DNA of 64,000 nucleotides from contig NZ_KE384402.1 in the NCBI RefSeq assembly GCF_000425585.1, positions 66,204 to 130,203 on the forward strand, written 5' to 3'. Source of the stretch: Terrimonas ferruginea DSM 30193 (GTDB lineage: Bacteria; Bacteroidota; Bacteroidia; Chitinophagales; Chitinophagaceae). Every line of letters begins with the position of its first letter. Position 1 is the stretch's first letter. Below the pieces are notes generated by a model. It was given only the letters and a program-made list of their open reading frames with translations. It was not told the DNA's origin and made no database searches. The translations under genes were made by a program, and so were the position numbers. Positions 1 to 64,000 of the stretch are shown here, one piece after another.

Positions 1-684
1 ACCAACTTCAGTAACTATGTAAAAATGTTTGCCGAATGGAATGGTGTGGAAGTTGTTGGAGAAGGCCGTCCGATGCAGTGTGCCACAGCCGATAATATCA
101 CGATTATCAATTTCGGCATGGGTAGTCCCGGTGCCGCCACGATCATGGACCTGCTGAGTGCTATCGAGCCCAGCGCCGTATTATTTTTAGGTAAATGCGG
201 GGGTTTGAAAAAACGCAACAAGATCGGAGATCTTATTCTGCCTATTGCGGCCATCCGCGGTGAAGGTACTTCCAACGACTACTTCCCTGCAGAAGTGCCT
301 GCCATGCCGGCCTTCGCCCTGCAGAAAGCCGTGTCGACCACCATCCGCGATTATTCCGTAGACTACTGGACAGGAACCGTATATACCACCAACCGCCGTG
401 TGTGGGAACATGATGCAGAGTTCAAAGAATACCTGCAGCAAATCCGCGCCTACGCGATCGACATGGAGACCGCCACCATTTTCACCGTAGGTTTTTATAA
501 CAAGATACCTACCGGCGCACTGCTGCTGGTAAGCGATCAGCCAATGGTACCGGAAGGTGTGAAAACAGAAGAAAGTGACAAAAAAGTAACAGGCAGTTAC
601 GTAGAGACCCATCTGAAAGTCGGCATCGATTCACTGAAACAACTGATTAACGACGGGCTTACGGTACGACATTTGCGTTTTTGA
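1..684 (+). CDS. amn: AMP nucleosidase, 3' part of gene
   Basis: C-terminal 227 codons of an AMP nucleosidase, the cytosolic enzyme that splits AMP into adenine and ribose 5-phosphate. The frame is open from base 1, so the gene starts upstream; the ATG at 25 lies inside the conserved domain and is not the start. The nucleoside-phosphorylase fold shows as the glycine-rich GMGSPGA and FLGKCGGLK segments, the ribose-binding YAIDMETATIF stretch and the SDQPMVPEG loop. The short C-terminal region fits the compact form of Bacteroidota rather than the two-domain E. coli enzyme. A small secreted-protein gene follows 26 bp downstream on the same strand. The family call is firm; AMP versus another purine nucleotide or nucleoside as substrate is from family knowledge. 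Confidence 0.88.
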   Translation, partial: TNFSNYVKMFAEWNGVEVVGEGRPMQCATADNITIINFGMGSPGAATIMDLLSAIEPSAVLFLGKCGGLKKRNKIGDLILPIAAIRGEGTSNDYFPAEVPAMPAFALQKAVSTTIRDYSVDYWTGTVYTTNRRVWEHDAEFKEYLQQIRAYAIDMETATIFTVGFYNKIPTGALLLVSDQPMVPEGVKTEESDKKVTGSYVETHLKVGIDSLKQLINDGLTVRHLRF

Positions 685-710
685 TCGTAACACTTCAAAA
701 AACACATACC

Positions 711-1103
711 ATGAAACTCCTCCTCGTGTTATCTGCTACCCTGGCGCTGACAGCAGGCCAGAAAGGCTGCGGTAAAAAAAAGACGGCCGATCCTGATAAA
801 GTTTATAAAGGCCGCGTGGAAGTAGCGGGCATCTGTTCCAACATTACCATCAAGGTGCTGGATGAAAAAGTGGATACGGCACTGTTCCAGGCCAATTGGA
901 CAGACGAGACCACCGGTAAATCCTATACCAATGTATTTGCCCTGGGCAATCCCTGCGGATTTAACAAAGCCAATGCGGCCACCGATGGCGCGAAAGAATT
1001 TTACTTTAAAATAGATACCGCCAAACAACAGGATTGTGCTGTTTGCATGGCTTATTATCCCGTTCCGCAAAAGCGGGTGAACATAAAAATTGTGACGCCC
1101 TGA
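711..1103 (+). CDS. Small secreted protein of unknown function
   Basis: 130 residues. The start at 711 was chosen over the in-frame ATG at 681 because it begins a clear signal peptide (MKLLLVLSATLALTAG) and avoids overlap with amn. A Cys follows the hydrophobic stretch (QKGCGKKK), but it does not form a standard lipobox, so lipoprotein status is uncertain. The rest has five further Cys in pairs (GICSN, NPCGF, DCAVC), which suggests disulphides in an oxidising compartment. I do not recognise the family. The stop lies 7 bp before the ABC ATPase start, so co-transcription with it is likely. Confidence 0.65.
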   Translation: MKLLLVLSATLALTAGQKGCGKKKTADPDKVYKGRVEVAGICSNITIKVLDEKVDTALFQANWTDETTGKSYTNVFALGNPCGFNKANAATDGAKEFYFKIDTAKQQDCAVCMAYYPVPQKRVNIKIVTP

Positions 1104-1110
1104 TCATTGC

Positions 1111-2817
1111 ATGAAGCCCTTGCTCGATATACAGGATCTGACCATACATTTTTCCGGTGAGCAGGGAGAAATACCGGCATTGCGCCAGGTTTCGCTGACG
1201 GTCAACCGTGGCGAAATCCTCGCATTAGTTGGTGAATCAGGATCAGGCAAATCCGTAACATCGCTTTCCATTCTTCGTTTGTTGCCCACTCCTCCTGCCC
1301 TCTTTAAACAGGGCCAGATACTTTATTCGCCTGACGGCGAAAAACAAACGGATCTGCTGAAAGAATCTGCCGATGCCATGCAGCAATTGCGCGGCAATCA
1401 TATCAGCATGATCTTCCAGGAACCAATGACCTCGCTCAACCCTGTGTATACCTGCGGGCAGCAGGTAGCGGAAGCCTTGCGCTTACATAAAAATCTTTCC
1501 GCACAGGAAGCACGCGGGCAAACACTTTACTGGTTCGAACGTGTGAAACTTCCGAATCCCGCGGCGATCTACGACCGTTTTCCGCATCAGCTCAGCGGCG
1601 GGCAAAAACAACGGGTGATGATCGCAATGGCGATGTGTTGTCATCCATCACTCCTGATCTGCGATGAGCCTACTACGGCGCTGGATGTGACCGTTCAGAA
1701 AACGATCCTGCAACTGATCCGGGAATTGCAGCAGGAATCGGGCATGGGCGTTATTTTTATTACGCACGATCTTGGCGTGGTGGCGGAAGTAGCCGATCGC
1801 GCGGCCGTGATGTATCGCGGAGAAATTGTAGAAAGCGGCCCGGTGCGCCAATTGTTTACCACCCCTTCTCATCCTTATACACAGGCATTGCTGGCCTGCC
1901 GCCCGGTGAATCATCCCCGGGGTAAACGATTGCCGGTGGTGAGTGATTTTATGGGAAATGAAAAACAGCCGCAACCAATAGTCATTGATAATTCACCCGA
2001 AAAAAAAGCAACTGCACCAGAACCATTACTGAAAGTAGAAGACCTTTCCGTTTGGTTTCCTATAAAGAAATCATTCTGGGGTAAACCATTGCAGTTTACC
2101 CGTGCCGTGGATGAAGTGAGTTTCGATGTATACAAGGGAGAAACGCTCGGGTTGGTTGGCGAAAGTGGTTGCGGCAAAACAACATTGGGCCGCACGCTGC
2201 TGCGGCTGATAGAACCTACTTCCGGCAAAATATTTTACAATGGTGAAGAACTCACCGCGCGTTCCGGTAAATCCCTGCAAAGCATGCGGCGCGATATCCA
2301 GATCATTTTCCAGGACCCCTATTCGTCACTGAATCCGCGCTTAACGATCGGCAGTGCCATTGCCGAACCTATGCGTGTGCATGGCATTGGCAGCAGCGAC
2401 AAAGACCGTCGTGACAAAGTAATCGATCTGCTGGAAAAAGTGAACCTGAAAGCGGAACATTACAACCGTTATCCGCATGAATTTTCCGGCGGGCAGCGTC
2501 AACGCATCGTAATCGCCCGTGCGCTTGGATTGAACCCTTCTTTTATTATTTGTGATGAATCCGTATCGGCGCTCGACGTGAGCGTGCAGGCGCAGGTATT
2601 GAACCTGCTCAACGATCTGAAGAAAGAATACGGCTTCACGGTGATTTTCATCTCACATGATCTCTCCGTAGTGCGTTATATCAGCGACCGGATCCTGGTA
2701 ATGAACCGTGGAAGAATAGAAGAGATCGGCAATGCGGATGACGTTTATCTCTCGCCGCAATCTTCCTATACGCGTCAACTGATCGCTTCCATTCCCAAAG
2801 GTTTGCCGGCCTCGTAA
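1111..2817 (+). CDS. Tandem-domain ABC transporter ATPase, dipeptide/oligopeptide (DppD-DppF/YejF) type
   Basis: 568 residues with two complete ABC domains in one chain, energising import of peptides or similar solutes at the inner membrane. Domain 1 has Walker A GESGSGKS (residues 41-48), signature LSGGQ near 160 and Walker [13 protein letters not shown]. Domain 2 has Walker A GESGCGKT (near 350-357), signature FSGGQ and [12 protein letters not shown], with Ser in place of the usual Pro after the Walker B Glu. Each domain ends with the oligopeptide-transporter C-terminal extension ([23 protein letters not shown]). This DppD-DppF fusion matches YejF/GsiA. No permease or binding-protein gene is adjacent, so the partners must lie elsewhere. 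The gene is convergent with the TraB-like gene, 2 bp away. Confidence 0.9.
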
Positions 2818-2819
2818 TC

Positions 2820-5800
2820 TCAATCATCTTCCGGCATCATCGAGCGCAAATACCCCATGTCCAGGTCTGAACGTCCGTAGAAAAATTCTGCGCTTTTGCG
2901 AAGCGAATATTCCAGTTTCCGCAATTGTTTTTTCAATTGTGCGGCTACCGGTTCTTCCGATTCATTCTTCAACTTAGTAGCGGTCATCTCCGTAAAGTCG
3001 GCCCAATCGTCGGTTTCTTTTTGAATCGTGTATTCATCGAAATGAAGGCTGTCTTTGATCATCGGACCAACGATCGCCAGTTTCCAGCCGAAATCATCTT
3101 TCTTGGCTCTGTAGCGGAAAAAATAAACTTCTGTTTCGCGGCCACTGATTTTCATGGGGAGTTTGTCGATATAGGCGATGGAATCCGGCAGCTCCGAGCT
3201 GTTGTCCATGATCAACCGGCTCTTGGCTAATTTTACTTTATTAAAAGATGTTGCCGGAAACACAGCCGCTTCTTTTTTTATCTCACGGAGATCTCTGTAT
3301 AACTCATAAGCGAACAGTTCATCGTCTGCAAACCTTTTCACCAATGAATCCGGGTAAGGTTTGTTGTTGCGGATCAGTTGCAGCAAAGTGTTATAGCGCA
3401 CGCGTGAGTTGGAAGACCGGAGCATCTGATCGAAGAGCCCGGGCACTTGCGCATTTTTATCCCAATAAGGCAGCAGCAAGGTGGCATACAATTCAAGTTT
3501 CTCATTGCCATAATCGACGTTGACGCGTGCGGCGAGGCCGGTCTCTTCGATTGCAGCCTCCTCTTTTCCCTGTTCTACCTGGCGGATAGCTTTCTGCTGA
3601 TCCTGGATAGCCTGGCGTTTAACTTCCTGGCGGGCTTTGAGCAAAAACTTAGGCATGTATTCTTTGTACTCTTTTGCCTTTACCAGGTTGCTGTCTACCA
3701 TTTCACGGAGGATCGACATAACGGGTTTCTCGTAATCATCGAGATTCAGCAAGGGCAGCAGATCGGGAAGAATGGTTCTGGCGAGTTGAATGGAATCGGT
3801 AACATCGCTGAGAAAGGAACCCGCATCGCCCCGCAGGTATTTTTTCACCAATACGTCAGACAAACGGCTGTATTTAGACAAATTCCTGCGAATGTTATAA
3901 TTCATGTACGGACTATAATCTTCGTTGGCGGAGGCCATCAACACAGGAGGATCGGCTACGACGATATCCCTGAATTTTTTAAATGAATAAGTTGTTTTCT
4001 GATCGACCATGGCCGAGAGCACTGCCTGTTGCAGGTCGAGTGTATCGCCTGCCGCCGTGTACAATTCAGCCAGGAAATCCGTGGCTGGTTTGGCCTGGAT
4101 ATTACCCAGCGAACCGATGAAGGATTTTTTGGTATCGAGGTACTTTTTGTCTTTCCAGTTGAGCCCAGCTATTGCGCGGCGGATGTTGGGAATATCTTCT
4201 TCAAACAATTTCACATCGTCTACTTTTTTCAATGCGCGTTTGCGGCGGATACTGTCTTCGCTGAAAAAATCTTCGAAGAAATATTTTCCTTTTTTCTCAT
4301 AAGGGTTGAAGCCTTTGAGTGTATCGGCGGGCGTGAATGTATCGAAGAAGCTGCGGATAAATGAGCTTGCCTGTAAAGTATCCGTTTCGGCAGCGAGTAC
4401 AAAAGAAACACCATTGCCGATAAAAGCTTTTCGGCGCAACATGCGGCTGCTGCCGGAATCAGACAGATGTATCTCGATCGACTTCATGCCATTGGCGAGC
4501 TTCTGTTGTTGTTTGTACCGGACGATCCAGTTGCTGTCGAGTCCTTTGCTCAGATCATATTCATCTTCGAGGCGGCTGCTATCCGGCGTATAGTAATAAC
4601 GTTGTGTTTTGGAAAAAATAACCAGGATCTTTTCGCCTGTGCTGTCGCTGGCGATGGTGTTCACTCTCGACATACCTTCTTCCAATTGATTCTCTTCCGA
4701 CTCGTCCACCTCGCGTGCATAGTTTTTCAACACATTGATCAGTTCCAGCTTTTCCTTTTTCTGTGTAGGGAAAACGGGCGACTGTACGCGATAGTATAGG
4801 TTGGTATCGACGCGTTCCGTTGCGGCTGCGTACAACAATGGTTTGATCTGGAACGACTCCAGGAATTGCTGCAGGCGCGGATTGTCTTTTTTGCCTCTTG
4901 CAAGGATCATATAGTAATGCGGGCCTTTGATCAGGTAGCGTGTTTTCAGTACGCCGCCCTGTACATCGCGGTATTGCACATCAAGTGCGGGGTAACCCTG
5001 GTAATTGAATTGTTTGCGGCTGACCTGGCTGTCGATGAATTTGGAAGTGGCAAAGCTTTCTTCCATTAAACCAAGATCAAAAGTGTCTTCTTCCGCGAAA
5101 TTGAGGTTATGGATATCCATCCGTATAACGCGGTAGTTGGTTTGTGTGGCAGAATCTTCCGCATCGAAGAACCATGTATCGTTTGCCTTTACATGTGGTG
5201 TATGCGGGAATGTAGCGGTAAAACCACCGGTTGGTGGTGTATACTGCACCCAGCTATTGTTAGCAGGTTTGAAGTTGCGGAACTGAATGCTGTTGAAGAA
5301 ACGCTCGGCTTCCGTTCCTTTCTGTACGTAATCGGCATTGCCGCTCATTTTGAAGAACACCAGTTCAAAAGGTGTAATGAAAATACGGTAGCGTTGTACA
5401 TCGCCGCGGCGTGTTTTGTTGGTGACATCGATATGGCGGTAACCATTGAGGCGGCCGGAGGAACGTTCGAGAATGCGACCGGGAATATTTTCATACAGCA
5501 TGCTGTCGATCTTCTGCTGTACGGTTTCCAAAGAATGACCCCAAAGCCACGGGCTATAAGGAACGCGCGTAACCACATAGTAACTGCCATTGGCCATATC
5601 GGCGAACTGACGGAAGTTGTCTCCGCGGCTGGTCTCGGCTTCGTATAACTTACCGGGTACGTCCACGCGATAGAAACTGTCGGGTGCAAACTGTGCAGAG
5701 AAAGTAACAGGTACGCGGATCTTTTCCACGCTGGCTTTAAAGTCGCTGTTGCGTGCGCCCATCTTAACGGGCCGGAGTGTATACCCTTTGCGGCGGAGCA

Positions 5801-6659
5801 GTTCGATAACACCGCGCTGACCGGGAAGATGCGCTGCGCCGACACCTACAAACAATGAAGCGTTGGTACGCAAAATGGAATCGATATTATCGGCCTGAAT
5901 CTCGTTGCGGCGGTACAGGAACTTTTCGTCGAATGCTTCGGACTGGCTGTTGACTTTATTGATGGTATCGAGGAGATCAAGGTTGCCGCTTCTGTAGGCG
6001 TCCTGGAGTTTACCGGAAGAGAAAGCGTCATCGTAATCGTAGCTGCGCGATTTGCGGTTATTTTTTTCTTTCGCAGCATCTTTATAAGCTTCCATCATGA
6101 GGCGCATGCTTTCGGCGTAGGACTCCACGCCGGCTACTCTTTTTCCCCATTTCTTACCGCACTGGTAGATGTGCATATCGAGATAAGTATCCTCTTCGAA
6201 ATCGCTGGAGCGATCGCCGTAGGAACGGTAGAGCAGGTTATTGATGACGGACGGTGAACTGGAAAGTATCTGTTGAATAGACTTCTCGTACTTCTCAAAA
6301 CTGAGTGAGCTCTGGCGGAGATAATCATTGAAGCCGCCGCCGCCGCTGCCTCCCATCATACCGAGATAATCGGACTGACTGAGATCGTAGCGGCTCATGT
6401 CTTCCTGCCAGGATTCGGGATTGGTTTCGAGGGCCACTACATCGGCATTACGGATGCCGAGATAAAAAGAGTCGGAAAGATTGAAAGCCAGTTTGCTGCT
6501 GACGTGCATCGTGCCAAAGAGGTAGGATGTTTTTTTCATTCCGTTACCGCTGATCTCCCAGAGGAGGCTGGGATATTTATCGGGCTTAACTGTTTGAGAA
6601 AAACCAAGGGTACCAATAACAGACAACAACAGACAAAACAAGGCTCGCTTCAAATACAT
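2820..6659 (-). CDS. Giant TraB/GumN-family protein (secreted or periplasmic)
   Basis: 1279 residues. The start at 6659 gives a signal peptide (MYLKRALFCLLLSVIGTLGFSQ); the upstream in-frame ATG at 6737 would add 26 residues before it. Residues about 35-330 are a TraB/PrgY/GumN domain: LLWEISGNG, SYLFGTMHV near the start (the conserved GT-H motif), DVVALETNPE, and the closing SLFVGVGAAHLPG. This family is a metal-dependent peptidase-like fold (compare Tiki). The remaining roughly 950 residues are unassigned; they include beta-rich repeats (VPVTFSAQFAPDSFYRVDVPG, YTPPTGGFTATFPHTPHV) and a long helical, HEAT-like tail. Usual family members are about 300-400 residues, so this is an unusually large architecture. 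The function is unknown. Confidence 0.7.
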   Translation of the reverse strand: MYLKRALFCLLLSVIGTLGFSQTVKPDKYPSLLWEISGNGMKKTSYLFGTMHVSSKLAFNLSDSFYLGIRNADVVALETNPESWQEDMSRYDLSQSDYLGMMGGSGGGGFNDYLRQSSLSFEKYEKSIQQILSSSPSVINNLLYRSYGDRSSDFEEDTYLDMHIYQCGKKWGKRVAGVESYAESMRLMMEAYKDAAKEKNNRKSRSYDYDDAFSSGKLQDAYRSGNLDLLDTINKVNSQSEAFDEKFLYRRNEIQADNIDSILRTNASLFVGVGAAHLPGQRGVIELLRRKGYTLRPVKMGARNSDFKASVEKIRVPVTFSAQFAPDSFYRVDVPGKLYEAETSRGDNFRQFADMANGSYYVVTRVPYSPWLWGHSLETVQQKIDSMLYENIPGRILERSSGRLNGYRHIDVTNKTRRGDVQRYRIFITPFELVFFKMSGNADYVQKGTEAERFFNSIQFRNFKPANNSWVQYTPPTGGFTATFPHTPHVKANDTWFFDAEDSATQTNYRVIRMDIHNLNFAEEDTFDLGLMEESFATSKFIDSQVSRKQFNYQGYPALDVQYRDVQGGVLKTRYLIKGPHYYMILARGKKDNPRLQQFLESFQIKPLLYAAATERVDTNLYYRVQSPVFPTQKKEKLELINVLKNYAREVDESEENQLEEGMSRVNTIASDSTGEKILVIFSKTQRYYYTPDSSRLEDEYDLSKGLDSNWIVRYKQQQKLANGMKSIEIHLSDSGSSRMLRRKAFIGNGVSFVLAAETDTLQASSFIRSFFDTFTPADTLKGFNPYEKKGKYFFEDFFSEDSIRRKRALKKVDDVKLFEEDIPNIRRAIAGLNWKDKKYLDTKKSFIGSLGNIQAKPATDFLAELYTAAGDTLDLQQAVLSAMVDQKTTYSFKKFRDIVVADPPVLMASANEDYSPYMNYNIRRNLSKYSRLSDVLVKKYLRGDAGSFLSDVTDSIQLARTILPDLLPLLNLDDYEKPVMSILREMVDSNLVKAKEYKEYMPKFLLKARQEVKRQAIQDQQKAIRQVEQGKEEAAIEETGLAARVNVDYGNEKLELYATLLLPYWDKNAQVPGLFDQMLRSSNSRVRYNTLLQLIRNNKPYPDSLVKRFADDELFAYELYRDLREIKKEAAVFPATSFNKVKLAKSRLIMDNSSELPDSIAYIDKLPMKISGRETEVYFFRYRAKKDDFGWKLAIVGPMIKDSLHFDEYTIQKETDDWADFTEMTATKLKNESEEPVAAQLKKQLRKLEYSLRKSAEFFYGRSDLDMGYLRSMMPEDD

Positions 6660-6836
6660 ACGGAGGCTTTTGGTAGATCGTAAAAGTAAGATGCGTTTTG
6701 AGAAAAAAGACATAAAAAAAGCCAGGGCATGGGGCATCGGGCTGACTGGCCGTTTACTACGGTTCTTTAATAATCAACAAATTGAGAGCAAAAATGTTAC
6801 CGGAAAAAAACTGGCTGCTTTAGTAACTAAATTTAG

Positions 6837-6844
6837 TAACTTTG
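6837..6844 (+). promoter_or_regulatory. -7 promoter box TAACTTTG upstream of queA
   Basis: An exact match to TAnnTTTG, inside the second copy of a direct repeat TTTAGTAACT (6819-6828 and 6832-6841, 13-bp period). Transcription starting near 6848-6851 would give a leader of about 160 nt before queA. The direct repeat could be an operator. No clear -33 TTTG is seen. Confidence 0.55.
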
Positions 6845-6854
6845 CACACTTTCG

Positions 6855-6989
6855 GTATACCGTGTTAACGGTATACTCAGACAAGGCCCGGTGCCGTAAG
6901 ACCGGGGATTGCCTTTCTGTTCCGGCTACCATTGGGTAGCGGTCATTGTGAAGTCCATTCCCTGCCTGCGCCGGTCTGCGTCGTCAGAC
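6855..6989 (+). promoter_or_regulatory. Structured 5' leader of queA with four hairpins and competing pairings
   Basis: Four inverted repeats follow one another: 6855-6863 with 6868-6876 (9 bp, loop GTTA); 6887-6892 with 6901-6906 (CCCGGT/ACCGGG); 6925-6930 with 6935-6940 (GCTACC/GGTAGC, loop ATTG); 6974-6978 with 6985-6989 (GTCTG/CAGAC). GTCTG at 6974-6978 can instead pair with an identical CAGAC at 6878-6882, closing a roughly 100-nt domain. That mutually exclusive pairing is switch-like. I do not recognise a known riboswitch or the 4.5S, 6S, tmRNA or RNase P motifs in it. It may be a cis-regulatory leader or a short independent ncRNA. Confidence 0.45.
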
Positions 6990-7011
6990 ACCTAAATACA
7001 CTTATTAACGC

Positions 7012-8061
7012 ATGAAGCTTTCACAATTTCGTTTTGACCTTCCTTTAAACCTTATTGCGCAAAACCCGGCTAAAAAACGCGAGGACGCCCGTATGATGGT
7101 TGTTCACCGTCATACCGGCCAGATCGAAAACAAGCACTTCCGGGATATCCTCGATTATTTCGACGACAAGGATGTATTTGTGGTAAACAACACCAAAGTG
7201 TTTCCCGCGCGCATGTATGGCCGTAAGGAAAAAACAGGTGCTAAGATCGAAGTGTTCCTGCTGCGCGAGCTGAACAAGCCGAACCGCCTGTGGGATGTAA
7301 TTGTTGACCCGGCCCGTAAGATCCGCGTTGGCAACAAGCTTTATTTCGGCGACCAGGAAGACCTGGTAGCAGAAGTGATCGACAACACCACCAGCCGTGG
7401 ACGTACCATCCGTTTCCTGTGGGACGGCAGTGAGGAAGAGTTCCGTGCGCAACTGGAAAAACTGGGTGAAACTCCCCTGCCCAAATACATTAAGCGCAAA
7501 CCCGATGAAGAAGATAAAGAACGCTACCAGACTGTATATGCGAAGCACGAAGGTGCGGTAGCGGCTCCTACTGCCGGTCTGCACTTCAGCCGCGAGCTGA
7601 TCAAGCGTCTTGAGATCAAAGGTGTGCGTTTTGCAGAAGTAACACTGCATACAGGTTTGGGTACATTCCGTCCTATTGAAGTGGAAGACCTGAGCAAGCA
7701 TAAAATGGACGCGGAATATTACCGCATTGATGAGGCGTCCTGCAAGATCGTTAACCGCGCGAAAGAATATGGTCACCGTATCTGTTCTATCGGTACAACC
7801 ACGATGCGTGCAATGGAGTCCTCGTTTACGGCGCAGAAGCTGTTGAAGCCTTCTGAAGGATGGACCAACATGTTCATTCATCCGCCTTACGAATTCAACA
7901 TTGCGGATTCACTGGTAACGAATTTTCACCTGCCTAAGACGAGCCTGCTGATCATGACCTGTGCATTTGCAGGTTATGAGCTGGCCATGGAAGCTTATAA
8001 AAAAGCAATCAAGGACAAGTATCGCTTCTTCAGTTATGGCGATGCCCTCCTGGTTATCTGA
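7012..8061 (+). CDS. queA: S-adenosylmethionine:tRNA ribosyltransferase-isomerase
   Basis: 349 residues, full length. QueA transfers the ribosyl moiety of SAM to preQ1-modified tRNA, giving epoxyqueuosine at wobble position 34. The sequence shows the conserved N-terminus ([20 protein letters not shown], then REDARMMV), [11 protein letters not shown], the central [10 protein letters not shown] motif near residue 185, [13 protein letters not shown] and the C-terminal [17 protein letters not shown]. The start codon at 7012 matches the family N-terminus. The gene stands alone behind a long structured leader and ends in a strong intrinsic terminator 7 bp after the stop, so it is probably monocistronic. 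Confidence 0.97.
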
Positions 8062-8067
8062 TTATCA

Positions 8068-8096
8068 AGCCCGTTTCTTAGAAACGGGCTTTTTTT
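8068..8096 (+). terminator. Intrinsic terminator of queA
   Basis: Perfect 10-bp stem AGCCCGTTTC/GAAACGGGCT with loop TTA, followed by a run of seven T. It is a classic Rho-independent terminator. Confidence 0.93.
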
Positions 8097-8192
8097 GCCT
8101 GGTTGTGTAAAAGCTGTTACCGGCGCATCCTGTGTTGGGGTTTAACACCCTGCTAAGACAAAATTTTGTAAATTCATACTAAATGTCAACAC

Positions 8193-8648
8193 ATGAAAAG
8201 AGCGTTACTCATTGTGATGGCCTGCGGTCTGTTCCTGGCTGCTGAAGCACAGAAACAGGAGCGGGCGCTTACCAGAAATGAAGAACTGAACCGGGCCTAT
8301 TGCCGTGGCTTATTCGCCAGTGCAGACGGAACTTTTTTCGACATGATGGATCCGAAAGTGTCGGCAGGCAGTCAGGGGTTTATGAATATCCTGGATTTCC
8401 TGGAAGGCCGGGTGCCGAATCTGACGCTCAGGAAGGGAGAAGACTTTCTACGGGTGCCCTACATACGTGGTAACAGGGCTTCTATATTTTTAAATGAGAT
8501 TCCGATAAATCCGGGTATGCTTACCGGTATTCCGATTACGGATGTAGCGATGATCAAAGTGATTCGCGGGCCGTTTGCCGGTGGCGCGGGTTCGGCTACC
8601 GGTGGGGCGGTAGCGATTTATACGATTAACTCGGATAGCGAGGAGTGA
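8193..8648 (+). CDS. Stand-alone TonB-receptor plug-domain protein
   Basis: 151 residues with a signal peptide (MKRALLIVMACGLFLAAEAQ). Residues about 55-145 match the plug domain of TonB-dependent receptors: GFMNILDFLEGRVPNL, VPYIRGNRASIFLNEIPI, then the plug-closing pattern VAMIKVIRGPFAGGAGSATGGAVAIYT. No beta-barrel follows: the frame stops right after the plug and the next 200 bp are repeats. Full receptors have 700-1000 residues, so this is either a free-standing plug (possibly a periplasmic accessory of receptors or of the SusC type) or the surviving front of a decayed receptor. The clean stop and signal peptide favour a real small protein. Confidence 0.72.
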   Translation: MKRALLIVMACGLFLAAEAQKQERALTRNEELNRAYCRGLFASADGTFFDMMDPKVSAGSQGFMNILDFLEGRVPNLTLRKGEDFLRVPYIRGNRASIFLNEIPINPGMLTGIPITDVAMIKVIRGPFAGGAGSATGGAVAIYTINSDSEE

Positions 8649-8692
8649 ATGGTGAATCGTCAATCGTCAATGGTGAATCGTCAATCGTGAAT
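8646..8692. repeat. Intergenic degenerate heptad repeat (GTGAATN/GTCAATN)
   Basis: About six 7-bp units alternating GTGAATC/GTGAATG and GTCAATC/GTCAATG, starting on the stop codon of the plug-domain gene. Read on the other strand the unit is ATTGACN/ATTCACN, the same as at 21.2, 23.3, 26.05, 26.47 and 29.5 kb. Confidence 0.75.
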
Positions 8693-8783
8693 AAACATCC
8701 CGCAGTTGTGGGGCTGATTCGTGCAATTCGAGGGCTTTAGGAGGCGCGTTCGGGAGCTACGCTGTTTGACTTATTACTTAAAA

Positions 8784-8806
8784 CACTTCGATAAGCTGAG
8801 TGCACC
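8784..8806. repeat. TTCGATAAGCTGAGTG-type dispersed repeat
   Basis: The stretch CACTTCGATAAGCTGAGTG, followed by CACC, resembles a TTCGACAAGCTCAGTG-like intergenic repeat I know from many Bacteroidota genomes. A single copy is seen here, so the family assignment rests on recognition only. Confidence 0.4.
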
Positions 8807-8862
8807 GCTTATAACGGCTGTTTAACTTCTATCTTATACCTTATTCCTTACGCTTTAAATGC

Positions 8863-10143
8863 TCACTTCGCGTTTTTCGATTCGGGAACGTATTCTATAG
8901 GCAGCATATTGCAGATTCTTTCCATGAATCCCCACCAGGCGCTGGTATAAATATTCTGTACAGGCCAGTAATTACCGCGGCGATCGAAGGACATGGCAGA
9001 TTTTTTATCAGCCAGGAAAATAAGCGACCGTTGATAATAAGGATTTCTCGTTTCGCGATAAAAATCCAGGTAAGCCTGTGACTCGAGTCCGTACTTATAA
9101 GTGACTTCGAGGTAGTCGGGAAACCAGAAGGTTTTGTGTGGAGGTGTGTTTGACAGGATTAAACTATCCGCGGTGAGTGAGTGCCGCTCATATTCATCTA
9201 CAAAATCATTCTGTCTTAGTACAATGCGATAATAGGCCAACGAATCAGGATGATTAACATCATTGGTTTGAAGCGTATCGGATGTGCCCGCGCTTTGTTT
9301 AGGGGTTGTTATTTTTACCGTCGCTCCTTCGAATATATTACCGGTTATAGCCCCTTTACGCCACATCGCTCTCACGCGTTCTTTCTCTTTATTAGGTATT
9401 CTTTTCATCCGGCGTACCTGGAAACCTGCTTCCTCCAGGTTGTTGTTATACAATGCCTGCAGGAAATGTTTCATTGAGCCGAAATACGCTTTTTCGCGGG
9501 CATTGATCCACCGGTTTTTTGGTTTGGTATTCAGTTCCTGGAACAATGTGTAGCCGGCAAAAAAGGAAGACTTCTCATCAAACTTTACTTCAAACTGTTC
9601 CATTTGGTATTGGATCCGGTAGCCCAATGCCCGGTTTTCGATGATCAGTGGTTTATCGGCGATCGCCTCCAGGCGCTTCGTTTTTTTATAATACCGGAAA
9701 CGGATATCTTCTGTATTCATGATGCGGCAATAGCGCGCATTGATGGAATATCCGAGGAAGTTTTCCAGGAAAAGCTTCCCCCATTTATCCCAGGTTTCGG
9801 CTTCGTATGCTTCGATAGTAACATTATCCAGTTCGTCCACTTTCGGCAACAATTCAGCTTTGATATCCATCGGCAGCTGGTTGCTATTGACATTATAAAC
9901 TCTGGTATGGTATCCGATGGAGGAGATAACGAGTTGGAGTTGGGAGCTTTCGGGAATGTTATCGAGATAAAAAGAACCGTCACCGGAGCTTACCGTTCCC
10001 CTGGCGGTATTGGATATGAACACACTGCTTCCGGGTACGGGAACGCCGGTTTCAGCATTGACAACATGTCCTTTAATAACAGGCTGGGCACCGGCCAAGA
10101 AGTGCAGGACCGAGCAGGCAATCATCAGCAAAATAATTCGCAT
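8863..10143 (-). CDS. Secreted protein with N-terminal carboxypeptidase-regulatory-like domain
   Basis: 426 residues. The start at 10143 gives a signal peptide (MRIILLMIACSVLHFLAGAQ). Residues about 20-110 form a CarboxypepD_reg-like beta-sandwich: VIKGHVVNAETGVPVPGSSV, TVSSGDGSFYLDNIP, LVISSIGYHTR. The remaining 300 residues are an uncharacterised domain rich in Tyr, Arg and Lys that is common in Bacteroidota proteins with this N-terminal domain. The start overlaps the upstream alpha/beta hydrolase stop as TGATG (10145-10141), so translation is probably coupled. It is likely periplasmic or on the outer membrane. The exact role is unknown. Confidence 0.75.
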   Translation of the reverse strand: MRIILLMIACSVLHFLAGAQPVIKGHVVNAETGVPVPGSSVFISNTARGTVSSGDGSFYLDNIPESSQLQLVISSIGYHTRVYNVNSNQLPMDIKAELLPKVDELDNVTIEAYEAETWDKWGKLFLENFLGYSINARYCRIMNTEDIRFRYYKKTKRLEAIADKPLIIENRALGYRIQYQMEQFEVKFDEKSSFFAGYTLFQELNTKPKNRWINAREKAYFGSMKHFLQALYNNNLEEAGFQVRRMKRIPNKEKERVRAMWRKGAITGNIFEGATVKITTPKQSAGTSDTLQTNDVNHPDSLAYYRIVLRQNDFVDEYERHSLTADSLILSNTPPHKTFWFPDYLEVTYKYGLESQAYLDFYRETRNPYYQRSLIFLADKKSAMSFDRRGNYWPVQNIYTSAWWGFMERICNMLPIEYVPESKNAK

Positions 10144-10808
10144 CAGCAGTTGGTTTGGAGCCATCCTTGTATCAATGCCGATACTTCGGCGGCCCGGTTA
10201 TAGATCATCATGTGTGTCGCTCCCGGTAATATTTCCGCGTTCTTTATCCTGTTGACAGGAAAAATTTTATCGGCATCTCCATGGACATGAAGGAACCTGT
10301 GAGGCGGCAAATTACCGGATCGCCAATTAACGATGCGATCGATAGCCCAATTTACATAAGCCGGATCAGCTTTTTTTCTATAATCTCTGGCCAAGGCAGC
10401 TTCTTCAGCTGAAGAAACGCCCAGACGGCCGTTGTTCATCTTTTCAGCGAGACTGGATTTGGTCCAGGAACCCAATGGCATCAGCCTGTTCAGGCGCAGA
10501 CTGCCCGATACACGCATCCACAGGGGAAGTTCGGGTCTTGTTTTAACGCTGGAAACAAGCACCAGGCGGCAATCAGGTAGCTGCCTGGAAATTTCGATGG
10601 CCATCATTCCGCCAAAAGATACGCCCATGAGGACGGGTGAAGGATCGCTGATGACCTGTTTCATGCGAGCTGCATAGTCTTCCAGGGATTCGCGGCTTTG
10701 GGGTTTCAGCCACGGAATATGTGCGAGTTGATACCCGCTAAGTTCAAGGCGTGAGAAAATTTTTTCATCGGCCCCTAACCCACTTATGCAGTAAATAATA
10801 TTCGACAT
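10143..10808 (-). CDS. Alpha/beta hydrolase
   Basis: 221 residues, cytosolic (no signal peptide). The fold shows as IIYCISGLGADEKIF (oxyanion-side loop), the nucleophile elbow GVSFGG (Ser near residue 64), the acid in HVHGDADKIFPV and the catalytic His in GATHMMI. The catalytic triad therefore looks intact, but the substrate cannot be read from the sequence. The downstream secreted-protein gene overlaps it by one base (TGATG), which points to a two-gene unit. Confidence 0.85.
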   Translation of the reverse strand: MSNIIYCISGLGADEKIFSRLELSGYQLAHIPWLKPQSRESLEDYAARMKQVISDPSPVLMGVSFGGMMAIEISRQLPDCRLVLVSSVKTRPELPLWMRVSGSLRLNRLMPLGSWTKSSLAEKMNNGRLGVSSAEEAALARDYRKKADPAYVNWAIDRIVNWRSGNLPPHRFLHVHGDADKIFPVNRIKNAEILPGATHMMIYNRAAEVSALIQGWLQTNC

Positions 10809-10825
10809 TTATTGAGTTGTAAGTC

Positions 10826-10887
10826 TTAAGTAACACGATTCACCGATTGACTTATTGACTTATTCACTTATTGACTTATTGGCTCAC
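10826..10887. repeat. Intergenic octad repeat TTATTGAC/TTATTCAC
   Basis: From 10846 there are about five 8-bp units: GATTGAC, TTATTGAC, TTATTCAC, TTATTGAC, TTATTGGC. They are preceded by an ACTTAAGTAAC-like stretch. This is the 8-bp variant of the ATTGAC/ATTCAC family found elsewhere in the window, lying between the hydrolase and aspartokinase genes. Confidence 0.7.
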
Positions 10888-12210
10888 TCATTCAAGTCCG
10901 AACATCCCCTTATTCAACTGTTGCAGTATCTGGTCTTTTTGTGCTGCGGGTACCAGCAATGAAATATTGTGCGGGCTTCCGCCGTAAGACACCATACGGA
11001 TCGGGATGTTGAGGATGGAACCAAAAAGCCGTTTAATGATATCGGATGTTTGAGAAATTTCATTCCCCACCACGGAAATGATCGATTGTCCTTCGTCGAC
11101 CTCTACTGATCCGAAAGGTTCGAGTTCTTTGATGATATCTTTCAGGAAGGCTGAGCTGTCGATGGTAACGGAAACCGCTACTTCCGATGTGGTGATCATA
11201 TCGATGGGTGTGCGGTACTTTTCAAATACTTCAAAAATTTTCCGCAGGAAACCATAAGCCAGCAACATCCGGCTGCTCTTGATGCGAATAGCGATGATAT
11301 TATCTTTCGCGGCAACGGCTTTTACACCTACGCTGGCTGCATTGGCGGTAATTAATGTGCCTTTTGCATCGGGCTGCATGGTATTGAGCAGTTTCACGGG
11401 AATGCTGTACTGCTGTGCCGGCCAGATAGATGCGGGGTGCAAAATTTTTGCCCCGAAATAAGCCAGTTCGGCTGCTTCTTCAAAACTGAGTTGCTCAACG
11501 GGCACTGTCTTTTTCACAATACGCGGATCGTTGTTGTGCATCCCATCGATATCTGTCCATATCTCACAGGCAGAAGCATTGATGGCCGCGGCGATCAGTG
11601 ATGCGGAGTAGTCACTGCCTCCGCGTTTAAGATTGTCTACTTCTCCCTTCGCATTGCGGCAGATATATCCTTGCGTGATGAAAAGTTTTTTGTCTTTATG
11701 TTGTTCCAGTTGCTGGCTCAGTTTGACTTTGATGCTACCGATCTGGGGTTCATCGTAACTGTCGATGGTCATGAACTCCAGCGCAGGAAGCAGCGTGTGG
11801 GGAATCCCCTGCTCTGCGAGATAAACGGAGAAAAGTTTGGTAGAAAGCAGTTCGCCTTGTGCGAGAATGTCTTTACTAAGCGCTTCGCTGAAGGAGATGC
11901 GCAGGATAATGGTAAGGAATTCGAAATGATCATCGATGATCTGTTGCGCTTTTGCAACAGCTTCATCCGACTTTACGAGTTCGCTTACAAAAGAGCGATA
12001 GTGTGCTTCGAGTTTAGCGATCGTTTCACGAGCACCCTCCCGGTCACCGCGGGCGATATTGTTTCCGATTTCCACCAGTGCGTTGGTAGTGCCGGATAGT
12101 GCAGACAACACGACGATAGTTGGTTCTGTTTCTTTGGTCACCAGCGATGCGATATGGTGCATGCGTTCAGGTCTGCCCACACTGGTGCCACCAAACTTCA
12201 TTACTTTCAT
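10888..12210 (-). CDS. lysC: Aspartate kinase
   Basis: 440 residues. It phosphorylates L-aspartate, the first step towards lysine, threonine, methionine and diaminopimelate. The start MKVMKFGGTSVG carries the KFGGTSV substrate/ATP motif; the kinase core continues with VVLSALSGTTN, LLSTKLFS, GYICRNAKGEVDNLKRGGSDYSASL and EIWTDIDGM. The C-terminal third holds two ACT domains (IIAIRIKSSRML; ISVVGNEISQTSDI) for feedback control. It is a monofunctional enzyme without a fused homoserine dehydrogenase. A strong purine-rich ribosome site (GGGAGGGGGGAAC) sits just before the start, unusual for this genome, and a TATCTTTG box lies 47 bp upstream. Confidence 0.94.
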   Translation of the reverse strand: MKVMKFGGTSVGRPERMHHIASLVTKETEPTIVVLSALSGTTNALVEIGNNIARGDREGARETIAKLEAHYRSFVSELVKSDEAVAKAQQIIDDHFEFLTIILRISFSEALSKDILAQGELLSTKLFSVYLAEQGIPHTLLPALEFMTIDSYDEPQIGSIKVKLSQQLEQHKDKKLFITQGYICRNAKGEVDNLKRGGSDYSASLIAAAINASACEIWTDIDGMHNNDPRIVKKTVPVEQLSFEEAAELAYFGAKILHPASIWPAQQYSIPVKLLNTMQPDAKGTLITANAASVGVKAVAAKDNIIAIRIKSSRMLLAYGFLRKIFEVFEKYRTPIDMITTSEVAVSVTIDSSAFLKDIIKELEPFGSVEVDEGQSIISVVGNEISQTSDIIKRLFGSILNIPIRMVSYGGSPHNISLLVPAAQKDQILQQLNKGMFGLE

Positions 12211-12257
12211 TTGTTCCCCCCTCCCTTGATTTTAACTGGAATAAAAAAATGTGGTTG

Positions 12258-12265
12258 CAAAGATA
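12258..12265 (-). promoter_or_regulatory. -7 promoter box TATCTTTG of aspartate kinase
   Basis: An exact TAnnTTTG on the minus strand, 47 bp before the lysC start, leaving a leader of about 40 nt that contains a strong Shine-Dalgarno sequence. Confidence 0.6.
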
Positions 12266-12319
12266 AGGATGCAGCATTTTCTGCCACAACCTTTTTCTAT
12301 ACCACACGAGCGTAAGTAT

Positions 12320-13411
12320 TTATGAATTGCTCAGGCGATCAAGTCCCATATTGCCTGCAAGTTTATCCAGATCGTCGACAACGGATTGCAATAACGGAAT
12401 ACCGTGTTGGCCGCGGTATGTTTCCATTTCACGTTCGGGGTCGCCGGGGATGAGTACATTAAGGGAAGGATCGGAGGTACGGGCGTTTCTGAAACCCTTG
12501 ATCCAGTTATCCATATGTTCCTTGAAATCATCTGCTGTGCGGAAGGCGTCGATGCGCATGGCACCGAAAAAGTGGCCGATGCCTTTGCCGGGTTGTTGTG
12601 ACGGCATGGGAACGTATGCGGGGAACGGAGGCACCCACGGTGCATAGTTGGCGCCGCTTAACAAAGCAGAGAAAATATCAACGACAGCCCCCAATGCATA
12701 TCCTTTATGGCTTCCGTGTTCGCGATCGCCGCCGAGCGGGAGTAATGCACCGCCTTGTTTCAGGATATGCGGATCGGTTGAAGGTTGCCCATCCTTATCC
12801 TGTACCCATCCGGACGGTGTGGGTTGACTTTTGCGTTGCAATATTTCGAGTTTACCGTTTGCTGCGGTGGTGGTAGCGAGATCGGCAACAAAGGGCGGTT
12901 CGGTGCCGGCGGGCACTGCCACACAGATCGGGTTAGTCCCAAGCATTTTGTCTATCGAAAAGGTTGGTGCTACTAGTGGACTTGCATTGGTCATGGCGAT
13001 ACCGATCATGTCGTTGTCGAGTGCCATCATGGCGTGGCAGGCGGCTATACCGAAATGATTGCTGTTTTGCACGCTTACCCAGCCGGTGCCTGCCTGTTTC
13101 GCTTTTTCAATAGCGACGTTCATGGCATACGGCGCTACGACGAGTCCGAGTCCGCTGTCGCCGTCGACGACTGCTGTGGAAGGAGACTCGTGAATGATCT
13201 TGATATCGGGAATTGCGTTTACCCGTTTCACTTCCCATAATCTTACGTATCCGCTCAGGCGGGCAACGCCGTGGGAATCGACGCCGCGCATATCGGCGGA
13301 CAGTAGAACGCGGGCGGCGGTGTCGGCTTGCTGCGGCGGGCATCCGATATTATGGAAAACGTTTTTGGTAAAGGCAAGTAACTGATCGTAGGCGAAAACT
13401 TGTTCAGGCAT
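12320..13411 (-). CDS. Ldh-family (malate/L-sulfolactate/ureidoglycolate-type) NAD(P)-dependent dehydrogenase
   Basis: 363 residues of the type-2 malate/lactate dehydrogenase family, cytosolic 2-hydroxyacid oxidoreductases unrelated to classical Rossmann LDH. Diagnostic segments are ADMRGVDSHGVARL (catalytic His in DSHG, near residue 48), WVSVQNSNHFGIAACHAMMA, MTNASPLVAPT, LGTNPICVAVPAG and EHGSHKGYALGAVVDIFSALLSGA. Known members act on malate, sulfolactate, ureidoglycolate or delta-1-piperideine-2-carboxylate; the sequence does not decide between them. A TATATTTG box ends 4 nt before the ATG, so the transcript may be leaderless. No pathway neighbours are adjacent. Confidence 0.88.
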   Translation of the reverse strand: MPEQVFAYDQLLAFTKNVFHNIGCPPQQADTAARVLLSADMRGVDSHGVARLSGYVRLWEVKRVNAIPDIKIIHESPSTAVVDGDSGLGLVVAPYAMNVAIEKAKQAGTGWVSVQNSNHFGIAACHAMMALDNDMIGIAMTNASPLVAPTFSIDKMLGTNPICVAVPAGTEPPFVADLATTTAANGKLEILQRKSQPTPSGWVQDKDGQPSTDPHILKQGGALLPLGGDREHGSHKGYALGAVVDIFSALLSGANYAPWVPPFPAYVPMPSQQPGKGIGHFFGAMRIDAFRTADDFKEHMDNWIKGFRNARTSDPSLNVLIPGDPEREMETYRGQHGIPLLQSVVDDLDKLAGNMGLDRLSNS

Positions 13412-13415
13412 GCCG

Positions 13416-13423
13416 CAAATATA
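13416..13423 (-). promoter_or_regulatory. -7 box TATATTTG, 4 nt before the Ldh-family start codon
   Basis: An exact TAnnTTTG on the minus strand, separated from the ATG at 13411 by CGGC only. With the usual spacing the transcript starts at or within a few bases of the start codon. Confidence 0.55.
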
Positions 13424-13878
13424 AGCGGAAGGTAAGAAACGGTGAGAGCCGCTGGCAGGGAACGAGATGCGGGCTGTGAATAGCTGCCGGCTTTGGTTGC
13501 CGCGGCACCGATTCGATTCGCCGCAACAATAGCCGGGAGCAGATGGATTTTTTGAGTTGCGGGCACGACATTTCCCTGGATTTTCTCAAATCCTTCATTT
13601 TCTCATTCAACCGGATCATCAGTAAAAGCGTATCCCCTTTACCAGTGTTTCCCCAGTTGTCCCCCATACCCCTTTATGCCCCCAAGGATTTACATCCCCT
13701 TCTTCGTCGTCGCCGGCACGTCTGCCGGTCTTATCATAACGGGAGCTATTTTCAGAAAAACCGTCCCACCCTCCTGCTTTCCCTAACCCTGATCTCCGCC
13801 CCGATCACAGTCAGCATACGCAGCCTTTGTCCAATCACCCGGTTTTTCTGTTTTCCGCTTCTTCACTTCCGGACATAG
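13424..13878. other. Gene-free region with one long stable hairpin
   Basis: No convincing gene is seen between the Ldh-family promoter and the ssb terminator. Open frames here lack recognisable domains or credible starts. Bases 13487-13536 can form a long GC-rich hairpin: CCGGCT pairs with AGCCGG, enclosing GTTG/CAAC and GCGGC/GCCGC around an AT-richer loop. The plus strand from about 13560 to 13860 is strongly pyrimidine-rich. The hairpin could be a small RNA or the upstream structure of a lost gene. Confidence 0.4.
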
Positions 13879-13904
13879 AAAAGCCCCTCACGGAGGAAGG
13901 GGCC
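13879..13904 (-). terminator. Intrinsic terminator of ssb
   Basis: On the minus strand GCCCCTTCC and GAGGGGC form a stem around a short loop, followed by TTTTCT. It lies 35 bp after the ssb stop codon. Confidence 0.7.
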
Positions 13905-13938
13905 GTTCTATTACTATCTTATATTTTACGTTGCCTTA

Positions 13939-14379
13939 TCAGAATGGAAGATCATCCATCGGCTCTGTCACATCATTCGCCGACATGGCACCGGCACCTG
14001 AAGCTGCGGTCTGATTACCACCACTGTTATAGCCTCCGGATGAAGGAGCCGGACCACCTTCAGCACGACCACCCAACAATTGCACTTCTCTTACACGCAT
14101 AGTCAGCGATGCACCGTTCGTTCCGTCGTTCTTCGTGAACGTGCGCACTTCCGGCTGTCCTTCCGCATATACCTGCTTGCCCTTGGTCAGGTACTGCGCT
14201 ACCGCCGTTCTATCCGTCCACCAGGCACAGTCTACCCAGGTCGTACGTTCCTGGTTATTGCCCTGGCCATCTTTATATTTCTCCGTATGCGCTACGGTAA
14301 AATTGATCACATTCTTACCATTAACCGTGTTTACCACGCAGTCTCTTCCGAGATTTCCGATAATCTGTAACTTAATCAT
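13939..14379 (-). CDS. ssb: Single-stranded DNA-binding protein
   Basis: 146 residues. It binds ssDNA as a tetramer during replication, repair and recombination. The OB fold spans residues about 1-105: MIKLQIIGNLGRD, INFTVAHTEKYKD, TTWVDCAWW, LTKGKQVYAEGQPEVR and MRVREVQLLGG. A Gly/Ser/Asn-rich linker follows, and the acidic tip MDDLPF is the partner-binding tail recognised by repair proteins. A terminator follows the gene. It is divergent from mnmA with 291 bp between the starts. Confidence 0.96.
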   Translation of the reverse strand: MIKLQIIGNLGRDCVVNTVNGKNVINFTVAHTEKYKDGQGNNQERTTWVDCAWWTDRTAVAQYLTKGKQVYAEGQPEVRTFTKNDGTNGASLTMRVREVQLLGGRAEGGPAPSSGGYNSGGNQTAASGAGAMSANDVTEPMDDLPF

Positions 14380-14641
14380 AGTACTCAGTATTTTAGTGTC
14401 GTGTTATTATATTGCTAAACTAAAAAAGAAACGGCAAGTTAGTACTTATATTCTGCTTACAAGCCACCTTCCACGACAGAGATCAGCAGATACAGTGGCC
14501 AACCGCCGTTTCTTAGTGCAATATCGCACATCAGGGAGGCCGTTTCCAAGGGTAAAAAACGTTCGGAATCGAGTATTTTTCTTGCATTACATTCCTTATC
14601 AACCCTTAAACTTCCGTTTCCCTACATCCCCTTTTTCATCG

Positions 14642-14649
14642 TATCTTTG
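14642..14649 (+). promoter_or_regulatory. -7 promoter box TATCTTTG of mnmA
   Basis: An exact TAnnTTTG, 21 nt before the mnmA ATG. The TTG inside it is in frame with mnmA and could be mistaken for a start codon, but as part of the promoter it is not translated. Confidence 0.6.
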
Positions 14650-14670
14650 CGGCTTGCAAATTTTTCAACC

Positions 14671-15780
14671 ATGAGCAGAAAGGGAAAAGTACTGGTAGCC
14701 ATGAGCGGCGGTATCGATAGCACCGTCACCGCACTCATGCTCAACGACCAGGGCTATGAAGTAGTCGGCATCACCATGAAAACCTGGGATTATACCGGCA
14801 GCGGCGGCGGCAAAAAGGAAACCGGCTGCTGCAACGTCGACAGCTTCAACGACGCCAGACAGGCCGCAGTGGAGCACGGCTTTGCCCATTATATTTTCGA
14901 TATCCGTGAGGAATTCGGTGGCTTTGTCGTGGAAAATTTCGTAGATGAATATATGGCCGGCCGCACTCCCAACCCCTGCGTTCTCTGCAACACCCATATC
15001 AAATGGCGCGCGCTCCTCAAGAGAGCCGACGCCCTCGGTTGCGACTTCATCGCCACAGGGCATTACGCCAAGATCCGCCAGCACGACAACGGCCGCTTTG
15101 TTATCAGCAAAGCCGTTGACGATACCAAAGATCAAAGCTATGTTCTCTGGGGCCTGCAACAGGATCTCCTCAGCCGCACCCTCCTGCCACTTGGCCCCTA
15201 CCAGAAAACGGAGATTCGCCAAATGGCGCTGGATTATGGCTATCCTGAACTCGCCAAAAAAAGCGAGAGCTACGAAATTTGTTTCGTACCCGATAACGAT
15301 TACCGCGGTTTCCTGAAACGCCGTGTTGACGGACTCGAAGACCGCGTAAACGGTGGCAATTTTGTTGATAAAACCGGCAAAATCCTGGGACAACACAAGG
15401 GATACCCGTTTTATACCATCGGGCAACGCAAAGGCCTGGATATCGCGCTCGGCCGCCCCGTTTTCGTAACCCGTATCGATCCCGATACCAATACCGTCGT
15501 ACTCGGCGATGAGGCCGATCTCGAACAGGACGAAATGACCGTTGGCAAACTCAACCTGATCAAATACGACACCATAACACCTGGTATGGAGGCTGTTACC
15601 AAAATCCGCTATAAAGACAAAGGCGGCCTTTCCAACCTTTATCCAGGGGAAAACAATACCGTCAACGTACGCTTTTACGAAGCTGCCAAGGGCATTGCAC
15701 CCGGACAAAGCGCCGTTTTCTACGAAGGCGACGACGTGATCGCAGGCGGACACATTCATGCAGGCCGCAGAACCATCTGA
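14671..15780 (+). CDS. mnmA: tRNA-specific 2-thiouridylase
   Basis: 369 residues. MnmA installs the 2-thio group on uridine 34 of Lys, Glu and Gln tRNAs. The PP-loop SGGIDST adenylates the base (residues about 11-17). The two catalytic cysteines are Cys103 (NPCVLC) and Cys204 (YEICFVPD). Other conserved segments are FATGHYAKI (here FIATGHYAKI), KDQSYVLWGL, GQHKGYPFYTIGQRKGL and the C-terminal beta domain. The ATG at 14671 is preferred over the TTG at 14647, which lies inside the -7 box. It belongs to the tRNA-modification set in this window with queA, tsaD and the trmN6-like gene. Confidence 0.97.
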   Translation: MSRKGKVLVAMSGGIDSTVTALMLNDQGYEVVGITMKTWDYTGSGGGKKETGCCNVDSFNDARQAAVEHGFAHYIFDIREEFGGFVVENFVDEYMAGRTPNPCVLCNTHIKWRALLKRADALGCDFIATGHYAKIRQHDNGRFVISKAVDDTKDQSYVLWGLQQDLLSRTLLPLGPYQKTEIRQMALDYGYPELAKKSESYEICFVPDNDYRGFLKRRVDGLEDRVNGGNFVDKTGKILGQHKGYPFYTIGQRKGLDIALGRPVFVTRIDPDTNTVVLGDEADLEQDEMTVGKLNLIKYDTITPGMEAVTKIRYKDKGGLSNLYPGENNTVNVRFYEAAKGIAPGQSAVFYEGDDVIAGGHIHAGRRTI

Positions 15781-15876
15781 GCGCCATCGCTTCCACGTAC
15801 GGGTTTTTGTTTGTAGTTTTATCGCGGCAGGCCACAAATTGGTCCTTCCGGTTGTCTTATTAAAAAAGTTCGATCC

Positions 15877-16659
15877 GTGACAAATTCAGCCTCCCGCAGA
15901 ATGCTGCAAACCCTTATCGCCGCCTTCGCGCTGCTCCTGACCATTGGATTCAGTGCCTGTTCCAATAAGGACGAAGATTTTACCGCACCCGCTATGAGCG
16001 AATATCTTCCATTGGAACCAGGACGTTATATCGTTTACCGCCTCGACTCTACCGTTTTTACCAATCTCAACCGCGACGTGGAAATCCGCAGCTACCAGGT
16101 AAAACACGTCGTCGACGCACAGATCAACGATAACCTTGGCCGCCCTTCCTACCGCGTATACCGCTATATCCGGGACAAAAACGGAACGCAACCCTGGACA
16201 CCCAACGGGTCTTTCATGGTAACCTCACTCAGTGATCAGACAGAAATCACTGACGACAACCAGCGCGTGATCAAACTGCACGTGCCGCTCCGCGAAGGTT
16301 TCAGTTGGAAAGGCAACCGCTATCTCCCCACCAATCCTTATGGTGGTTATTATTCTTTCAGCGTCGACGACGATATGAAAAACTGGGATTTCTATTACGA
16401 CACGTTCCAGGACTTCAGCTACGATAATCGTACTTATACCGATGTGCTGAGCGTTGAACAGATCAACGAAAGTCATAACCTTCCGATCCAACCCAATTAC
16501 AGCATTGCTTCGAAAGAACGTTCCGTTGAACGCTATTCCCGCGATATCGGATTGGTTTATAAAGAATATCATCTCTGGGAATACCAGAACAATTCCAGTT
16601 CGGCCAACCCTACTTACACAGGCTTTGGCGTTACAATGTGGATGATCGATCACAACTAA
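15877..16659 (+). CDS. Lipoprotein of unknown function
   Basis: 260 residues from a GTG at 15877, or 252 from the ATG at 15901; both precede the same signal peptide (LIAAFALLLTIGFSAC), whose Cys would be lipidated. The mature part is Tyr- and Asp-rich with a pattern typical of Bacteroidota outer-membrane lipoproteins: YLPLEPGRYIVYRLDSTVF, VLSVEQINES, ERYSRDIGLVYKEYHLWEY. No catalytic motif is evident. The subtilase gene starts 11 bp after its stop, so the two are probably co-transcribed and act at the cell surface. The function is unknown. Confidence 0.72.
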   Translation: MTNSASRRMLQTLIAAFALLLTIGFSACSNKDEDFTAPAMSEYLPLEPGRYIVYRLDSTVFTNLNRDVEIRSYQVKHVVDAQINDNLGRPSYRVYRYIRDKNGTQPWTPNGSFMVTSLSDQTEITDDNQRVIKLHVPLREGFSWKGNRYLPTNPYGGYYSFSVDDDMKNWDFYYDTFQDFSYDNRTYTDVLSVEQINESHNLPIQPNYSIASKERSVERYSRDIGLVYKEYHLWEYQNNSSSANPTYTGFGVTMWMIDHN

Positions 16660-16670
16660 CCTGCTTCATT

Positions 16671-18677
16671 ATGAAGATCAGATTCCTGCTATGCCCGCTG
16701 TTCTTGTTGCTTTTCAGTACTGCCGGCAAAGCACAGCTTACCCGTTATACCATTCAACTAAAAAATAAAGGTAACGCTCCTTTTACGCTGGCCAATCCAT
16801 CCCAATATCTTTCGCCGAGAGCAATTGCGAGACGCCAGCGTTATGGCATTGCCATCGACAGCGCCGATCTTCCTGTTACGCCGGCTTATCTTACACAAAT
16901 CCGCAGCGTAAGCAACGTAACAGTGCTGAATGCCTCCCGCTGGCTGAACCAGATAACCATACAAACCACAGATGCCGCCGCTATCACTACTATACAAAGT
17001 TTCAGTTTTGTACAGTCAGTTTCGGGCATTGCCGCCAGGCAGCAATTGAGACAGGTCGACCGCAATGAAACTGTTCAGCTTTACACACCCGTTGCCGGCC
17101 GCGAGTTCGGCGCGCAGGGCGTGCAGGCAGATTATTTTGACTACGGGACAGGTTCTTTTAACGAGATACATCTTCATAATGGTGAGTTCCTGCACAACAT
17201 CGGCCTGAGAGGCCAGGGCATGCAGATCGCCATGCTGGATGCAGGCTTCCTCAATTATACTTCCTTAAAAGCCTTCGACAGCATCCGGATCAATGGGCAG
17301 GTTTTAAGCACCTGGGATTTTGTTGCCCGCGAAATCAGTGTGGTGGAAGATCATGTGCATGGCATGCAATGTCTGTCTACTATTGCGGCCAACATCCCCG
17401 GCCAATTTATCGGCAAAGCGCCAAAAGCTTCTTTTCACCTGTACCGCACCGAAGATGCTGCTTCCGAATATCCGATCGAAGAGTTCAACTGGGTTTGTGC
17501 AGCAGAGCGTGCAGACAGTGTAGGCGCTGATGTGATCTCCTCTTCTCTTGGTTATTATGATTTCGACCGCGCGCAATTCAATTATACGTATGCAGATATG
17601 AACGGCCGCAATTCAATTATCGTGAAAGGCGCCGCCGCTGCAGTACGCAAAGGCCTGCTGGTATTCAATTCGGCAGGCAACGAAGGCACCAACTCCTGGC
17701 ATTATATCGCCACCCCCGCAGATGGCGACAGCGTTATTGCCGTAGGCGCCGTTAACGCTAACAGTGCAGTCTGGCCAAGTTCGAGCTATGGTCCTGCTGC
17801 CGACGGCCGCGTGAAACCCGATGTTGCATCCGTTGGTTGGCAGGCAATGATCCAGACCACATCAAATACAGTCGGGGTTGGAAATGGCACCTCCTTCGCC
17901 GCGCCGAATATGGCCGGTATGGGCACCTGTCTCTGGCAGGGCTTTCCCGAATTCAACAACATGAAAATCGTGAACGCGCTCCGCAAATCCGGTCATCGCT
18001 TCGCTACGCCGGATGACCGCACAGGTTACGGCATTCCCAATCTGAAACAGGCTTTCGGTTCATTGGTTACAGATTATGCAAGTTCCGATCTGAGCTTCAG
18101 CAATTGCGCTGCCACACTTAACTGGCGCAGCAAGGATGTGAATGCAATGAAATACGAGATCGAACGCAAATTGCCCGGAGAAAATTCGTTTACCAAAATA
18201 GCAGAACGGCAACCCGAAGCAGGCACCGTATTGGCCAATCACACTTATCAATTCCAGGAAACAATTAACCAGCAACAGTCAGGCGCCGTTATCAGTTACC
18301 GGATCCGCCAGATCATCGATACCAGTGCGGCAGGGTTTACTGCCGTGTACATCGATACTGCCACCGCAACACTGACACAATCATGCATACCTGTCAATCC
18401 GGATCCGGAAGTAACGGATATACGCATCCTCGTTCAGCCCAATCCCGCCACCGGTGATCATATAGACCTGGTAGTCGAAACTCCCGGTGCCATTTCCCAA
18501 CTCAATGTTGTTTTATTTGACCTTAAAGGGCGCCAGATGGCACAATGGCAACTGAGCAAAGGAACAGGCCGTGCCATATTCAATCTACCTTCCGGTGCGC
18601 TTGCCCGCGGTGCTTATATCATTCGCGTAGCAGATAAGCATACCGTTATCGGCAAAACGAAGTTTCTTTTCCGGTAA
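16671..18677 (+). CDS. Subtilisin-like serine peptidase with T9SS C-terminal sorting domain
   Basis: 668 residues, secreted (signal peptide MKIRFLLCPLFLLLFSTAGKAQ). The start at 16671 is used because the in-frame ATG at 16638 lies inside the previous gene. The S8 catalytic triad is visible: Asp190 in MLDAGF, His230 in DHVHGMQ and Ser408 in GNGTSFAAP. The oxyanion Asn region is NSAGNEG. A beta-sandwich follows, then a type A T9SS sorting domain at the C-terminus (VQPNPATGD, VVLFDLKGRQM, LARGAYIIRV) that directs the protein across the outer membrane via the PorSS machinery. It probably forms a unit with the preceding lipoprotein. Confidence 0.92.
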   Translation: MKIRFLLCPLFLLLFSTAGKAQLTRYTIQLKNKGNAPFTLANPSQYLSPRAIARRQRYGIAIDSADLPVTPAYLTQIRSVSNVTVLNASRWLNQITIQTTDAAAITTIQSFSFVQSVSGIAARQQLRQVDRNETVQLYTPVAGREFGAQGVQADYFDYGTGSFNEIHLHNGEFLHNIGLRGQGMQIAMLDAGFLNYTSLKAFDSIRINGQVLSTWDFVAREISVVEDHVHGMQCLSTIAANIPGQFIGKAPKASFHLYRTEDAASEYPIEEFNWVCAAERADSVGADVISSSLGYYDFDRAQFNYTYADMNGRNSIIVKGAAAAVRKGLLVFNSAGNEGTNSWHYIATPADGDSVIAVGAVNANSAVWPSSSYGPAADGRVKPDVASVGWQAMIQTTSNTVGVGNGTSFAAPNMAGMGTCLWQGFPEFNNMKIVNALRKSGHRFATPDDRTGYGIPNLKQAFGSLVTDYASSDLSFSNCAATLNWRSKDVNAMKYEIERKLPGENSFTKIAERQPEAGTVLANHTYQFQETINQQQSGAVISYRIRQIIDTSAAGFTAVYIDTATATLTQSCIPVNPDPEVTDIRILVQPNPATGDHIDLVVETPGAISQLNVVLFDLKGRQMAQWQLSKGTGRAIFNLPSGALARGAYIIRVADKHTVIGKTKFLFR

Positions 18678-18743
18678 TCCGCCTCAACGACCTCCGGCAA
18701 AATTTGTTTTCGGCGCTCCCGCAGCAAACGGTAATTTCGTTAC

Positions 18744-20000
18744 ATGATCAGGCGCAGCTTTGAGATCGTGGCCAGCAGTCTTCGCATGGCGCTCCAGGAG
18801 CTTTGGAAAAACAAGCTGCGTACCTTCCTGTCGCTTTTCGGCATTACCATCGGCATCTTCTGCATCATTGGCGTATTGGCCACCGTTAACAGCCTGCAAC
18901 AGAATATTCAGAATGAAATCAATTCGCTTGGTTCCAATACTATTTATGTAGATAAATGGGATTACACCGCAGGTGGCGGCCCCGATTATCCCTGGTGGAA
19001 ATTTGTGAACCGGCCGGTTCCGAAGTACGGCGAAATCCAGCAGATCAAAAACAGGACCTCCTACGCAAAATATGTTGCCTTCCGCATCCAGGTGACAGAT
19101 AATGTTGAATACCGCGGCACACTGCTGAACAACATCAATATCTACGGCGTCAGCGATGATTTCGAAAATATCCAGCCACTGGAAATTCCCTGGGGGCGCT
19201 ATCTCTCCGATCCTGAATTCAATTACGGGAGTGCCGTGGTGGTATTAGGTCATGATGTGGCAGAAAAATTATTGGGCGCTACTGATTATGCGGTGGGCCG
19301 TGAGGTAACCATTCGTGGTAAAAAATTACTGGTAGCAGGTGTAATAAAGAAGCAAGGTAAACAGATGATCGGTGGATGGGATTTTGACCAGAGTGTCATC
19401 ATCCCTTATCGTTTTGCACGCAACATCATGAACGAATTAAAAGCTGATCCCGTTATTCTGGTGCAGGGCAAAGACAATGTTCCAAGCAGGGCATTGAAAG
19501 ATGAACTCACCGGCGCTATGCGTGCTATTCATAAGTTAAGCCCTACACAGGAAGCAGACTTCGCTTTGAACGACATTAATGATCTCAGCCAAAGCGTAAG
19601 CGAGGCCTTTGTTGGCCTCAATATCGGCGGTGCCATTATCGGTGGCATCAGCCTGATCGTTGGTTTGTTTGGCGTTGCCAATATTATGTTTGTGACGGTA
19701 CGGGAACGCACTTCACAGATCGGTTTGAAAAAAGCGATCGGCGCAAAAAAAGGCATCATCCTTACCGAGTTCCTGCTGGAATCTGCCTTTCTCTGTATCA
19801 TCGGCGGCCTTATCGGACTTACCCTTGTATTTGTGTTAGCACAGATACTTTCACGGGCGCTCGATTTCCCCGTTTTCATTTCTGTCGATAACATGATCTG
19901 GACATTCGTGATCTGTGTTACTGTTGGCATCGTTGCCGGCATTATTCCTGCCTCACAAGCCGCCCGCATGGACCCGGTAGTGGCGATACGGAGCAAGTAG
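18744..20000 (+). CDS. MacB-like ABC transporter permease
   Basis: 418 residues. One N-terminal transmembrane helix (LSLFGITIGIFCIIGVLATV), a periplasmic MacB core domain (about 60-270) with YRGTLLNNINIYGVSDDF and VTIRGKKLLVAGVIKKQG, then three C-terminal FtsX-type helices (IGGAIIGGISLIVGLFGVANIMF; LIGLTLVFVLAQIL; VICVTVGIVAGIIPA). The coupling motif VRERTSQIGLKKAIGA contacts the ATPase. Such permeases work as mechanotransmitters for efflux or lipoprotein handling. No ATPase or membrane-fusion gene is adjacent. A TAATTTCG box (one mismatch to TAnnTTTG) ends 4 nt before the ATG. Confidence 0.9.
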   Translation: MIRRSFEIVASSLRMALQELWKNKLRTFLSLFGITIGIFCIIGVLATVNSLQQNIQNEINSLGSNTIYVDKWDYTAGGGPDYPWWKFVNRPVPKYGEIQQIKNRTSYAKYVAFRIQVTDNVEYRGTLLNNINIYGVSDDFENIQPLEIPWGRYLSDPEFNYGSAVVVLGHDVAEKLLGATDYAVGREVTIRGKKLLVAGVIKKQGKQMIGGWDFDQSVIIPYRFARNIMNELKADPVILVQGKDNVPSRALKDELTGAMRAIHKLSPTQEADFALNDINDLSQSVSEAFVGLNIGGAIIGGISLIVGLFGVANIMFVTVRERTSQIGLKKAIGAKKGIILTEFLLESAFLCIIGGLIGLTLVFVLAQILSRALDFPVFISVDNMIWTFVICVTVGIVAGIIPASQAARMDPVVAIRSK

Positions 20001-20082
20001 TTAATTTGATGATTTGAAAATTTGAAGATTTGGCAATGGCTTTTCATTAACACACTCTCAAATTTTCAAATCATCAAATTAG
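20001..20082. repeat. ATTTGAAR octad repeat arranged as a 23-bp perfect inverted repeat
   Basis: Left arm 20003-20025 and right arm 20058-20080 are perfect reverse complements (23 bp) separated by 32 nt. Each arm consists of 8-bp units of the type ATTTGATG, ATTTGAAA, ATTTGAAG. It begins directly after the permease stop codon and ends at the tsaD -7 box, so it could form a strong hairpin in the permease transcript. Confidence 0.8.
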
Positions 20083-20090
20083 TACCTTTG
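20083..20090 (+). promoter_or_regulatory. -7 box TACCTTTG, 4 nt before the tsaD start codon
   Basis: An exact TAnnTTTG followed by CCTC and the ATG at 20095. No downstream alternative start fits the TsaD N-terminus, so the mRNA is predicted to be leaderless or nearly so. Confidence 0.6.
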
Positions 20091-20094
20091 CCTC

Positions 20095-21135
20095 ATGTAT
20101 CTCCTGGCTATAGAATCTTCGTGTGACGAGACTGCCGCGGCCGTTTGTGCCGACGGTAAAATACTTTCCAATTTCATCGCTACACAAAAAGTGCACGAAA
20201 TGTACGGCGGCGTGGTACCCGAACTGGCATCCCGCGCGCACATGCAACATATTGTGCCCGTGGTACACCAGGCGCTGGAGAAGGCCGGCTGCACACCCAC
20301 GCAACTCGATGCCGTCGCTTTTACGCAGGCACCCGGATTGATCGGATCGTTACTGGTGGGCGCACAGTTTGCCAAATCACTGGCTTTGTCCTTGAACATT
20401 CCCCTGATACCCGTACATCACATGCAGGCGCATGTACTGGCCAACCTAATACCGGAAGAAAGACCTTCTTTCCCTTTTCTTTGCCTTACCGTGAGCGGGG
20501 GCCACACACAAATTGTGCGTTGCAATTCCCCACTCGATATGCAGGTCATCGGAGAAACGATCGACGATGCGGCAGGGGAAGCTTTTGATAAATCAGCCAA
20601 ACTGTTAGGGCTGCCCTACCCCGGCGGACCACTTGTTGACAAATATGCCCGCGAAGGAAATCCGGAACGGTTCAGCTTTCCTGAACCCCGCATTCCCGGG
20701 CTTAACTTCAGCTTCAGCGGATTGAAGACATCCATACTTTATTTTCTTCGCAATGCCGGCACCAGCCTGCTTTATAAAGAGGAATTCAAAGCTACGGATG
20801 AAGAGCGCACCGCTTTTATTCAAAACAACCTGGCCGATCTTTGTGCATCGATACAACACCGCATCATCAGTATTTTATTAAATAAAATGAAAAAAGCTGT
20901 TGAAGAAACAGGTATCCGCGAAGTATGCATTGCCGGTGGTGTTTCAGCTAACAGCGGACTGCGCCAGGCATTAAAGGAAACAGGCGATAAACTGGGTTGG
21001 AAAACGTATATCCCGCCGTTCGAATATTGCACCGACAATGCGGCCATGATCGCTATTACCGGTTATTATAAATACCAGGCCGGGCAATTCGCCGACCTTT
21101 CAGTAGCCGCATCCGCCAGAGCGGAATGGGAGTAG
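20095..21135 (+). CDS. tsaD: tRNA N6-threonylcarbamoyladenosine transferase subunit TsaD
   Basis: 346 residues. TsaD, with TsaB and TsaE, transfers threonylcarbamoyl from TC-AMP to A37 of ANN-decoding tRNAs. The ASKHA-fold motifs are present: N-terminal LAIESSCDETAAAV, the metal-binding HHMQAHVLA (residues about 106-114), VSGGHTQIV, IDDAAGEAFDKSAKLLG, YPGGPLVDKYA, LNFSFSGLKT, AGGVSANSGLR and the last metal ligand in CTDNAAMIAI. The conserved N-terminus starts right at the ATG at 20095, so this start is secure even though the -7 box ends only 4 nt upstream. Confidence 0.97.
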   Translation: MYLLAIESSCDETAAAVCADGKILSNFIATQKVHEMYGGVVPELASRAHMQHIVPVVHQALEKAGCTPTQLDAVAFTQAPGLIGSLLVGAQFAKSLALSLNIPLIPVHHMQAHVLANLIPEERPSFPFLCLTVSGGHTQIVRCNSPLDMQVIGETIDDAAGEAFDKSAKLLGLPYPGGPLVDKYAREGNPERFSFPEPRIPGLNFSFSGLKTSILYFLRNAGTSLLYKEEFKATDEERTAFIQNNLADLCASIQHRIISILLNKMKKAVEETGIREVCIAGGVSANSGLRQALKETGDKLGWKTYIPPFEYCTDNAAMIAITGYYKYQAGQFADLSVAASARAEWE

Positions 21136-21145
21136 TAATTCAAAA

Positions 21146-21222
21146 AGTAGTAAGTATTAAGTTATAGGTAGTAAGTATAAAGCCATTCACTATTGACCAT
21201 TGACGATTCACGATTCACGCTC
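21146..21222. repeat. Paired heptad repeats: ACTTANT family then ATTGACN family
   Basis: Bases 21146-21180 carry units AGTAAGT, ATTAAGT, TATAGGT, AGTAAGT (complement of ACTTANT). Bases 21184-21220 carry ATTCACT, ATTGACC, ATTGACG, ATTCACG, ATTCACG. Both have a strict 7-bp period. They fill the tsaD-trmN6 gap and account for the spurious upstream start of the methyltransferase frame. Confidence 0.75.
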
Positions 21223-21945
21223 ATGCCCAACACTTATTTCCGTTTCAAAGAATTTACCGTTCACCAGGAACGTTGCGCAATGAAGGTTACCACCGAAGCA
21301 TGCCTTTTTGGTGCTTGGGCAAGCCATTATCTTAAAACCGATACTTCTCCCAAACATATATTGGATATAGGCGCAGGTACAGGGCTATTAAGTCTTCTGC
21401 TGGCGCAACAACACTACAGCCGCATCGATGCCATTGAACTGGATAAAAATGCAGCCGGGCAGTGCCGGCAGAACTTCGCTGCTTCTCCATGGCGGGAACG
21501 CATGCATGTCATTGAAAGCGATGTGCGCTCATTTCCCTTTACCCAATTATTCGACGTCATTATCAGCAACCCTCCTTTTTATGAAAACGATTTAAGTTCT
21601 CCTGTGGAAGGACGGCAACTCGCACATCACAGTGCAGCACTTTCATTGAAAGACCTGGTAGACCGGGTGCGTACACTGCTTACTGACCAGGGAAAGTTTT
21701 TTGTATTGTTACCCTATAAAAGAAAAGAGGATCTATATCAACTTGCAAAGGCCGGCGGATTGCATATTGTCCATCAATGCAACGTACGCAACAGCCCGGG
21801 TCATCCGTTGTTTCGTTTGATGGCGGTGCTTTCACCAACGTATTCAATAGATAAACAAGAGGAACTGTTTTCGATCCGTGACGAAGGGAACAATTATACA
21901 CAGGAGTTTGTCCAACTGCTGCATCCTTACTACCTGAACCTTTAA
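21223..21945 (+). CDS. TrmN6/YfiC-type tRNA (adenine-N6)-methyltransferase
   Basis: 240 residues. The start at 21223 (MPNTYFRFKEFTVHQERCAMKV) was chosen because the in-frame start at 21193 lies in an intergenic repeat. The SAM-binding Rossmann fold is shown by HILDIGAGTGLLSLLLA and DAIELDKNA. The base-flipping N6-adenine motif IISNPPFYEN has NPPF at residues 116-119. The conserved KVTTEACLFGAW opening is typical of YfiC/TrmN6, which modifies A37 of tRNA1-Val in E. coli. It follows tsaD, another position-37 modifier. The specific tRNA target is inferred from the family. Confidence 0.87.
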   Translation: MPNTYFRFKEFTVHQERCAMKVTTEACLFGAWASHYLKTDTSPKHILDIGAGTGLLSLLLAQQHYSRIDAIELDKNAAGQCRQNFAASPWRERMHVIESDVRSFPFTQLFDVIISNPPFYENDLSSPVEGRQLAHHSAALSLKDLVDRVRTLLTDQGKFFVLLPYKRKEDLYQLAKAGGLHIVHQCNVRNSPGHPLFRLMAVLSPTYSIDKQEELFSIRDEGNNYTQEFVQLLHPYYLNL

Positions 21946-21950
21946 CCTCT

Positions 21951-23153
21951 TCAGGCTTCTCCGGCATAATCTTTCAGGTAGCTGAATGTCTCCGTCAATT
22001 TTCCATCGAGGGCGATGGTAGCGCGATCGATCGTTGGAGAGCCGCCTTTCACCAGGTCATCCAGTATAAACTTGATCAACTGCTCGCCGAAATATCGAGA
22101 GGCATCACGCGGAAGCTCGTTCGGTAAATTACCGACGGCCATCACATCGATAGCACCTTTGGTATAAGCCGGCACTTTCTGCAGCGTATCACGATCGATA
22201 CCATATACCGGATCTTCGATCGTTTGATCACCGGCGTTGATCGGTACCGAACCATTTTCATCATCCGTAATGTCTGCGATAGTCTGGATGATAAAATTGT
22301 CGGTATTCACGTCCGTTTTTTCAAAAAGACGCGGCACATTTTTATCCCAGTACACGCCGTTCATCAGGATATCTGTCTGTGCGGCGTAAGGCAGGAATTT
22401 GCAAACGAATTGCTCAGGGTTATGGTGAAAAGCCTCACGGCTGTACTTGCCCGTCTGACGATGCATATAGAGGTCGGCACCTTTCAGTTGTGTGTAAACG
22501 GGGTAAGAAAAACGGCGGTTCAGGTAATCATCGGGTTCCACTTCGTGAATGCCCATGAGGTTCATCACTTCAAGAATACCATGTGCCACACGTCCGGAGC
22601 CGGTCACGGCAATTTTTACATTTGGTAACCGTACGCCAAAATAACTATGAATGAGTTCGCGGAAACTGCGTTGCTTGTATACGCGTTCGAGTTGATAGAG
22701 ACCGGTGCGGTTGCCATAAGCCATCATACCGTTGTGTGCGCCTACAACGCCGGCAAAAAAACCGAAACCGATAATCCGCTGTCCGTCTTCGTGCTCAAGG
22801 CATTCGTAGTCGATGAGGCGAATGCGCTGATCGAGAATAGTGCGCAGCAGTTTTTTATTATGCGGTTGCTTTTTGCGGGTATGCGAGAAAAAAAGATAGG
22901 TTTTGCCTGCGATCAGTTTCTCGACCGGCACTTCTTTGATGCCGAGCAGGATATCGCAATCGCTCACCTCATCACGCACTTCCACGCCGGCCGCTTCGTA
23001 TTCGCGGTCGCTGAAGCAGCGGTCGGGAGACGACTGGGCAACCACGGTTACGTCCGGCGCGTTTTTGAGTATCCATTTGCATTGGGCAGGCGTCAGTGCC
23101 ACACGGTTGTCGGCTGGAATTTTTCCTTCACGAATAAGTCCGATCTTGATCAT
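21951..23153 (-). CDS. Saccharopine/alanine dehydrogenase-like NAD(P)-dependent enzyme
   Basis: 400 residues. The N-terminal AlaDH/PNT domain shows KIGLIREGKIPADNRVALTP and DILLGIKEVPVEKLIAGKTYLFFSHTRKKQPHN. The C-terminal half carries a nucleotide-binding loop (KIAVTGSGRVAHGILEVM, GxGxxxxG near residue 185) and ITDDENGSVPIN. The pattern resembles lysine-forming saccharopine dehydrogenase (LYS1) more than alanine dehydrogenase. It could act in lysine metabolism, but no lysine genes are next to it. It is convergent with the methyltransferase gene (5 bp between stops). A TACCTTTG box lies about 60 bp upstream. Confidence 0.8.
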   Translation of the reverse strand: MIKIGLIREGKIPADNRVALTPAQCKWILKNAPDVTVVAQSSPDRCFSDREYEAAGVEVRDEVSDCDILLGIKEVPVEKLIAGKTYLFFSHTRKKQPHNKKLLRTILDQRIRLIDYECLEHEDGQRIIGFGFFAGVVGAHNGMMAYGNRTGLYQLERVYKQRSFRELIHSYFGVRLPNVKIAVTGSGRVAHGILEVMNLMGIHEVEPDDYLNRRFSYPVYTQLKGADLYMHRQTGKYSREAFHHNPEQFVCKFLPYAAQTDILMNGVYWDKNVPRLFEKTDVNTDNFIIQTIADITDDENGSVPINAGDQTIEDPVYGIDRDTLQKVPAYTKGAIDVMAVGNLPNELPRDASRYFGEQLIKFILDDLVKGGSPTIDRATIALDGKLTETFSYLKDYAGEA

Positions 23154-23215
23154 AAATCAGGTATTTGCAAGCATGAAACCGGCCTATTTTTATCAAAAAA
23201 ATGGGCTGGGCGACG

Positions 23216-23223
23216 CAAAGGTA
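23216..23223 (-). promoter_or_regulatory. -7 promoter box TACCTTTG of the dehydrogenase gene
   Basis: An exact TAnnTTTG on the minus strand, 62 bp before the start at 23153. Confidence 0.5.
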
Positions 23224-23235
23224 GGCAAAAGGTGA

Positions 23236-23343
23236 AACAGCCGTTATAAGTAATAGGTAATAAGTAACAGGTTAGCAGACATTTTGCTATTCTCCTATTG
23301 ACCATTGACTATTGACTATTGACCATTCACTATTGACGATTGA
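23236..23343. repeat. Paired heptad repeats before tRNA-Leu
   Basis: Bases 23240-23272 hold AAGTAAT, AGGTAAT, AAGTAAC units (complement of the ACTTANT family). Bases 23291-23343 hold a run of seven or eight 7-bp units: ATTGACC, ATTGACT, ATTGACT, ATTGACC, ATTCACT, ATTGACG, ATTGACC. This is the longest such run in the window. Confidence 0.78.
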
Positions 23344-23415
23344 CCAAAATCTGCGGCGAAAAGAAATAGTTGTGCAGAAAATTGAAGGGAATGATGTAAT
23401 ATTGCAGCCCCGGAA

Positions 23416-23497
23416 GCCCGGGTGGCGAAATCGGTAGACGCAGCAGACTCAAAATCTGCCGCCGCGAGGTGTGTCGGTTCGAGTCCGACCCCGGGCA
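23416..23497 (+). tRNA. tRNA-Leu (anticodon CAA)
   Basis: An 82-nt class II tRNA. Acceptor GCCCGGG (23416-23422) pairs with CCCGGGC (23490-23496), with discriminator A at 23497. The anticodon stem GCAGA/TCTGC encloses loop CTCAAAA, so the anticodon is CAA. A long variable arm precedes the T arm GTCGG-TTCGAGT-CCGAC. CCA is not encoded. A strong terminator follows within a few bases. Confidence 0.95.
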
Positions 23498-23498
23498 C

Positions 23499-23529
23499 AA
23501 AAAAGGTAAGATCATTCTTACCTTTTTTT
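23499..23529. terminator. Bidirectional intrinsic terminator after tRNA-Leu
   Basis: AAAAAAGGTAAGA and TTCTTACCTTTTTTT form a stem around TCA. The flanking A run and T run let it serve both the tRNA (plus) and the SH3-domain gene (minus), whose stop is a few bases away. Confidence 0.9.
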
Positions 23530-23534
23530 ATGCG

Positions 23535-24389
23535 TTAATTGCAAAAACTCCGGTCCACGTACTCCTTTTTGCCTTTCGAATTAATATAATAGCATCCTCC
23601 CCTTGGCCCTCTGTAATATTTTCTGGACGGCGCCGCATTGGCTGCCCGCATAGCGCGTTCCTCTTCGGCAGCTTGTTTTTTTAATTGCGCGGTGTAGGTC
23701 GCAGTAGGTTTGAAATAATGATGTTGGCCTGTTTCCAGCCGGGCGCTGTCTTCCTGCGATGGCTCCAGTTCTTCCCAATCTATCGCTATGTCGTCTCTTA
23801 ATACATATCCGCTGTGCTCCGCAAAATCTATTTGCACCCAATCTGGATGGTCATCGACCTCATACGCCCGCACATAACTAAGGCGAAGTATTTTACCGAT
23901 GCTGGGCGATTTGGCATCGGGCTTCGAACGCACGTTTAATGTATCGCCGCTGATCCACGCATAATCGGATTTTAACCTGGCAAAAAATGCTGCTTCTTCG
24001 TCCGCTTTCTTTTTCGCCAGCGCTTTTTGCGCCATTTCTTCCTTGAGATCACGGAACGCCTGCATTTCATCGCGGTAATATTTTACCGGAAATGAAGGAT
24101 TGGTCTTTTCAATATTTTCACAATCACGCTCTATGTCTTTATATAAATCTACTCCGGCATAGGAAACTGACAGGTTATAATAGCTTGGCAAACGGTCCAA
24201 CTGAAATTGTGCATCTGAAATATACCCCACGAGAGCAGAACCAAACTGGGTATCCGGCACCCGCAAAACGGTCATTTCTTTACCGTCAACCGTCTTTTTT
24301 TTAAGCCATTGTGTAACATCGATTGTTTGCGCCTTCGCAGAAACAACGAACAGAAGAAGGGGAATTAAACAGGAGATAAAGTTTTTCAT
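23535..24389 (-). CDS. Secreted SH3-domain protein with PBCV-type basic C-terminal motif
   Basis: 284 residues with a signal peptide (MKNFISCLIPLLLFVVSAKAQ). Domain order: an unassigned N-terminal region, a Lys/Ala/Glu-rich helix (EEMAQKALAKKKADEEAAFFARL, about 115-138), a bacterial SH3 domain (SGDTLNVRSKPDAKSPSIGKI, WVQIDFAEHSGYVLRDDI) and a C-terminal KYYRGPRGGCYYINSKGKK-type motif that recurs at the ends of many Bacteroidota proteins. SH3 domains of this kind often bind peptidoglycan, so a periplasmic cell-wall role is possible but not shown. The catalytic function, if any, is unknown. Confidence 0.78.
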   Translation of the reverse strand: MKNFISCLIPLLLFVVSAKAQTIDVTQWLKKKTVDGKEMTVLRVPDTQFGSALVGYISDAQFQLDRLPSYYNLSVSYAGVDLYKDIERDCENIEKTNPSFPVKYYRDEMQAFRDLKEEMAQKALAKKKADEEAAFFARLKSDYAWISGDTLNVRSKPDAKSPSIGKILRLSYVRAYEVDDHPDWVQIDFAEHSGYVLRDDIAIDWEELEPSQEDSARLETGQHHYFKPTATYTAQLKKQAAEEERAMRAANAAPSRKYYRGPRGGCYYINSKGKKEYVDRSFCN

Positions 24390-24545
24390 ATCGTATTATT
24401 GGCCTGCCAAAATAGAAATTAACCTTTGAATTTGCAATCGGGGATTTTTCCCCTTTTGTTCAGCCAGAGCGATAGACGAAATATATTCTTCCTTCCTTAA
24501 CAACTCCAGAAGCCACTGTTCCGCAACATTTTTTTTCGATAGAAT

Positions 24546-24575
24546 AAAAAAAGCGGGGACCTTATGGCCCCCGCT
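24546..24575 (-). terminator. Intrinsic terminator of the PKD-domain lipoprotein gene
   Basis: On the minus strand AGCGGGGGCC and GGTCCCCGCT pair around ATAA and are followed by seven T. It lies 19 bp after the stop at 24594. Confidence 0.9.
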
Positions 24576-24593
24576 CACTCCAAATAACGAAGC

Positions 24594-25913
24594 TTATTTT
24601 TTCCAGATCTTCAGGTTGTCGTAATAAACAACACTCTCCTGGTTCTGCCACATATTCACACCTACCTTCAGGTATTGTCCGGAACCATCACCTACCTGGA
24701 TGTTTGTTTTGTCAAACACCACTACTCCATCAATCGTCAATTTCATGTATCCTGCACTGCCGATCTTGTATTGAAATACCATGTGCAGCCATTTGTTGGT
24801 CGGAATGGTAAACGTGGTCGGATAGTAAGCATTGCTGCCACCTTTCCAGTTCACCAGCCAGAATTTTCCATCCACATGCCAAAGGCCGGGTGAAGCAGAA
24901 CCGCCGGATGTTACGGGGTGAAATTGCAAACTGTGTCCGCTGTTCTGGAAAAGTTTTTCATACATCACGTCGTACTCAATCGCGCCTTCCAATGGTGTCA
25001 GCGATTCGCTGTATTGTACTTCAGAACGGATGCCCGAAGACACATTGGCCGGAACCGATTTAAAAGATCCCGGACCGTCTTTATAAACGGTGGTAGACAA
25101 ACCGCCATTACCGTGCTGACCGGAACCGTTGATGATATCCGATGTACTGTTGTAACCGGTGCTGTAGAGAAGTGTGCCATAGTTACCGGTTGCACCACCA
25201 CTAGCGGAAGCGCTTTTTACTGTCACGGTGGTGTTGGCACTGGCAGTAGCACCGCCATTGTCGGTTACTTTTAGTGTAAACACGTACGTACCTGCTGTTG
25301 TCATTCCGCTGATCGCTGTCGTAGCGGATGAGGGAGACTGAATAGTGGCGGCAGGTCCCGAAGCCTGGCTCCAGGCCCACGATGCGATCGTACCATCCCT
25401 GTCGGTAGCCGTTCCGGTAAGCGTGGCGGTACTAACCGGCAGTGTGATACTTTGATCTGTACCGGCATTGACGGTCGGAGTTGCATTCGCAGTACCTGTC
25501 CCCTTCACACTCACGTGTACCGTATCCGTTGCACTGCGGCCGCGGCTGTCGGTTGCCTGCAGACGAAAACGATATTCACCTGCTGTCAACGCTGTTACAT
25601 TGGTAGAAGAGCTATTGGGAGAACTGATAGTGGCCGTGGCTCCGGTTTCCTGGCTCCACCTGAACGTGCGTGCCGTACCGGCTGTAACGGTTGCTCTCAA
25701 CGTAACCGAATTGGTGGGAAGTGTAATCGTTTGATCTGCTCCGGCGGATACGGCAAACGACCGTGAAGTTCTGCCTGCCGAATCCGTTGCCTCATCTACT
25801 GCCTGGGCAGCATTTTCAGCTTCTTTAGAACAGGCAGCAATAAGAGTAAATACGCACAAGACGGCGATGATGGGCATAAAAAGCCCTGTTGTTTTTCTGT
25901 TAGCGGTGTTCAT
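24594..25913 (-). CDS. Lipoprotein with two PKD-like domains and a polysaccharide lyase/lectin-type C-terminal domain
   Basis: 439 residues. The signal sequence ends in the lipobox-like LIAACSKE, so it is likely a lipoprotein. Two beta-sandwich repeats of K319L/PKD type follow: VSAGADQTITLPTNSVTLRAT (about 57-140) and VNAGTDQSITLPVSTATLTGT (about 150-235), each closing with AGTYVFTLKVTDNGG-like strands. A Ser/Gly-rich linker leads to a roughly 200-residue jelly-roll (YSTGYNSTSDIINGSGQ, SEVQYSESLTPLEGAIEYDVMYE, WLHMVFQYKIG, MKLTIDGVVVFDKTNI) that resembles heparin-lyase I/family 20 lyase-like proteins. It probably binds or cleaves a polysaccharide at the cell surface. The enzymatic activity is inferred only. 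Confidence 0.8.
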   Translation of the reverse strand: MNTANRKTTGLFMPIIAVLCVFTLIAACSKEAENAAQAVDEATDSAGRTSRSFAVSAGADQTITLPTNSVTLRATVTAGTARTFRWSQETGATATISSPNSSSTNVTALTAGEYRFRLQATDSRGRSATDTVHVSVKGTGTANATPTVNAGTDQSITLPVSTATLTGTATDRDGTIASWAWSQASGPAATIQSPSSATTAISGMTTAGTYVFTLKVTDNGGATASANTTVTVKSASASGGATGNYGTLLYSTGYNSTSDIINGSGQHGNGGLSTTVYKDGPGSFKSVPANVSSGIRSEVQYSESLTPLEGAIEYDVMYEKLFQNSGHSLQFHPVTSGGSASPGLWHVDGKFWLVNWKGGSNAYYPTTFTIPTNKWLHMVFQYKIGSAGYMKLTIDGVVVFDKTNIQVGDGSGQYLKVGVNMWQNQESVVYYDNLKIWKK

Positions 25914-26040
25914 AAAATATTGTTTGAGTCGCCAAAAGTCAATAACAATGCCAGTACTGCTTGCGCCCGATCAATAAAAAATAAAAACCGTCCGGGAGGG
26001 AATATCTACGCTTAAAGTAATAGTGAACGAAATGTGAAAT

Positions 26041-26139
26041 CATGAAATAGTGAACGGTGAATGGTCAATTGTGAATAAACAGCCAACGCTTTACACACTT
26101 ATCACTTAATACTTACTACTTATCACTTATTACTTATTG
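26041..26139. repeat. Paired heptad repeats upstream of the zinc-ribbon gene
   Basis: Bases 26046-26076 carry GTGAACG, GTGAATG, GTCAATT, GTGAATA. Bases 26097-26137 carry six ACTTANT units (ACTTATC, ACTTAAT, ACTTACT, ACTTATC, ACTTATT, ACTTATT). The second run is the cleanest example of this family in the window. Confidence 0.8.
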
Positions 26140-26179
26140 CCACAACCTTGCTAACTTCGTATTTCTAAACGATCTCCAC

Positions 26180-26452
26180 ATGAAATGTCCGAATTGTAAT
26201 GAAACACTGGTAATGGCCGACAGACAGGGTGTAGAAATTGATTACTGCCCGCAATGCAGAGGCGTGTGGCTCGACAAAGGCGAGCTCGACAAAATCGTCG
26301 AAAGGTCAGCTCAATACAATTCCAGTGCGCCCGATTCTTCCGGTTCCTTTCCTCCAGACCAGGGATACCATGAAAAAGATTATAAAAAACAAGATTATCC
26401 GCAAAAGAAAAAAAGAGGCGGCTTTCTCGGTGACCTTTTTGATTTCGATTAA
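26180..26452 (+). CDS. Zinc-ribbon (zf-TFIIB family) protein
   Basis: 90 residues. The N-terminal half is a TFIIB-type zinc ribbon with two CxxC pairs: MKCPNCNETLVMADRQG, then DYCPQCRGVWLDKGELDKIV (Cys at about 3, 6, 23 and 26). The C-terminal half is a low-complexity charged tail (DKDYKKQDYPQKKKRGG-like) ending in FLGDLFDFD, reminiscent of acidic tips that recruit partners. This family is widespread in bacteria with no known function. It stands alone between repeat tracts. Confidence 0.85.
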   Translation: MKCPNCNETLVMADRQGVEIDYCPQCRGVWLDKGELDKIVERSAQYNSSAPDSSGSFPPDQGYHEKDYKKQDYPQKKKRGGFLGDLFDFD

Positions 26453-26463
26453 GGACGGGAATC

Positions 26464-26493
26464 GGCAATCGTGAATCGTCAATCGTCAATAGC
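26464..26493. repeat. Heptad repeat GTGAATC/GTCAATC
   Basis: Four 7-bp units (GGCAATC, GTGAATC, GTCAATC, GTCAATA) starting 12 bp after the zinc-ribbon stop codon. Same family as at 8.65 kb. Confidence 0.7.
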
Positions 26494-26647
26494 TCCCTAG
26501 GGCCGAAAGCCATCATAAATAAGCGATGAATAAAGAAATGGCTGTTCGCGTAAAACATTACCCTATACCTTAAGCCTTACCCCTTTTACCTTACCAGAAT
26601 CATCCCGCTTCCTGAAAACCATCATCTCCGCACCTTTATCACGATAG

Positions 26648-26655
26648 TACCTTTG
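26648..26655 (+). promoter_or_regulatory. -7 promoter box TACCTTTG of the CoA-transferase gene
   Basis: An exact TAnnTTTG, 20 nt before the ATG at 26676. Confidence 0.6.
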
Positions 26656-26675
26656 CCGTTTCAAATACCAGAAAC

Positions 26676-27959
26676 ATGGCAGTTGTTTATTCCTCTCCCG
26701 CAGAAGCCGTACAACACATAAAAAGTAATGACCGCGTTTTTATCCACGGCAGTGCCGCTACGCCGCTTACACTTGTGCAGGCACTGCTGGCACGAGGTGG
26801 AGAAATAACGAATGTGGAACTCGTGGCTATCAGCACCTTCGGGCATATCGACTGGGATCATCCGCATATCCGGAAAAACTTTTACCTCAATTCGCTCTTT
26901 GTTTCCGGCAACGTGCGCGAATGGGTCAACAGCGAATCGGGTGATTATGTGCCTGTTTTCCTCAGCGAAATCCCGAATCTTTTCCGCAACGGATACCTGC
27001 CGCTGGATGTTGCGCTGGTACAGGTATCTCCGCCGGACATACATGGCTATTGTTCCCTGGGCACCTCTATCGATGCGGCACGCTGTGCCGTGCAGGTAGC
27101 CACCAAAGTAATTGCACAGGTCAATCCCAATATGCCACGCACACACGGCGATGGCCAGGTACACGTATCCAGGTTTGCCTCGATGATCTGGGATGAGTCG
27201 TCACTCCCTGAAGTCAACTATGCCGAAAAAGTGGATGCAGCTTCACTGCGTATAGGCGAACATGTAGCGGGATTAATCGAAGACGGCTCTACTTTGCAAA
27301 CAGGCATAGGCGCTATTCCCGATGCCGTGCTGGCACAACTTGGCAATCATAAAGGTCTGGGTATTCATACTGAAATGTTTTCTGATGGCATTGTGCCATT
27401 GGTGGAAAAAGGTGTAATTACCAACGAACATAAAAAAGTACATCCCGGAAAGATCGTAACAAGCTTTATCGCCGGCACAAGAAAGGTGTATGACTTTGTG
27501 CATGACAACCCGGCCGTGGCTTTCATGGATGTTTCTTTTGTCAACGACACTTCCGTGATCCGCCGCAATCCGAAAGCGGTTGCCATCAACAGCGCCATCG
27601 AAGTAGACCTTACCGGTCAGGTCTGCGCCGATTCGATTGGCATTTATCAGTACTCCGGCATTGGCGGACAAATGGATTTCATGCGCGGTGCTTCTTTGTC
27701 CGAAGGCGGCAAACCCGTTATTGCCTTGCCCTCCGTTACCAGCAAAGGCATTTCCCGTATCGTGCCCTTACTTAAACCAGGTGCAGGTGTGGTTACCACA
27801 CGCGGACATGTACATTATATTGTTACCGAATACGGCGTGGTAAACCTGTACGGCAAAAACATGGAGCAACGGGCAAGGCTGCTCATCAGCATTGCCCATC
27901 CCGATCAGCGCGACATGCTGGAGCGCGCTTATTTTGAGCGTTTCAGAAAAATATTTTAG
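26676..27959 (+). CDS. Acetyl-CoA hydrolase/transferase family CoA-transferase
   Basis: 427 residues of the class I CoA-transferase family that moves CoA between acyl-CoA and acetate or similar acids (4-hydroxybutyrate, succinate or butyrate type). Conserved segments include DRVFIHGSAATPLTLVQALL, LVQVSPPDIHGYCSLGTSID, VNPNMPRTHGDG, the catalytic-Glu region GLGIHTEMFSDGIVPLVEKG (Glu in HTE), the oxoanion loop YSGIGGQMDFMRGA and the C-terminal TTRGHVHYIVTEYGVVNL. The length matches 4-hydroxybutyrate CoA-transferase-like members. The physiological acid is not determined by the sequence. The neighbour is a GntP permease 82 bp downstream. Confidence 0.9.
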   Translation: MAVVYSSPAEAVQHIKSNDRVFIHGSAATPLTLVQALLARGGEITNVELVAISTFGHIDWDHPHIRKNFYLNSLFVSGNVREWVNSESGDYVPVFLSEIPNLFRNGYLPLDVALVQVSPPDIHGYCSLGTSIDAARCAVQVATKVIAQVNPNMPRTHGDGQVHVSRFASMIWDESSLPEVNYAEKVDAASLRIGEHVAGLIEDGSTLQTGIGAIPDAVLAQLGNHKGLGIHTEMFSDGIVPLVEKGVITNEHKKVHPGKIVTSFIAGTRKVYDFVHDNPAVAFMDVSFVNDTSVIRRNPKAVAINSAIEVDLTGQVCADSIGIYQYSGIGGQMDFMRGASLSEGGKPVIALPSVTSKGISRIVPLLKPGAGVVTTRGHVHYIVTEYGVVNLYGKNMEQRARLLISIAHPDQRDMLERAYFERFRKIF

Positions 27960-28041
27960 CCAGATCCCGTTTTTCCGGGTACGTACCCAAAAAAACGGCT
28001 TTCCGGCGGTCTGAGATGCGTTCAGATTGTTATCTTGTGGC

Positions 28042-29355
28042 ATGACCGCCTCATTTGCCCAGCTATTGCTTGCCCTGCTGGCCGGTATCGGCCTGATCAT
28101 TGTCTTAACTGTACGTTATCGCGTACATGCATTCCCTGCACTTTTTTTAGCCTGCCTTGTGGTAGGCCTCGGCGTGGAAATGGCTCCGATGGACATTATC
28201 CAAACCATGAAAAAAGGTTTTGGCCACATTATGCAAAGCCTTGGATTGGTGATTGTACTCGGTACACTTCTTGGTTCGATTATGGAACACAACGGCAGCA
28301 CACGCGTAATGGCCGCCGCCATTCTCCGGCTGGTTGGTGAAAAACGTGCTGCAACTGCCATGGGTATTACCGGCTTTATTGTCGGCCTGCCTATCTTTTG
28401 CGATTCCGGATATATTGTATTAAGTGGTCTGAACCGTTCCGTCGCGCGCAGAAGCGGCGTTTCCATCGTCGTGCTGTCTGTGAGCCTTGCGTCGGGTCTG
28501 TATGCCGTACATTGTCTTATTCCCCCGCATCCGGGCGCCACGGCAGCAGGAAGCATTATCGGCGGCAGCATGGGCATGCATATTCTTATCGGCACACTCG
28601 TAGCTGTTCCCGCGGCACTCGCCGGATGTGCATGGGCGCGCTACATGGGAAAGAAAACGCCCACCAGCGACGAAAGTTTTATTGATGAAGAACAGGAAGA
28701 ACTACCGGTCATGGCACCATGGAAAGCTTTTCTGCCGATCATTGTACCGATCGCATTGATCGGTGCCGGTGCGTTCAGCGGATTGGAAGGTGGCAATGCT
28801 GTATTGAAAATACTTGGCGAACCGATCATTGCGTTAGCCATTGGCGTTACCCTTGCCCTGGCCACCAGCACGGGCCGCCGTCATGCAATGGGACGACTGA
28901 TGAGTGAGGCTGCAGAAAAAGCCGGCGGCATTCTCGTGATCATTGGAGCAGGCGGCGCTTTTGGCGCCATACTCGCCACCACCAATATCGGCGAACATCT
29001 TCAACAAGCGTTGCCATTGAGCAGTCTTGGTTTGCTGTTCCCATTTCTCCTGACCTTTGTCTTGAAGACCGCGCAGGGTTCGTCTACCGTAGCCATCATT
29101 ACTGCTGCCTCTATCATAGCTCCACTGATGGGCGCATTGGGATTGGATAGTGAAAACGGGAAACTGCTTTGTCTGCTGGCGATGGGTGGCGGCTCCATGA
29201 TGGTGTCACATGGCAATGATGCTTACTTCTGGGTGATCAGTAAATTCTCGGCTATCGATATGCGGCCGATGCTGAAGGTTTATTCCGTCGCAACCATCAT
29301 CATGGGATTAACTACCTTTTTTGTTGTCTGGTTACTTTCCCTTTTTATGTTATGA
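28042..29355 (+). CDS. GntP-family gluconate/organic acid permease
   Basis: 437 residues of the Gnt:H+ symporter family in the inner membrane, with 12-14 hydrophobic helices. Typical segments are GFGHIMQSLGLVIVLGTLLGSIMEHNGST, GLPIFCDSGYIVLSGL (the conserved IFxDSGF motif), the HCLIPPHPGATAAG motif and KTAQGSSTVAIITAASIIAPL. Substrates of the family are gluconate, fructuronate or related sugar acids; here no sugar-acid enzyme is adjacent. The ATG at 28042 was chosen because the in-frame TTG at 28027 lies upstream of a TATCTTGT box (28031-28038) that ends 3 nt before this ATG. Confidence 0.9.
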   Translation: MTASFAQLLLALLAGIGLIIVLTVRYRVHAFPALFLACLVVGLGVEMAPMDIIQTMKKGFGHIMQSLGLVIVLGTLLGSIMEHNGSTRVMAAAILRLVGEKRAATAMGITGFIVGLPIFCDSGYIVLSGLNRSVARRSGVSIVVLSVSLASGLYAVHCLIPPHPGATAAGSIIGGSMGMHILIGTLVAVPAALAGCAWARYMGKKTPTSDESFIDEEQEELPVMAPWKAFLPIIVPIALIGAGAFSGLEGGNAVLKILGEPIIALAIGVTLALATSTGRRHAMGRLMSEAAEKAGGILVIIGAGGAFGAILATTNIGEHLQQALPLSSLGLLFPFLLTFVLKTAQGSSTVAIITAASIIAPLMGALGLDSENGKLLCLLAMGGGSMMVSHGNDAYFWVISKFSAIDMRPMLKVYSVATIIMGLTTFFVVWLLSLFML

Positions 29356-29422
29356 TCATCGTATCAATGTAAACGTTCCTTTCAGCAGTTTCCCAAGCCT
29401 CCAGCAATCCATTGACAGTTTT

Positions 29423-29517
29423 AAGTAGTAAGTTATAAGTAAACAGGCTGCTACTCCTTATTAACTTATTCACGATTGACGATTCACCTTTCACGATTGA
29501 CGATTGACGATTCACTA
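29423..29517. repeat. Paired heptad repeats between the permease and SWIB genes
   Basis: Bases 29423-29445 carry AAGTAGT, AAGTTAT, AAGTAAA (ACTTANT complement). Bases 29470-29515 carry ATTCACG, ATTGACG, ATTCACC, TTTCACG, ATTGACG, ATTGACG, ATTCACT. The second run ends at the SWIB terminator. Confidence 0.78.
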
Positions 29518-29519
29518 AT

Positions 29520-29551
29520 AAAAAAAGGGCACAACATAATATTGTACCCTT
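29520..29551 (-). terminator. Intrinsic terminator of the SWIB-domain gene
   Basis: On the minus strand AAGGGTACAA and TTGTGCCCTT form a stem around an AT-rich loop and run into a T tract, 24 bp after the stop codon. Confidence 0.85.
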
Positions 29552-29574
29552 GAATCAGTTGAAAAGCTATTCGC

Positions 29575-29979
29575 TTATTTCACGTGCTTGCTGACAATCT
29601 TAGCCAGGTCGAACATAGACACCTGGTCTTTGCCGAACAAACCTTTCAGTTTGGCATCAGCGTTGATCATACGTCTGTTCTTTTTGTCCTGGAGATTATT
29701 TTTCTTGATGTAGTCCCAGATCTTTTTGATGATCTCTGTACGGGGCAGAGCTTTGGTTCCGATTACTTCTCCGAGTGTTGCGCTTGGAGTCAGCGGAGCC
29801 ATGAAAGCTGCATTTGGTTTGCGGGCTGATTTTTTCTTCGCTGCTTTTTTAGGAGCGGCTGCTTTTTTGGGAGCGGCCTTTTTAGGAGCTGCTGCTTTTT
29901 TGGCGGCTTTCTTAGGAGCGGCCTTTTTTACTGCTTTTTTTGGAGCTGCTTTTTTCGCAGCTTTCTTTACTGTTGCCAT
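29575..29979 (-). CDS. SWIB-domain protein with histone H1-like Lys/Ala-rich N-terminal tail
   Basis: 134 residues in two parts. Residues 1-56 are a low-complexity basic tail of AAPKKA/AAKKA repeats like eukaryotic histone H1 and bacterial Hc-type proteins, expected to bind DNA. Residues about 57-134 are a SWIB/MDM2 domain: AFMAPLTPSATLGEVIGTKALPRTEIIKKIWDYIKKNNLQD, ending DLAKIVSKHVK. SWIB domains are typical of eukaryotic chromatin remodellers and of some chlamydial topoisomerases, and occur in Bacteroidota. It probably is an abundant nucleoid-associated protein. The repeat tail is encoded by near-identical codons and is prone to length changes. Confidence 0.88.
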   Translation of the reverse strand: MATVKKAAKKAAPKKAVKKAAPKKAAKKAAAPKKAAPKKAAAPKKAAKKKSARKPNAAFMAPLTPSATLGEVIGTKALPRTEIIKKIWDYIKKNNLQDKKNRRMINADAKLKGLFGKDQVSMFDLAKIVSKHVK

Positions 29980-30371
29980 GGTTATTAATATTAAATTAAT
30001 GGGTTAATGACTAAATTTACAGCTTTTGGTATAGATGGATGCATAATTTTCCCACATTCAATCCACCTTTTTTTCAGCGGGCTTTTCCGGGGTATTTTAC
30101 CTCCTGATTTCACCTCTGCCATCACTGTGAAATTAAAGGTATTATTTTCACCTAATATCCCCCACTTTTCTTAAAAAATTTCATCGCCGAAGCTGAGGGC
30201 ATACGGTAACACTCGCGGGAAAACAGGTCGACACTAGCCCCCTGGCAAATCGTTATTGCACCACAATCCTCTCCTCTCTTAACGCCTAAAATCCAAAGCC
30301 TTAAATCGCCGATCCCCCTGAAATGCAGGAGTGGCGGGACTTTTGTACCTGCTTACCAAACAAAAGATGCT
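29980..30371. other. Gene-free intergenic region
   Basis: The region holds the divergent upstream sequences of the SWIB gene and the SDR gene. A palindromic TAAATTTA (30012-30019) sits 32 nt before the SWIB start and could be its -7 box with one mismatch. No RNA gene, repeat or small ORF is convincing in the rest. Confidence 0.4.
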
Positions 30372-31226
30372 ATGCCCGACAAACGTACTATACCTCCGCA
30401 ACACCAAAATCGCCAGCCGGGATTGGAAAAACAGATGAGCCCACAACCCATTTACACCAATGATAAACCGGGTTTGGGACGCCTCAAAGACAAGGTAGCG
30501 CTTATCACCGGAGGCGACAGCGGCATCGGGCGGGCGGTAGCAATTGCCTTCGCCAAAGAGGGGGCTTCGGTGGCCATTGCCTATCTGGATGAACACGAAG
30601 ACGCCCGTCATACAGCCGAGATTGTTGAGTGGTACGGCAGTAAATCGCTGGTACTGGCAGCCGATATTACCAATGAAGATGCCTGCAAAAACCTGGTACA
30701 ACAAACCCTTACCCACTTCGGGAAACTGGATATCCTGGTCAATAATGCCGCCGTACAGTTTCAGCAAAAAGACATCACCAACATTACGGCAGAGCAGCTC
30801 GAACTGACCTTCCGTACCAATATATTTTCGCAATTCTACCTGGCAAAATACGCCGTGCCTTATTTAAAAGAAGGCAGTTCCATTATTAATACCGCCTCTA
30901 TTACGGCCTTTCGCGGCAATCCCGATCTGATGGATTACAGTGCGACCAAAGCCGCTATTATCGGTTTTACCAGGAGCCTGTCACAGTCGCTCGTTTCCCA
31001 GGGCATACGCGTCAACGCTGTAGCACCGGGCCCCGTATGGACACCGCTGATTCCCGCTTCTTTTGATGAAGAAAAAGTTGCTGAATTTGGTGACGGAGTA
31101 CCAATGGGGCGTCCGGCAGAACCGGTAGAAATTGCTCCTTGTTATGTATTTCTTGCCTCCGAAGAAAGTGCTTTTATCACGGGACAGACATTGCACCCCA
31201 ATGGTGGTACAGTGATCAATGCCTGA
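30372..31226 (+). CDS. SDR-family oxidoreductase (glucose-dehydrogenase/general-stress type)
   Basis: 284 residues, cytosolic. A polar N-terminal extension of about 35 residues (QHQNRQPGLEKQM) precedes the Rossmann core, as in YhdF/YgfF-type stress SDRs. Core motifs are ALITGGDSGIGRAVA (TGxxxGxG, about 42-49), LAADITNED, the LVNNAAVQ strand, the catalytic Ser in INTASITAFRG, Tyr and Lys in DYSATKAA (YxxxK), and VNAVAPGPVWTPL. The probable cofactor is NAD(P). The substrate is unknown. It opens a four-gene run with a small lipoprotein, a helical protein and a FAD/Rieske enzyme, a grouping that suggests an oxidative or general stress role. Confidence 0.9.
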   Translation: MPDKRTIPPQHQNRQPGLEKQMSPQPIYTNDKPGLGRLKDKVALITGGDSGIGRAVAIAFAKEGASVAIAYLDEHEDARHTAEIVEWYGSKSLVLAADITNEDACKNLVQQTLTHFGKLDILVNNAAVQFQQKDITNITAEQLELTFRTNIFSQFYLAKYAVPYLKEGSSIINTASITAFRGNPDLMDYSATKAAIIGFTRSLSQSLVSQGIRVNAVAPGPVWTPLIPASFDEEKVAEFGDGVPMGRPAEPVEIAPCYVFLASEESAFITGQTLHPNGGTVINA

Positions 31227-31252
31227 TTATATAATACTAAATAGGATATATT

Positions 31253-31483
31253 ATGAAAAAGATTTTTTTTGCAGGGCTTGTACTCTTCCTGCTGGCAGCT
31301 TGTAACAACAACCCAAACAGCAACCGGGATTCAAATGAGGTAGCACAAGACTCTACAATTCCGGGCAATAATCCGGCTAGCGGTCCGCGTGTTGATACAG
31401 GAAATATTCCTTCCACCGACACACCGTACAACCGCACCGATTCCGTGCCCATGCATCTTCAACATCAACAACCCAAACCCTGA
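31253..31483 (+). CDS. Small Asn/Pro-rich lipoprotein
   Basis: 76 residues. The signal peptide MKKIFFAGLVLFLLAAC ends in a clear lipobox (LLAAC), so Cys17 would carry the lipid. The short mature part is disordered-looking and rich in Asn, Asp, Pro, Ser and Thr. The family is unknown. It lies 26 bp after the SDR gene and 6 bp before the helical-protein gene, so it is probably in the same operon. Confidence 0.75.
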   Translation: MKKIFFAGLVLFLLAACNNNPNSNRDSNEVAQDSTIPGNNPASGPRVDTGNIPSTDTPYNRTDSVPMHLQHQQPKP

Positions 31484-31489
31484 TCCTTT

Positions 31490-31945
31490 ATGACACTCTC
31501 GGCAACTTCCTTTTGCGATATATACAAACTTCAATTGCTGCAGGGATTTCGTGAGATAAAATTACGTGAGTTGCAGCAAAAGACGGGCGATAGCAATCCT
31601 GCTATCGCCCGGTTTATGGACAACCTGGCTGCTCAGGCCCGTCATTGCAGGAAAGAGATCGCCAGCCTGCTGAAGACGTCCATACGCCCGTCATTTGAGC
31701 TATTAAATACAGAATGCTGGCATCCGATGTTCCACATGAGAGAAGTTCTTTTTACCAAAAGAAATGAGGTGTCGCTGAAAGAAGTAATCAGCCAGATCAA
31801 TGAAACAACGGGTAATATCTACCGGCGCGTGCTCGATAAAGCAACAGGATTGCCAGGGATAGTCAGCGCTTTATTGTCGCAACAACATTCGGACCTGCTG
31901 AAAGCGAGTCATCATTTTCCGGTGGAGCCGGAAAGCCGCCGCTAA
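31490..31945 (+). CDS. Helical protein, possibly PA2169/DUF2383-like four-helix bundle
   Basis: 151 residues with no signal peptide. Predicted to be almost entirely alpha-helical (DIYKLQLLQGFREIKLRELQ; IARFMDNLAAQARHCRKEIASLL; EVISQINETTGNIYRRVLDKA). The pattern recalls ferritin-like PA2169/YciE-type stress proteins often found beside SDR genes of this kind, but the metal-binding Glu/His residues are not clear, so the assignment is tentative. The first half contains GDSNPAIARFMDNLAAQ, resembling the turn of that family. It sits 6 bp after the lipoprotein gene. Confidence 0.6.
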   Translation: MTLSATSFCDIYKLQLLQGFREIKLRELQQKTGDSNPAIARFMDNLAAQARHCRKEIASLLKTSIRPSFELLNTECWHPMFHMREVLFTKRNEVSLKEVISQINETTGNIYRRVLDKATGLPGIVSALLSQQHSDLLKASHHFPVEPESRR

Positions 31946-32090
31946 GCAGCATCCGCACGCATTGGGGACATAGCGGTACAATCCGTTGCCCCTCGCACAC
32001 TTTTGCCAATTGACCAACTGCGATATCCTTTCGTTTAAAAGGCATAGCATTTGATCAATCAATTGCATCTATTCATTTCAACCATTATTT

Positions 32091-33635
32091 ATGATACAAC
32101 GCGACGGTGCCATGATCAGTTTGTGGCAGGGAAACATATTCGCCTTTACACCGAAAAGCAAGGTTGATCCCCGGTTAGTATATGATGTGATCATCGTCGG
32201 CGGTGGCATCACCGGCATCTCCACTGCCCTTTCCCTGCAGGAAGCCGGTAAAAAATGCCTTGTATTGGAAAAAGAAATACTGGGCTTCGGCACAACCGGG
32301 GGCACCACGGCTCACCTCAATACATTGCTCGATACTCCGTATACCACCATTCAGAAAAATTTCAGCGAAGATGACGCAAAACTCACGGCCAAAGCGGTAC
32401 AGAAAGCTTTGCGGCTGATCCATGAACGTGTTAATCGTTTTGCCATTCCCTGCGGCTACAAAGAACAGCAGGCCTTCCTGTACGCGCAGAATGAAGAACA
32501 GGAAAAAGAACTCGATGAGATTGCTAAAGCATCGGAAGCGGCCGGAATCGACCTCACGTATACTACCGAAATCCCCTTCCCGATCCCTTTTACAAAAGCC
32601 ATACAGGTCAATGGTCAGGCGAGCTTCAGCCCCCTGCATTATTTATATGGCATAGCTGAAGCCTTTGAAAAAGCCGGTGGCACCATCGTTGAACATTGCC
32701 GGGTAACCGGAGTGGAAGAAACAGAACCTTTAAAGATCACCACAGACGCAGGCACCTTCAAAGCACGGGATTTGATATATGCCACGCATATTCCGCCGGG
32801 GGTAAACCTGCTTCACCTCCGGTGTATGCCCTATCGCAGTTATGCAATGGCCGTTACGTTGCAGGATTATGAGTATCCCGACGGGTTAAGTTATGATATG
32901 GTCGATCCCTATCATTATTTCAGGTGCCAGGAAATAAATGGAAAAAAATACCTTATCGCAGGCGGCAAAGACCACAAGACCGGCCATGAAGAAAATACGC
33001 GGCATTTATTTGAAACACTGGAAGCGGTTGTACATCGCTATTTCAATGTAAAAGGAATTGCTTACCGCTGGTCGTCGCAATATTATGAACCGGCGGACGG
33101 ACTACCTTATATCGGACATCTTCCCGGACATCCGCAAAATATTTATGTGGCAACAGGCTTTGGCGGAAACGGCATGACTTATAGTAACGTAGCCGCGATC
33201 ACGTTAACCGGTTTATTGACCGGCAGAGATGATCGCTATGCAAAATTGTTTAACCCGAACAGGCTCAAACCGGTTGCCGGTTTTGTCAATTTCATTCAGC
33301 ACAATGCCGATGTGGTAAAACAATTCGCAGGAAAAATTTTTTCCGGTGAAAAAATAAGCGGCTGGTCAGCACTCGCCCGCGATGAGGCAAAACTCATCAA
33401 AGAAGAAGGACAGAAAATCGCTTTATATAAAGATGATAAAGGAATATTACACGGTGTCAACCCATCCTGCACGCACTTGCATTGCGATGTAAACTGGAAC
33501 AATGCCGAACAATCCTGGGATTGCCCCTGTCACGGTGCCCGTTATTCAATGGATGGCAAAGTACTCACCGGTCCTGCCGACCGCGACCTGGAAAAAATTG
33601 CCCTGGACGATCCCGGAAATAAAAAACATTCTTAG
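32091..33635 (+). CDS. FAD-dependent oxidoreductase with C-terminal Rieske [2Fe-2S] domain
   Basis: 514 residues. The N-terminal DAO-type domain has the dinucleotide loop VIIVGGGITGISTALSLQEAGK (GxGxxG) and GFGTTGGTTAHLN, with TGFGGNGMTYSNVAA closing the FAD site. The C-terminal 100 residues form a Rieske domain with CTHLHC and CPCHGARY, giving the two-Cys two-His [2Fe-2S] ligands. This fusion is known in bacteria but its substrate is not established. The start MIQRDGAMISLWQ was kept because the RDGA-SLWQ segment looks conserved; an ATG at 32112 is an alternative. It overlaps the convergent helicase gene by 4 bp (TTAG). Confidence 0.88.
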   Translation: MIQRDGAMISLWQGNIFAFTPKSKVDPRLVYDVIIVGGGITGISTALSLQEAGKKCLVLEKEILGFGTTGGTTAHLNTLLDTPYTTIQKNFSEDDAKLTAKAVQKALRLIHERVNRFAIPCGYKEQQAFLYAQNEEQEKELDEIAKASEAAGIDLTYTTEIPFPIPFTKAIQVNGQASFSPLHYLYGIAEAFEKAGGTIVEHCRVTGVEETEPLKITTDAGTFKARDLIYATHIPPGVNLLHLRCMPYRSYAMAVTLQDYEYPDGLSYDMVDPYHYFRCQEINGKKYLIAGGKDHKTGHEENTRHLFETLEAVVHRYFNVKGIAYRWSSQYYEPADGLPYIGHLPGHPQNIYVATGFGGNGMTYSNVAAITLTGLLTGRDDRYAKLFNPNRLKPVAGFVNFIQHNADVVKQFAGKIFSGEKISGWSALARDEAKLIKEEGQKIALYKDDKGILHGVNPSCTHLHCDVNWNNAEQSWDCPCHGARYSMDGKVLTGPADRDLEKIALDDPGNKKHS

Positions 33636-35530
33636 TCTTCTATCAATTCCCATGCACTTTGATAGGCGTTTTGCTCTTCTGCATAACTGATAAAACCTGC
33701 ATAAAAAGGATATTGCGAGAGGGTGGCACTGTCGCCGATCACCACCAGTTTTTTGCGTGCCCGCGTCATCGCCACGTTCATGCGGCGTATGTCCGTGAGG
33801 AAGCCGATGCGGTTTTCTGTATTGCTTCGTGTAAGACTGATATAAATGATGTCGCGCTCCTGCCCCTGGAAACTGTCGATGGTATTAACGGTGATCGACG
33901 GGCGATAAGGAGCCAGCGCAGGCTGGTGATTCAACGCATCCTGCAACCACTCTACCTGCCGGCGATAAGGGGAAATAATGCCGATGGAGGGAAAGTTTCC
34001 CGCTTCATGCGACGATAACAACTTTACCAGGTGATTCAGATGGCGGTAAAGAAAAGCACCTTCTTCAGGATTGCTGGTCGCCGTACCATCCTGCTTTTCA
34101 TCGAAACCGCAACCCGCCGTATCCACAAATAACAAAGGTTGGTCATCGGGAAAAAGGCGGTGATCCTTCACGCTTTGATGTGCCTGCAATGCATTGTGGT
34201 AAAAATGAGCAGACGAATAATGCATAATCTGTTCATGCATCCGGTATTGTTCATTCAGCATCACCACCGAAGACGGATGACTGGCGACCAATTTCTCCAT
34301 TAATGTTTTTTCCAGGCCATTGGCTACAGCAGCTTTAACGGTTGGAGGCAACTGGCAATGGTCACCGGCCAGCACCAGCTTGCGCGTTTTGACGATAGGA
34401 ATCCAGCAGGCAGGTTCCAATGCCTGTCCGGCTTCGTCGATCACCACCGTATCGTACCGCAATGAACGGATAGCCGGATTTGCGGCTCCGACCAGGGTGG
34501 CTGTAATCACCTGCGCTTTATCCAGCAGATCCTGCAAAATGTATTGTTCGGTCTGGTCAACTTGTTTTAGCAATGCATAGGCTTCATCAAACAAAGCCTT
34601 GCGTTGTTCGCGTTCGGCTTTACCAAATTGCCTCTTGTATTTGTGCGCCATGTTTCGAAACTCATTCGCCTGCTTTTTCAACCGGCCGATCTCTTTCATC
34701 GAAGGATGTGCCGACATCTTTTCATCCAATGTGAGCGAAGAAAGTCTTTCGGAAACACGTGCGGGATTGCCAATACGCAATACATTCAATCCCTGCGCAG
34801 CCAATCGTTCACTCAACAGATCAACCGCTGCGTTGCTGGGCGCGGTAACGAGCATGCGCGGGTTGCCATTTTTCACCAATACTTTAATCGCCTGCACCAA
34901 CGTAGTTGTTTTGCCGGTGCCGGGAGGGCCGTGTACAATTGCCAGGTCTCCGGCCTGCACGATCTTCTGAACGGCTTGTTGTTGCGAAGGATTGAGGGAA
35001 GGAATAATTATTTCAAATGTCTCATCGCTGAATACAGGCTGTGCAGCGCCGGTGAGTACACGGACCAGTCGTCCGTCAGTTGCATTTTCTGCGAGCTTTG
35101 CAGCGCGTTGCAACGCGCTTTGCATTTCGTCGTAACTATTATCATCAAAAAGCATGTCAATGCCGAGTTTGCCATCGCGGGCCCAATCGGGCAGTTCGTC
35201 TGTTCTGAGCGAGAGACGGAGTTTGTTGCCACTCACCCAGGTTACAATGCCTTCGGTCCTGTTTTCGCGCGGAGCATGATTGGAGAAAAAAGCGGCGGGC
35301 ACGCCTGAGCGTAACTGATGCGGAAGATCCTGGTGCGTGGTACGTTCGAGTTCTACGGTCAGGTAATCACCTTTGCCAAATTCTTTATCCCGGATGGCAA
35401 CGGGATACCAGCAAAGACCATTGTCACGGCGTTCGGCTACGGAAGCATTGGCGGCCATCGTGGCATACATACGCTTATCTTCTTCGCGCTCGAGTTTCAG
35501 CAGGTCTTCCAGCTTCTTGAAATACTCCAT
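33632..35530 (-). CDS. Superfamily 1 DNA/RNA helicase (IGHMBP2/DNA2-like)
   Basis: 632 residues. An N-terminal OB-like region (WYPVAIRDKEFGKGDYLTVELERT) precedes the SF1B helicase core: motif I VHGPPGTGKTTTLVQA (about 208-215), Ia VTAPSNAAVDLLSERL, motif II YDTVVIDEAGQALEP (DEAG), motif III LAGDHCQLPPTV, motif IV IGIISPYRRQVEWL, V TVNTIDSFQGQERDIIYISL, VI RRMNVAMTRARKKLVVIGD. Such helicases unwind nucleic acid 5' to 3' in repair or RNA processing. A TATTTTTG box ends 4 nt before the ATG, suggesting a leaderless transcript. Confidence 0.92.
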   Translation of the reverse strand: MEYFKKLEDLLKLEREEDKRMYATMAANASVAERRDNGLCWYPVAIRDKEFGKGDYLTVELERTTHQDLPHQLRSGVPAAFFSNHAPRENRTEGIVTWVSGNKLRLSLRTDELPDWARDGKLGIDMLFDDNSYDEMQSALQRAAKLAENATDGRLVRVLTGAAQPVFSDETFEIIIPSLNPSQQQAVQKIVQAGDLAIVHGPPGTGKTTTLVQAIKVLVKNGNPRMLVTAPSNAAVDLLSERLAAQGLNVLRIGNPARVSERLSSLTLDEKMSAHPSMKEIGRLKKQANEFRNMAHKYKRQFGKAEREQRKALFDEAYALLKQVDQTEQYILQDLLDKAQVITATLVGAANPAIRSLRYDTVVIDEAGQALEPACWIPIVKTRKLVLAGDHCQLPPTVKAAVANGLEKTLMEKLVASHPSSVVMLNEQYRMHEQIMHYSSAHFYHNALQAHQSVKDHRLFPDDQPLLFVDTAGCGFDEKQDGTATSNPEEGAFLYRHLNHLVKLLSSHEAGNFPSIGIISPYRRQVEWLQDALNHQPALAPYRPSITVNTIDSFQGQERDIIYISLTRSNTENRIGFLTDIRRMNVAMTRARKKLVVIGDSATLSQYPFYAGFISYAEEQNAYQSAWELIED

Positions 35531-35534
35531 CCGG

Positions 35535-35542
35535 CAAAAATA
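35535..35542 (-). promoter_or_regulatory. -7 box TATTTTTG, 4 nt before the helicase start codon
   Basis: An exact TAnnTTTG on the minus strand separated from the ATG at 35530 by CCGG. Confidence 0.55.
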
Positions 35543-35559
35543 CGGCGTACCGGGATGTG

Positions 35560-36765
35560 TCAGGGATACAGCACGTATTTGAGGCGCATTTTTTTGTAAT
35601 TGCTGAGGCCGGGCTCCCAGGTACGGCGGATCTCTTCGGCAGATTTGCCGGCCATTACCTGTTCTTTAAAAACACCGTTTCCGGCGAGCACTTCGATGCG
35701 TCCGATCTGTTTACTTACCGACCGGTCGAAGAAACGCGCTTTATCGGGATATTGCTGATAAAGCTCCAGCATCCATTCGATCTGCACACGTTTCATCTTC
35801 TTCAGTTTTTCCAGATCATAGTTTCTGAAGTCGCGGCCGTAGCAGGTCTCATTCATATGGAGCGGCGTTTCGCTCATACCGGGGATGCTCACAGGCGTAA
35901 AGGAAAAATCATATTGGCCTTTGAATGCGGGAGCGCCCAAAACCGTAAAAGGAAAATGGGTGCCTCTGCCCTGGCTGATGATCGTTCCTTCGAAGAGACA
36001 AAGTGTGGGATATAAAATAATACTCTCCTGTGTATTAAGATTGGGTGAGGGAGGAACGGGCAACGTATAAGGCAGATCGTGTCTGTAATTAGCAACGGGT
36101 ACGATGCGCAGGCGGCATTTTTTCTTACCCGGAATCCAGCCTTCGCCGTTGATCATCTGTGCAAACTCGGCTATGGTCATTCCGTGTGCGATAGGAATGG
36201 GAAATTGACCGATGCCTGATTTATATTCCATATCGAGAACAGGTCCGTCGATCAGGTAACCGTTGGGGTTGGGCCGGTCGAGGATGAGCAGTTCTTTGTT
36301 ATTATCGGCGCAGGCCTCCATTACATCGCGGAGCACATTGATATAAGTATAAAAGCGGCAGCCGACATCCTGGATATCGAAAATAAAAACGTCTACGTCG
36401 TCGAGGTCGGCTTTGGAGGGTTTACGTTTATTTCCATAGAGGGAAATAACAGGAATGCCGGTAGCGGCGTCTTTTTCATCGGCTACTTTGGCGCCGTTGC
36501 TGGCGTTACCGCGAAAGCCATGTTCCGGACCAAATGCCTTTACGATATTGATACCCCGGCTGAGCAGGCTGTCTACCAGGTGGCGCTTGCCGATAATGGT
36601 GGTAGGATTGGCGAGCACGGCTACTCTTTTCCCTTTTAAATAGGGCACATACTGTTCAGTCTGATCGGCGCCTGTGACGATCGCTTTTGCGGGATCATTA
36701 ACCACAGGGGTATGAAGGCTGAAAAGAGCGAGGCAAAAAGCAACGACGGGCCAATTCATAAACAT
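35560..36765 (-). CDS. namZ: DUF1343 protein, NamZ-type exo-beta-N-acetylmuramidase
   Basis: 401 residues with a signal peptide (MNWPVVAFCLALFSLHTPVV), so periplasmic. The start is 36765 or the ATG at 36759; the in-frame ATG at 36843 would put 26 residues in front of the signal. Conserved DUF1343 segments are KGKRVAVLANPTTI, AFGPEHGFRG (catalytic-region EHG), SLYGNKRKPS, DVDVFIFDIQDVGCRFYTYI, LDRPNPNG, IPIAHGMTIAEFAQMIN, PPSPNL, CLFEGTIISQGRGTHFPF and MNETCYG. Characterised members release MurNAc from the non-reducing end of peptidoglycan chains, so a cell-wall recycling role is expected. Confidence 0.87.
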   Translation of the reverse strand: MFMNWPVVAFCLALFSLHTPVVNDPAKAIVTGADQTEQYVPYLKGKRVAVLANPTTIIGKRHLVDSLLSRGINIVKAFGPEHGFRGNASNGAKVADEKDAATGIPVISLYGNKRKPSKADLDDVDVFIFDIQDVGCRFYTYINVLRDVMEACADNNKELLILDRPNPNGYLIDGPVLDMEYKSGIGQFPIPIAHGMTIAEFAQMINGEGWIPGKKKCRLRIVPVANYRHDLPYTLPVPPSPNLNTQESIILYPTLCLFEGTIISQGRGTHFPFTVLGAPAFKGQYDFSFTPVSIPGMSETPLHMNETCYGRDFRNYDLEKLKKMKRVQIEWMLELYQQYPDKARFFDRSVSKQIGRIEVLAGNGVFKEQVMAGKSAEEIRRTWEPGLSNYKKMRLKYVLYP

Positions 36766-36903
36766 AACAATCGGTATTAATGCCAATAAAGTTATAAGAT
36801 CGTGCGATGTTTTTGCAGGAAAAAAGAACGCAAAAAGCGGCATTGACGGAAAATGCCTCCGTTAGAATCTATGAAAAAAAATTACTACCCGGTTAAATGC
36901 GTG

Positions 36904-37431
36904 TCATTCGGCAGCAGCAGGCAGTGGAATAGTAAGTTCGGCCGCAATTTTCCGCAACTGATGGATATGCCTTTGGGTATAGACGATGATAAAGCTGAGC
37001 CATTCCTGCCGCGTGAGTGCGCCGTTAACGGGCATTTCGAAATCCAGGCACAGCAGGGAAAGGTCTAATGCTGCTGCTTTTTGTTGAAGGGTTTGCCAGA
37101 TTTGGGTGAGTGTATCGATGCTTTGTTGCGGATCGAAGGGACCATTGCCGGGTATGATGAAATCGGGCGACTCCATTTTGATGGTAAAATCGAGAAACGT
37201 TTTGGCGATGCCTTCAGAAAGCGCGTCGGGATCACGGTCGGCGGATTTAACGTTGCCGTCGAGTAAAGCGGCGATATCGCAGGCTTTGATGATATGATCG
37301 GTTACCTGGCCGGCGGTCCAGCCGGAGACTTCGGTGGACTGATTGAAGGTTTGGGCATTGAAGGCTTTGATGATACCGACAAGTGTATCGGGTGTTTGTT
37401 TTAACTGTTGCTGGAGTGTAGGTAGTTGCAT
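36904..37431 (-). CDS. DinB/YfiT-family protein
   Basis: 175 residues from the ATG at 37431 (the ATG at 37455 would add eight residues upstream). Four-helix-bundle pattern of the DinB superfamily: GWTAGQVTDHIIKACDIAALL (first metal His in DHI), and the C-terminal VYTQRHIHQLRKIAAEL with the paired His (HxxHxH-like). These residues usually bind a divalent metal. Members act as thiol-dependent transferases or stress proteins; the substrate here is unknown. A TAGGTTTG box lies 23 bp upstream. It is the last ordinary gene before the duplicated module. Confidence 0.82.
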   Translation of the reverse strand: MQLPTLQQQLKQTPDTLVGIIKAFNAQTFNQSTEVSGWTAGQVTDHIIKACDIAALLDGNVKSADRDPDALSEGIAKTFLDFTIKMESPDFIIPGNGPFDPQQSIDTLTQIWQTLQQKAAALDLSLLCLDFEMPVNGALTRQEWLSFIIVYTQRHIHQLRKIAAELTIPLPAAAE

Positions 37432-37454
37432 AAGAGAAGTGTTTGAATGAAACA

Positions 37455-37462
37455 CAAACCTA
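37455..37462 (-). promoter_or_regulatory. -7 promoter box TAGGTTTG of the DinB gene
   Basis: An exact TAnnTTTG on the minus strand, 23 nt before the ATG at 37431. Confidence 0.5.
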
Positions 37463-37523
37463 ACGGGAAAAACCGGTTTCGATGGGGTGTGAATGCGGCG
37501 AATAGGCGGTTAAATACGACAGT

Positions 37524-37616
37524 TTTAAACTTACCCGTTTTTTATACGGCTATCAGGTTTTGGTGAAATTAATTTTGGGGTATTGTTCAACTTTAAAATT
37601 TAATATGATGACAAGT
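37524..37616. repeat. Duplicated upstream region of module 1 (first copy)
   Basis: Nearly identical to 38615-38707: starts TTTAAACTTACCCG and continues to the shared gene start ATGACAAGTAT. It includes the short inverted repeat CCGT/ACGG (in CCGTTTTTTATACGG) and TTTTGGGGTATTGTTC. Conservation of non-coding DNA ahead of both small genes suggests a promoter or operator kept in both modules. Confidence 0.8.
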
Positions 37617-37877
37617 ATGACAAAACGGGATCGCGCCGCGTTAATGCAGGCTTTTGATCAACAGATACGTGCCGTTTCGGCCTCGAAGGATGCAGCCCGA
37701 AAATTTCTGGCGAAATGGGGGTTTGGCAACTACTGTGATGCGGCTAAAAATCAGTCCGAAGAAAGTAAACATTCAAATCCATGTACCTGCCAGTTTTGTG
37801 AGAGTGAAACCAGGCGGCAATATGATGAGGCCGAAAAGAATAGTCGCTTTGCGAGGCTTTTCGGATATACCGAATAG
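37608..37877 (+). CDS. Small CxCxxC protein, module copy 1 (putative antitoxin or partner)
   Basis: 89 residues. The start at 37608 aligns with the paralogue at 38699 (both begin MTS); an ATG one codon earlier at 37605 is possible. Helical N-terminal half (DRAALMQAFDQQIRAVSAS), then FLAKWGFGNYCD, a central cysteine cluster PCTCQFC and a charged helix ending SRFARLFGYTE. The Cys pattern suggests a metal site. I do not recognise a named family. Its layout (short helical protein directly upstream of an ADP-ribosyltransferase-like gene, duplicated together) is what a toxin-antitoxin pair would look like; that role is inference. The downstream gene starts 84 bp later. Confidence 0.65.
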   Translation: MTSMTKRDRAALMQAFDQQIRAVSASKDAARKFLAKWGFGNYCDAAKNQSEESKHSNPCTCQFCESETRRQYDEAEKNSRFARLFGYTE

Positions 37878-37961
37878 CCTGCAAAAAATCTGTCCAAATA
37901 AAAAATCCTTCCATGTATTGATGTATTTCTTTTGTACTAACCACTTAAGAAAATTGAACTC

Positions 37962-38567
37962 ATGTATCAATTTACACCCGGACTCGTCTTCGGATTTCAT
38001 GGATGCGATAAAACCGTTCGCGACGCAGTTGTTGAAGGACGGATAATGTTGAACGCTAGCCGCAATAAATATGATTGGCTGGGAGCAGGAGTTTATTTTT
38101 GGGAAAATGATTGTCATCGCGCGCTGGATTTCGCACAAAATCATCCCACCAGAAAAATAAAATCTCCATCTGTTCTGGGAGCTGTTATTGATCCTGGATA
38201 TTGTCTCAATTTGCTGAACTCCGAAGATCGGAGGTTCCTAAAGAAATCATATGTAACGTTTAAACGTTCTACTATTGTTTTTCAAAATAAAGAACGTGAT
38301 GACATTTCGAAGCTTAGCAATAGAAACGGTTTCCGGACCCTCGACTGCCACGTGATTGAAAATCTCCACAACATGCGGCAATACTTAAACCAGTTCCCGT
38401 TCGAATCCATCCGCAGTGCATTCACAGACGGACCTGAATTATATCCCGGCGCAGGTTTCAGGGAAAAAGATCATATCCAGCTCTGCATTCGCAACCCCAA
38501 CTGCATAAAAGCCTTTTTTATCCCCAGACTTGAAGTAGAGTGGCCTCTTGTAAGCAAGTCATCATGA
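37962..38567 (+). CDS. ADP-ribosyltransferase-like protein, module copy 1 (putative toxin)
   Basis: 201 residues, no signal peptide. Conserved with the copy at 39044. Three segments fit the H-Y-[EDQ] pattern of PARP/diphtheria-toxin-like ADP-ribosyltransferases: GFHGCD (His near residue 9), NKYDWLGAGVYFWEND (Tyr near 46) and KDHIQLCIRNPNCIKAFFIP (Gln near 177). The WLGxGxYFWE...RALDFAQ stretch resembles DUF3990-like toxins. The 3' quarter is about 96% identical in DNA to the second copy while the 5' part is much more diverged. The role as a toxin or immunity effector is inferred from fold and gene pairing. Confidence 0.65.
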   Translation: MYQFTPGLVFGFHGCDKTVRDAVVEGRIMLNASRNKYDWLGAGVYFWENDCHRALDFAQNHPTRKIKSPSVLGAVIDPGYCLNLLNSEDRRFLKKSYVTFKRSTIVFQNKERDDISKLSNRNGFRTLDCHVIENLHNMRQYLNQFPFESIRSAFTDGPELYPGAGFREKDHIQLCIRNPNCIKAFFIPRLEVEWPLVSKSS

Positions 38568-38570
38568 GAT
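38352..38570. repeat. 3' homogenised block, copy 1
   Basis: Matches 39408-39620 with only about eight differences from the ATGCGGCAAT onwards, covering the last 65 codons and the stop of the ART-like gene. The 5' two-thirds of the two genes are far less alike, which indicates gene conversion or recent recombination confined to the 3' end. Confidence 0.8.
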
Positions 38571-38614
38571 ATACATTGCGCCAGCATTACAGGTCTGGAA
38601 ACATCCCGGAAATA

Positions 38615-38707
38615 TTTAAACTTACCCGTTTTTTATACGGCTATCGGGTTTTGGTGAAATTAGTTTTGGGGTATTGTTCAACTTTAAAATTTGTTAAAAT
38701 GACAAGT
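38615..38707. repeat. Duplicated upstream region of module 2 (second copy)
   Basis: Second copy of 37524-37616; the offset between copies is 1091 bp, which is the length of the tandem duplication. Few base changes separate them (for example TATCAGG to TATCGGG, and AATTAAT to AATTAGT). Confidence 0.8.
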
Positions 38708-38971
38708 ATATCACAACGGGATCATGATGAACTAATAGCGGCATTTAAGAAGCAACGTGAACAACTTAAGAACTCACCGGAAGTCAGACGAAAATCCCTT
38801 GTTAGAATAGGATTTGGAAATTATTGTGACGGGTCTGATGGAGAGATCAAAAATGCTGAGATTTTCATCCCCTGTAGCTGCGAGTTCTGCGATAACGAAA
38901 GAAAAAAACAATACGAAACAGCCGTTTTGCAGCATAGCCGTTTAGCAAGGAGTTGTGGCTTTTTCGAATAA
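38699..38971 (+). CDS. Small CxCxxC protein, module copy 2
   Basis: 90 residues from the ATG at 38699; the longer in-frame start at 38540 would translate through the duplicated upstream region and the end of the previous gene, so it is rejected. It is a paralogue of the protein at 37608: QRDHDELIAAFKKQREQL, VRIGFGNYCDG, PCSCEFC and HSRLARSCGFFE. GFGNYCD and PCxCxFC are the most conserved parts, so the Cys residues probably matter for function. The ART-like gene follows after 72 bp that share AAAATCCTTCCATGT with the first module. Confidence 0.65.
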   Translation: MTSISQRDHDELIAAFKKQREQLKNSPEVRRKSLVRIGFGNYCDGSDGEIKNAEIFIPCSCEFCDNERKKQYETAVLQHSRLARSCGFFE

Positions 38972-39043
38972 ACGGATCAACACCCGGCAAAAATCCTTCC
39001 ATGTGGCAACGACCTCTTTTGTTTATCTCAGAAAGTTTAAATC

Positions 39044-39616
39044 ATGTATCGATTTACCCCGGGACTTACCCTCGGATTTCACGGATGCGATGAAAGTATT
39101 CGCGATGCTGTTGTTAATGGAAGTAAAATGCTAAACTACAGCCGCAACAAATATGACTGGTTGGGATCAGGAATTTATTTCTGGGAGAATGATTATGAAC
39201 GCGCGTTGGATTTTGCACAAAACCACCCTGCAAAAACGATCCGGCAACCAACGGTCCTAGGTGCCGTAATTGACCCTGGCTACTGCCTGAATTTAGTGAA
39301 TACGATGGATAGACGACTTATATTGGACTCCTATTCTATTTACAAACAACACTTATCAGGCATCCACAATAAAATGGATTTGCGAAAGCTCGATTATCGG
39401 GTCATTGAAAATCTCCATAACATGCGGCAATCCTTAAACCAGCTCCCGTTCGAATCCATCCGCAGTGCATTCACAGAAGGACCTGAATTATATCCCGGCG
39501 CAGGTTTCAGGGAAAAAGATCATATCCAGCTCTGCATTCGCAACCCCAACTGCATAAAAGCCTTTTTTATTCCCAGACTTGAAGTAGAGTGGCCCCCTGT
39601 AAACAAGCCATCATGA
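39044..39616 (+). CDS. ADP-ribosyltransferase-like protein, module copy 2
   Basis: 190 residues. Same H-Y-Q pattern as copy 1: GFHGCDESIRDAV, NKYDWLGSGIYFWENDYERALDFAQ, and KDHIQLCIRNPNCIKAFFIPRLEVEWP. It is 11 residues shorter than copy 1 because a middle segment is reduced (SIYKQHLSGIHNKMDLRKLDYRVIENL). Start MYRFTPGLTLGFHG aligns exactly with copy 1. Divergence between the N-terminal parts, with intact reading frames in both, suggests that the two modules have been kept for different specificities rather than decaying. Confidence 0.65.
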   Translation: MYRFTPGLTLGFHGCDESIRDAVVNGSKMLNYSRNKYDWLGSGIYFWENDYERALDFAQNHPAKTIRQPTVLGAVIDPGYCLNLVNTMDRRLILDSYSIYKQHLSGIHNKMDLRKLDYRVIENLHNMRQSLNQLPFESIRSAFTEGPELYPGAGFREKDHIQLCIRNPNCIKAFFIPRLEVEWPPVNKPS

Positions 39617-39620
39617 CAGA
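39408..39620. repeat. 3' homogenised block, copy 2
   Basis: Counterpart of 38352-38570. It runs on into TCATGACAGAACA, which reappears at 39771 at the start of the NUDIX gene, so the duplication junction included the first bases of that gene. Confidence 0.75.
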
Positions 39621-39631
39621 ACATACTCCCG

Positions 39632-39659
39632 CCCTTGTTGGTGTTAACACCAACAAGGG
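39632..39659. repeat. 28-bp perfect palindrome
   Basis: CCCTTGTTGGTGTT followed directly by its reverse complement AACACCAACAAGGG, with no loop. It lies 15 bp after the second ART-like stop codon. There is no T tract, so it is not a typical intrinsic terminator; it may be a protein-binding site, a hairpin that blocks exonucleases, or a recombination scar. Confidence 0.85.
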
Positions 39660-39720
39660 TACCTACAACCCAAAGCAGGCATCAGAAATCTCAACGACTT
39701 TGCTGTTAATCCATCATTTA

Positions 39721-39782
39721 TGCCTTTTATTCCCAGACTTGAAGTAGATTGGCCTTCGTTAAATTAAGTATCATGACAGAAC
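39721..39782. repeat. Third, truncated copy of the ART-like gene tail plus NUDIX start
   Basis: CCTTTTATTCCCAGACTTGA and the following AAGTAGATTGGCC match the end of both ART-like genes, followed by ATCATGACAGAACA as after copy 2. It is a remnant of a third module or the original tail left after tandem duplication. It provides the spurious upstream start of the NUDIX frame at 39749. Confidence 0.8.
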
Positions 39783-40213
39783 AACAAATCCGCCCGGCCG
39801 TTGCTGCCGCCGTTTTTAATAACCAAGGCCAGATTCTTCTTCAAAAAAGAAAAGATGTCAATCGCTGGGGACTGATCTCAGGTCACGTTGAATTTGGTGA
39901 AAGTGTTGAAGAAGCCATGCTGAGAGAGATAACGGAAGAAACAGGCACACAGGCACAACTTTTACGCCTTATTGGTGTGTATTCTTCTCCTTCATCCCAG
40001 ACATACCATTACACCGATAAAACGGTTCAGTACATCACCACCTATTTTGAAGCACGCTTACAAAATGAGTTCCCCGAAAATTTTTCCAACGAAGAAACAG
40101 CAGCGCTCCGGTTCTTTCATCCCGACCAAATACCCGCAAACGAACTCGCTCAGTTGCACCCCAACTGGCTCACTGACGCCTTAAGTCCCGCAACCTCCGT
40201 ATACATCCGTTGA
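39773..40213 (+). CDS. NUDIX hydrolase
   Basis: 146 residues from the ATG at 39773; the frame upstream belongs to a repeated ART-gene tail. The Nudix box is complete: GHVEFGESVEEAMLREITEE followed by TGT, matching Gx5Ex7REUxEExGU (residues about 36-58). The N-terminus QIRPAVAAAVFNNQGQILLQKR and the Trp in RWGLISGHVE are typical. Such enzymes hydrolyse nucleoside diphosphates linked to another group; the family includes ADP-ribose and oxidised-nucleotide pyrophosphatases. Its place directly after the ART-like modules raises the possibility that it acts on ADP-ribose products, which is speculation. Confidence 0.9.
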   Translation: MTEQQIRPAVAAAVFNNQGQILLQKRKDVNRWGLISGHVEFGESVEEAMLREITEETGTQAQLLRLIGVYSSPSSQTYHYTDKTVQYITTYFEARLQNEFPENFSNEETAALRFFHPDQIPANELAQLHPNWLTDALSPATSVYIR

Positions 40214-40235
40214 TGGCTATGTGGCTTCGCTTTAA

Positions 40236-40243
40236 TATTTTTG
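40236..40243 (+). promoter_or_regulatory. -7 box TATTTTTG, 6 nt before the HipA-like start codon
   Basis: An exact TAnnTTTG followed by CAATAC and the ATG at 40250. The TTG within it is in frame but is part of the promoter. Confidence 0.55.
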
Positions 40244-40249
40244 CAATAC

Positions 40250-41059
40250 ATGTCTGCAACGCCTGTTAACGAAATCACACCCTTACGCACCGTACACGCC
40301 GTACGCTACGTAACACCTCTCCGCGAAGGCGGCTCACTGCCCGCCATCGCAGAAGCGGATGACGGTTTTCTGTACGTACTCAAATTCAGAGGAGCCGGTC
40401 AGGGTGTTAAAGCACTCATTGCCGATCTCATCGGCGCCGAACTCGCGCGCCTGCTGGGCTTTAAAGTACCCGAACTCGTTTTCGTTCAGTTGGACGCCGC
40501 ATTCGGACGCACAGAACCCGATGAAGAAATCCAGGAATTGCTGCGCAAAAGCACCGGTCTCAACCTCGGTTTGCATTATCTCTCCGGCTCTATCACCTAC
40601 GACCCTGCCGTTACACCATTGCCTGCAGAACTGGCATCGAAAGTGGTTTGGCTGGATGCCTTTCTCATGAACGTAGACCGGACGGCCCGCAATACCAATA
40701 TGCTTAGTTGGAACAAAGAGCTCTGGCTGATCGATCATGGCGCCTCGCTTTATTTTCACCATAACTGGCCCGACTGGCAGCAACAGGCGGCCAGGCCTTT
40801 TGCCCAGATCAAAGATCATGTGTTGCTCAACCAGGCATCGGAGCTGGAAAAAGCAGACAAAGAAGCGCATGCCCTGATCACACCCGATCGGATCCGTGAT
40901 ATTGTTTCGCTGATCCCCGACGAATGGCTTGCATTGAATGCAGAAATAAATTCACCCGATGAAGGCCGGGATGTTTATACACGTTTCCTTACAACCCGCC
41001 TCCAATCTTCTCACCTGTTTTTAAACGAAGCACTGCATGCAAGAGCGTCACTTGTTTGA
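40250..41059 (+). CDS. HipA-like kinase-fold protein
   Basis: 269 residues. HipA-type pattern: LYVLKFRGAGQGVKALIADLIGAELARLLGFKVPELVFVQLD (the ATP-binding Lys in VLKF and the alpha-C helix), VVWLDAFLMNVDRTARNTNML (catalytic-loop NVDRTARN, compare HipA NxDRHxxN) and LWLIDHGASLYFH (DHG in place of DFD/DFG). It is a compact form of about 270 residues without the N-terminal subdomain of E. coli HipA. A DUF3037 gene overlaps its end by 23 bp, a pairing I recognise from many bacteria. No Xre antitoxin is adjacent. Whether it is a toxin or a housekeeping kinase is unknown. Confidence 0.82.
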   Translation: MSATPVNEITPLRTVHAVRYVTPLREGGSLPAIAEADDGFLYVLKFRGAGQGVKALIADLIGAELARLLGFKVPELVFVQLDAAFGRTEPDEEIQELLRKSTGLNLGLHYLSGSITYDPAVTPLPAELASKVVWLDAFLMNVDRTARNTNMLSWNKELWLIDHGASLYFHHNWPDWQQQAARPFAQIKDHVLLNQASELEKADKEAHALITPDRIRDIVSLIPDEWLALNAEINSPDEGRDVYTRFLTTRLQSSHLFLNEALHARASLV

Positions 41060-41420
41060 GTATGCGGTGATCCGCATTGTTCCCCGCGTAGAACGCGAAG
41101 AATTCCTGAATGCAGGAGTGATCGTCTATTGCAAATCACTCTGCTTTCTCGATATGAAATACGTGGTCAACCACGAAAAACTGCATGCATTTGCCCCTGA
41201 TATCGACTGCAACGAACTGAAGGAACATCTCACCGCTTTTGCGTCCATCTGCGCCGGAAAAAAAGATGCCGGCCCGATTGCGTTACTGGAACCTGCACTC
41301 CGTTTCCGCTGGCTAACGGCCTGGCGCAGTACCATCGTGCAGACTTCGCGCGTACATCCCGGGCTTACTACAGATGCAGACGCAACACTCATCCGGCTTT
41401 TCGACCAATTGGTTTTATAA
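41037..41420 (+). CDS. DUF3037 protein, partner of the HipA-like kinase
   Basis: 127 residues. Typical DUF3037 opening: LFEYAVIRIVPRVEREEFLNAGVIVYC, then FRWLTAWRSTIVQTSRVHPGL and DATLIRLFDQLVL at the end. The gene overlaps the HipA-like gene by 23 bp in another frame, so the two are translated as a unit. No biochemical role is established for the family. Its constant association with HipA-like kinases suggests that it regulates the kinase or is its substrate. Confidence 0.82.
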   Translation: MQERHLFEYAVIRIVPRVEREEFLNAGVIVYCKSLCFLDMKYVVNHEKLHAFAPDIDCNELKEHLTAFASICAGKKDAGPIALLEPALRFRWLTAWRSTIVQTSRVHPGLTTDADATLIRLFDQLVL

Positions 41421-41442
41421 GCCAGATGCCTGCCACAAATCG

Positions 41443-41450
41443 TAAATTTG
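41443..41450 (+). promoter_or_regulatory. -7 promoter box TAAATTTG of the YoaK-like gene
   Basis: An exact TAnnTTTG, 15 nt before the GTG at 41466. Confidence 0.55.
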
Positions 41451-41465
41451 TGCAAATCATCTATT

Positions 41466-42194
41466 GTGTTTCGTCATAAAGGCAAAACCCGAACACCACT
41501 GCACAACCTCCGGCTGGCCTCGATTTTATCGGCTGTTGCAGGTATGGTCAACGTTACCGGCTACCTGGCGATCGGACAACTGACCACCAATGTAACCGGG
41601 CACTTTGCCTATTTTGCCGAAGACCTGTCCCACGGAAATTACTACCGGGCGGGCGTATTGCTGCTTTTCGTGCTTTCTTTCCTGACGGGCGCTTTTGTTT
41701 CCGGATGTCTGACTGAATTCTTTTCGCGCCGCAACGACCGGTACCGGTATATGGTACCCGTGCTGCTCGAAGGGCTGATCCTCGTCGCCCTGTCATTGCT
41801 ACCACTACTTGCAGCCGAACGATGGACCTATATAATTGCCTGCCTGCTGTTATTTGCCATGGGTTTACAAAATGCGCTCGTGACATCTGTGTCCAACGCC
41901 ATCGTACGGACCACCCACCTCACCGGGTTATTCACCGATCTGGGGATCGAATTGGCGCAATGGTCGTATTACCGGCAGCCTGATGATCGCAAAAAGCTCC
42001 GGACTTCGATCAAACTGCGTATCGTAATCGTCGGTTGCTTCATGGCAGGGTGTGTAACAGGTGGCATCCTCTTCAGCCACCTGCACATGAAGGTGCTGCT
42101 GCTCGCCGCAATGCTGCTTGCAACGGCGCTGACCTACGACACCTTGCGTTACCAGGTGTTGTTGCTTCGGAGAAAATATCATCATCACCGGTAG
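41466..42194 (+). CDS. YoaK-family (DUF1275) membrane protein
   Basis: 242 residues with six predicted transmembrane helices: LASILSAVAGMVNVTGYLAI, AGVLLLFVLSFLTGAFVSGC, MVPVLLEGLILVALSLLPLL, WTYIIACLLLFAMGLQNALV, VIVGCFMAGCVTGGILF and VLLLAAMLLATALTY. Family hallmarks are the QLTTNVTGHFAYFA motif and GLQNALVTSVSNAIVRTTHLTG. The start is taken as GTG at 41466 because the in-frame TTG at 41448 lies inside the -7 box. The function of the family is unknown; transport has been suggested. It lies 70 bp before the ABC ATPase gene. Confidence 0.85.
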   Translation: MFRHKGKTRTPLHNLRLASILSAVAGMVNVTGYLAIGQLTTNVTGHFAYFAEDLSHGNYYRAGVLLLFVLSFLTGAFVSGCLTEFFSRRNDRYRYMVPVLLEGLILVALSLLPLLAAERWTYIIACLLLFAMGLQNALVTSVSNAIVRTTHLTGLFTDLGIELAQWSYYRQPDDRKKLRTSIKLRIVIVGCFMAGCVTGGILFSHLHMKVLLLAAMLLATALTYDTLRYQVLLLRRKYHHHR

Positions 42195-42264
42195 TTTTCG
42201 GCTTGGTTAGCATCCGCTTGTTGTATTTTTACGCCGTCAGCTTTAAATCTTTGTTTTACCTGCA

Positions 42265-43227
42265 ATGGATCTATTAACAGTAACGGATATCAGTAAGCAA
42301 CTTCCCGGCGGTTTTACCCTCGCTCCTATCAGTTTTGAAGTGCCGGCTTTGCGCAAGATCGCATTGGCGGGAGAAACCGGTTCGGGCAAAACCACACTTC
42401 TCCGCATCATCGGCGGACTTATTCAACCCGATTCCGGCGAAGTAAGATTGGAAGGAAAAAAAGTGAAAGGGCCGATGGAAAAACTCATTCCCGGACATGA
42501 ACGCATCGCCTATTTATCCCAGCATTACGAACTTCCCAATCATTACACCGTAGAAAATATTCTCGAGTACGCCAGCAAAATGCCGGAACATACCGCGGAA
42601 CAATTATACGAAATCTGCCAGATAACGCATTTACTCAAACGCAAAACTGACCAGCTTTCCGGAGGAGAAAAACAACGTATCGCGCTGGCGAGGATGTTAA
42701 CCACACTGCCGGATCTGCTATTATTAGATGAACCTTTTTCCAATGCAGACATGCTGCACAAACAACGGCTCAAGGAGGTGATACGTGATATCGGTGAACA
42801 ACTGAGCATTACCTGCATATTGGTATCTCACGATCCGCTGGACAGTCTTTCATGGGCCGACGAGCTGCTGGTACTGCGCGATGGCAAACTCATACAGCGC
42901 GATAATCCGCTTGACATTTACCATCAGCCCAAAAACGAATATGTTGCGGGGTTGTTTGGCACCTATAACCTGTTGCCTTCCGAACTTTTCCCTCGATTAT
43001 CCGCCGGTGCACAGATCATGATCCGCCCGGAGCAATTTATTCCGACCGACCAGTCCGAAGCGATCGTATCCGGTATCGTTAAGGAAGTATTGTTCTACGG
43101 AAGTTTTACGGAACTGGAGGTGCGGATCGCCAACCGTTCCCTCTGGGTGCGAGTGCTGGAGCCCCGTTACAGCAAGGGCGACGTGATCCACCTCACCATG
43201 GCGCTGGGTAGCCTGCATGCGCTCTGA
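42265..43227 (+). CDS. ABC transporter ATPase with C-terminal TOBE-like domain (FbpC/PotA type)
   Basis: 320 residues. The ATPase domain shows Walker A GETGSGKTT (about 35-43), Q loop AYLSQHYELPNHYTVENIL, signature LSGGEKQRIALARM and Walker B DLLLLDEPFSNAD, then the switch His in LVSHDPLDSL. Residues about 250-320 form a TOBE-like regulatory domain (AQIMIRPEQFIP, GIVKEVLFYGSFTELEVRI). The architecture is that of importers for iron, polyamines or molybdate. No permease or binding-protein gene is adjacent, so it is an orphan whose partner lies elsewhere. Confidence 0.85.
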   Translation: MDLLTVTDISKQLPGGFTLAPISFEVPALRKIALAGETGSGKTTLLRIIGGLIQPDSGEVRLEGKKVKGPMEKLIPGHERIAYLSQHYELPNHYTVENILEYASKMPEHTAEQLYEICQITHLLKRKTDQLSGGEKQRIALARMLTTLPDLLLLDEPFSNADMLHKQRLKEVIRDIGEQLSITCILVSHDPLDSLSWADELLVLRDGKLIQRDNPLDIYHQPKNEYVAGLFGTYNLLPSELFPRLSAGAQIMIRPEQFIPTDQSEAIVSGIVKEVLFYGSFTELEVRIANRSLWVRVLEPRYSKGDVIHLTMALGSLHAL

Positions 43228-43232
43228 TTCCT

Positions 43233-43240
43233 TACATTTG
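43233..43240 (+). promoter_or_regulatory. -7 box TACATTTG, 5 nt before the Crp/Fnr-like start codon
   Basis: An exact TAnnTTTG followed by TATCT and the ATG at 43246. Confidence 0.55.
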
Positions 43241-43245
43241 TATCT

Positions 43246-43836
43246 ATGGATTTGTTTGAACGCATTCACGCCCATGTCAACCGCAGTTCCCGCCTCTCCG
43301 ATGCCGATCTCGAAATCATGGATGGCTTATTGGAAAAGCGAATGATAAAACGCAAAACCATGTTGCTGCAGGAAGGCGAAGTATGCCATTTCGAAGCGTT
43401 CGTGAACCAGGGATGTATCCGCTCTTATTATTTGGATGAAAACGGATTTGAAGTGACGCTGCAATTTGCAATAGAAGACTGGTGGGTCAGCGATATCGCC
43501 AGTTTCCATGAGCAGAAACCCAGTCACATGTTCATCGAAGCATTGGAAGATTGTGAACTGTTAGTCCTCAATCCCGCCACCAAAGAATCACTGCTTCAGC
43601 AACTCCCCTCACTCGAAAGGTATTTCCGGCTGATGGTTCAACGCAATCTCTCCTCCCTGCAATCACGTTTATTTAAAACAATAGCCACGTCGGCGCAGGA
43701 CAAGTACCTCGACTTCCTGGAAAAATATCCCACCATCCCGCAACGTGTACCCCAACATTATATAGCTTCCTACCTCGGCATCTCCCCTGAATTTTTGAGT
43801 AAAATAAGAACGAGAATGGCCAGGAAGTCAATTTGA
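43246..43836 (+). CDS. Crp/Fnr-family transcriptional regulator
   Basis: 196 residues. The N-terminal cyclic-nucleotide-binding-type beta-barrel shows MIKRKTMLLQEGEVCHFEAFVNQGCIRSYYLDENGFEVTLQFA (the GEVC turn) and a central dimerisation helix. The C-terminal winged HTH is QHYIASYLGISPEFLSKIRTRM. It lacks the Fnr cysteine cluster, and the cNMP-binding Arg is not obvious, so the effector is unknown. It stands just upstream of the detoxification cluster and is a candidate regulator of it. The predicted transcript is nearly leaderless. Confidence 0.87.
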   Translation: MDLFERIHAHVNRSSRLSDADLEIMDGLLEKRMIKRKTMLLQEGEVCHFEAFVNQGCIRSYYLDENGFEVTLQFAIEDWWVSDIASFHEQKPSHMFIEALEDCELLVLNPATKESLLQQLPSLERYFRLMVQRNLSSLQSRLFKTIATSAQDKYLDFLEKYPTIPQRVPQHYIASYLGISPEFLSKIRTRMARKSI

Positions 43837-43893
43837 GAATTAGATAATTTGAAAATTTGGCAATAAAATGCATTTTCGAATTGTCAAATTGTC
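43837..43893. repeat. ATTTGAAA-type imperfect inverted repeat with central AAAATGCATTTT
   Basis: Starts right after the Crp/Fnr stop codon. The left arm AATTAGATAATTTGAAAATT and the right arm ending CAAATTGTCTAATT are imperfect reverse complements around a symmetric AAAATGCATTTT centre (43867-43878). Same family as at 20.0 kb. Confidence 0.7.
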
Positions 43894-43925
43894 TAATTAG
43901 CATTTCTTGTCCTGGTTCAATGTTT
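43894..43925 (+). promoter_or_regulatory. 32-bp element shared by two promoter regions (copy 1, before pirin)
   Basis: TAATTAGCATTTCTTGTCCT continuing GGTTCAATGTTT. It differs at one base (C/T at the eighth position) from 45795-45826, which lies at a similar distance before the dioxygenase gene. It lies 45 bp before the pirin start. It may be a shared operator or promoter, or a duplicated block that includes the neighbouring repeat. Confidence 0.55.
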
Positions 43926-43970
43926 TTCCGTTCCGGTTGTGCCAATTTTGAGGTACAAAAATCACGCAGG

Positions 43971-44849
43971 ATGGAACGAAAAGATTTTCTGAAAAAAGGC
44001 TTATTGGGGACCGGCATGCTGGTTACCAATGCGGCATTGGGCGGAGTGCTCCGCAACGACATCGACGAGTTGAAAGAGCTGGAAGTTATGGGTTTGAATC
44101 ACTTACCCAACCCGCAAACATGGCAGGGACCTTTTGCAGTATTGCATCGCGCCCATACCCGCGGTCATGCCTCACACGGTTGGCTCGACAGTCACCAGAC
44201 TTTCAGTTTTGCCAACTATTATAATCCGGACAGTATGCATTTCGGGGTGCTGCGCGTGCTGAACGATGACCGCATAGATGCGTCGAAGGGTTTTGGCCGT
44301 CATCCGCACGACAACATGGAGATCATTTCCATACCACTGGAAGGAGATCTCGAACACAAAGACAGCCTCGGCAACACCGCCGTGATCCGCGCAGGCGACA
44401 TCCAGGTGATGAGTGCCGGCACTGGTGTCTTTCACAGCGAATACAATAAGAACGACGATCGCGAAGCACGTTTTTTACAAATCTGGGTGTTCCCGCGTCA
44501 ACGCAATGTGGAGCCGCGTTATGATCAGTTAACGCTGGATATACATGCACGCAAAAATAAATTGCAACAAATCCTTTCTCCCAATCCGGGCGATGAAGGT
44601 GTATGGATTCACCAGGACGCCTGGTTTCACATGGGACGATTCGACAAAGACATTTCCGTTGATTATTCACTGAAGAAAAAAGACAACGGCATTTACGTAT
44701 TTGTGATCAATGGCAGCGTGCAGATTGATGATGTTACACTTGACAAACGCGATGGCCTGGGCATTTGGAATATCTCCGGACTCTCCCTCCAATCGTTGAG
44801 TGACGACACCGAAATACTGATCATGGAAATCCCGATGACCATTTCATAA
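43971..44849 (+). CDS. Pirin-family protein (putative quercetinase-like cupin)
   Basis: 292 residues. The start at 43971 follows the shared upstream element; the longer frame from 43857 runs through repeats. The N-terminus MERKDFLKKGLLGTGMLVTNA looks like a Tat-type leader with a degenerate twin-arginine (RK-FLKK), so export is possible. The pirin bicupin is shown by FGRHPHDNMEIISIPLEGDLEHKDS with metal ligands His-x-His and Glu, VMSAGTGVFHSEYN, LQIWVFP and the second cupin GIYVFVINGSVQIDD. Bacterial pirins can oxidise flavonol-like quercetin. With the downstream genes it suggests aromatic or quinone detoxification. Confidence 0.86.
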   Translation: MERKDFLKKGLLGTGMLVTNAALGGVLRNDIDELKELEVMGLNHLPNPQTWQGPFAVLHRAHTRGHASHGWLDSHQTFSFANYYNPDSMHFGVLRVLNDDRIDASKGFGRHPHDNMEIISIPLEGDLEHKDSLGNTAVIRAGDIQVMSAGTGVFHSEYNKNDDREARFLQIWVFPRQRNVEPRYDQLTLDIHARKNKLQQILSPNPGDEGVWIHQDAWFHMGRFDKDISVDYSLKKKDNGIYVFVINGSVQIDDVTLDKRDGLGIWNISGLSLQSLSDDTEILIMEIPMTIS

Positions 44850-44859
44850 AAAAAGAAGC

Positions 44860-45428
44860 ATGTCAATCAATAAAACAGCCACCACACAATATCCCGTTAT
44901 CGATCTCATTCGGCAGCGCTGGAGTCCGCGGAGTTTTGCGACAAAGCCATTTCGCCGGACGATATGCATACGATCCTCGAAGCTGCATCGTGGTCGTTCA
45001 GCGCCATGAACGAACAACCCTGGCGATATGCCGTTGCTTATCGCGGTACAGCACTCTTTGATATCTTTTCATCCTGGCTGGCGGCCGGCAATCAGCCTTG
45101 GGCGAAGCATGCAGCGGCTTTAGTGCTGAGCAGCACCGTTACTTCGTTTGCGAGTGGCCGTCCTTACCCTGATGCGTTGCATGATGCAGGCGCTGCCAAT
45201 ATGTTGCTGACATTACAGGCGGGAAGCATGGGCATCGGCGTTCACCCGATGGCAGGATTTGATAAAGCAGCAGCGGAATCATTTTTGCCCGAAGGGCTGC
45301 AACCCGTGATCATGCTGGCAATGGGTTATCCTGATACGCATGAGAAATTGGATCAGCCTTACCGTACGCGTGAACTGGCACCCCGAACACGCAAATCACT
45401 AAATGAATTTCTCCTTAACGCAGAATAA
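44860..45428 (+). pseudogene. Nitroreductase-family gene with a single-base frameshift
   Basis: The start ATG at 44860 opens a frame reading YPVIDLIRQRWSPRSFATKP, which contains the FMN-binding RWSPRSF motif (RxSxR). The rest of the enzyme continues in another frame: ISPDDMHTILEAASWSFSAMNEQPWRYAVAYR, AGAANMLLTLQAGSMGIGVHPM, PVIMLAMGYPD. Joining needs one extra base at about 44948/44949, so one base has been lost there. Without the repair, translation from ATG 44964 gives 154 residues lacking the FMN motif. Full length would be about 190 residues, the normal size. A sequencing error or a real recent mutation are both possible. Confidence 0.8.
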
Positions 45429-45435
45429 CAATGTT

Positions 45436-45723
45436 ATGAAACTGAACATACTGGTATTGTGCAGTCACCCTGAAATAAAAGACACGATCTTACGCTTGCT
45501 GTCTGCAGAAGCTGATTGGAATGCCGAAGCCGCCATCAATGCAGAAGAGGCATTACAGGCAAAAGGCAATTATGATGTCATCTTACTCGGCAGTGGCTTT
45601 TCACTGTCAGCCGACAAAGAACTTTGCAATCATTTGCAACAACAACATCCCAGCGCCCGCATCATCGAACATTACGGCGGCGGAAGTGGATTATTGTTTG
45701 GCGAAATAAGAGCTGTAATTTGA
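45436..45723 (+). CDS. Receiver-like protein lacking the phosphoacceptor Asp
   Basis: 95 residues from the ATG at 45436 (the longer frame from 45403 overlaps the nitroreductase). The fold looks like a shortened response-regulator receiver: KLNILVLCSHPEIKDTILRLLSAE, then YDVILLGSGFSL, then SARIIEHYGGGSGLLFGEI. At the position where receivers have the phosphorylated Asp (ILLDxxL) this protein has Gly (ILLGSG), and the acidic pair near the N-terminus is missing. It therefore cannot be a normal phosphorylated receiver. The function is unknown. It lies 8 bp after the nitroreductase stop. Confidence 0.65.
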   Translation: MKLNILVLCSHPEIKDTILRLLSAEADWNAEAAINAEEALQAKGNYDVILLGSGFSLSADKELCNHLQQQHPSARIIEHYGGGSGLLFGEIRAVI

Positions 45724-45794
45724 AAATTTACCCTGACACTTCGGGATTGATAATAAAAAAATGCATTCCCAAATTATCAAATCTTCAAATTACC
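45724..45794. repeat. ATTTGAAR-family repeat (third copy)
   Basis: Begins at the receiver-like stop codon with GAAAATTT and ends with AATTATCAAATCTTCAAATTACC; the central AAAAATGCATTCCC corresponds to the AAAATGCATTTT of the 43.8-kb copy. It is less symmetric than the other two and runs straight into the second shared promoter element. Confidence 0.65.
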
Positions 45795-45826
45795 TAATTA
45801 GTATTTCTTGTCCTGGTTCAATGTTT
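45795..45826 (+). promoter_or_regulatory. 32-bp element shared by two promoter regions (copy 2, before the dioxygenase)
   Basis: Second copy of 43894-43925, one base different, 44 bp before the ring-cleaving dioxygenase start. The equal distance to the start codons (44-45 bp) supports a regulatory role. Confidence 0.55.
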
Positions 45827-45870
45827 GCCGCCAATACAAACAGGATATTTGCTCTATAAAACCACAGATC

Positions 45871-46812
45871 ATGAATAATCAAATAAAAGGCCTGCATCAC
45901 ATTACGGCCATTGCATCTGACGCGCAACGTAACTACGATTTCTATACACGCATACTGGGTTTACGCATGGTAAAGAAGACCGTCAACTTCGACGATCCGC
46001 AAACCTATCATTTCTATTTTGGCGATGAACAAGGTACGCCCGGCACCATTCTCACTTTCTTTCCCTGGACACATGCCCGCGCCGGCAAACCCGGTACCGG
46101 TATGGCTACCGAAATCGGTTATGCTGTACCCGCTGACAGCCTTGACTTCTGGCAACAACGTTTTAAAGAAATGAATGTGCCACACGGTCCTGTCCGCGAA
46201 GAATTTGGTGACACGGTATTACCTTTTTCCGATCCTGACGGGTTGCAACTGAAACTGGTGGTTCCTGCCAATGCAGATCCACGCAAACCCTGGACAACCA
46301 ACGCAGTGAATGAAAACAAGGCTACACGCGGTTTTCACAGTGTGGCGCTTAGTTTAAAAAACACCGATGATACCGCTAAAATACTGACCGATATCTTTGG
46401 TTATAATCTCGACAATCAAGAAAATAACCGCTATCGTTTCAAAACTGACGTAATTGAAACCGCCAATCTCGTCGATCTGATTCTCGACCCGGAAGCAGGT
46501 CATGGTATCAATGCAGCTGGCACCAATCACCACGTGGCATTCAGGGTGAGTGACGAAGAAGTGCTGATGCATTTCAGGGAGAAAATATTATCTGCCGGAT
46601 TCAACATCACGCCCAAGATCAACCGTGACTATTTCTTCTCACTTTATTTCAGAGAACCCGGCGGCGTATTATTTGAACTGGCCACTGACAATCCCGGATT
46701 TGCGACTGATGAAACGGTAGAGAACCTGGGAACAAGTCTGCGCTTGCCCAAGCAATATGAGCAGGCGCGTGAGCAAATCGAAAAAATCTTACCTAAACTC
46801 ACACAGGCATGA
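45871..46812 (+). CDS. Ring-cleaving dioxygenase of the glyoxalase/VOC superfamily (MhqA/MhqO-like)
   Basis: 313 residues; start at 45871 (MNNQIKGLHHITAIASDAQ). Two VOC modules: the first with GLHHITAI (metal His), YDFYTRILGLRMVKKTVNFDDP, YHFYFGDEQGTPGTILTFF; the second with GFHSVALSLKN, GTNHHVAFRVSDEE (metal His) and YFREPGGVLFELATD (metal Glu in LFELATD). This matches the MhqA/MhqO/LinE-like group that opens hydroquinone or catechol rings. It overlaps the next gene by 4 bp (ATGA), so the two are coupled, as dioxygenase and esterase genes are in Mhq clusters of Bacillus and Staphylococcus. Confidence 0.88.
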   Translation: MNNQIKGLHHITAIASDAQRNYDFYTRILGLRMVKKTVNFDDPQTYHFYFGDEQGTPGTILTFFPWTHARAGKPGTGMATEIGYAVPADSLDFWQQRFKEMNVPHGPVREEFGDTVLPFSDPDGLQLKLVVPANADPRKPWTTNAVNENKATRGFHSVALSLKNTDDTAKILTDIFGYNLDNQENNRYRFKTDVIETANLVDLILDPEAGHGINAAGTNHHVAFRVSDEEVLMHFREKILSAGFNITPKINRDYFFSLYFREPGGVLFELATDNPGFATDETVENLGTSLRLPKQYEQAREQIEKILPKLTQA

Positions 46813-47444
46813 GCAACGCACAACAACATACATTAGATATCCGCCAAAGTGGCCGTCCGTTGGACGGCGCTTCGCGGGTGTTGATCCTGCTGCATGGACG
46901 CGGCGGATCGGCAGAAGACATAATCGGATTGGCGAATCACTTATCGGTGGATGGATTTACGTTACTGGCGCCGCAGGCAACAAATAACACCTGGTATCCG
47001 TATTCGTTTATGATGCCGCATAAAGCCAATGAGCCATGGTTGAGCAGTGCCCTTGAAAATGTAGCGGCAGTAGTGGATGAAGCAATAAAAGCTGGTGTAG
47101 AAAAAAAAGACATCTACTTCGCGGGCTTTTCGCAGGGGGCGTGTTTGATGCTGGAATACCTGGCGCGTAATGGAGAAGAGTATGGAGGCGCGGCGGCCTT
47201 CACAGGTGGACTGATCGGCGAAAGGCCGGATCAATCGGTTTATAAAGGTAACTTCGGTGGCATGCCTGTTTACCTAGGCACCAGCGATCCCGATCCGCAT
47301 GTGCCGGTGGAGCGTGTGAAATTTACAACAGCCGTATTGGAAAAAATGGGCGCGAAAGTAACGGAGAGAATATATCCGGGCATGGGGCATACGATAACGA
47401 AGGAAGAAATAGATGAGGCGAATAAAGTCGTATTTAGTAGTTAG
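46809..47444 (+). CDS. Phospholipase/carboxylesterase-family hydrolase (MhqD-like)
   Basis: 211 residues of the alpha/beta-hydrolase fold. The triad is Ser in GFSQGACLML (near residue 110), Asp in SDPDPHVPVERV and His in GMGHTITKEE. The oxyanion region is ILLHGRGGSAED. Its length and motifs match MhqD/YodD-type carboxylesterases that go with ring-cleaving dioxygenases. The start codon overlaps the dioxygenase stop (ATGA). The likely task is hydrolysis of the ring-opened product. It is cytosolic, with no signal peptide. Confidence 0.87.
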   Translation: MSNAQQHTLDIRQSGRPLDGASRVLILLHGRGGSAEDIIGLANHLSVDGFTLLAPQATNNTWYPYSFMMPHKANEPWLSSALENVAAVVDEAIKAGVEKKDIYFAGFSQGACLMLEYLARNGEEYGGAAAFTGGLIGERPDQSVYKGNFGGMPVYLGTSDPDPHVPVERVKFTTAVLEKMGAKVTERIYPGMGHTITKEEIDEANKVVFSS

Positions 47445-47448
47445 TAAA

Positions 47449-47523
47449 CTCTCTTTGCGCCTTAACTACTTTGCGCCGCTGCGTGAAAAATTCACGCAAA
47501 GAAGCATAAGGAGCAAAGGCGCT
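47449..47523. repeat. CTTTGCG-type palindromic repeat
   Basis: CTCTTTGCGCCTTA at the left and AAGGAGCAAAGGCGC at the right are imperfect reverse complements, enclosing GCGTGAA/TTCACGC around AAA. The CTTTGCG...CTTTGCG pattern followed by GCGTGAAA resembles an intergenic repeat found in many Bacteroidota. It lies between the esterase and cupin genes. Confidence 0.65.
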
Positions 47524-47538
47524 CAAAAGCAATGACCT

Positions 47539-47901
47539 ATGGAATTTAAGTATACAAGACTGTATTCCGACTCGCGCGGGGAAAGTCTTTTCGAAGACAA
47601 AACGATTCCCATGCGATCAGCCGGGACGATCGGTTTTTTGTCAGAGCTATTTCCGGTAGAAGGTATCATCTTTCGTGAGGTGGAAGCGAATTATGACTAT
47701 GACTTTCACCATGCACCGCAGCGGCAATTCCTGGTGTTGCTGGACGGAGAGATCGAAATAGAAACATCTTTGGGAGAAAAAAGAACATTCAAGACCGGCG
47801 ACGTGTTGCTGCTGGAAGATGTGGCCGGTAAAGGGCATCGCACGAGAAATGTCCGCCAGGAACCGAGAAGGTCGTTATTTATCCCGCTCCGGGCGAAATA
47901 G
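47539..47901 (+). CDS. Small cupin-domain protein
   Basis: 120 residues, a single beta-barrel. GIIFREVEANYDYDFHHAPQRQFLVLLDGEIEIETSLGEKRTFKTGDVLLLEDVAGKGHRTRN shows the two cupin motifs: motif 1 with HHAPQRQFLVLLDG and motif 2 with GDVLLLEDVAGKGH. The His residues and Gln could bind a metal. The N-terminal SDSRGESLFED segment is common in small cupins of unknown function. It closes the detoxification cluster but is separated from the esterase by a palindromic repeat, so it may be transcribed separately. The substrate is unknown. Confidence 0.78.
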   Translation: MEFKYTRLYSDSRGESLFEDKTIPMRSAGTIGFLSELFPVEGIIFREVEANYDYDFHHAPQRQFLVLLDGEIEIETSLGEKRTFKTGDVLLLEDVAGKGHRTRNVRQEPRRSLFIPLRAK

Positions 47902-48025
47902 AAAAATTTCTACGATTTCGCTAGAATCTTTTCCCTTTCGAATGGGTGATTTCTTTTTATGGCTTTTCTGTCGTAACTAGATGTGTGGTGGTACCCGTTT
48001 TTTAAACCAATACTCCAAGTGATTG

Positions 48026-48054
48026 ATGCAGGCTGAGAGGTCTGCATTTTTTTT
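48026..48054 (+). terminator. Intrinsic terminator downstream of the cupin gene
   Basis: ATGCAG and CTGCAT pair around GCTGAGAGGT and are followed by eight T on the plus strand. It lies 125 bp after the cupin stop and just before the end of the convergent minus-strand gene. Confidence 0.75.
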
Positions 48055-48055
48055 G

Positions 48056-48652
48056 TCAGTCTACATTCTTGTAAACCTTTCGCGTTGACAAGATGATTCT
48101 CTGTAATATGCTGAAACCTTTATTTACTTCATATTTCAATACCCATAAATAACGGACATACTTGTTCGTTTTATAATCGAGCATATCCACGGTCAGCGGA
48201 AGAGACGAATAATCTCGAAAATGATACAGGTCCATCAATAATTGTTCCCATGAACCCGCGGAGCAATTAAGAAAGATGACGGTCTGAATATCCTGTACAC
48301 CAAAAAAAGAAGCCGTGTCACGGGAAAGGTGCTGATTATATTTTACCTGACTGATAAAATCTTCATTAGTCAGCAGATCATAGAAGAATTCGGTCGAGTC
48401 ACCGCCGTTGAGTTTTCCATACTCGATGTGCTGGTCAGGTCCTCCATTGCAAAAATCTCGGAAAGCATATCCATATTTGTCACCATAAAAACAGACGACG
48501 GCGGAGTCTTTTAAATCCGCCTCTTTTTGCAGCTCAGCTTTTACAAATGCGGCAAACTGACGATAAACCAGCGTATCATAGCTCTGCCCAAACGTAAAGA
48601 CCGAAAAAAGTAAACCAGCAAAAAAAGTGATAGTCCGGTATAGCATAAGCAT
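48056..48652 (-). CDS. Secreted protein of unknown function
   Basis: 198 residues from the ATG at 48652, which opens a signal peptide (MLMLYRTITFFAGLLFSVFTFGQ); the longer frame from 48757 has no support. The mature part is mixed alpha/beta with FVKAELQKEADLKDSAVVCFYGDKYGYAFRDFCNGG, LSRDTASFFGVQDIQTVIFLNCSAGSWEQLLM and TNKYVRYLWVLKYEVNKGFSILQ. Three Cys are present. I do not recognise a family. It is followed upstream by an RHS-like fragment on the same strand, so this may be an accessory locus. Possible roles such as effector or immunity are speculative. Confidence 0.6.
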   Translation of the reverse strand: MLMLYRTITFFAGLLFSVFTFGQSYDTLVYRQFAAFVKAELQKEADLKDSAVVCFYGDKYGYAFRDFCNGGPDQHIEYGKLNGGDSTEFFYDLLTNEDFISQVKYNQHLSRDTASFFGVQDIQTVIFLNCSAGSWEQLLMDLYHFRDYSSLPLTVDMLDYKTNKYVRYLWVLKYEVNKGFSILQRIILSTRKVYKNVD

Positions 48653-48725
48653 GGTTAAGGTCACCGAAAGTATCAAGCGGATTTTTAAAAAAGTGTTAAG
48701 GATGAGCGAACAATGATTCTTATGC

Positions 48726-48926
48726 TTAAATCGAGAGCGCGCAGAGCACCGAAGCAAATTTATTGCCCGTCACGCCGATCGCGTGGTAGTCCTACCACGG
48801 CGAACCGCTGTAGTAGTTCAGGCTGAAGCCATACGCATCTCTCGACACTTTTGAATGAGCCGATCCGCTCTTACCGCCTTCGCCCATGTCATAGGTGCCG
48901 TCACCTACCTGTGTACCGTTCACGCC
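48726..48926 (-). pseudogene. Fragment of an RHS/YD-repeat-type gene
   Basis: Reading the minus strand from 48926 gives GVNGTQVGDGTYDMGEGGKS, then SRDAYGFSLNYYSGSPW, an in-frame TAG at 48794-48792, then DYHAIGVTGNKF and a stop at 48726. The SRDAYGFSLNYYSG...DYHAIG pattern is the end of the repeat region of RHS/YD-repeat proteins of Bacteroidota. No start or upstream repeats are present; the sequence above 48960 turns AT-rich. It is a dead remnant, probably of a polymorphic toxin-like gene. Confidence 0.55.
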
Positions 48927-48960
48927 TTTCAAAAGAGGCCTTTTAGAAGGCTTCTGGAAA

Positions 48961-49255
48961 TAAATTATTTAGAGAAAATTTTAGGGACTAGATAATTGAG
49001 CGCACTATAAGAAAAGAAGCAGTTGAAATGCCTCAAAAAATGCTTTTTATGATTTGTTGGAAAAATTACTGTAATGCGCTAAAGCTTGACATGGATAGGA
49101 ATTTTTTGAGATGCCACACAATATAATATCATTTATCTCGTCCAACAACCCAACCTTCTTTTTCCCCGCTTCAACAACCTCAGCCTGCAACTCATGCCTC
49201 CTTTCAAGGTTTTTATCCCACCCCACTCCAACTTGCAGGCAAATCAGCACCGCCG
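48961..49255. other. AT-rich gene-free region
   Basis: Bases 48961-49140 are clearly richer in A and T than the surroundings. A 90-codon minus-strand frame (49047-49319) overlaps the hydroxylase start and has no recognisable domain. Nothing else is supported. With the adjacent RHS fragment it may mark the edge of a decayed accessory segment. Confidence 0.4.
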
Positions 49256-49888
49256 ATGAAAACAAAGAATAAAGGCCAGGCCACGATCTTCCGCAACAAA
49301 TACCTCGAACTGTTGACAAAAACGCATCCTGCGGTCATCTTTGCGATGTACGTACCCGTTATTATCTATCTGTTGTGGTACAGCACCGCGCGGGCCGGTT
49401 ATCCTTTGTGGCAAACAATGCTCACTTATTTCGGTGCCCTCTTCTTCTGGACATTATTCGAATACATCGCTCACCGTTTTTTGTTTCACCTTGTCAGCCG
49501 CAACCGGCGATTGAGCCGCGTCACCTACGTGCTGCACGGCAATCATCACGAATATCCGCGCGATAAACAGCGCCTGTTCATGCCGCCCGTACCGAGCATA
49601 CTTATTTCAAGTGTATTGTTCACCATTTTTTACCTGATGATGGGCATAAGAGCTTTTGCTTTCTTCCCGGGTTTTATTTCCGGTTATCTTTTGTACGGAA
49701 GCATGCATTATGCCATTCATGCATTTGCTCCTCCGTTCAAATGGCTCAAACCTTTGTGGCGCAATCATCACCTGCATCATTACAAAGACGAAGAGAAAGG
49801 TTTTGGTGTGAGCTCGGTGTTGTGGGATAAAGTTTTCGGCACCATGTTCCCGGCTAAAAACGGTGACGTACCCGATAAATCATTTTAA
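49256..49888 (+). CDS. Fatty acid hydroxylase (sterol desaturase superfamily)
   Basis: 210 residues with four predicted transmembrane helices. The His-cluster motifs of the di-iron hydroxylases are present: EYIAHRFLFH (HxxxxH), HGNHHEYPRD (HxxHH), MHYAIHAF and WRNHHLHHYKDEEKGFGVSSVLWDKVFGT. Length and motifs match fatty acid 2-hydroxylase-like enzymes, which hydroxylate the acyl chain of sphingolipids or related lipids in Bacteroidota. It is the first gene of a unit with an SDR and an epimerase; the SDR start is 10 bp after its stop. The lipid substrate is inferred. Confidence 0.88.
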   Translation: MKTKNKGQATIFRNKYLELLTKTHPAVIFAMYVPVIIYLLWYSTARAGYPLWQTMLTYFGALFFWTLFEYIAHRFLFHLVSRNRRLSRVTYVLHGNHHEYPRDKQRLFMPPVPSILISSVLFTIFYLMMGIRAFAFFPGFISGYLLYGSMHYAIHAFAPPFKWLKPLWRNHHLHHYKDEEKGFGVSSVLWDKVFGTMFPAKNGDVPDKSF

Positions 49889-49898
49889 AATATTGATC

Positions 49899-50699
49899 AT
49901 GACAAACCAGTTGTTAACCTACACCCTTATTACCGGCGCGGGCTCCGGCCTGGGCAAAGAATTTGCGCGCCAGTGTGCCGCAAGCGGCCGCAATCTTTTA
50001 TTGCTTGCGTTGCCCGGCAGCGGAATAGCCAGCGTTGCCACACAGCTTGAATGGGAATACACCATCCGTGCGGTTGCAGTTGAAGTAGACCTCAGCGATG
50101 TCGATCAGCTACAAACTGTCATTCCTCCCCTGCTCGAAGCTTATCCTGTCGATTTCCTGCTCAACAATGCTGGTATAGGCGGCACGTCTCCGATAGCCGG
50201 TTCTTCAATCGATATGATCGACCGCATCATCCAACTCAACGTGCGTGGCACGGCCATGCTCACGCGCATGCTTATTCCTTATTTACTGAAACAACCCAAC
50301 AGTTTTATCCTGAATGTCTCGAGCATGGCAGCTTTTACACCCATTGCGTATAAAACGGTTTATCCCGCTTCCAAAGCATTCATTTCCTCCTTCTCTCTCG
50401 GTCTTCGCGAAGAACTTGCGGGCACTGGCATTTCCGTGAGTGTGGTTTATCCGGGCCCCATCATGACCAACTCCAATACGTCAAGACGTATACTGGCGCA
50501 GGGATTGAAAGCGAGACTGGGACTATTATCCACGGCGGCCATCGCCTTTTTTGCTTTGAAAAAAACATGGGAAGGCGAACCCGTTATTATTCCCGGCATC
50601 ATCAATCGTATCAACCAGCGCCTGATGCACTGGCTTCCTTCGGGATGGAAGTTGCGCATGGTATCACGTGAAGTAAAAAAGGAAATAACCCTCGGCTGA
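49899..50699 (+). CDS. SDR-family oxidoreductase
   Basis: 266 residues from the ATG at 49899 (the longer frame from 49863 overlaps the hydroxylase). Motifs: TLITGAGSGLGKEFARQCA (TGxxxGxG), LNNAGIGG, the catalytic Ser in ILNVSSMAAFTP, Tyr and Lys in YPASKAFISSF, and VYPGPIMTNSN. The classical SDR core with an extended C-terminus resembles DltE-type and 3-ketosphinganine-reductase-like enzymes. The hydrophobic C-terminal part may touch the membrane. It sits between a fatty acid hydroxylase and an epimerase, which points to lipid metabolism. Confidence 0.88.
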   Translation: MTNQLLTYTLITGAGSGLGKEFARQCAASGRNLLLLALPGSGIASVATQLEWEYTIRAVAVEVDLSDVDQLQTVIPPLLEAYPVDFLLNNAGIGGTSPIAGSSIDMIDRIIQLNVRGTAMLTRMLIPYLLKQPNSFILNVSSMAAFTPIAYKTVYPASKAFISSFSLGLREELAGTGISVSVVYPGPIMTNSNTSRRILAQGLKARLGLLSTAAIAFFALKKTWEGEPVIIPGIINRINQRLMHWLPSGWKLRMVSREVKKEITLG

Positions 50700-50704
50700 T
50701 CAAT

Positions 50705-51691
50705 ATGGAAACAGTGCTCATTACCGGTGCCAATGGCTTTTTAGGAGCCCATCTTACGCGCGGGTTGTACAGGAAAGGTTTTGCCGTACGTGCAATGATC
50801 CGCGCCGGTGCCGACCGCAGAAGCATTGCGGATATCCCCTGCGAAATTTTTGAAGGAGCCATCGATAACAAAAACGATATCGACGCGGCATTGAGCGGCA
50901 TCGATTTTGTTATTCATGCCGCATCCGTTACCACGCCCTGGGGATTCCCTTTTTCGCATTACGAACGCATCAATTACACTGCCACACGTATGCTCGCAGA
51001 CGCCTGCATCCAGCATAAAATCCGCAAATTGGTTTATGTAAGCACGGCCAATACACTGGCACCGGGAACCCTTCAATATCCAGGAACCGAGCTGAGTCCT
51101 TTCACCCTTTTCAGCGCAGGCTCCGCGTACATCGACACCAAGTACCTCGCACAGCAATACATACTCGAACAAACCGCACAGCATAAATTACCCGCTGTGA
51201 TCGTAAACCCTACTTTTATGATCGGTCCCGGTGATTTCAAACCCAGTTCCGGCCGTTTGTTGTTGTACGGCATGAATCGTTTCCTGCTGTTTTATCCACC
51301 GGGAGGGAAAAATTTTGTTGACGTCGCCGATGTGTGCACCGGTGTGATCGCCGCATTGGAAAAAGGCCGCACCGGCGAATGTTACCTCCTGGCCGGTGAA
51401 AATCTTTCTTACCGTGAATTCTTTCGCCTGATAAGGCGTTGGTCCGGACAACGCAGTCTGATGATCTCTTTACCCGCATGGCTGCTGCGTTTCACCGGTA
51501 TGGCGGGTTCACTGATCGGGTATATAAGAGGACGCTCCCTGCCACTCAACCGTTCCGTAACGTACATGGCCTGTATCGGCAATTATTATTCAGCCAGGAA
51601 AGCCGAACGGGAATTGGATGTCCGCTTTTCGCCCGCGGGACAGGCCATACACCGGGCTCTGGACTGGTTTAAAGAAAATAACTACTTTTAA
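50705..51691 (+). CDS. NAD-dependent epimerase/dehydratase-family protein (3-beta-HSD-like)
   Basis: 328 residues of the extended SDR family. VLITGANGFLGAHLTRGLYRKGFAVRAMIR carries the GxxGxxG NAD site, VIHAASVTTPWG the central strand, the catalytic Tyr/Lys pair is YIDTKYLAQQYI, and VNPTFMIGPGDFKPSSG and NFVDVADVCTGVIAAL follow. The pattern is nearest to 3-beta-hydroxysteroid dehydrogenase/dihydroflavonol reductase-like enzymes; bacterial relatives include ceramide reductase. Its start is 6 bp after the SDR stop and it is followed by a LytS-like kinase 7 bp later, so all five genes probably form one operon. Confidence 0.88.
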   Translation: METVLITGANGFLGAHLTRGLYRKGFAVRAMIRAGADRRSIADIPCEIFEGAIDNKNDIDAALSGIDFVIHAASVTTPWGFPFSHYERINYTATRMLADACIQHKIRKLVYVSTANTLAPGTLQYPGTELSPFTLFSAGSAYIDTKYLAQQYILEQTAQHKLPAVIVNPTFMIGPGDFKPSSGRLLLYGMNRFLLFYPPGGKNFVDVADVCTGVIAALEKGRTGECYLLAGENLSYREFFRLIRRWSGQRSLMISLPAWLLRFTGMAGSLIGYIRGRSLPLNRSVTYMACIGNYYSARKAERELDVRFSPAGQAIHRALDWFKENNYF

Positions 51692-51698
51692 TTTAACG

Positions 51699-52793
51699 AT
51701 GATACAAAGCGATAGCGAACCCGATTTTCCCAATGACGGCCGTTTCTTTCAACACAAATGGATGCGGTATCTTTCACGCGTCTTATTGTTATACCTGTTC
51801 AGCATCATCTTCAAAACATTCGATCATACTTTCGTCACCGACCTTGGTATTTTCAATTTCCGCGGCCAGTTGTTCAGCCTTTTTTATGTAGTGTATGGAC
51901 TGATCGTATGGGCAGCCGCTTCCTGGATCGCTGAAAAGATCGAGCAAAGGGTACGTACACTCAAAACAACCGCACGTTTACTTTTTTTATGCGGCGGGTT
52001 ATTGCTCTTCGGTATAGTGGCCAGTTATGTGTACGGGTTGTTATACGGACTTTTTGACATCTGGCTTTTCAATCGTTATGAGGCATGGGAAAGTTTCAAA
52101 GCATTGAGCTATGATCTGATCCTCGGTATTTTCATGTTTTACCTGCTTACGCTCACCTTCAACGGTATTATTTTTTATTACAAAGCCTGGCAGCAATACC
52201 AATTGCATACCGAACGGCTGATGCGTGAAAATATTCAATCGCGCTACGAAGCGCTGCGCAACCAGATCGATCCGCATTTTTTCTTTAACTCGCTGAGTGT
52301 GCTCACCAACCTGGTGTACAAGAGTGCGGATCTTTCCGCTGAATATATTACACAACTCGCGCGTACCTACCGGTATATTCTTGACAGAAAACTAGAAACG
52401 CTTGTGCCGGTAAAAGCGGAACTGGAATTCCTGGATTCATTTTTATACCTCATGCGGATCCGGCACCAGGAAAGCATCCGCGTCAGCCTGCAGATCGATC
52501 AGCACACGCGCGACAAAGGCAGCATTCCGCCGGCATCGCTGCAACTGCTGGTTGAAAACGCGATCAAGCACAACCGTTTCTCGTCTAATGATCCGATCAA
52601 TATTTCCGTTCGCGATGAAAACGGCTGGCTGATTGTTACCAACCCGCTACGGTTGAAAACACAACGCGATACCGGTACCGGCATCGGGCTGGAAAATATC
52701 CGCAAGCGCTATGAACTGATCAATGCGCCGCGGGTGGAAATAACCGAAACAGCAGAACAATTCATCGTTAAAATACCCGTTATCTTTTCATGA
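51699..52793 (+). CDS. LytS/YpdA-type sensor histidine kinase
   Basis: 364 residues from the ATG at 51699. Four N-terminal transmembrane helices (LSRVLLLYLFSIIFKTF; LFSLFYVVYGLIVWAAASW; LLFLCGGLLLFGIVASYVYGLL; LILGIFMFYLLTLTFNGIIFYY) precede a His_kinase domain with the H box LRNQIDPHFFFNSLSVLTNLV and a HATPase with PPASLQLLVENAIKHNRF and GTGIGLENIRKRY. It is the partner of the LytTR regulator that overlaps its stop by 4 bp. Its position inside the lipid operon suggests that it senses a membrane state, though that is inference. Confidence 0.9.
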   Translation: MIQSDSEPDFPNDGRFFQHKWMRYLSRVLLLYLFSIIFKTFDHTFVTDLGIFNFRGQLFSLFYVVYGLIVWAAASWIAEKIEQRVRTLKTTARLLFLCGGLLLFGIVASYVYGLLYGLFDIWLFNRYEAWESFKALSYDLILGIFMFYLLTLTFNGIIFYYKAWQQYQLHTERLMRENIQSRYEALRNQIDPHFFFNSLSVLTNLVYKSADLSAEYITQLARTYRYILDRKLETLVPVKAELEFLDSFLYLMRIRHQESIRVSLQIDQHTRDKGSIPPASLQLLVENAIKHNRFSSNDPINISVRDENGWLIVTNPLRLKTQRDTGTGIGLENIRKRYELINAPRVEITETAEQFIVKIPVIFS

Positions 52794-53551
52794 TGAAAGT
52801 GGCCATATTTGAAGATGAACCGCACAATGCGGAGCGCCTGACCCACCTGCTGGATCAATGCTCGCCGGCAACGGAAGTGATTGCCATTATCGATTCAGTG
52901 GCAAAAGGACGAGCCTGGCTGGGCGAAGTGCCACCTGTGGATCTCTTACTGATGGATATCCAGCTTTCGGACGGCAATTGTTTTGAATTATTCGACGAAC
53001 AATTATTGCGTAAGCCGGTGATCTTTACCACGGCCTACGACAGTTTCGCGCTGCAGGCCTTCAAGGTCAACAGCATCGACTACCTGCTCAAGCCGATCGA
53101 CCAGGCCGACCTTCAACGCGCTCTTACTAAATGGCAGCAGTTGAGAACCGATCAGTATTCACTCGATGTGGGAAGGCTGGCCGAAGCGTTCATGCGCCGC
53201 GATCACACACGTTTTCTGGGACGGATCAACAATCAATTGATCTATGTAAAAGCTACAGATATTGCCTATGTACAATTTGCCAAAGGCATCACCTGGGCTA
53301 TTACTTTTGCCGGTCAAAAATGGCCACTCGACTATTCACTCGAACAAATCGAGCAAATGCTGGACCGGCATTCCTTCTTCCGCATCAACCGCCAGTTTAT
53401 CGTACACGTGGATGCGATCAAAAAAATAACGACCTATTACAACAGCCGGCTCATCCTGCAACTGGAACCGGCGGCGGAAGCGGATGTCCTCATCAGCCGC
53501 GACCGGGTAACCGCCTTTAAAAGCTGGCTCGAGGGCCGGCCGGTGTCCTGA
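52790..53551 (+). CDS. LytTR-family response regulator
   Basis: 253 residues. Receiver domain with the acidic pair EDE (MMKVAIFEDEP), the phosphoacceptor Asp in LLLMDIQLSDG (near residue 57), Thr in FTTAYDSFAL and Lys in YLLKPID. The C-terminal LytTR DNA-binding domain follows: FLGRINNQLIYVKATDIAYVQFAKGITWA, HSFFRINRQFIVHVDAIKKI. The start overlaps the kinase stop (ATGA), giving a coupled two-component pair. It probably controls genes with direct-repeat LytTR sites, perhaps its own operon. Confidence 0.92.
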   Translation: MMKVAIFEDEPHNAERLTHLLDQCSPATEVIAIIDSVAKGRAWLGEVPPVDLLLMDIQLSDGNCFELFDEQLLRKPVIFTTAYDSFALQAFKVNSIDYLLKPIDQADLQRALTKWQQLRTDQYSLDVGRLAEAFMRRDHTRFLGRINNQLIYVKATDIAYVQFAKGITWAITFAGQKWPLDYSLEQIEQMLDRHSFFRINRQFIVHVDAIKKITTYYNSRLILQLEPAAEADVLISRDRVTAFKSWLEGRPVS

Positions 53552-53616
53552 AAACAGATACTGCAACGGCGCAACGCAACGAACCCTATCTTTACAGTTG
53601 AAATTGCCCCCTGAAA

Positions 53617-54213
53617 ATGAAGGAACGTGCGTCCATATTGATCGTTGAAGATGAGCTGATCACCGCTACCAGTATCCAGGAACTGCTGGAAGAAGAGGAT
53701 TACCGGGTCACCGGCATCGCTTCCAGTGCCGCGGCCGCCTTGCGCTTGTGCAGCCAGGCCGAGCCGGTGCCCGCTGTTGTTGTCTGTGACATTACGATTA
53801 AAGGCGATGTGAATGGTACCGAACTGGCGGCACAACTCAAAAGTCTTTACGGCTGCGAGATTATTTTCCTCACTGCTTACACCGACAACCGCACCTTGCA
53901 GGACGCTTTCAGCAAAGATCCTGTAATGTACGTGGTAAAACCTTACAGCGATACGCAACTACTCGTGGCCGTGCAAATGGCTTTCTTCAAACTTTTCAAT
54001 AAAGAAAAAAATACCAACCCCGGCCGGCTGGAACTGACCGAACGTGAAAAAGAAATTGCGGAAATGGTTGGTATGGGACTTTCGTCCAAACAGATAGGTC
54101 CCAAACTCGGGATCAGTATTGAAACGGTAAAAACCCACCGCCGCCGCATGCTGCAAAAAAATAACATCAGCAGCTTTCCCCATCTCATTTACCTGATGAA
54201 CCAGGAGTCCTGA
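53617..54213 (+). CDS. NarL/LuxR-family response regulator
   Basis: 198 residues. Receiver: SILIVEDELITATSIQELL (acidic pair EDE), phosphoacceptor Asp in VVCDITIKGDVNG, Thr in FLTAYTDN and Lys in YVVKPYSD. The LuxR-type HTH is LTEREKEIAEMVGMGLSSKQIGPKLGISIETVKTHRRRMLQKN. It follows the LytTR pair by 65 bp and has no dedicated kinase at its side; the large sensor kinase at 57.9-61.0 kb on the other strand lacks a receiver and could be its partner. Confidence 0.92.
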   Translation: MKERASILIVEDELITATSIQELLEEEDYRVTGIASSAAAALRLCSQAEPVPAVVVCDITIKGDVNGTELAAQLKSLYGCEIIFLTAYTDNRTLQDAFSKDPVMYVVKPYSDTQLLVAVQMAFFKLFNKEKNTNPGRLELTEREKEIAEMVGMGLSSKQIGPKLGISIETVKTHRRRMLQKNNISSFPHLIYLMNQES

Positions 54214-54251
54214 TTGCTATCCGCAATCAGCAACCCTGTTTATAAAATCCG

Positions 54252-55376
54252 TTATTTTTTATCTACAAACTGTTGCAAAAATTCCGGGTACCATTTGTCG
54301 ATTTTTTCATTTGGATGCGCTGAACGGATTTTGAAAAGATTTTCGGTAAATATTTTCATTTTCGGAAAACCTCTCTCTGTCATCACAGCAATAACATCAT
54401 TTGTCACCTTATCCAATGTGGACGGGTCATAATGATCCTGGCAATAAAGCAGGAAAACACCAAAGGTCATATATTCATTAAATACCTTCACGGGATCAGG
54501 ATAGGCAAATGTTCCGTCAGCTTCTTCATTCACCCATGTTTTTCGTTGAGCAAAAACCTGGTTGATAAGTTCCTTATTCGCTTGTGTGGGAGCATGCACA
54601 TAATTGTGATCAATTTCGGTAAACATTACTCTTGTATTGAATAATTCGTTTTCAAGCGGAGTAAGGTTTGGAAAATTATCAACGGGAGGCAGGTTCATAT
54701 GGATCAGCGTAAAGTTATTATTTGTGAATTGTCCTGTATAATTCAACCCGTTCACTAAAGGAGAACAAAAAATGATGTAGCTGTCTTTTTTAGTTTCAAA
54801 ATTGTTTTCCAGCCATTTCCACTGCTTTCCGAGATTGGCTTTTTTATCATAGTCTGAAATAATTCCGGCATAAAACTGTTTGTGATCAGCATAGAACTTT
54901 TTGAACTTCGCTTTTTTTGCAAACGCTTCTATTTCCTTTTTATACCTGGTAATCGGATTTTCATCAATTTTCATATTAGCAACTCCCATAGCCGGAAAGT
55001 CAAAAACATCGCTTTTTATCAGCTTATTCCCCTTGAAATTGTAGGAAATGGCATTTCCCGTCAGAAAAATATAATTATATGGAGAGGCCACCATTAATGA
55101 ATCGAAAGTTTTAATAATTTTTTCATTTTCATAAGGTTTAAAATGAGAACGTAAATCCTTGTAGTACTGTCCCTCCTGCTGAATCATATCGTCATTTTCC
55201 TTGCCTGAATTTGTGATGGCAATCATAATGTGAAGCAACTCTTTCACTTCATTGATTTCAACTTTGTATTTACCCTGATTTGCCTTTTTGAATTTCTCCG
55301 AAAAATTTACTTTTTCCTGTGCGGAGGAACCGAGTGAGATTAAAAACAATAAGATGGGGAGCAGGTGCTTCTTCAT
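54252..55376 (-). CDS. Secreted protein, DUF4932-like, with degenerate metallopeptidase motif
   Basis: 374 residues with a signal peptide (MKKHLLPILLFLISLGSSAQ). The body is Lys/Asn/Phe-rich: VKELLHIMIAITNSGKENDD, FFKPYENEKIIKTFDSLM-like segments and FTEIDHNYVHAPTQANKELINQ. EIDHNYV sits where related secreted DUF4932 proteins have an HExxH zinc motif, here TEIDH, so peptidase activity is doubtful. Codon use is visibly more AT-rich than in neighbouring genes, which suggests transfer. The start is fixed by the signal peptide. The role is unknown. Confidence 0.6.
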   Translation of the reverse strand: MKKHLLPILLFLISLGSSAQEKVNFSEKFKKANQGKYKVEINEVKELLHIMIAITNSGKENDDMIQQEGQYYKDLRSHFKPYENEKIIKTFDSLMVASPYNYIFLTGNAISYNFKGNKLIKSDVFDFPAMGVANMKIDENPITRYKKEIEAFAKKAKFKKFYADHKQFYAGIISDYDKKANLGKQWKWLENNFETKKDSYIIFCSPLVNGLNYTGQFTNNNFTLIHMNLPPVDNFPNLTPLENELFNTRVMFTEIDHNYVHAPTQANKELINQVFAQRKTWVNEEADGTFAYPDPVKVFNEYMTFGVFLLYCQDHYDPSTLDKVTNDVIAVMTERGFPKMKIFTENLFKIRSAHPNEKIDKWYPEFLQQFVDKK

Positions 55377-55477
55377 GGTGCTAATGCTATTATTATTTTT
55401 TCTGAATTGAATACACGTAACTAACAGGATTTAGGTCATCTTCCATATCAGCCTTATTTTTTCGCCGGCGAAAGTAC

Positions 55478-55533
55478 AAAAAAGAAAAGGTTGCCGCCAC
55501 AGGAAAAAATCCTGCAACAGTCAACCTTTCTTG
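55478..55533 (-). terminator. Terminator-like structure after the T9SS surface protein gene
   Basis: AAGAAAGGTTG (minus strand) pairs with CAACCTTTTCTT and encloses a second hairpin CAGGA/TCCTG; the outer right arm runs into a TTTTCTTTTTTG tract. It is a branched intrinsic terminator about 65 bp after the stop at 55598. Confidence 0.65.
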
Positions 55534-55597
55534 AGAAACACCCCGTTGAGGTTCGTCCTTAACCCCAGGGATCGTTGCTAACGTTGGCTCTGAGTAG

Positions 55598-57787
55598 TTA
55601 TCGCTTAATCAGTTTTTGTAACAATGTTCCGTTTGCGGTGTAGGCTTTGATGAAGTATACACCTGTGGCCATTCCGCCCAGTGAAAGGTTTTGTCCGTTG
55701 ACCGGTTTATTCCATACACGTACCTGTTGCCCCGCAGCCGTATAGGCTTCGAGTCTTTCCACTTTTGTGGTTGTACGGAAGATGACCGTTTCTCCCGCAG
55801 GCACAGGCCCGAGAGAGAACGAAGCAGGCGCGCCGGCTTCTCTTATGCGTACTACATGACTGTAATAAGGCGCACCGTCAATACTTTTTACCAGCAACCG
55901 GTAATACCTTCCTGTGCGTGCATCAAAAGATGCATCGAGATAGTCGTATGCCATCACACCGAAGTTGGCACCCGGTTGCAATTGGTATACCGGTGCATAC
56001 TGCACGCCATCGGCAGAGGCTTCCAGTACATATTCGCGTCCATCGCCCTGTTCCTGGGCCTGCCATTGCAACAATGCGCCGTTGCCAACCGCCTGACCTG
56101 TGAAGGAAAGCAACCGTACAGGCAGGGTCTGGTCGCATCCGGTAAGCAGGAACAAAGTATCGGGTGAAACGGGACTCAGACATTGTGTGCTGCTCAGTGG
56201 GCGCGATGCAGTGGAGTCACTGGTTCCGCCTGCCTGTCCCTGGTAGAAAAGCCGGCTTTGCTGTACCAGTGCCAGCGGCGTAACACCGATATCTGCGCAG
56301 TTATCACTGATCGTGATCCTGTATTGCAATTCATAGCTTGCACCGGCCGGAGCCACGTCCCCTCCTGTTCCGGCTGCGCTTCCCTGGCCCATGTAAGCCA
56401 CAACTGTTCTGGTGGCTGCATTGTAACCCGCGCGGTCGTCATTCAACGCATCTGTTTGTGCGGCGCCATCTATACGCAATGAATTTTCAACGTATTTAAA
56501 GTAAGGAGGCAGCTTGTCTTCCGCACGTACGCCTTCCGCCACATCTGTTCCGGTATTACGCACGCGTGTAGTCAGCATTAATGTATCGCCTTTTACCAAT
56601 GTTCCGCCACTCCGGGTATTCGTCAGGGTGTTCTCCATGATCATTTCCGGTTCGTAGGTATCGATCTCTGCCGTTACCACGCCTAAGACATAACCCTCCG
56701 AGGTTGTGCTGATACGGATCACCGTAGATTGATCATTGTTGCGCAGATACTGAAATCCCGCATTGTTCAATTTGAACAGATGGGCATCGTAACCGTATGT
56801 ATTCTGGTGAGCGGGTATGCGTGAGGTAACGAGTGAGCCCGTGTCGGTGATGGAACTGTTCCAGGCATCGCGTGCACCACTGGTGGTAGCCGCACTTTCG
56901 CCTGCGGCGGTCTGATCGGCGAATACGCCGTCGCTGTTGCGGCGCATCTGGAATCCGTCGATGGCACCACGGTCACCGTCATATACGATCACCCCTAAAC
57001 GTGCATTCACATCGCCTGTAGGAGGACAACTGAAACCGGATACACCGATATCCCTTGTGCTGGTAGAGGCCCCGCCACTTGTGCCTACAACGGCCATACC
57101 GTCGAACACGGTAAGGTTGCGCATCGGTTGCGTGGAATCGCGGTAGATGACGACCATCGTCCATCCGCCGTAGGCATTCACCATGGGTGTATTGCCTGCG
57201 TTAACCGTATCACATTTTACATTCGCCACTGTATAGTAACCGCTTCCGCCGCTGCGCACAAGATTGGTAACATCGGCATAAGACTGGTAGCCGTGAAAGA
57301 CGGTATTAACCGTATCTACGTTATTGGCTGTAATGGTCTGATAAGCGCCGTTCGGCGTACGGAAGCGTACCGTGTTCCAGTTGCCGGGACTCATGGGTGC
57401 TGTGCCGTTGCTTCCCTGGCTGATAGCGATTCCCGCACCCCAGTAGAGGCCCGCAAAAGCCACGCCGCTGCAATCGGGCAATGTCAGTTGCGAACTGGAA
57501 CTGTTGTACGTTGACGGATCTCCATCAATATCAATATTGGTTGGGTACTCGTTATCATTTTTACATAACACGCTGCCGGTCGGACATGCGGGTGGTGCCT
57601 GGTTATAGGCCACCGCCGACCCTCCGGAACGTTGCTTCGTTGTAATGATGTTGTTGGAAACGAATACCAGCCGCCCTTTAAGATCCGTACTGTAACGGGG
57701 AGTAAAAGGACGTAATTCCTGTGCGCCTGCACAAAGGTGCAGCCCCACCACGGCCGCGAGGACCAGGCATTTTTGCTTTGAGTTCAT
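55598..57787 (-). CDS. T9SS-secreted surface protein with DUF11-like domain and C-terminal sorting domain
   Basis: 729 residues; the start at 57787 gives the signal peptide MNSKQKCLVLAAVVGLHLCAGAQ. The N-terminal two-thirds resemble adhesin-like domains with Asp/Asn-rich loops (DIDGDPSTYNSSSSQLTLPDCSG, VIVYDGDRGAIDGFQMRRNSDG). A DUF11/Spp-type repeat follows at about 395-525 (LVKGDTLMLTTRVRNTGTDV, EDKLPPYFKYVENS). The C-terminus carries a type A sorting domain (SFSLGPVPAGETVIF, LEAYTAAGQQVRVW, MATGVYFIKAYTANG). It is expected on the cell surface after T9SS export. A TAGTTTTG box lies about 87 bp upstream. Confidence 0.87.
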   Translation of the reverse strand: MNSKQKCLVLAAVVGLHLCAGAQELRPFTPRYSTDLKGRLVFVSNNIITTKQRSGGSAVAYNQAPPACPTGSVLCKNDNEYPTNIDIDGDPSTYNSSSSQLTLPDCSGVAFAGLYWGAGIAISQGSNGTAPMSPGNWNTVRFRTPNGAYQTITANNVDTVNTVFHGYQSYADVTNLVRSGGSGYYTVANVKCDTVNAGNTPMVNAYGGWTMVVIYRDSTQPMRNLTVFDGMAVVGTSGGASTSTRDIGVSGFSCPPTGDVNARLGVIVYDGDRGAIDGFQMRRNSDGVFADQTAAGESAATTSGARDAWNSSITDTGSLVTSRIPAHQNTYGYDAHLFKLNNAGFQYLRNNDQSTVIRISTTSEGYVLGVVTAEIDTYEPEMIMENTLTNTRSGGTLVKGDTLMLTTRVRNTGTDVAEGVRAEDKLPPYFKYVENSLRIDGAAQTDALNDDRAGYNAATRTVVAYMGQGSAAGTGGDVAPAGASYELQYRITISDNCADIGVTPLALVQQSRLFYQGQAGGTSDSTASRPLSSTQCLSPVSPDTLFLLTGCDQTLPVRLLSFTGQAVGNGALLQWQAQEQGDGREYVLEASADGVQYAPVYQLQPGANFGVMAYDYLDASFDARTGRYYRLLVKSIDGAPYYSHVVRIREAGAPASFSLGPVPAGETVIFRTTTKVERLEAYTAAGQQVRVWNKPVNGQNLSLGGMATGVYFIKAYTANGTLLQKLIKR

Positions 57788-57873
57788 GTTAAGGCAATAG
57801 TATCTCTGCCGGCTATCAACCGTCAGAGAATGGTTTAGCAATAAATGTTTAGGGGGCTGAGAGAATGATGTCG

Positions 57874-57881
57874 CAAAACTA
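57874..57881 (-). promoter_or_regulatory. -7 promoter box TAGTTTTG of the T9SS surface protein gene
   Basis: An exact TAnnTTTG on the minus strand, 86 nt before the start at 57787. Confidence 0.5.
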
Positions 57882-57942
57882 GGATAGTAATCTGTCAGGG
57901 ATGTTCGTAATTTTTCAAAAAGGCCGTTCGAATTTTTTCGAA

Positions 57943-60900
57943 TCAGGCGGGCATTTCAACGGGGAATAACAGGTGGAAACACGTACCAGTACCGGCTGTG
58001 GCAGTTACTGTCAACTTTACCTGAAGCAGGCGCGTCAATTCTTTTACCATCAGCAGTCCCAGCCCTGCCTGTTCGGAAGGCACTTCAGTGGAATGCGGAT
58101 TATTTAACCAATGCTGGTAAGCCGGTTCCAGTCCGGGACCGGTATCACAGATACGAAGCCCATTTCGCTCCCCTTCTTTTACGGGTGAAATGATAATGGT
58201 CCCTTTGCGGGAAAACTTGACCGCATTGTCAATAATATTATGAAGGATTACTGCCAGCAGTTGTGCGTCGCCGGCAAAATAACTGTCGGCCGTAAGTTCA
58301 TTGACCATCTGTGTTCCGCGTCCCTGGGCTATTTCCCGGAACACCTGTATCTTATCTTCTACCAGCTCATGCAGGCTAACACGTTCAGTATGCTGAATTT
58401 TTCCACTCACCTGGCTTTTGAGGTAACGCAACAGGTTATCGACCATGTGGTACATCCGCGAGCTGTTATCGCTTAATGTCCGCGCCTGTTGTATGAATAA
58501 TACATTACCGTCCTTCTCCATATTCTCGTACATCTTTTTCGCGAGCAGCCATTGGTACTGCAAAGGTGTACGGATATCATGACTTACCGAACGGATGATC
58601 TTTTCCTGTATATCGTTGCGATGCGTAAGTTCACTCGTCTTGCGCTGAATACCTTCTGCCAGGAAGCGGTTGTGCCGTTTGATAAAACGCAAGCGAAGCC
58701 ACATGAATAACCAGAACAATCCGCCTACCGCTGCTACGCATAAAAGATAAAACCAGGTTTGCTGAAACCATGCCGCCGCCACATGCAGATAAAGCACGCG
58801 CTCCGTGTAATTGTTTTGGCCGAATCCGTTCAACTTGCGGATATGCAAAGCATATTCACCTGAAGGCAAGGTAGAGAAGGATACCAGTCCGTCATCACCA
58901 AGCGGCAGCCACACCGGCACATCATTTCCGCGCACGAGCGCATAAAATACCTGCACATTACGGCGATTGCCGAAATACGAAGTACTGAGCTGAACCGACA
59001 AACGACCGAACTGGCGGGGCAGGTGAATATGTTGCGAGTCGCTTATTTTTCGCTGATCCAAAAGAATATGATCGATAAGAATAGTGCCGTCCGGCAACAG
59101 CGGCTGAATTTTTTCCGGATGAAAAAGCACCAGGCCATTCAGAGAGGGAAGGGAAAAATAACCGTTTTCCAATTGAAGTCCGCAGGGCTCACATCCACCA
59201 TTGAACTCATTGGTAAGAAAGCCTGATCTTTTATCATAATAAAAATAATACACTTCTTCCTGTTTGCCTTCGGCATAACGCAACAGATCGGCTTTGGCTA
59301 TCTGGAAAAGTCCTTTGTTGGTGGTAATCCAGAAATAACCTTTTTTATCTTCCAGGATGCAGTGTGATGCGGTCAGAAAGCTGCCACGGTCCAACGGAAA
59401 GTTGGTGAGTTTACCGGTCTCATATAAAAAGAAGCCCCGCTCATAAGTCGTGATCCAGAGCCGGTTGTTTTCAGCATAAAGACTCCGGATGTACTGCCCG
59501 TTTAACCCGGTGACCGAGTCGCGGCGTTTGTCTTTGAAATAATAACGCATCAATCCCTTGCCTGTTCCCAGCCAAAGAAAATCAGGTGATGTCTGCAACA
59601 GGTAACTTAATCCCGATAGGTTATTTATAACTTTTTCCGGTTGCTGGTCCTGTTTGTAACGGGATAAACTGAAAAGCCCGTCGCCATCTGTAGCTATCCA
59701 CAAAGTGCTGTCCTGTCCCCAGTAAAGTACTTTAACATCCGCTTTGAATTCCCATTTTTGCTCGAACGTTCCATCGTTTTTCCTGAACCGGTAGAGCCGG
59801 TTTTGCTGCTTAACCCAGATAAGCCCCCGCGTGTCACCAAGAATGCTGTAGAAATCTGTTTGCATAAATTTCTTGATGAAAGGCACAACCCCTGGTGGCG
59901 ATGAGAGACTGAGCAGATTTCCCTGTGCCGTTAAAATAGTTTTGTCGTCATAGGCCATCTGTCCATAATAAACATCATCGTATTGACCTGCCGTAAGCGT
60001 GACGAACGGTTGCGCCGCATAGACATGTAAACCCTTGGTGTCATTTCCCAGGAAAAGCCGTTGCATTTTCTCATCGTAGAACGCCGTATAGTTAATGTTG
60101 CGTTCGAGTTCTATGCCCGAAAGAATAAACCGGCTTTGCAATCGTCCCTCTCCTTTTTGCTCAAGCTGATAAAAGGAACCGTTGATATAACAGAGAACAA
60201 AACCGGGAGAAAAAAGATTCCAGAATAAGCGGACGGGTTCATTGCCTTTTAGAAAAGCCGGGTTGCGGGGCAGGTCACCTTCCAGCCGGCAGTCGGTGAT
60301 TTGACCATTTTTGCCAAAGGAAGAGAATTTCTTCAGTGCATTATCAAAATAGAAAAGATCGCTGCCGATGACAAAAAAACTCCAGAGATCTTTGGCGTTG
60401 AAGGGTGTGCGTTGTTGCAAAGAAGCTGAACGGTAACGTAATACTTCTTTGGCTGAACAATGAAAAAACTGATCATCGTCTGTGGAAATGATGACGTGAT
60501 CCGGCATGATGAAATGATCGGCCTTGTTGGGAAGACCGGTAGAATAGTTGACGGAAGCTTCGCCGGCAAAGGAGGGGTGGATTTTAGTCCATTGTCTTTC
60601 CGGCGTCAATGCCTGCGTGTCGGTATATGCGCGGCCGTCTTTTATCCGCACAATTTCATTCATGTCATTGAATGCATAGATCGAATGCCGGTCGGGGCCG
60701 CGGAAAAAATAGACAAACCGGTTGGAGGATATGGCGATATCGGCTTTGCCAATGCGCACAAAACGTTCTCCATCGAAACGGACTAATCCGTCTTCGGTGG
60801 TCATCCATATATATCCGTAGGTATCTTTTGCGATAGCCTTGACGCTATTCTGCGGCAGGCCATGTTCATCCGTATAATGGTTACGAAAAAAACGCAAGGT

Positions 60901-60969
60901 ATCTGCGGCCTGCAAAGGCTGCATACACAGCAGGAGAAATACAACCGCAGATGACAGAAATAATCTCAT
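57943..60969 (-). CDS. Large sensor histidine kinase with periplasmic two-component-regulator propeller
   Basis: 1008 residues. Signal peptide MRLFLSSAVVFLLLCMQPLQA, then a periplasmic propeller of Reg_prop units (YTDEHGLPQNSVKAIAKDTYGYIWMTTEDGLVRFDG at the start), a Y_Y_Y domain near 650-740 (FGRLSVQLSTSYFG, LPSGEYALHIRKLNG), one transmembrane helix (TWFYLLCVAAVGGLFWLFMW) and a kinase core: H box SVSHDIRTPL, N box HNIIDNAVKFSR, G boxes DTGPGLEP and GLGLLMVKEL. Unlike hybrid two-component systems it ends after the HATPase, without receiver or AraC domain. It lies 15 bp after the SET-domain gene in the same operon. The NarL-type regulator at 53.6 kb is a possible partner. Confidence 0.9.
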   Translation of the reverse strand: MRLFLSSAVVFLLLCMQPLQAADTLRFFRNHYTDEHGLPQNSVKAIAKDTYGYIWMTTEDGLVRFDGERFVRIGKADIAISSNRFVYFFRGPDRHSIYAFNDMNEIVRIKDGRAYTDTQALTPERQWTKIHPSFAGEASVNYSTGLPNKADHFIMPDHVIISTDDDQFFHCSAKEVLRYRSASLQQRTPFNAKDLWSFFVIGSDLFYFDNALKKFSSFGKNGQITDCRLEGDLPRNPAFLKGNEPVRLFWNLFSPGFVLCYINGSFYQLEQKGEGRLQSRFILSGIELERNINYTAFYDEKMQRLFLGNDTKGLHVYAAQPFVTLTAGQYDDVYYGQMAYDDKTILTAQGNLLSLSSPPGVVPFIKKFMQTDFYSILGDTRGLIWVKQQNRLYRFRKNDGTFEQKWEFKADVKVLYWGQDSTLWIATDGDGLFSLSRYKQDQQPEKVINNLSGLSYLLQTSPDFLWLGTGKGLMRYYFKDKRRDSVTGLNGQYIRSLYAENNRLWITTYERGFFLYETGKLTNFPLDRGSFLTASHCILEDKKGYFWITTNKGLFQIAKADLLRYAEGKQEEVYYFYYDKRSGFLTNEFNGGCEPCGLQLENGYFSLPSLNGLVLFHPEKIQPLLPDGTILIDHILLDQRKISDSQHIHLPRQFGRLSVQLSTSYFGNRRNVQVFYALVRGNDVPVWLPLGDDGLVSFSTLPSGEYALHIRKLNGFGQNNYTERVLYLHVAAAWFQQTWFYLLCVAAVGGLFWLFMWLRLRFIKRHNRFLAEGIQRKTSELTHRNDIQEKIIRSVSHDIRTPLQYQWLLAKKMYENMEKDGNVLFIQQARTLSDNSSRMYHMVDNLLRYLKSQVSGKIQHTERVSLHELVEDKIQVFREIAQGRGTQMVNELTADSYFAGDAQLLAVILHNIIDNAVKFSRKGTIIISPVKEGERNGLRICDTGPGLEPAYQHWLNNPHSTEVPSEQAGLGLLMVKELTRLLQVKLTVTATAGTGTCFHLLFPVEMPA

Positions 60970-60984
60970 AGCATACCGGCAACC

Positions 60985-61422
60985 TCAGGATGATTTGCGT
61001 TTGTTCCTGGCTTCAATCTTTATGTTCTTCCGTACCTGGTCCCAATAATCTTTGCCGTAGCTCACCAATATTTCGGCACCGGCAGGAATGTCTTTTTCCG
61101 CTTTGATGTATACGCGTCCTTTAGACTTTTCGTAAACGCTGTTGTTGGAGATACCTTTCACACGGCTGAGTCCGGCGGCATCGTTGGCATAGCGGGCCAA
61201 CGCATCTTTATGCGGCGCAGCATCGATCACATGTCTGCTGTTATAGAAATAAATGTATCCGTTGTCGGCATCGTCTTCCACCTCTTTCCAGGTGGTCACC
61301 GTACCTGTGTATTCAACGATGCGTGTTCCTTTCGGAATAAATACGCGGGTGAATAACCCTTTGCCGGAATCGGGCAATGATGATTTCTTTACGAGCAATT
61401 CTTCTTTGGTGAGTAAACTCAT
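60985..61422 (-). CDS. SET-domain protein (putative protein lysine methyltransferase)
   Basis: 145 residues, little more than a SET domain. GKGLFTRVFIPKGTRIVEYTG is the first SET motif, YFYNSRHVIDAAPHKDALARYANDA the middle part and VYIKAEKDIPAGAEILVSYGKDYW the final ELxxxYG-type motif. The usual NHS/NH signature of SAM binding appears weakened to NDA here, so activity needs confirmation. SET proteins are common in eukaryotes and occur sporadically in bacteria as protein methyltransferases. Its start overlaps the stop of the small upstream gene (ATGA) and the large sensor kinase follows after 15 bp. Confidence 0.87.
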   Translation of the reverse strand: MSLLTKEELLVKKSSLPDSGKGLFTRVFIPKGTRIVEYTGTVTTWKEVEDDADNGYIYFYNSRHVIDAAPHKDALARYANDAAGLSRVKGISNNSVYEKSKGRVYIKAEKDIPAGAEILVSYGKDYWDQVRKNIKIEARNKRKSS

Positions 61423-61655
61423 TCTTTAAATTGTTTTTCCAGTTCTTCGGCGATGGCCTGTAATAATTCAACGGGTACGTTACCGTTATGCGGCACGATA
61501 GCGCGGTAATTTCGTTCTTCATCCGGCTCAAACATTACGTCTGTTTGCGCCACCCATACGGCAATATGATAACTGAAACCGCGAACCCTTAACTCGGCAG
61601 CATAGTCCGAAGCGGTGCCCCGGTATGTAACGGTAAGGATAAAATCGTCCGCCAT
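61419..61655 (-). CDS. Small conserved-looking protein upstream of the SET gene
   Basis: 78 residues from the ATG at 61655; the in-frame TTG at 61664 is inside a -7 box and is rejected. DDFILTVTYRGTASDYAAELRVRGFSYHIAVWV forms a beta-rich half; DVMFEPDEERNYRAIVP and VPVELLQAIAEELEKQFKE complete it with a C-terminal helix. The family is not recognised. It overlaps the SET gene by 4 bp (ATGA), so it starts a three-gene unit with the SET protein and the sensor kinase. It might be the substrate or partner of the SET protein. Confidence 0.7.
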   Translation of the reverse strand: MADDFILTVTYRGTASDYAAELRVRGFSYHIAVWVAQTDVMFEPDEERNYRAIVPHNGNVPVELLQAIAEELEKQFKE

Positions 61656-61661
61656 AGTTCG

Positions 61662-61669
61662 CAAATATA
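61662..61669 (-). promoter_or_regulatory. -7 box TATATTTG, 6 nt before the first gene of the SET/sensor-kinase unit
   Basis: An exact TAnnTTTG on the minus strand, followed by CGAACT and the ATG at 61655. Confidence 0.55.
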
Positions 61670-61741
61670 GCCGACATGGGCCTTTGCCGCAATAAAAATC
61701 CCTTCCGTCATTGTATTGTCATTAAAGAAGCGACCGGCTGC

Positions 61742-63931
61742 TTATAATAACTTATCGGGCGTTACCGGTAACTCGCGGATGCGTTTGCCCGTAGCGTGGT
61801 AGATGGCATTGGTAACGGAGGCTGCATAACCAATCAGCGCAATCTCCCCCATTCCCTTTGCTCCCATCGGATTGATATACGGATCTGGTTTGTTGATGAA
61901 AATAGTATCGATATCCGGCACATCGGCATTTACGGGAATGTGATAATCGGCAAAATTGTTATTGACCATTCTTCCGAAGCGGTGATCAAAAACGGCTTCT
62001 TCCATCAAAGCCATTCCTATACCGCCGATGGCCCCGCCGACCATCTGGCTGCGGGCCGTCTTTTCACTTACGATCTTTCCGGCATCGGCTACCGTAACGA
62101 TCTGTTTGATACGGACAACACCCGTACGGGCATGTACCCACAAGCGCGTAAAGTGTACGGAAAAAGAATAGAACGCATACTTCTGCCGCTCCTCACCACT
62201 CTTCGAATCACGGGTAAGATCGATTGCGGATTGCCCCATATTTTTTAACAGGTCGCTGAAGGATATGGATTCAGCACCATTGCCGATGCGTCCTTTCTCA
62301 AACAACCATTCCTGTTGTGGTTGTTTTGAAAAACCGGCTTTGCCTTCGTTCATCGCCAGGATGAGTTTTTCTTTCACCGCTGTACATACATCATGCACGG
62401 CTGCGCCGACCCCGGAGTTGGTACCGGACCCGCCCTGTGTTGGAGCCGGTGGCAAACGCGAATCGCCTAATTCAAACCGGACCTTATCATAGGGAAGCCC
62501 TAATACATCGGCGGCAATTTTTACCATGGCCGTGCCCGTACCCGGACCGATATCACTGGCCGCACTTTGCACAAGTAGTGAGCCATCTGCTGCAAGCACC
62601 GCTCTGGCAGTTGCCGCAGGACGGTGTGCACCGAATACGCCGCTGCTCATACCGTAACCTTCGAGCCACTCCCCGTTTTTCATCGAACGGGGCTGACGGT
62701 TTCTTTTATACCACCCGATTTTTTCTGCCCCCTGATCATAACAATCCATCAGGAACTTGCTCGAATAAGGTAACCCGCTTTCAGGATCAGTGTAAGCATA
62801 ATTTTTCTTACGCAGATCCAGCGCATCCATGTCCAGTTTATAGGCCAGTTCATCGAGGGCCGACTCCAAAGCAAATGCGCCCGTGGCCTCACCGGGCCCC
62901 CGCATCCAGGTTGGTACGCTCACATCCAGCGGCACGAGGCGGTAACGCGTATCGACGTTTGCGCAACTGTACATGAACTGCGTCATGCGCACAACACCTT
63001 CGGTAAACTCTTCATAAGAAGCTGTGGCAGCAGTAGCGTCGTGACTGATACCGGTGAGTATACCATCGCGGGTAGCGCCGATACCCACCTGCTGAATGGT
63101 ATGCGGACGATAACCGACCAGTGTAAACATCTGGCTTCTCGAAAGCATCAGCTTCAATGGCTGTCCAACCTTGCGTGCACCCATCACCGCCGCCACTTCA
63201 TACGGCCAGGTACGCAAAGCCATACCAAAACCGCCACCGACAAACGGTGCCACCACGCGCACATTATCCTGTGGCACACCGAACAACTGTGCATACGAAC
63301 GCTGCGATGCTTTTACTCCTTGTGTTTTATCGTAAACGGTCAACTGATCGCCATTCCATACCGCGGTGATACTGCCGAGTTCCATCGGGTTGTGTACTTC
63401 ATGCGGAATAACATAGTCCTCCTCGATCCATACGGCCGCTTTTTTATAGGCGTTTTTTTCACCGCGGCTGTATTCGCTTTTACCCCGGCGCGGCGCGGCG
63501 GCTTTGGACAACTGTGTAGAAAGATCGGTTGACGATTCTGTTGTTTTGTACGCAACTTTTACCAGTGAAGCGGCGTGTTGGGCGCGTTCGAAGGTGTCGG
63601 CTATCACGAGCGCAACAGGTTGGCCGGCAAAATAGATTGCAGGGCTGGACATCAGTTTCATACCCGCGGGCCCGCTATCGCCCTCACCTGTATAACCGGG
63701 AATAGCCGGGCGGTTGAGGTGCGTAATAACGGCGAGTACGCCGGCGGCGTTCTCTGCTTCTTTGGTAGCAATGGCAGTAATGTTGCCTCGCGCTATGGAG
63801 CTGCCGACAAGCACGCCATAACATAATTTCTCCAACGGATATTCACCGGCATACAAGGCCTGACCGGTTACTTTCTGTTTACCATCGACCCGGTCAATTG
63901 GTCCTTCTGTTTCAAAAAAATAATTTCCCAT
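61742..63931 (-). CDS. Xanthine dehydrogenase-family molybdopterin-binding subunit (YagR/PaoC-like)
   Basis: 729 residues. Large subunit of a molybdenum hydroxylase: IDRVDGKQKVTGQALYAGEYP opening, IPHEVHNPMELGSITAVW, GGGFGMALRTWPYEVAAVMGA, TWMRGPGEATGAFALESALDELA, QSAASDIGPGTGTAMVKIAADVLGLP and the catalytic Glu in NPMGAKGMGEIALIG near the C-terminus. It matches the PaoC/YagR group, which oxidises aldehydes with a Mo-cofactor. No Tat signal is present on this subunit; in the Pao complex the small FeS subunit carries it. The upstream neighbour on the same strand ends 10 bp before its start, as in a PaoABC operon. Confidence 0.9.
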   Translation of the reverse strand: MGNYFFETEGPIDRVDGKQKVTGQALYAGEYPLEKLCYGVLVGSSIARGNITAIATKEAENAAGVLAVITHLNRPAIPGYTGEGDSGPAGMKLMSSPAIYFAGQPVALVIADTFERAQHAASLVKVAYKTTESSTDLSTQLSKAAAPRRGKSEYSRGEKNAYKKAAVWIEEDYVIPHEVHNPMELGSITAVWNGDQLTVYDKTQGVKASQRSYAQLFGVPQDNVRVVAPFVGGGFGMALRTWPYEVAAVMGARKVGQPLKLMLSRSQMFTLVGYRPHTIQQVGIGATRDGILTGISHDATAATASYEEFTEGVVRMTQFMYSCANVDTRYRLVPLDVSVPTWMRGPGEATGAFALESALDELAYKLDMDALDLRKKNYAYTDPESGLPYSSKFLMDCYDQGAEKIGWYKRNRQPRSMKNGEWLEGYGMSSGVFGAHRPAATARAVLAADGSLLVQSAASDIGPGTGTAMVKIAADVLGLPYDKVRFELGDSRLPPAPTQGGSGTNSGVGAAVHDVCTAVKEKLILAMNEGKAGFSKQPQQEWLFEKGRIGNGAESISFSDLLKNMGQSAIDLTRDSKSGEERQKYAFYSFSVHFTRLWVHARTGVVRIKQIVTVADAGKIVSEKTARSQMVGGAIGGIGMALMEEAVFDHRFGRMVNNNFADYHIPVNADVPDIDTIFINKPDPYINPMGAKGMGEIALIGYAASVTNAIYHATGKRIRELPVTPDKLL

Positions 63932-63941
63932 CGGTCATGTT

Positions 63942-64000
63942 TTAGGAGGAGGCCGTTTCGAGTGCCTGTATAATTGCCTGTGGCAGTAGTTTCAATTTGA
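63942..64000 (-). CDS. C-terminal end of upstream gene, probably the FAD-binding subunit of the molybdenum hydroxylase
   Basis: Only the last 18 codons are in the window, reading KLKLLPQAIIQALETASS and a stop (TAA at 63944-63942). The helical ending AIIQALETA fits the C-terminus of PaoB/YagS-type FAD subunits, and its position just before the Mo subunit supports that. The gene continues beyond base 64000. Confidence 0.55.
   Translation of the reverse strand, partial: KLKLLPQAIIQALETASS

Follow-up and report, generated by a model that had tools for sequence, protein, structure and literature searches.

The queA leader of Terrimonas ferruginea DSM 30193 contains a hairpin with the loop CCGUAA. 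This hairpin, which the initial annotation of the leader had not singled out, is the decisive element of the region and is well supported as an RNA element upstream of queA. We propose, at a probability of about one half, that the leader acts in cis as an operator of queA translation, in which a C-Y-G-U-A-A hairpin is bound by a protein, perhaps QueA, and closes the start codon. The initial annotation was confirmed in part as to what it observed and supported in part as to what it concluded.

Layout of the queA leader

The leader and queA lie on the forward strand of the window, by which we mean the whole stretch of 64,000 nucleotides that was analysed. queA runs from the ATG at 7012 to 8061 and was matched by the NCBIfam models NF001140 (459.5 bits) and TIGR00113 (404.5 bits). 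A promoter box, TAACTTTG, was read at 6837-6844. It is of the TAnnTTTG type, which we take to be the Bacteroidota-type promoter. The box had been described as lying in a direct repeat of 13-bp period; the repeat is TTTAGTAACT at 6819 and 6832, and both coordinates and letters were right. Among 160 unique family leaders, 156 had a TAnnTT[TC]G box 10-70 nt before their first hairpin; when the search window was moved 100 nt further upstream, the count was 0 of 158. From the box at 6837-6844 the leader is about 160 nt long, and the long structured leader that had been proposed behind such a promoter was recovered. Directly 3' of queA, an inverted repeat (AAGCCCGTTTC / GAAACGGGCTT, 8067-8096) is followed by a T run. 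It probably acts as a terminator, in which case queA would be transcribed on its own.

The four inverted repeats noted before were all present (6854-6877, 6887-6906, 6925-6940 and a weaker one at 6974-6989). By folding, the first pairs 6854-6863 with 6868-6877 and stands close to where the mRNA is predicted to begin. Hairpins of unrelated sequence were seen by eye near the predicted 5' end of several other long leaders (L083, L140, L148, L150, L157 and L158), and such hairpins are perhaps 5' stabilisers. The second is the core hairpin (6887-6906), with the stem CCCGGT/ACCGGG; G6893 and G6900 close its loop, CCGTAA (6894-6899). It was identified from sequence, covariation and a match to the covariance model R1 described below. 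The third, GCTACC/GGTAGC at 6925-6940, was obtained by folding only. A long-range helix, P1, joins strand U (6880-6888), placed by alignment pair counts and a duplex test over 91 representatives, to strand S (6973-6982; GGTCT 6973-6977 and GTC 6980-6982), placed by alignment. Sequence and folding put the start-codon region ACGCATG at 7008-7014.

Folded as a single sequence, the leader of the window was only slightly more stable than its shuffles (z = -1.81), 9 of 200 of which did as well. This signal was too weak and was dropped as a basis for decision. The case for a functional leader rests on comparison among relatives and not on the single sequence.

Conservation and distribution of the CCGUAA hairpin

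We aligned 31 hairpins, 30 of them distinct. All six loop letters, CCGUAA, were invariant, and all six stem pairs covaried with changes on both sides. Stem cells were paired in 88.3% of cases vs 57.7% in shuffles. The covariation score was 0.90 vs 0.32 for shuffled alignments (0 of 500) and at most 0.35 when the partner strand was slid. The test for covariation in relatives that the initial annotation had suggested supports a structure, chiefly the helix at 6887-6906 and not the pairing that had been named.

The frequency of the hairpin was taken from 80 queA loci chosen by protein similarity alone, with the hairpin disregarded. Among the 78 with enough upstream sequence, a CCGTAA-loop hairpin preceded queA in 61, a CTGTAA-loop hairpin in one more (L075) and neither in 16. 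A larger set of 178 unique family leaders, 17 of them without the hairpin, is biased to carriers because many were collected as hairpin matches, and 61/78 is the unbiased figure. In that larger set the hairpin overlaps or touches the queA AUG in 22 of 178 leaders. Three arrangements were seen. Short leaders are reduced to a hexaloop hairpin and nothing more, with the AUG contained in or touched by the 3' arm, as in UUCAUA-CCGUAA-UAUGAA of Chitinophaga. A second type has the hairpin UCAUG-CCGUAA-CAUGA (hairpin A) upstream. The window represents the third, in which a GC-rich hairpin adjoins strand U of P1.

Genome-wide, exact CATGCCGTAACATG occurred as a single copy in each of 59 of 195 family genomes, and the reversed pattern, used as a control, gave 13 matches in 12 genomes. 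Of 30 CATGCCGTAACATG neighbourhoods inspected, 28 lay before queA and 2 within unrelated genes. Under stricter filters, R1, a covariance model of the core hairpin built on family stems, matched 155 of the 195 family genomes at E<=1. In the genome of the window its only match at this level was the hairpin at 6887-6906. queA lay downstream in 85 of 110 family regions with R1 matches (L185, L191 and L231 included) and was absent in 25; it was also present in 12 of 14 further family regions (L265-L278). In 17 non-queA R1 regions the hairpin was inside an open frame of at least 650 bases in 8, and others were terminator-like. Two regions of one genus (L167, L168) had the hairpin before the same non-queA gene. 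Since no target was common beyond one genus among the non-queA regions, a family-wide regulon of CCGUAA hairpins was rejected.

Outside the family, 0 of 26 regions with R1 matches were found near queA. R1 is built on family stems and is blind to AU-rich ones, and the class-wide claim therefore rests on a direct reading of queA leaders. Among members of the class (class name inferred) that are not of the family, 111 leaders were readable, sampled without the hairpin as bait. Within 200 nt of the start, 24 had a CCGTAA and 5 a CTGTAA hairpin, i.e. 29 of 111, from 18 families; the remaining 82 had no C[C/U]GUAA hairpin. The hairpin reached the AUG in 8 of the 29. Background windows of 220 nt, drawn from part of the 4-kb loci and in a few cases lying outside the class, gave 9 CCGTAA and 2 CTGTAA hairpins in 1873. 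With relatedness ignored, the Fisher p was 2e-24 for CCGTAA and 1e-5 for CTGTAA. Shuffled class leaders had 0.25 CCGTAA hairpins per set. CCGTAA was also the commonest hexaloop in class leaders (24), the runner-up occurring 6 times. Leaders outside the class had the hairpin in 0 of 17. The hairpin thus occurs at queA across the class, roughly one in four of the non-family leaders sampled having it, a distribution that common descent with loss would explain.

CCGTAA loops were also seen away from queA. Clusters of two to seven such hairpins each were present in genomes outside the family (L239, with 7 hairpins in about 250 nt on the minus strand, L240, L241, L244 and L246). L159 has tandem hairpins at about 508 and 542, upstream of a thymidylate synthase-like gene. 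Terminator-like symmetric hairpins with this hexaloop were found in L210, L216, L235 and L257-L259.

Part of the element is already catalogued as RF03093 (queA RNA), which is reportedly from the Weinberg group's 2017 survey and is classed by Rfam as an sRNA gene. Like the family leaders, RF03093 lies upstream of queA and has the loop CCGUAA in its first hairpin. Its model consists of two local hairpins and lacks a long-range helix; in the present reading the AUGUGGC at its 3' end corresponds to strand S of P1. Where its second hairpin is followed by the tail CUGAAUGUGGCUAU, the aligned letters of the window are GGTCTGCGTCGTC (6973-6985). RF03093 was found at its cut-off (52.6 bits) in 13 of 195 family genomes and at E<=0.001 in 25. 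Of 16 relatives scanned, L021, L110 and L025 scored above the cut-off and L016, L119 and L126 below it (hairpin-A relatives). In the window there was no RF03093 match at gathering and none at E<=10 in 6760-7060, and its own genome had none at E<=0.001 under stricter filters; the congener of the window's species had no match either. The Rfam scan of the window leader gave one chance-level match (E 9.5) and otherwise nothing. The Rfam check suggested at the outset was accordingly negative for the window itself, but placed some relatives in an existing family. The window resembles RF03093 in its CCGUAA-loop hairpin (6887-6906) upstream of queA at 7012, but differs in its GC-rich stem, in a hairpin that adjoins P1 and in the lack of the AUGUGGC tail. 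By the core hairpin it is a divergent relative of RF03093, and by the model it is not a member. Our literature search for queA RNA, queA motif and RF03093 found no paper, and the word queA did not occur in the searchable portions of two other structured-RNA surveys (PMC2864571, PMC8040213; term search).

The long-range helix P1 and the start codon

The initial annotation had proposed a switch in which GTCTG (6974-6978) pairs either with CAGAC at 6985-6989, as a local hairpin, or with an identical CAGAC at 6878-6882. The letters are present as stated. When enforced, however, the long-range form folded at -53.3 and the local form at -58.4 kcal/mol, vs -60.0 kcal/mol unconstrained. When the window was aligned with 17 relatives, the set being hand-chosen for a common register, the local hairpin was not kept and the long-range helix stood in a shifted register, 6880-6882 and 6884-6888 pairing with 6973-6977 and 6980-6982. 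Being neither conserved nor most stable, the GTCTG/CAGAC switch was rejected. Mutually exclusive pairings do exist in the leader, but between the hairpin and P1 and not between the segments named.

Two alignments, A2 (18 leaders) and A3 (16), were hand-chosen for a common register from 51 representatives plus L004. In A2, 81.8% of P1 cells were paired and 5 of 10 pairs had changed on both sides; in A3 the two P1 segments were paired at 64.8% and 78.0%. Slid controls of the whole structure, hairpin included, reached at most 45.9% (A2) and 40.7% (A3). Over 91 representatives the U-S duplex had an energy of -12.84 vs -9.71 kcal/mol when permuted (0 of 5000). The permutation tests keep some relatedness; those of duplex and accessibility were made on representatives below 80% similarity. 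In hairpin-A leaders, the 3' half of hairpin A can switch to a downstream AUGUGGC, so that P1 is GCC[GUA]ACAU / AUGUGGC. AUGUGGC was present in 26 of 62 such leaders vs 0.16 in shuffles. Judged from these sequences, P1 competes with the hairpin in longer leaders, since both draw on the same strands.

The predicted balance differs among leaders. In the unconstrained ensemble of the window's type, L090 had a P1-strand pairing of 0.80 and a hairpin of 0.01, and L149 had 0.04 and 0.91. In the window, CAGA 6878-6881 preferred TCTG 6916-6919 as its partner and, together with AAGGC 6883-6887 and GCCTT 6911-6915, extended the core hairpin to 6878-6919. This extended hairpin is the unconstrained minimum of -60.0 kcal/mol. 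P1 costs about 9 kcal/mol relative to it, and the hairpin state should therefore dominate there unless P1 is helped. A two-state balance is thus not supported in the window's species, where P1 is predicted to be unfavourable, nor in its congener, where U-S pairing is weak (-4.3).

Strand S has another possible partner in the window. By folding, UGCGU at 6977-6981 can pair with ACGCA at 7008-7012, at the start codon, for -58.3, a cost under 2 kcal/mol. S-start pairing was better than with swapped contexts (-5.61 vs -4.69; 0 of 5000), and S was no better a start-codon partner than segments taken from elsewhere in its leader (median 0.48). The S-start pairing is only moderately specific.

A change in AUG accessibility is predicted by these models. 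With the hairpin enforced, the predicted probability of an unpaired AUG was 0.30 for leaders of the window's type, and enforcing P1 instead brought it to 0.50; for hairpin-A leaders the two values were 0.20 and 0.38. The AUG opened when P1 replaced the hairpin in 44 of 54 leaders of the window's type and in 20 of 26 hairpin-A leaders, counts that exclude four undefined rows (L030, L039, L113 and L193). In hairpin-A leaders the gain of 0.18 vs 0.03 with swapped start contexts was significant (p 0.006, n=26). In the window's type the gain of 0.20 vs 0.16 was not beyond the control (p 0.34, n=54).

A candidate protein site and its rivals

In the mechanism that we propose, a trans-acting protein would recognise the C-Y-G-U-A-A loop (in the window CCGUAA, 6894-6899), whatever the letters of the stem that carries it. 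As long as the hairpin stands and is held, the start codon would be closed. Closure would be direct in leaders whose 3' arm contains or adjoins the AUG, as in Chitinophaga and others. It would be indirect where hairpin and P1 exclude each other and strand S, freed from P1, pairs with the start codon. When the hairpin yields, P1 may form in longer leaders and the AUG may open. Comparison shows the fixed loop, the covarying stem, the place upstream of queA, the AUG overlap in short leaders and the alternative P1. Binding by a protein, and repression as its sign, are our proposal: a loop kept across many relatives and often placed at the start signal suggests that QueA, or a protein that works with it, holds down its own synthesis by gripping a decoy. 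Bacteroidota lack Shine-Dalgarno sequences and tune initiation by structure, as stated in the portion available of PMC6847099, which we count in favour of the operator.

The genome's own tRNA-Tyr has the anticodon loop CUGUAAA. In a comparison made post hoc, CCGUAA equals positions 32-37 of it in 5 of 6 letters, with C in place of U at 33. Eighteen changes of one letter in the loop are possible; C2 to U, giving CUGUAA, was the only one that clearly recurred (5 class and 2 family leaders), and every other change was found at most twice in both sets together. The recurring change makes the loop identical to that of tRNA-Tyr, again by post hoc comparison. The tRNA-linked control that had earlier been called conceivable is the best lead. 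Because the loop copies positions 32-37, we favour QueA as the putative binder, and the operator is perhaps an anticodon mimic. QueA serves four GUN tRNAs of the queuosine pathway, tRNA-Tyr being one of them, and a fixed A-A after G-U, which fits tRNA-Tyr only, counts against it.

The same operator might instead be bound by TGT, tyrosyl-tRNA synthetase, MiaA or a general RNA-binding protein, an unlikely reading but the most probable of the rivals. That nothing but the loop and a helix is fixed is what a protein site would leave behind. An unvarying G-U-A-A would suit enzymes that read tRNA-Tyr alone, and some genomes have CCGUAA hairpins away from queA. The single site at E<=1 in the window's genome is that of queA, however, which favours a queA-specific partner. 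TGT in particular is disfavoured: UGU is reported as the minimum requirement of the E. coli enzyme (Nakanishi 1994, as cited in the accessible part of PMC3660597), and most loops have CGU. The CCGUAA form should then be a poor TGT substrate and QueA the more natural binder.

We also entertain, with considerable doubt, a bolder form of the proposal that QueA binds. The hairpin would, class-wide, be a decoy that imitates the anticodon arm of tRNA-Tyr and has a pyrimidine at 33, QueA without free tRNA substrates would bind it and close its own start codon, and in CUGUAA leaders TGT could even exchange G for preQ1 and so make a true QueA substrate. Caution is called for in the mRNA-modification version of the idea, since virF mRNA was modified by TGT in vitro and this was not found in vivo, according to the available part of PMC13326639.

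An element free of any factor, i.e. a thermosensor or a fixed initiation brake with the loop kept for stability, is improbable. The AUG within the arm of short hairpins would agree with it, as would the tuning of initiation by structure in the phylum (PMC6847099, in the part available), but a brake requires a stem and not one fixed loop, and all other hexaloops are rare in the same leaders. Still less probable is a small-molecule riboswitch for preQ1, queuine or SAM with the hairpin as part of an aptamer. The gene context and alternative pairings that extend to the start codon speak for it, but the single hexaloop hairpin of short leaders is too little for an aptamer. Moreover, neither the window nor the 16 relatives had an Rfam riboswitch match, which bears out the initial view that this is not a known preQ1 or SAM riboswitch. 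Finally, a DNA operator for a transcription repressor, suggested by a dyad directly downstream of the promoter, or a Met-Pro-stop upstream reading frame, suggested by hairpin A reading ATG CCG TAA, is very improbable, since an operator should have fixed arms where here the arms covary and the asymmetric spacer is fixed, and since the codon before CCG varies (ATG, GTG, GCG, GTA, ATA, CCC or other). A fixed loop on a free stem points to a protein site rather than to an aptamer or a DNA operator.

A translational operator bound by QueA would have parallels. E. coli ThrRS, at the thrS operator, and yeast HisRS are tRNA enzymes that bind their own mRNA and regulate its translation, HisRS by way of an anticodon-like structure (PMC6542539, in the portion available). 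The queA leader likewise has a candidate anticodon-mimic loop in the mRNA of a tRNA enzyme. Those two are aminoacyl-tRNA synthetases, whereas queA encodes a modification enzyme for which binding is our proposal. Operators of the thrS type lie near or over the ribosome binding region; the queA hairpin reaches the AUG in 22/178 family leaders and 8/29 class hairpins, and in the window the start codon is involved only via the alternative pairing. The preQ1 riboswitches of classes I-III are mRNA leaders that control queuosine-pathway genes (PMC11625349, in the part available). The queA leader would share with them the control of a pathway gene by an mRNA leader, but they are preQ1-binding pseudoknots and no such model matched it.

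Our literature search on queA found no anticodon-mimic operator of a tRNA-modification enzyme, and we know of no earlier one. The present reading offers a function for the catalogued RNA RF03093 and names the loop as its key element. It also widens the known range of the RF03093 core hairpin, so far part of a single family, by no fewer than 18 other families of the class. If the bolder form is true, an operator with the CUGUAA loop would report the state of the whole queuosine pathway. If QueA binds, a tRNA-modification enzyme would here be controlled through an anticodon-mimic operator, and queuosine output would be tied to tRNA demand in bacteria without Shine-Dalgarno sequences.
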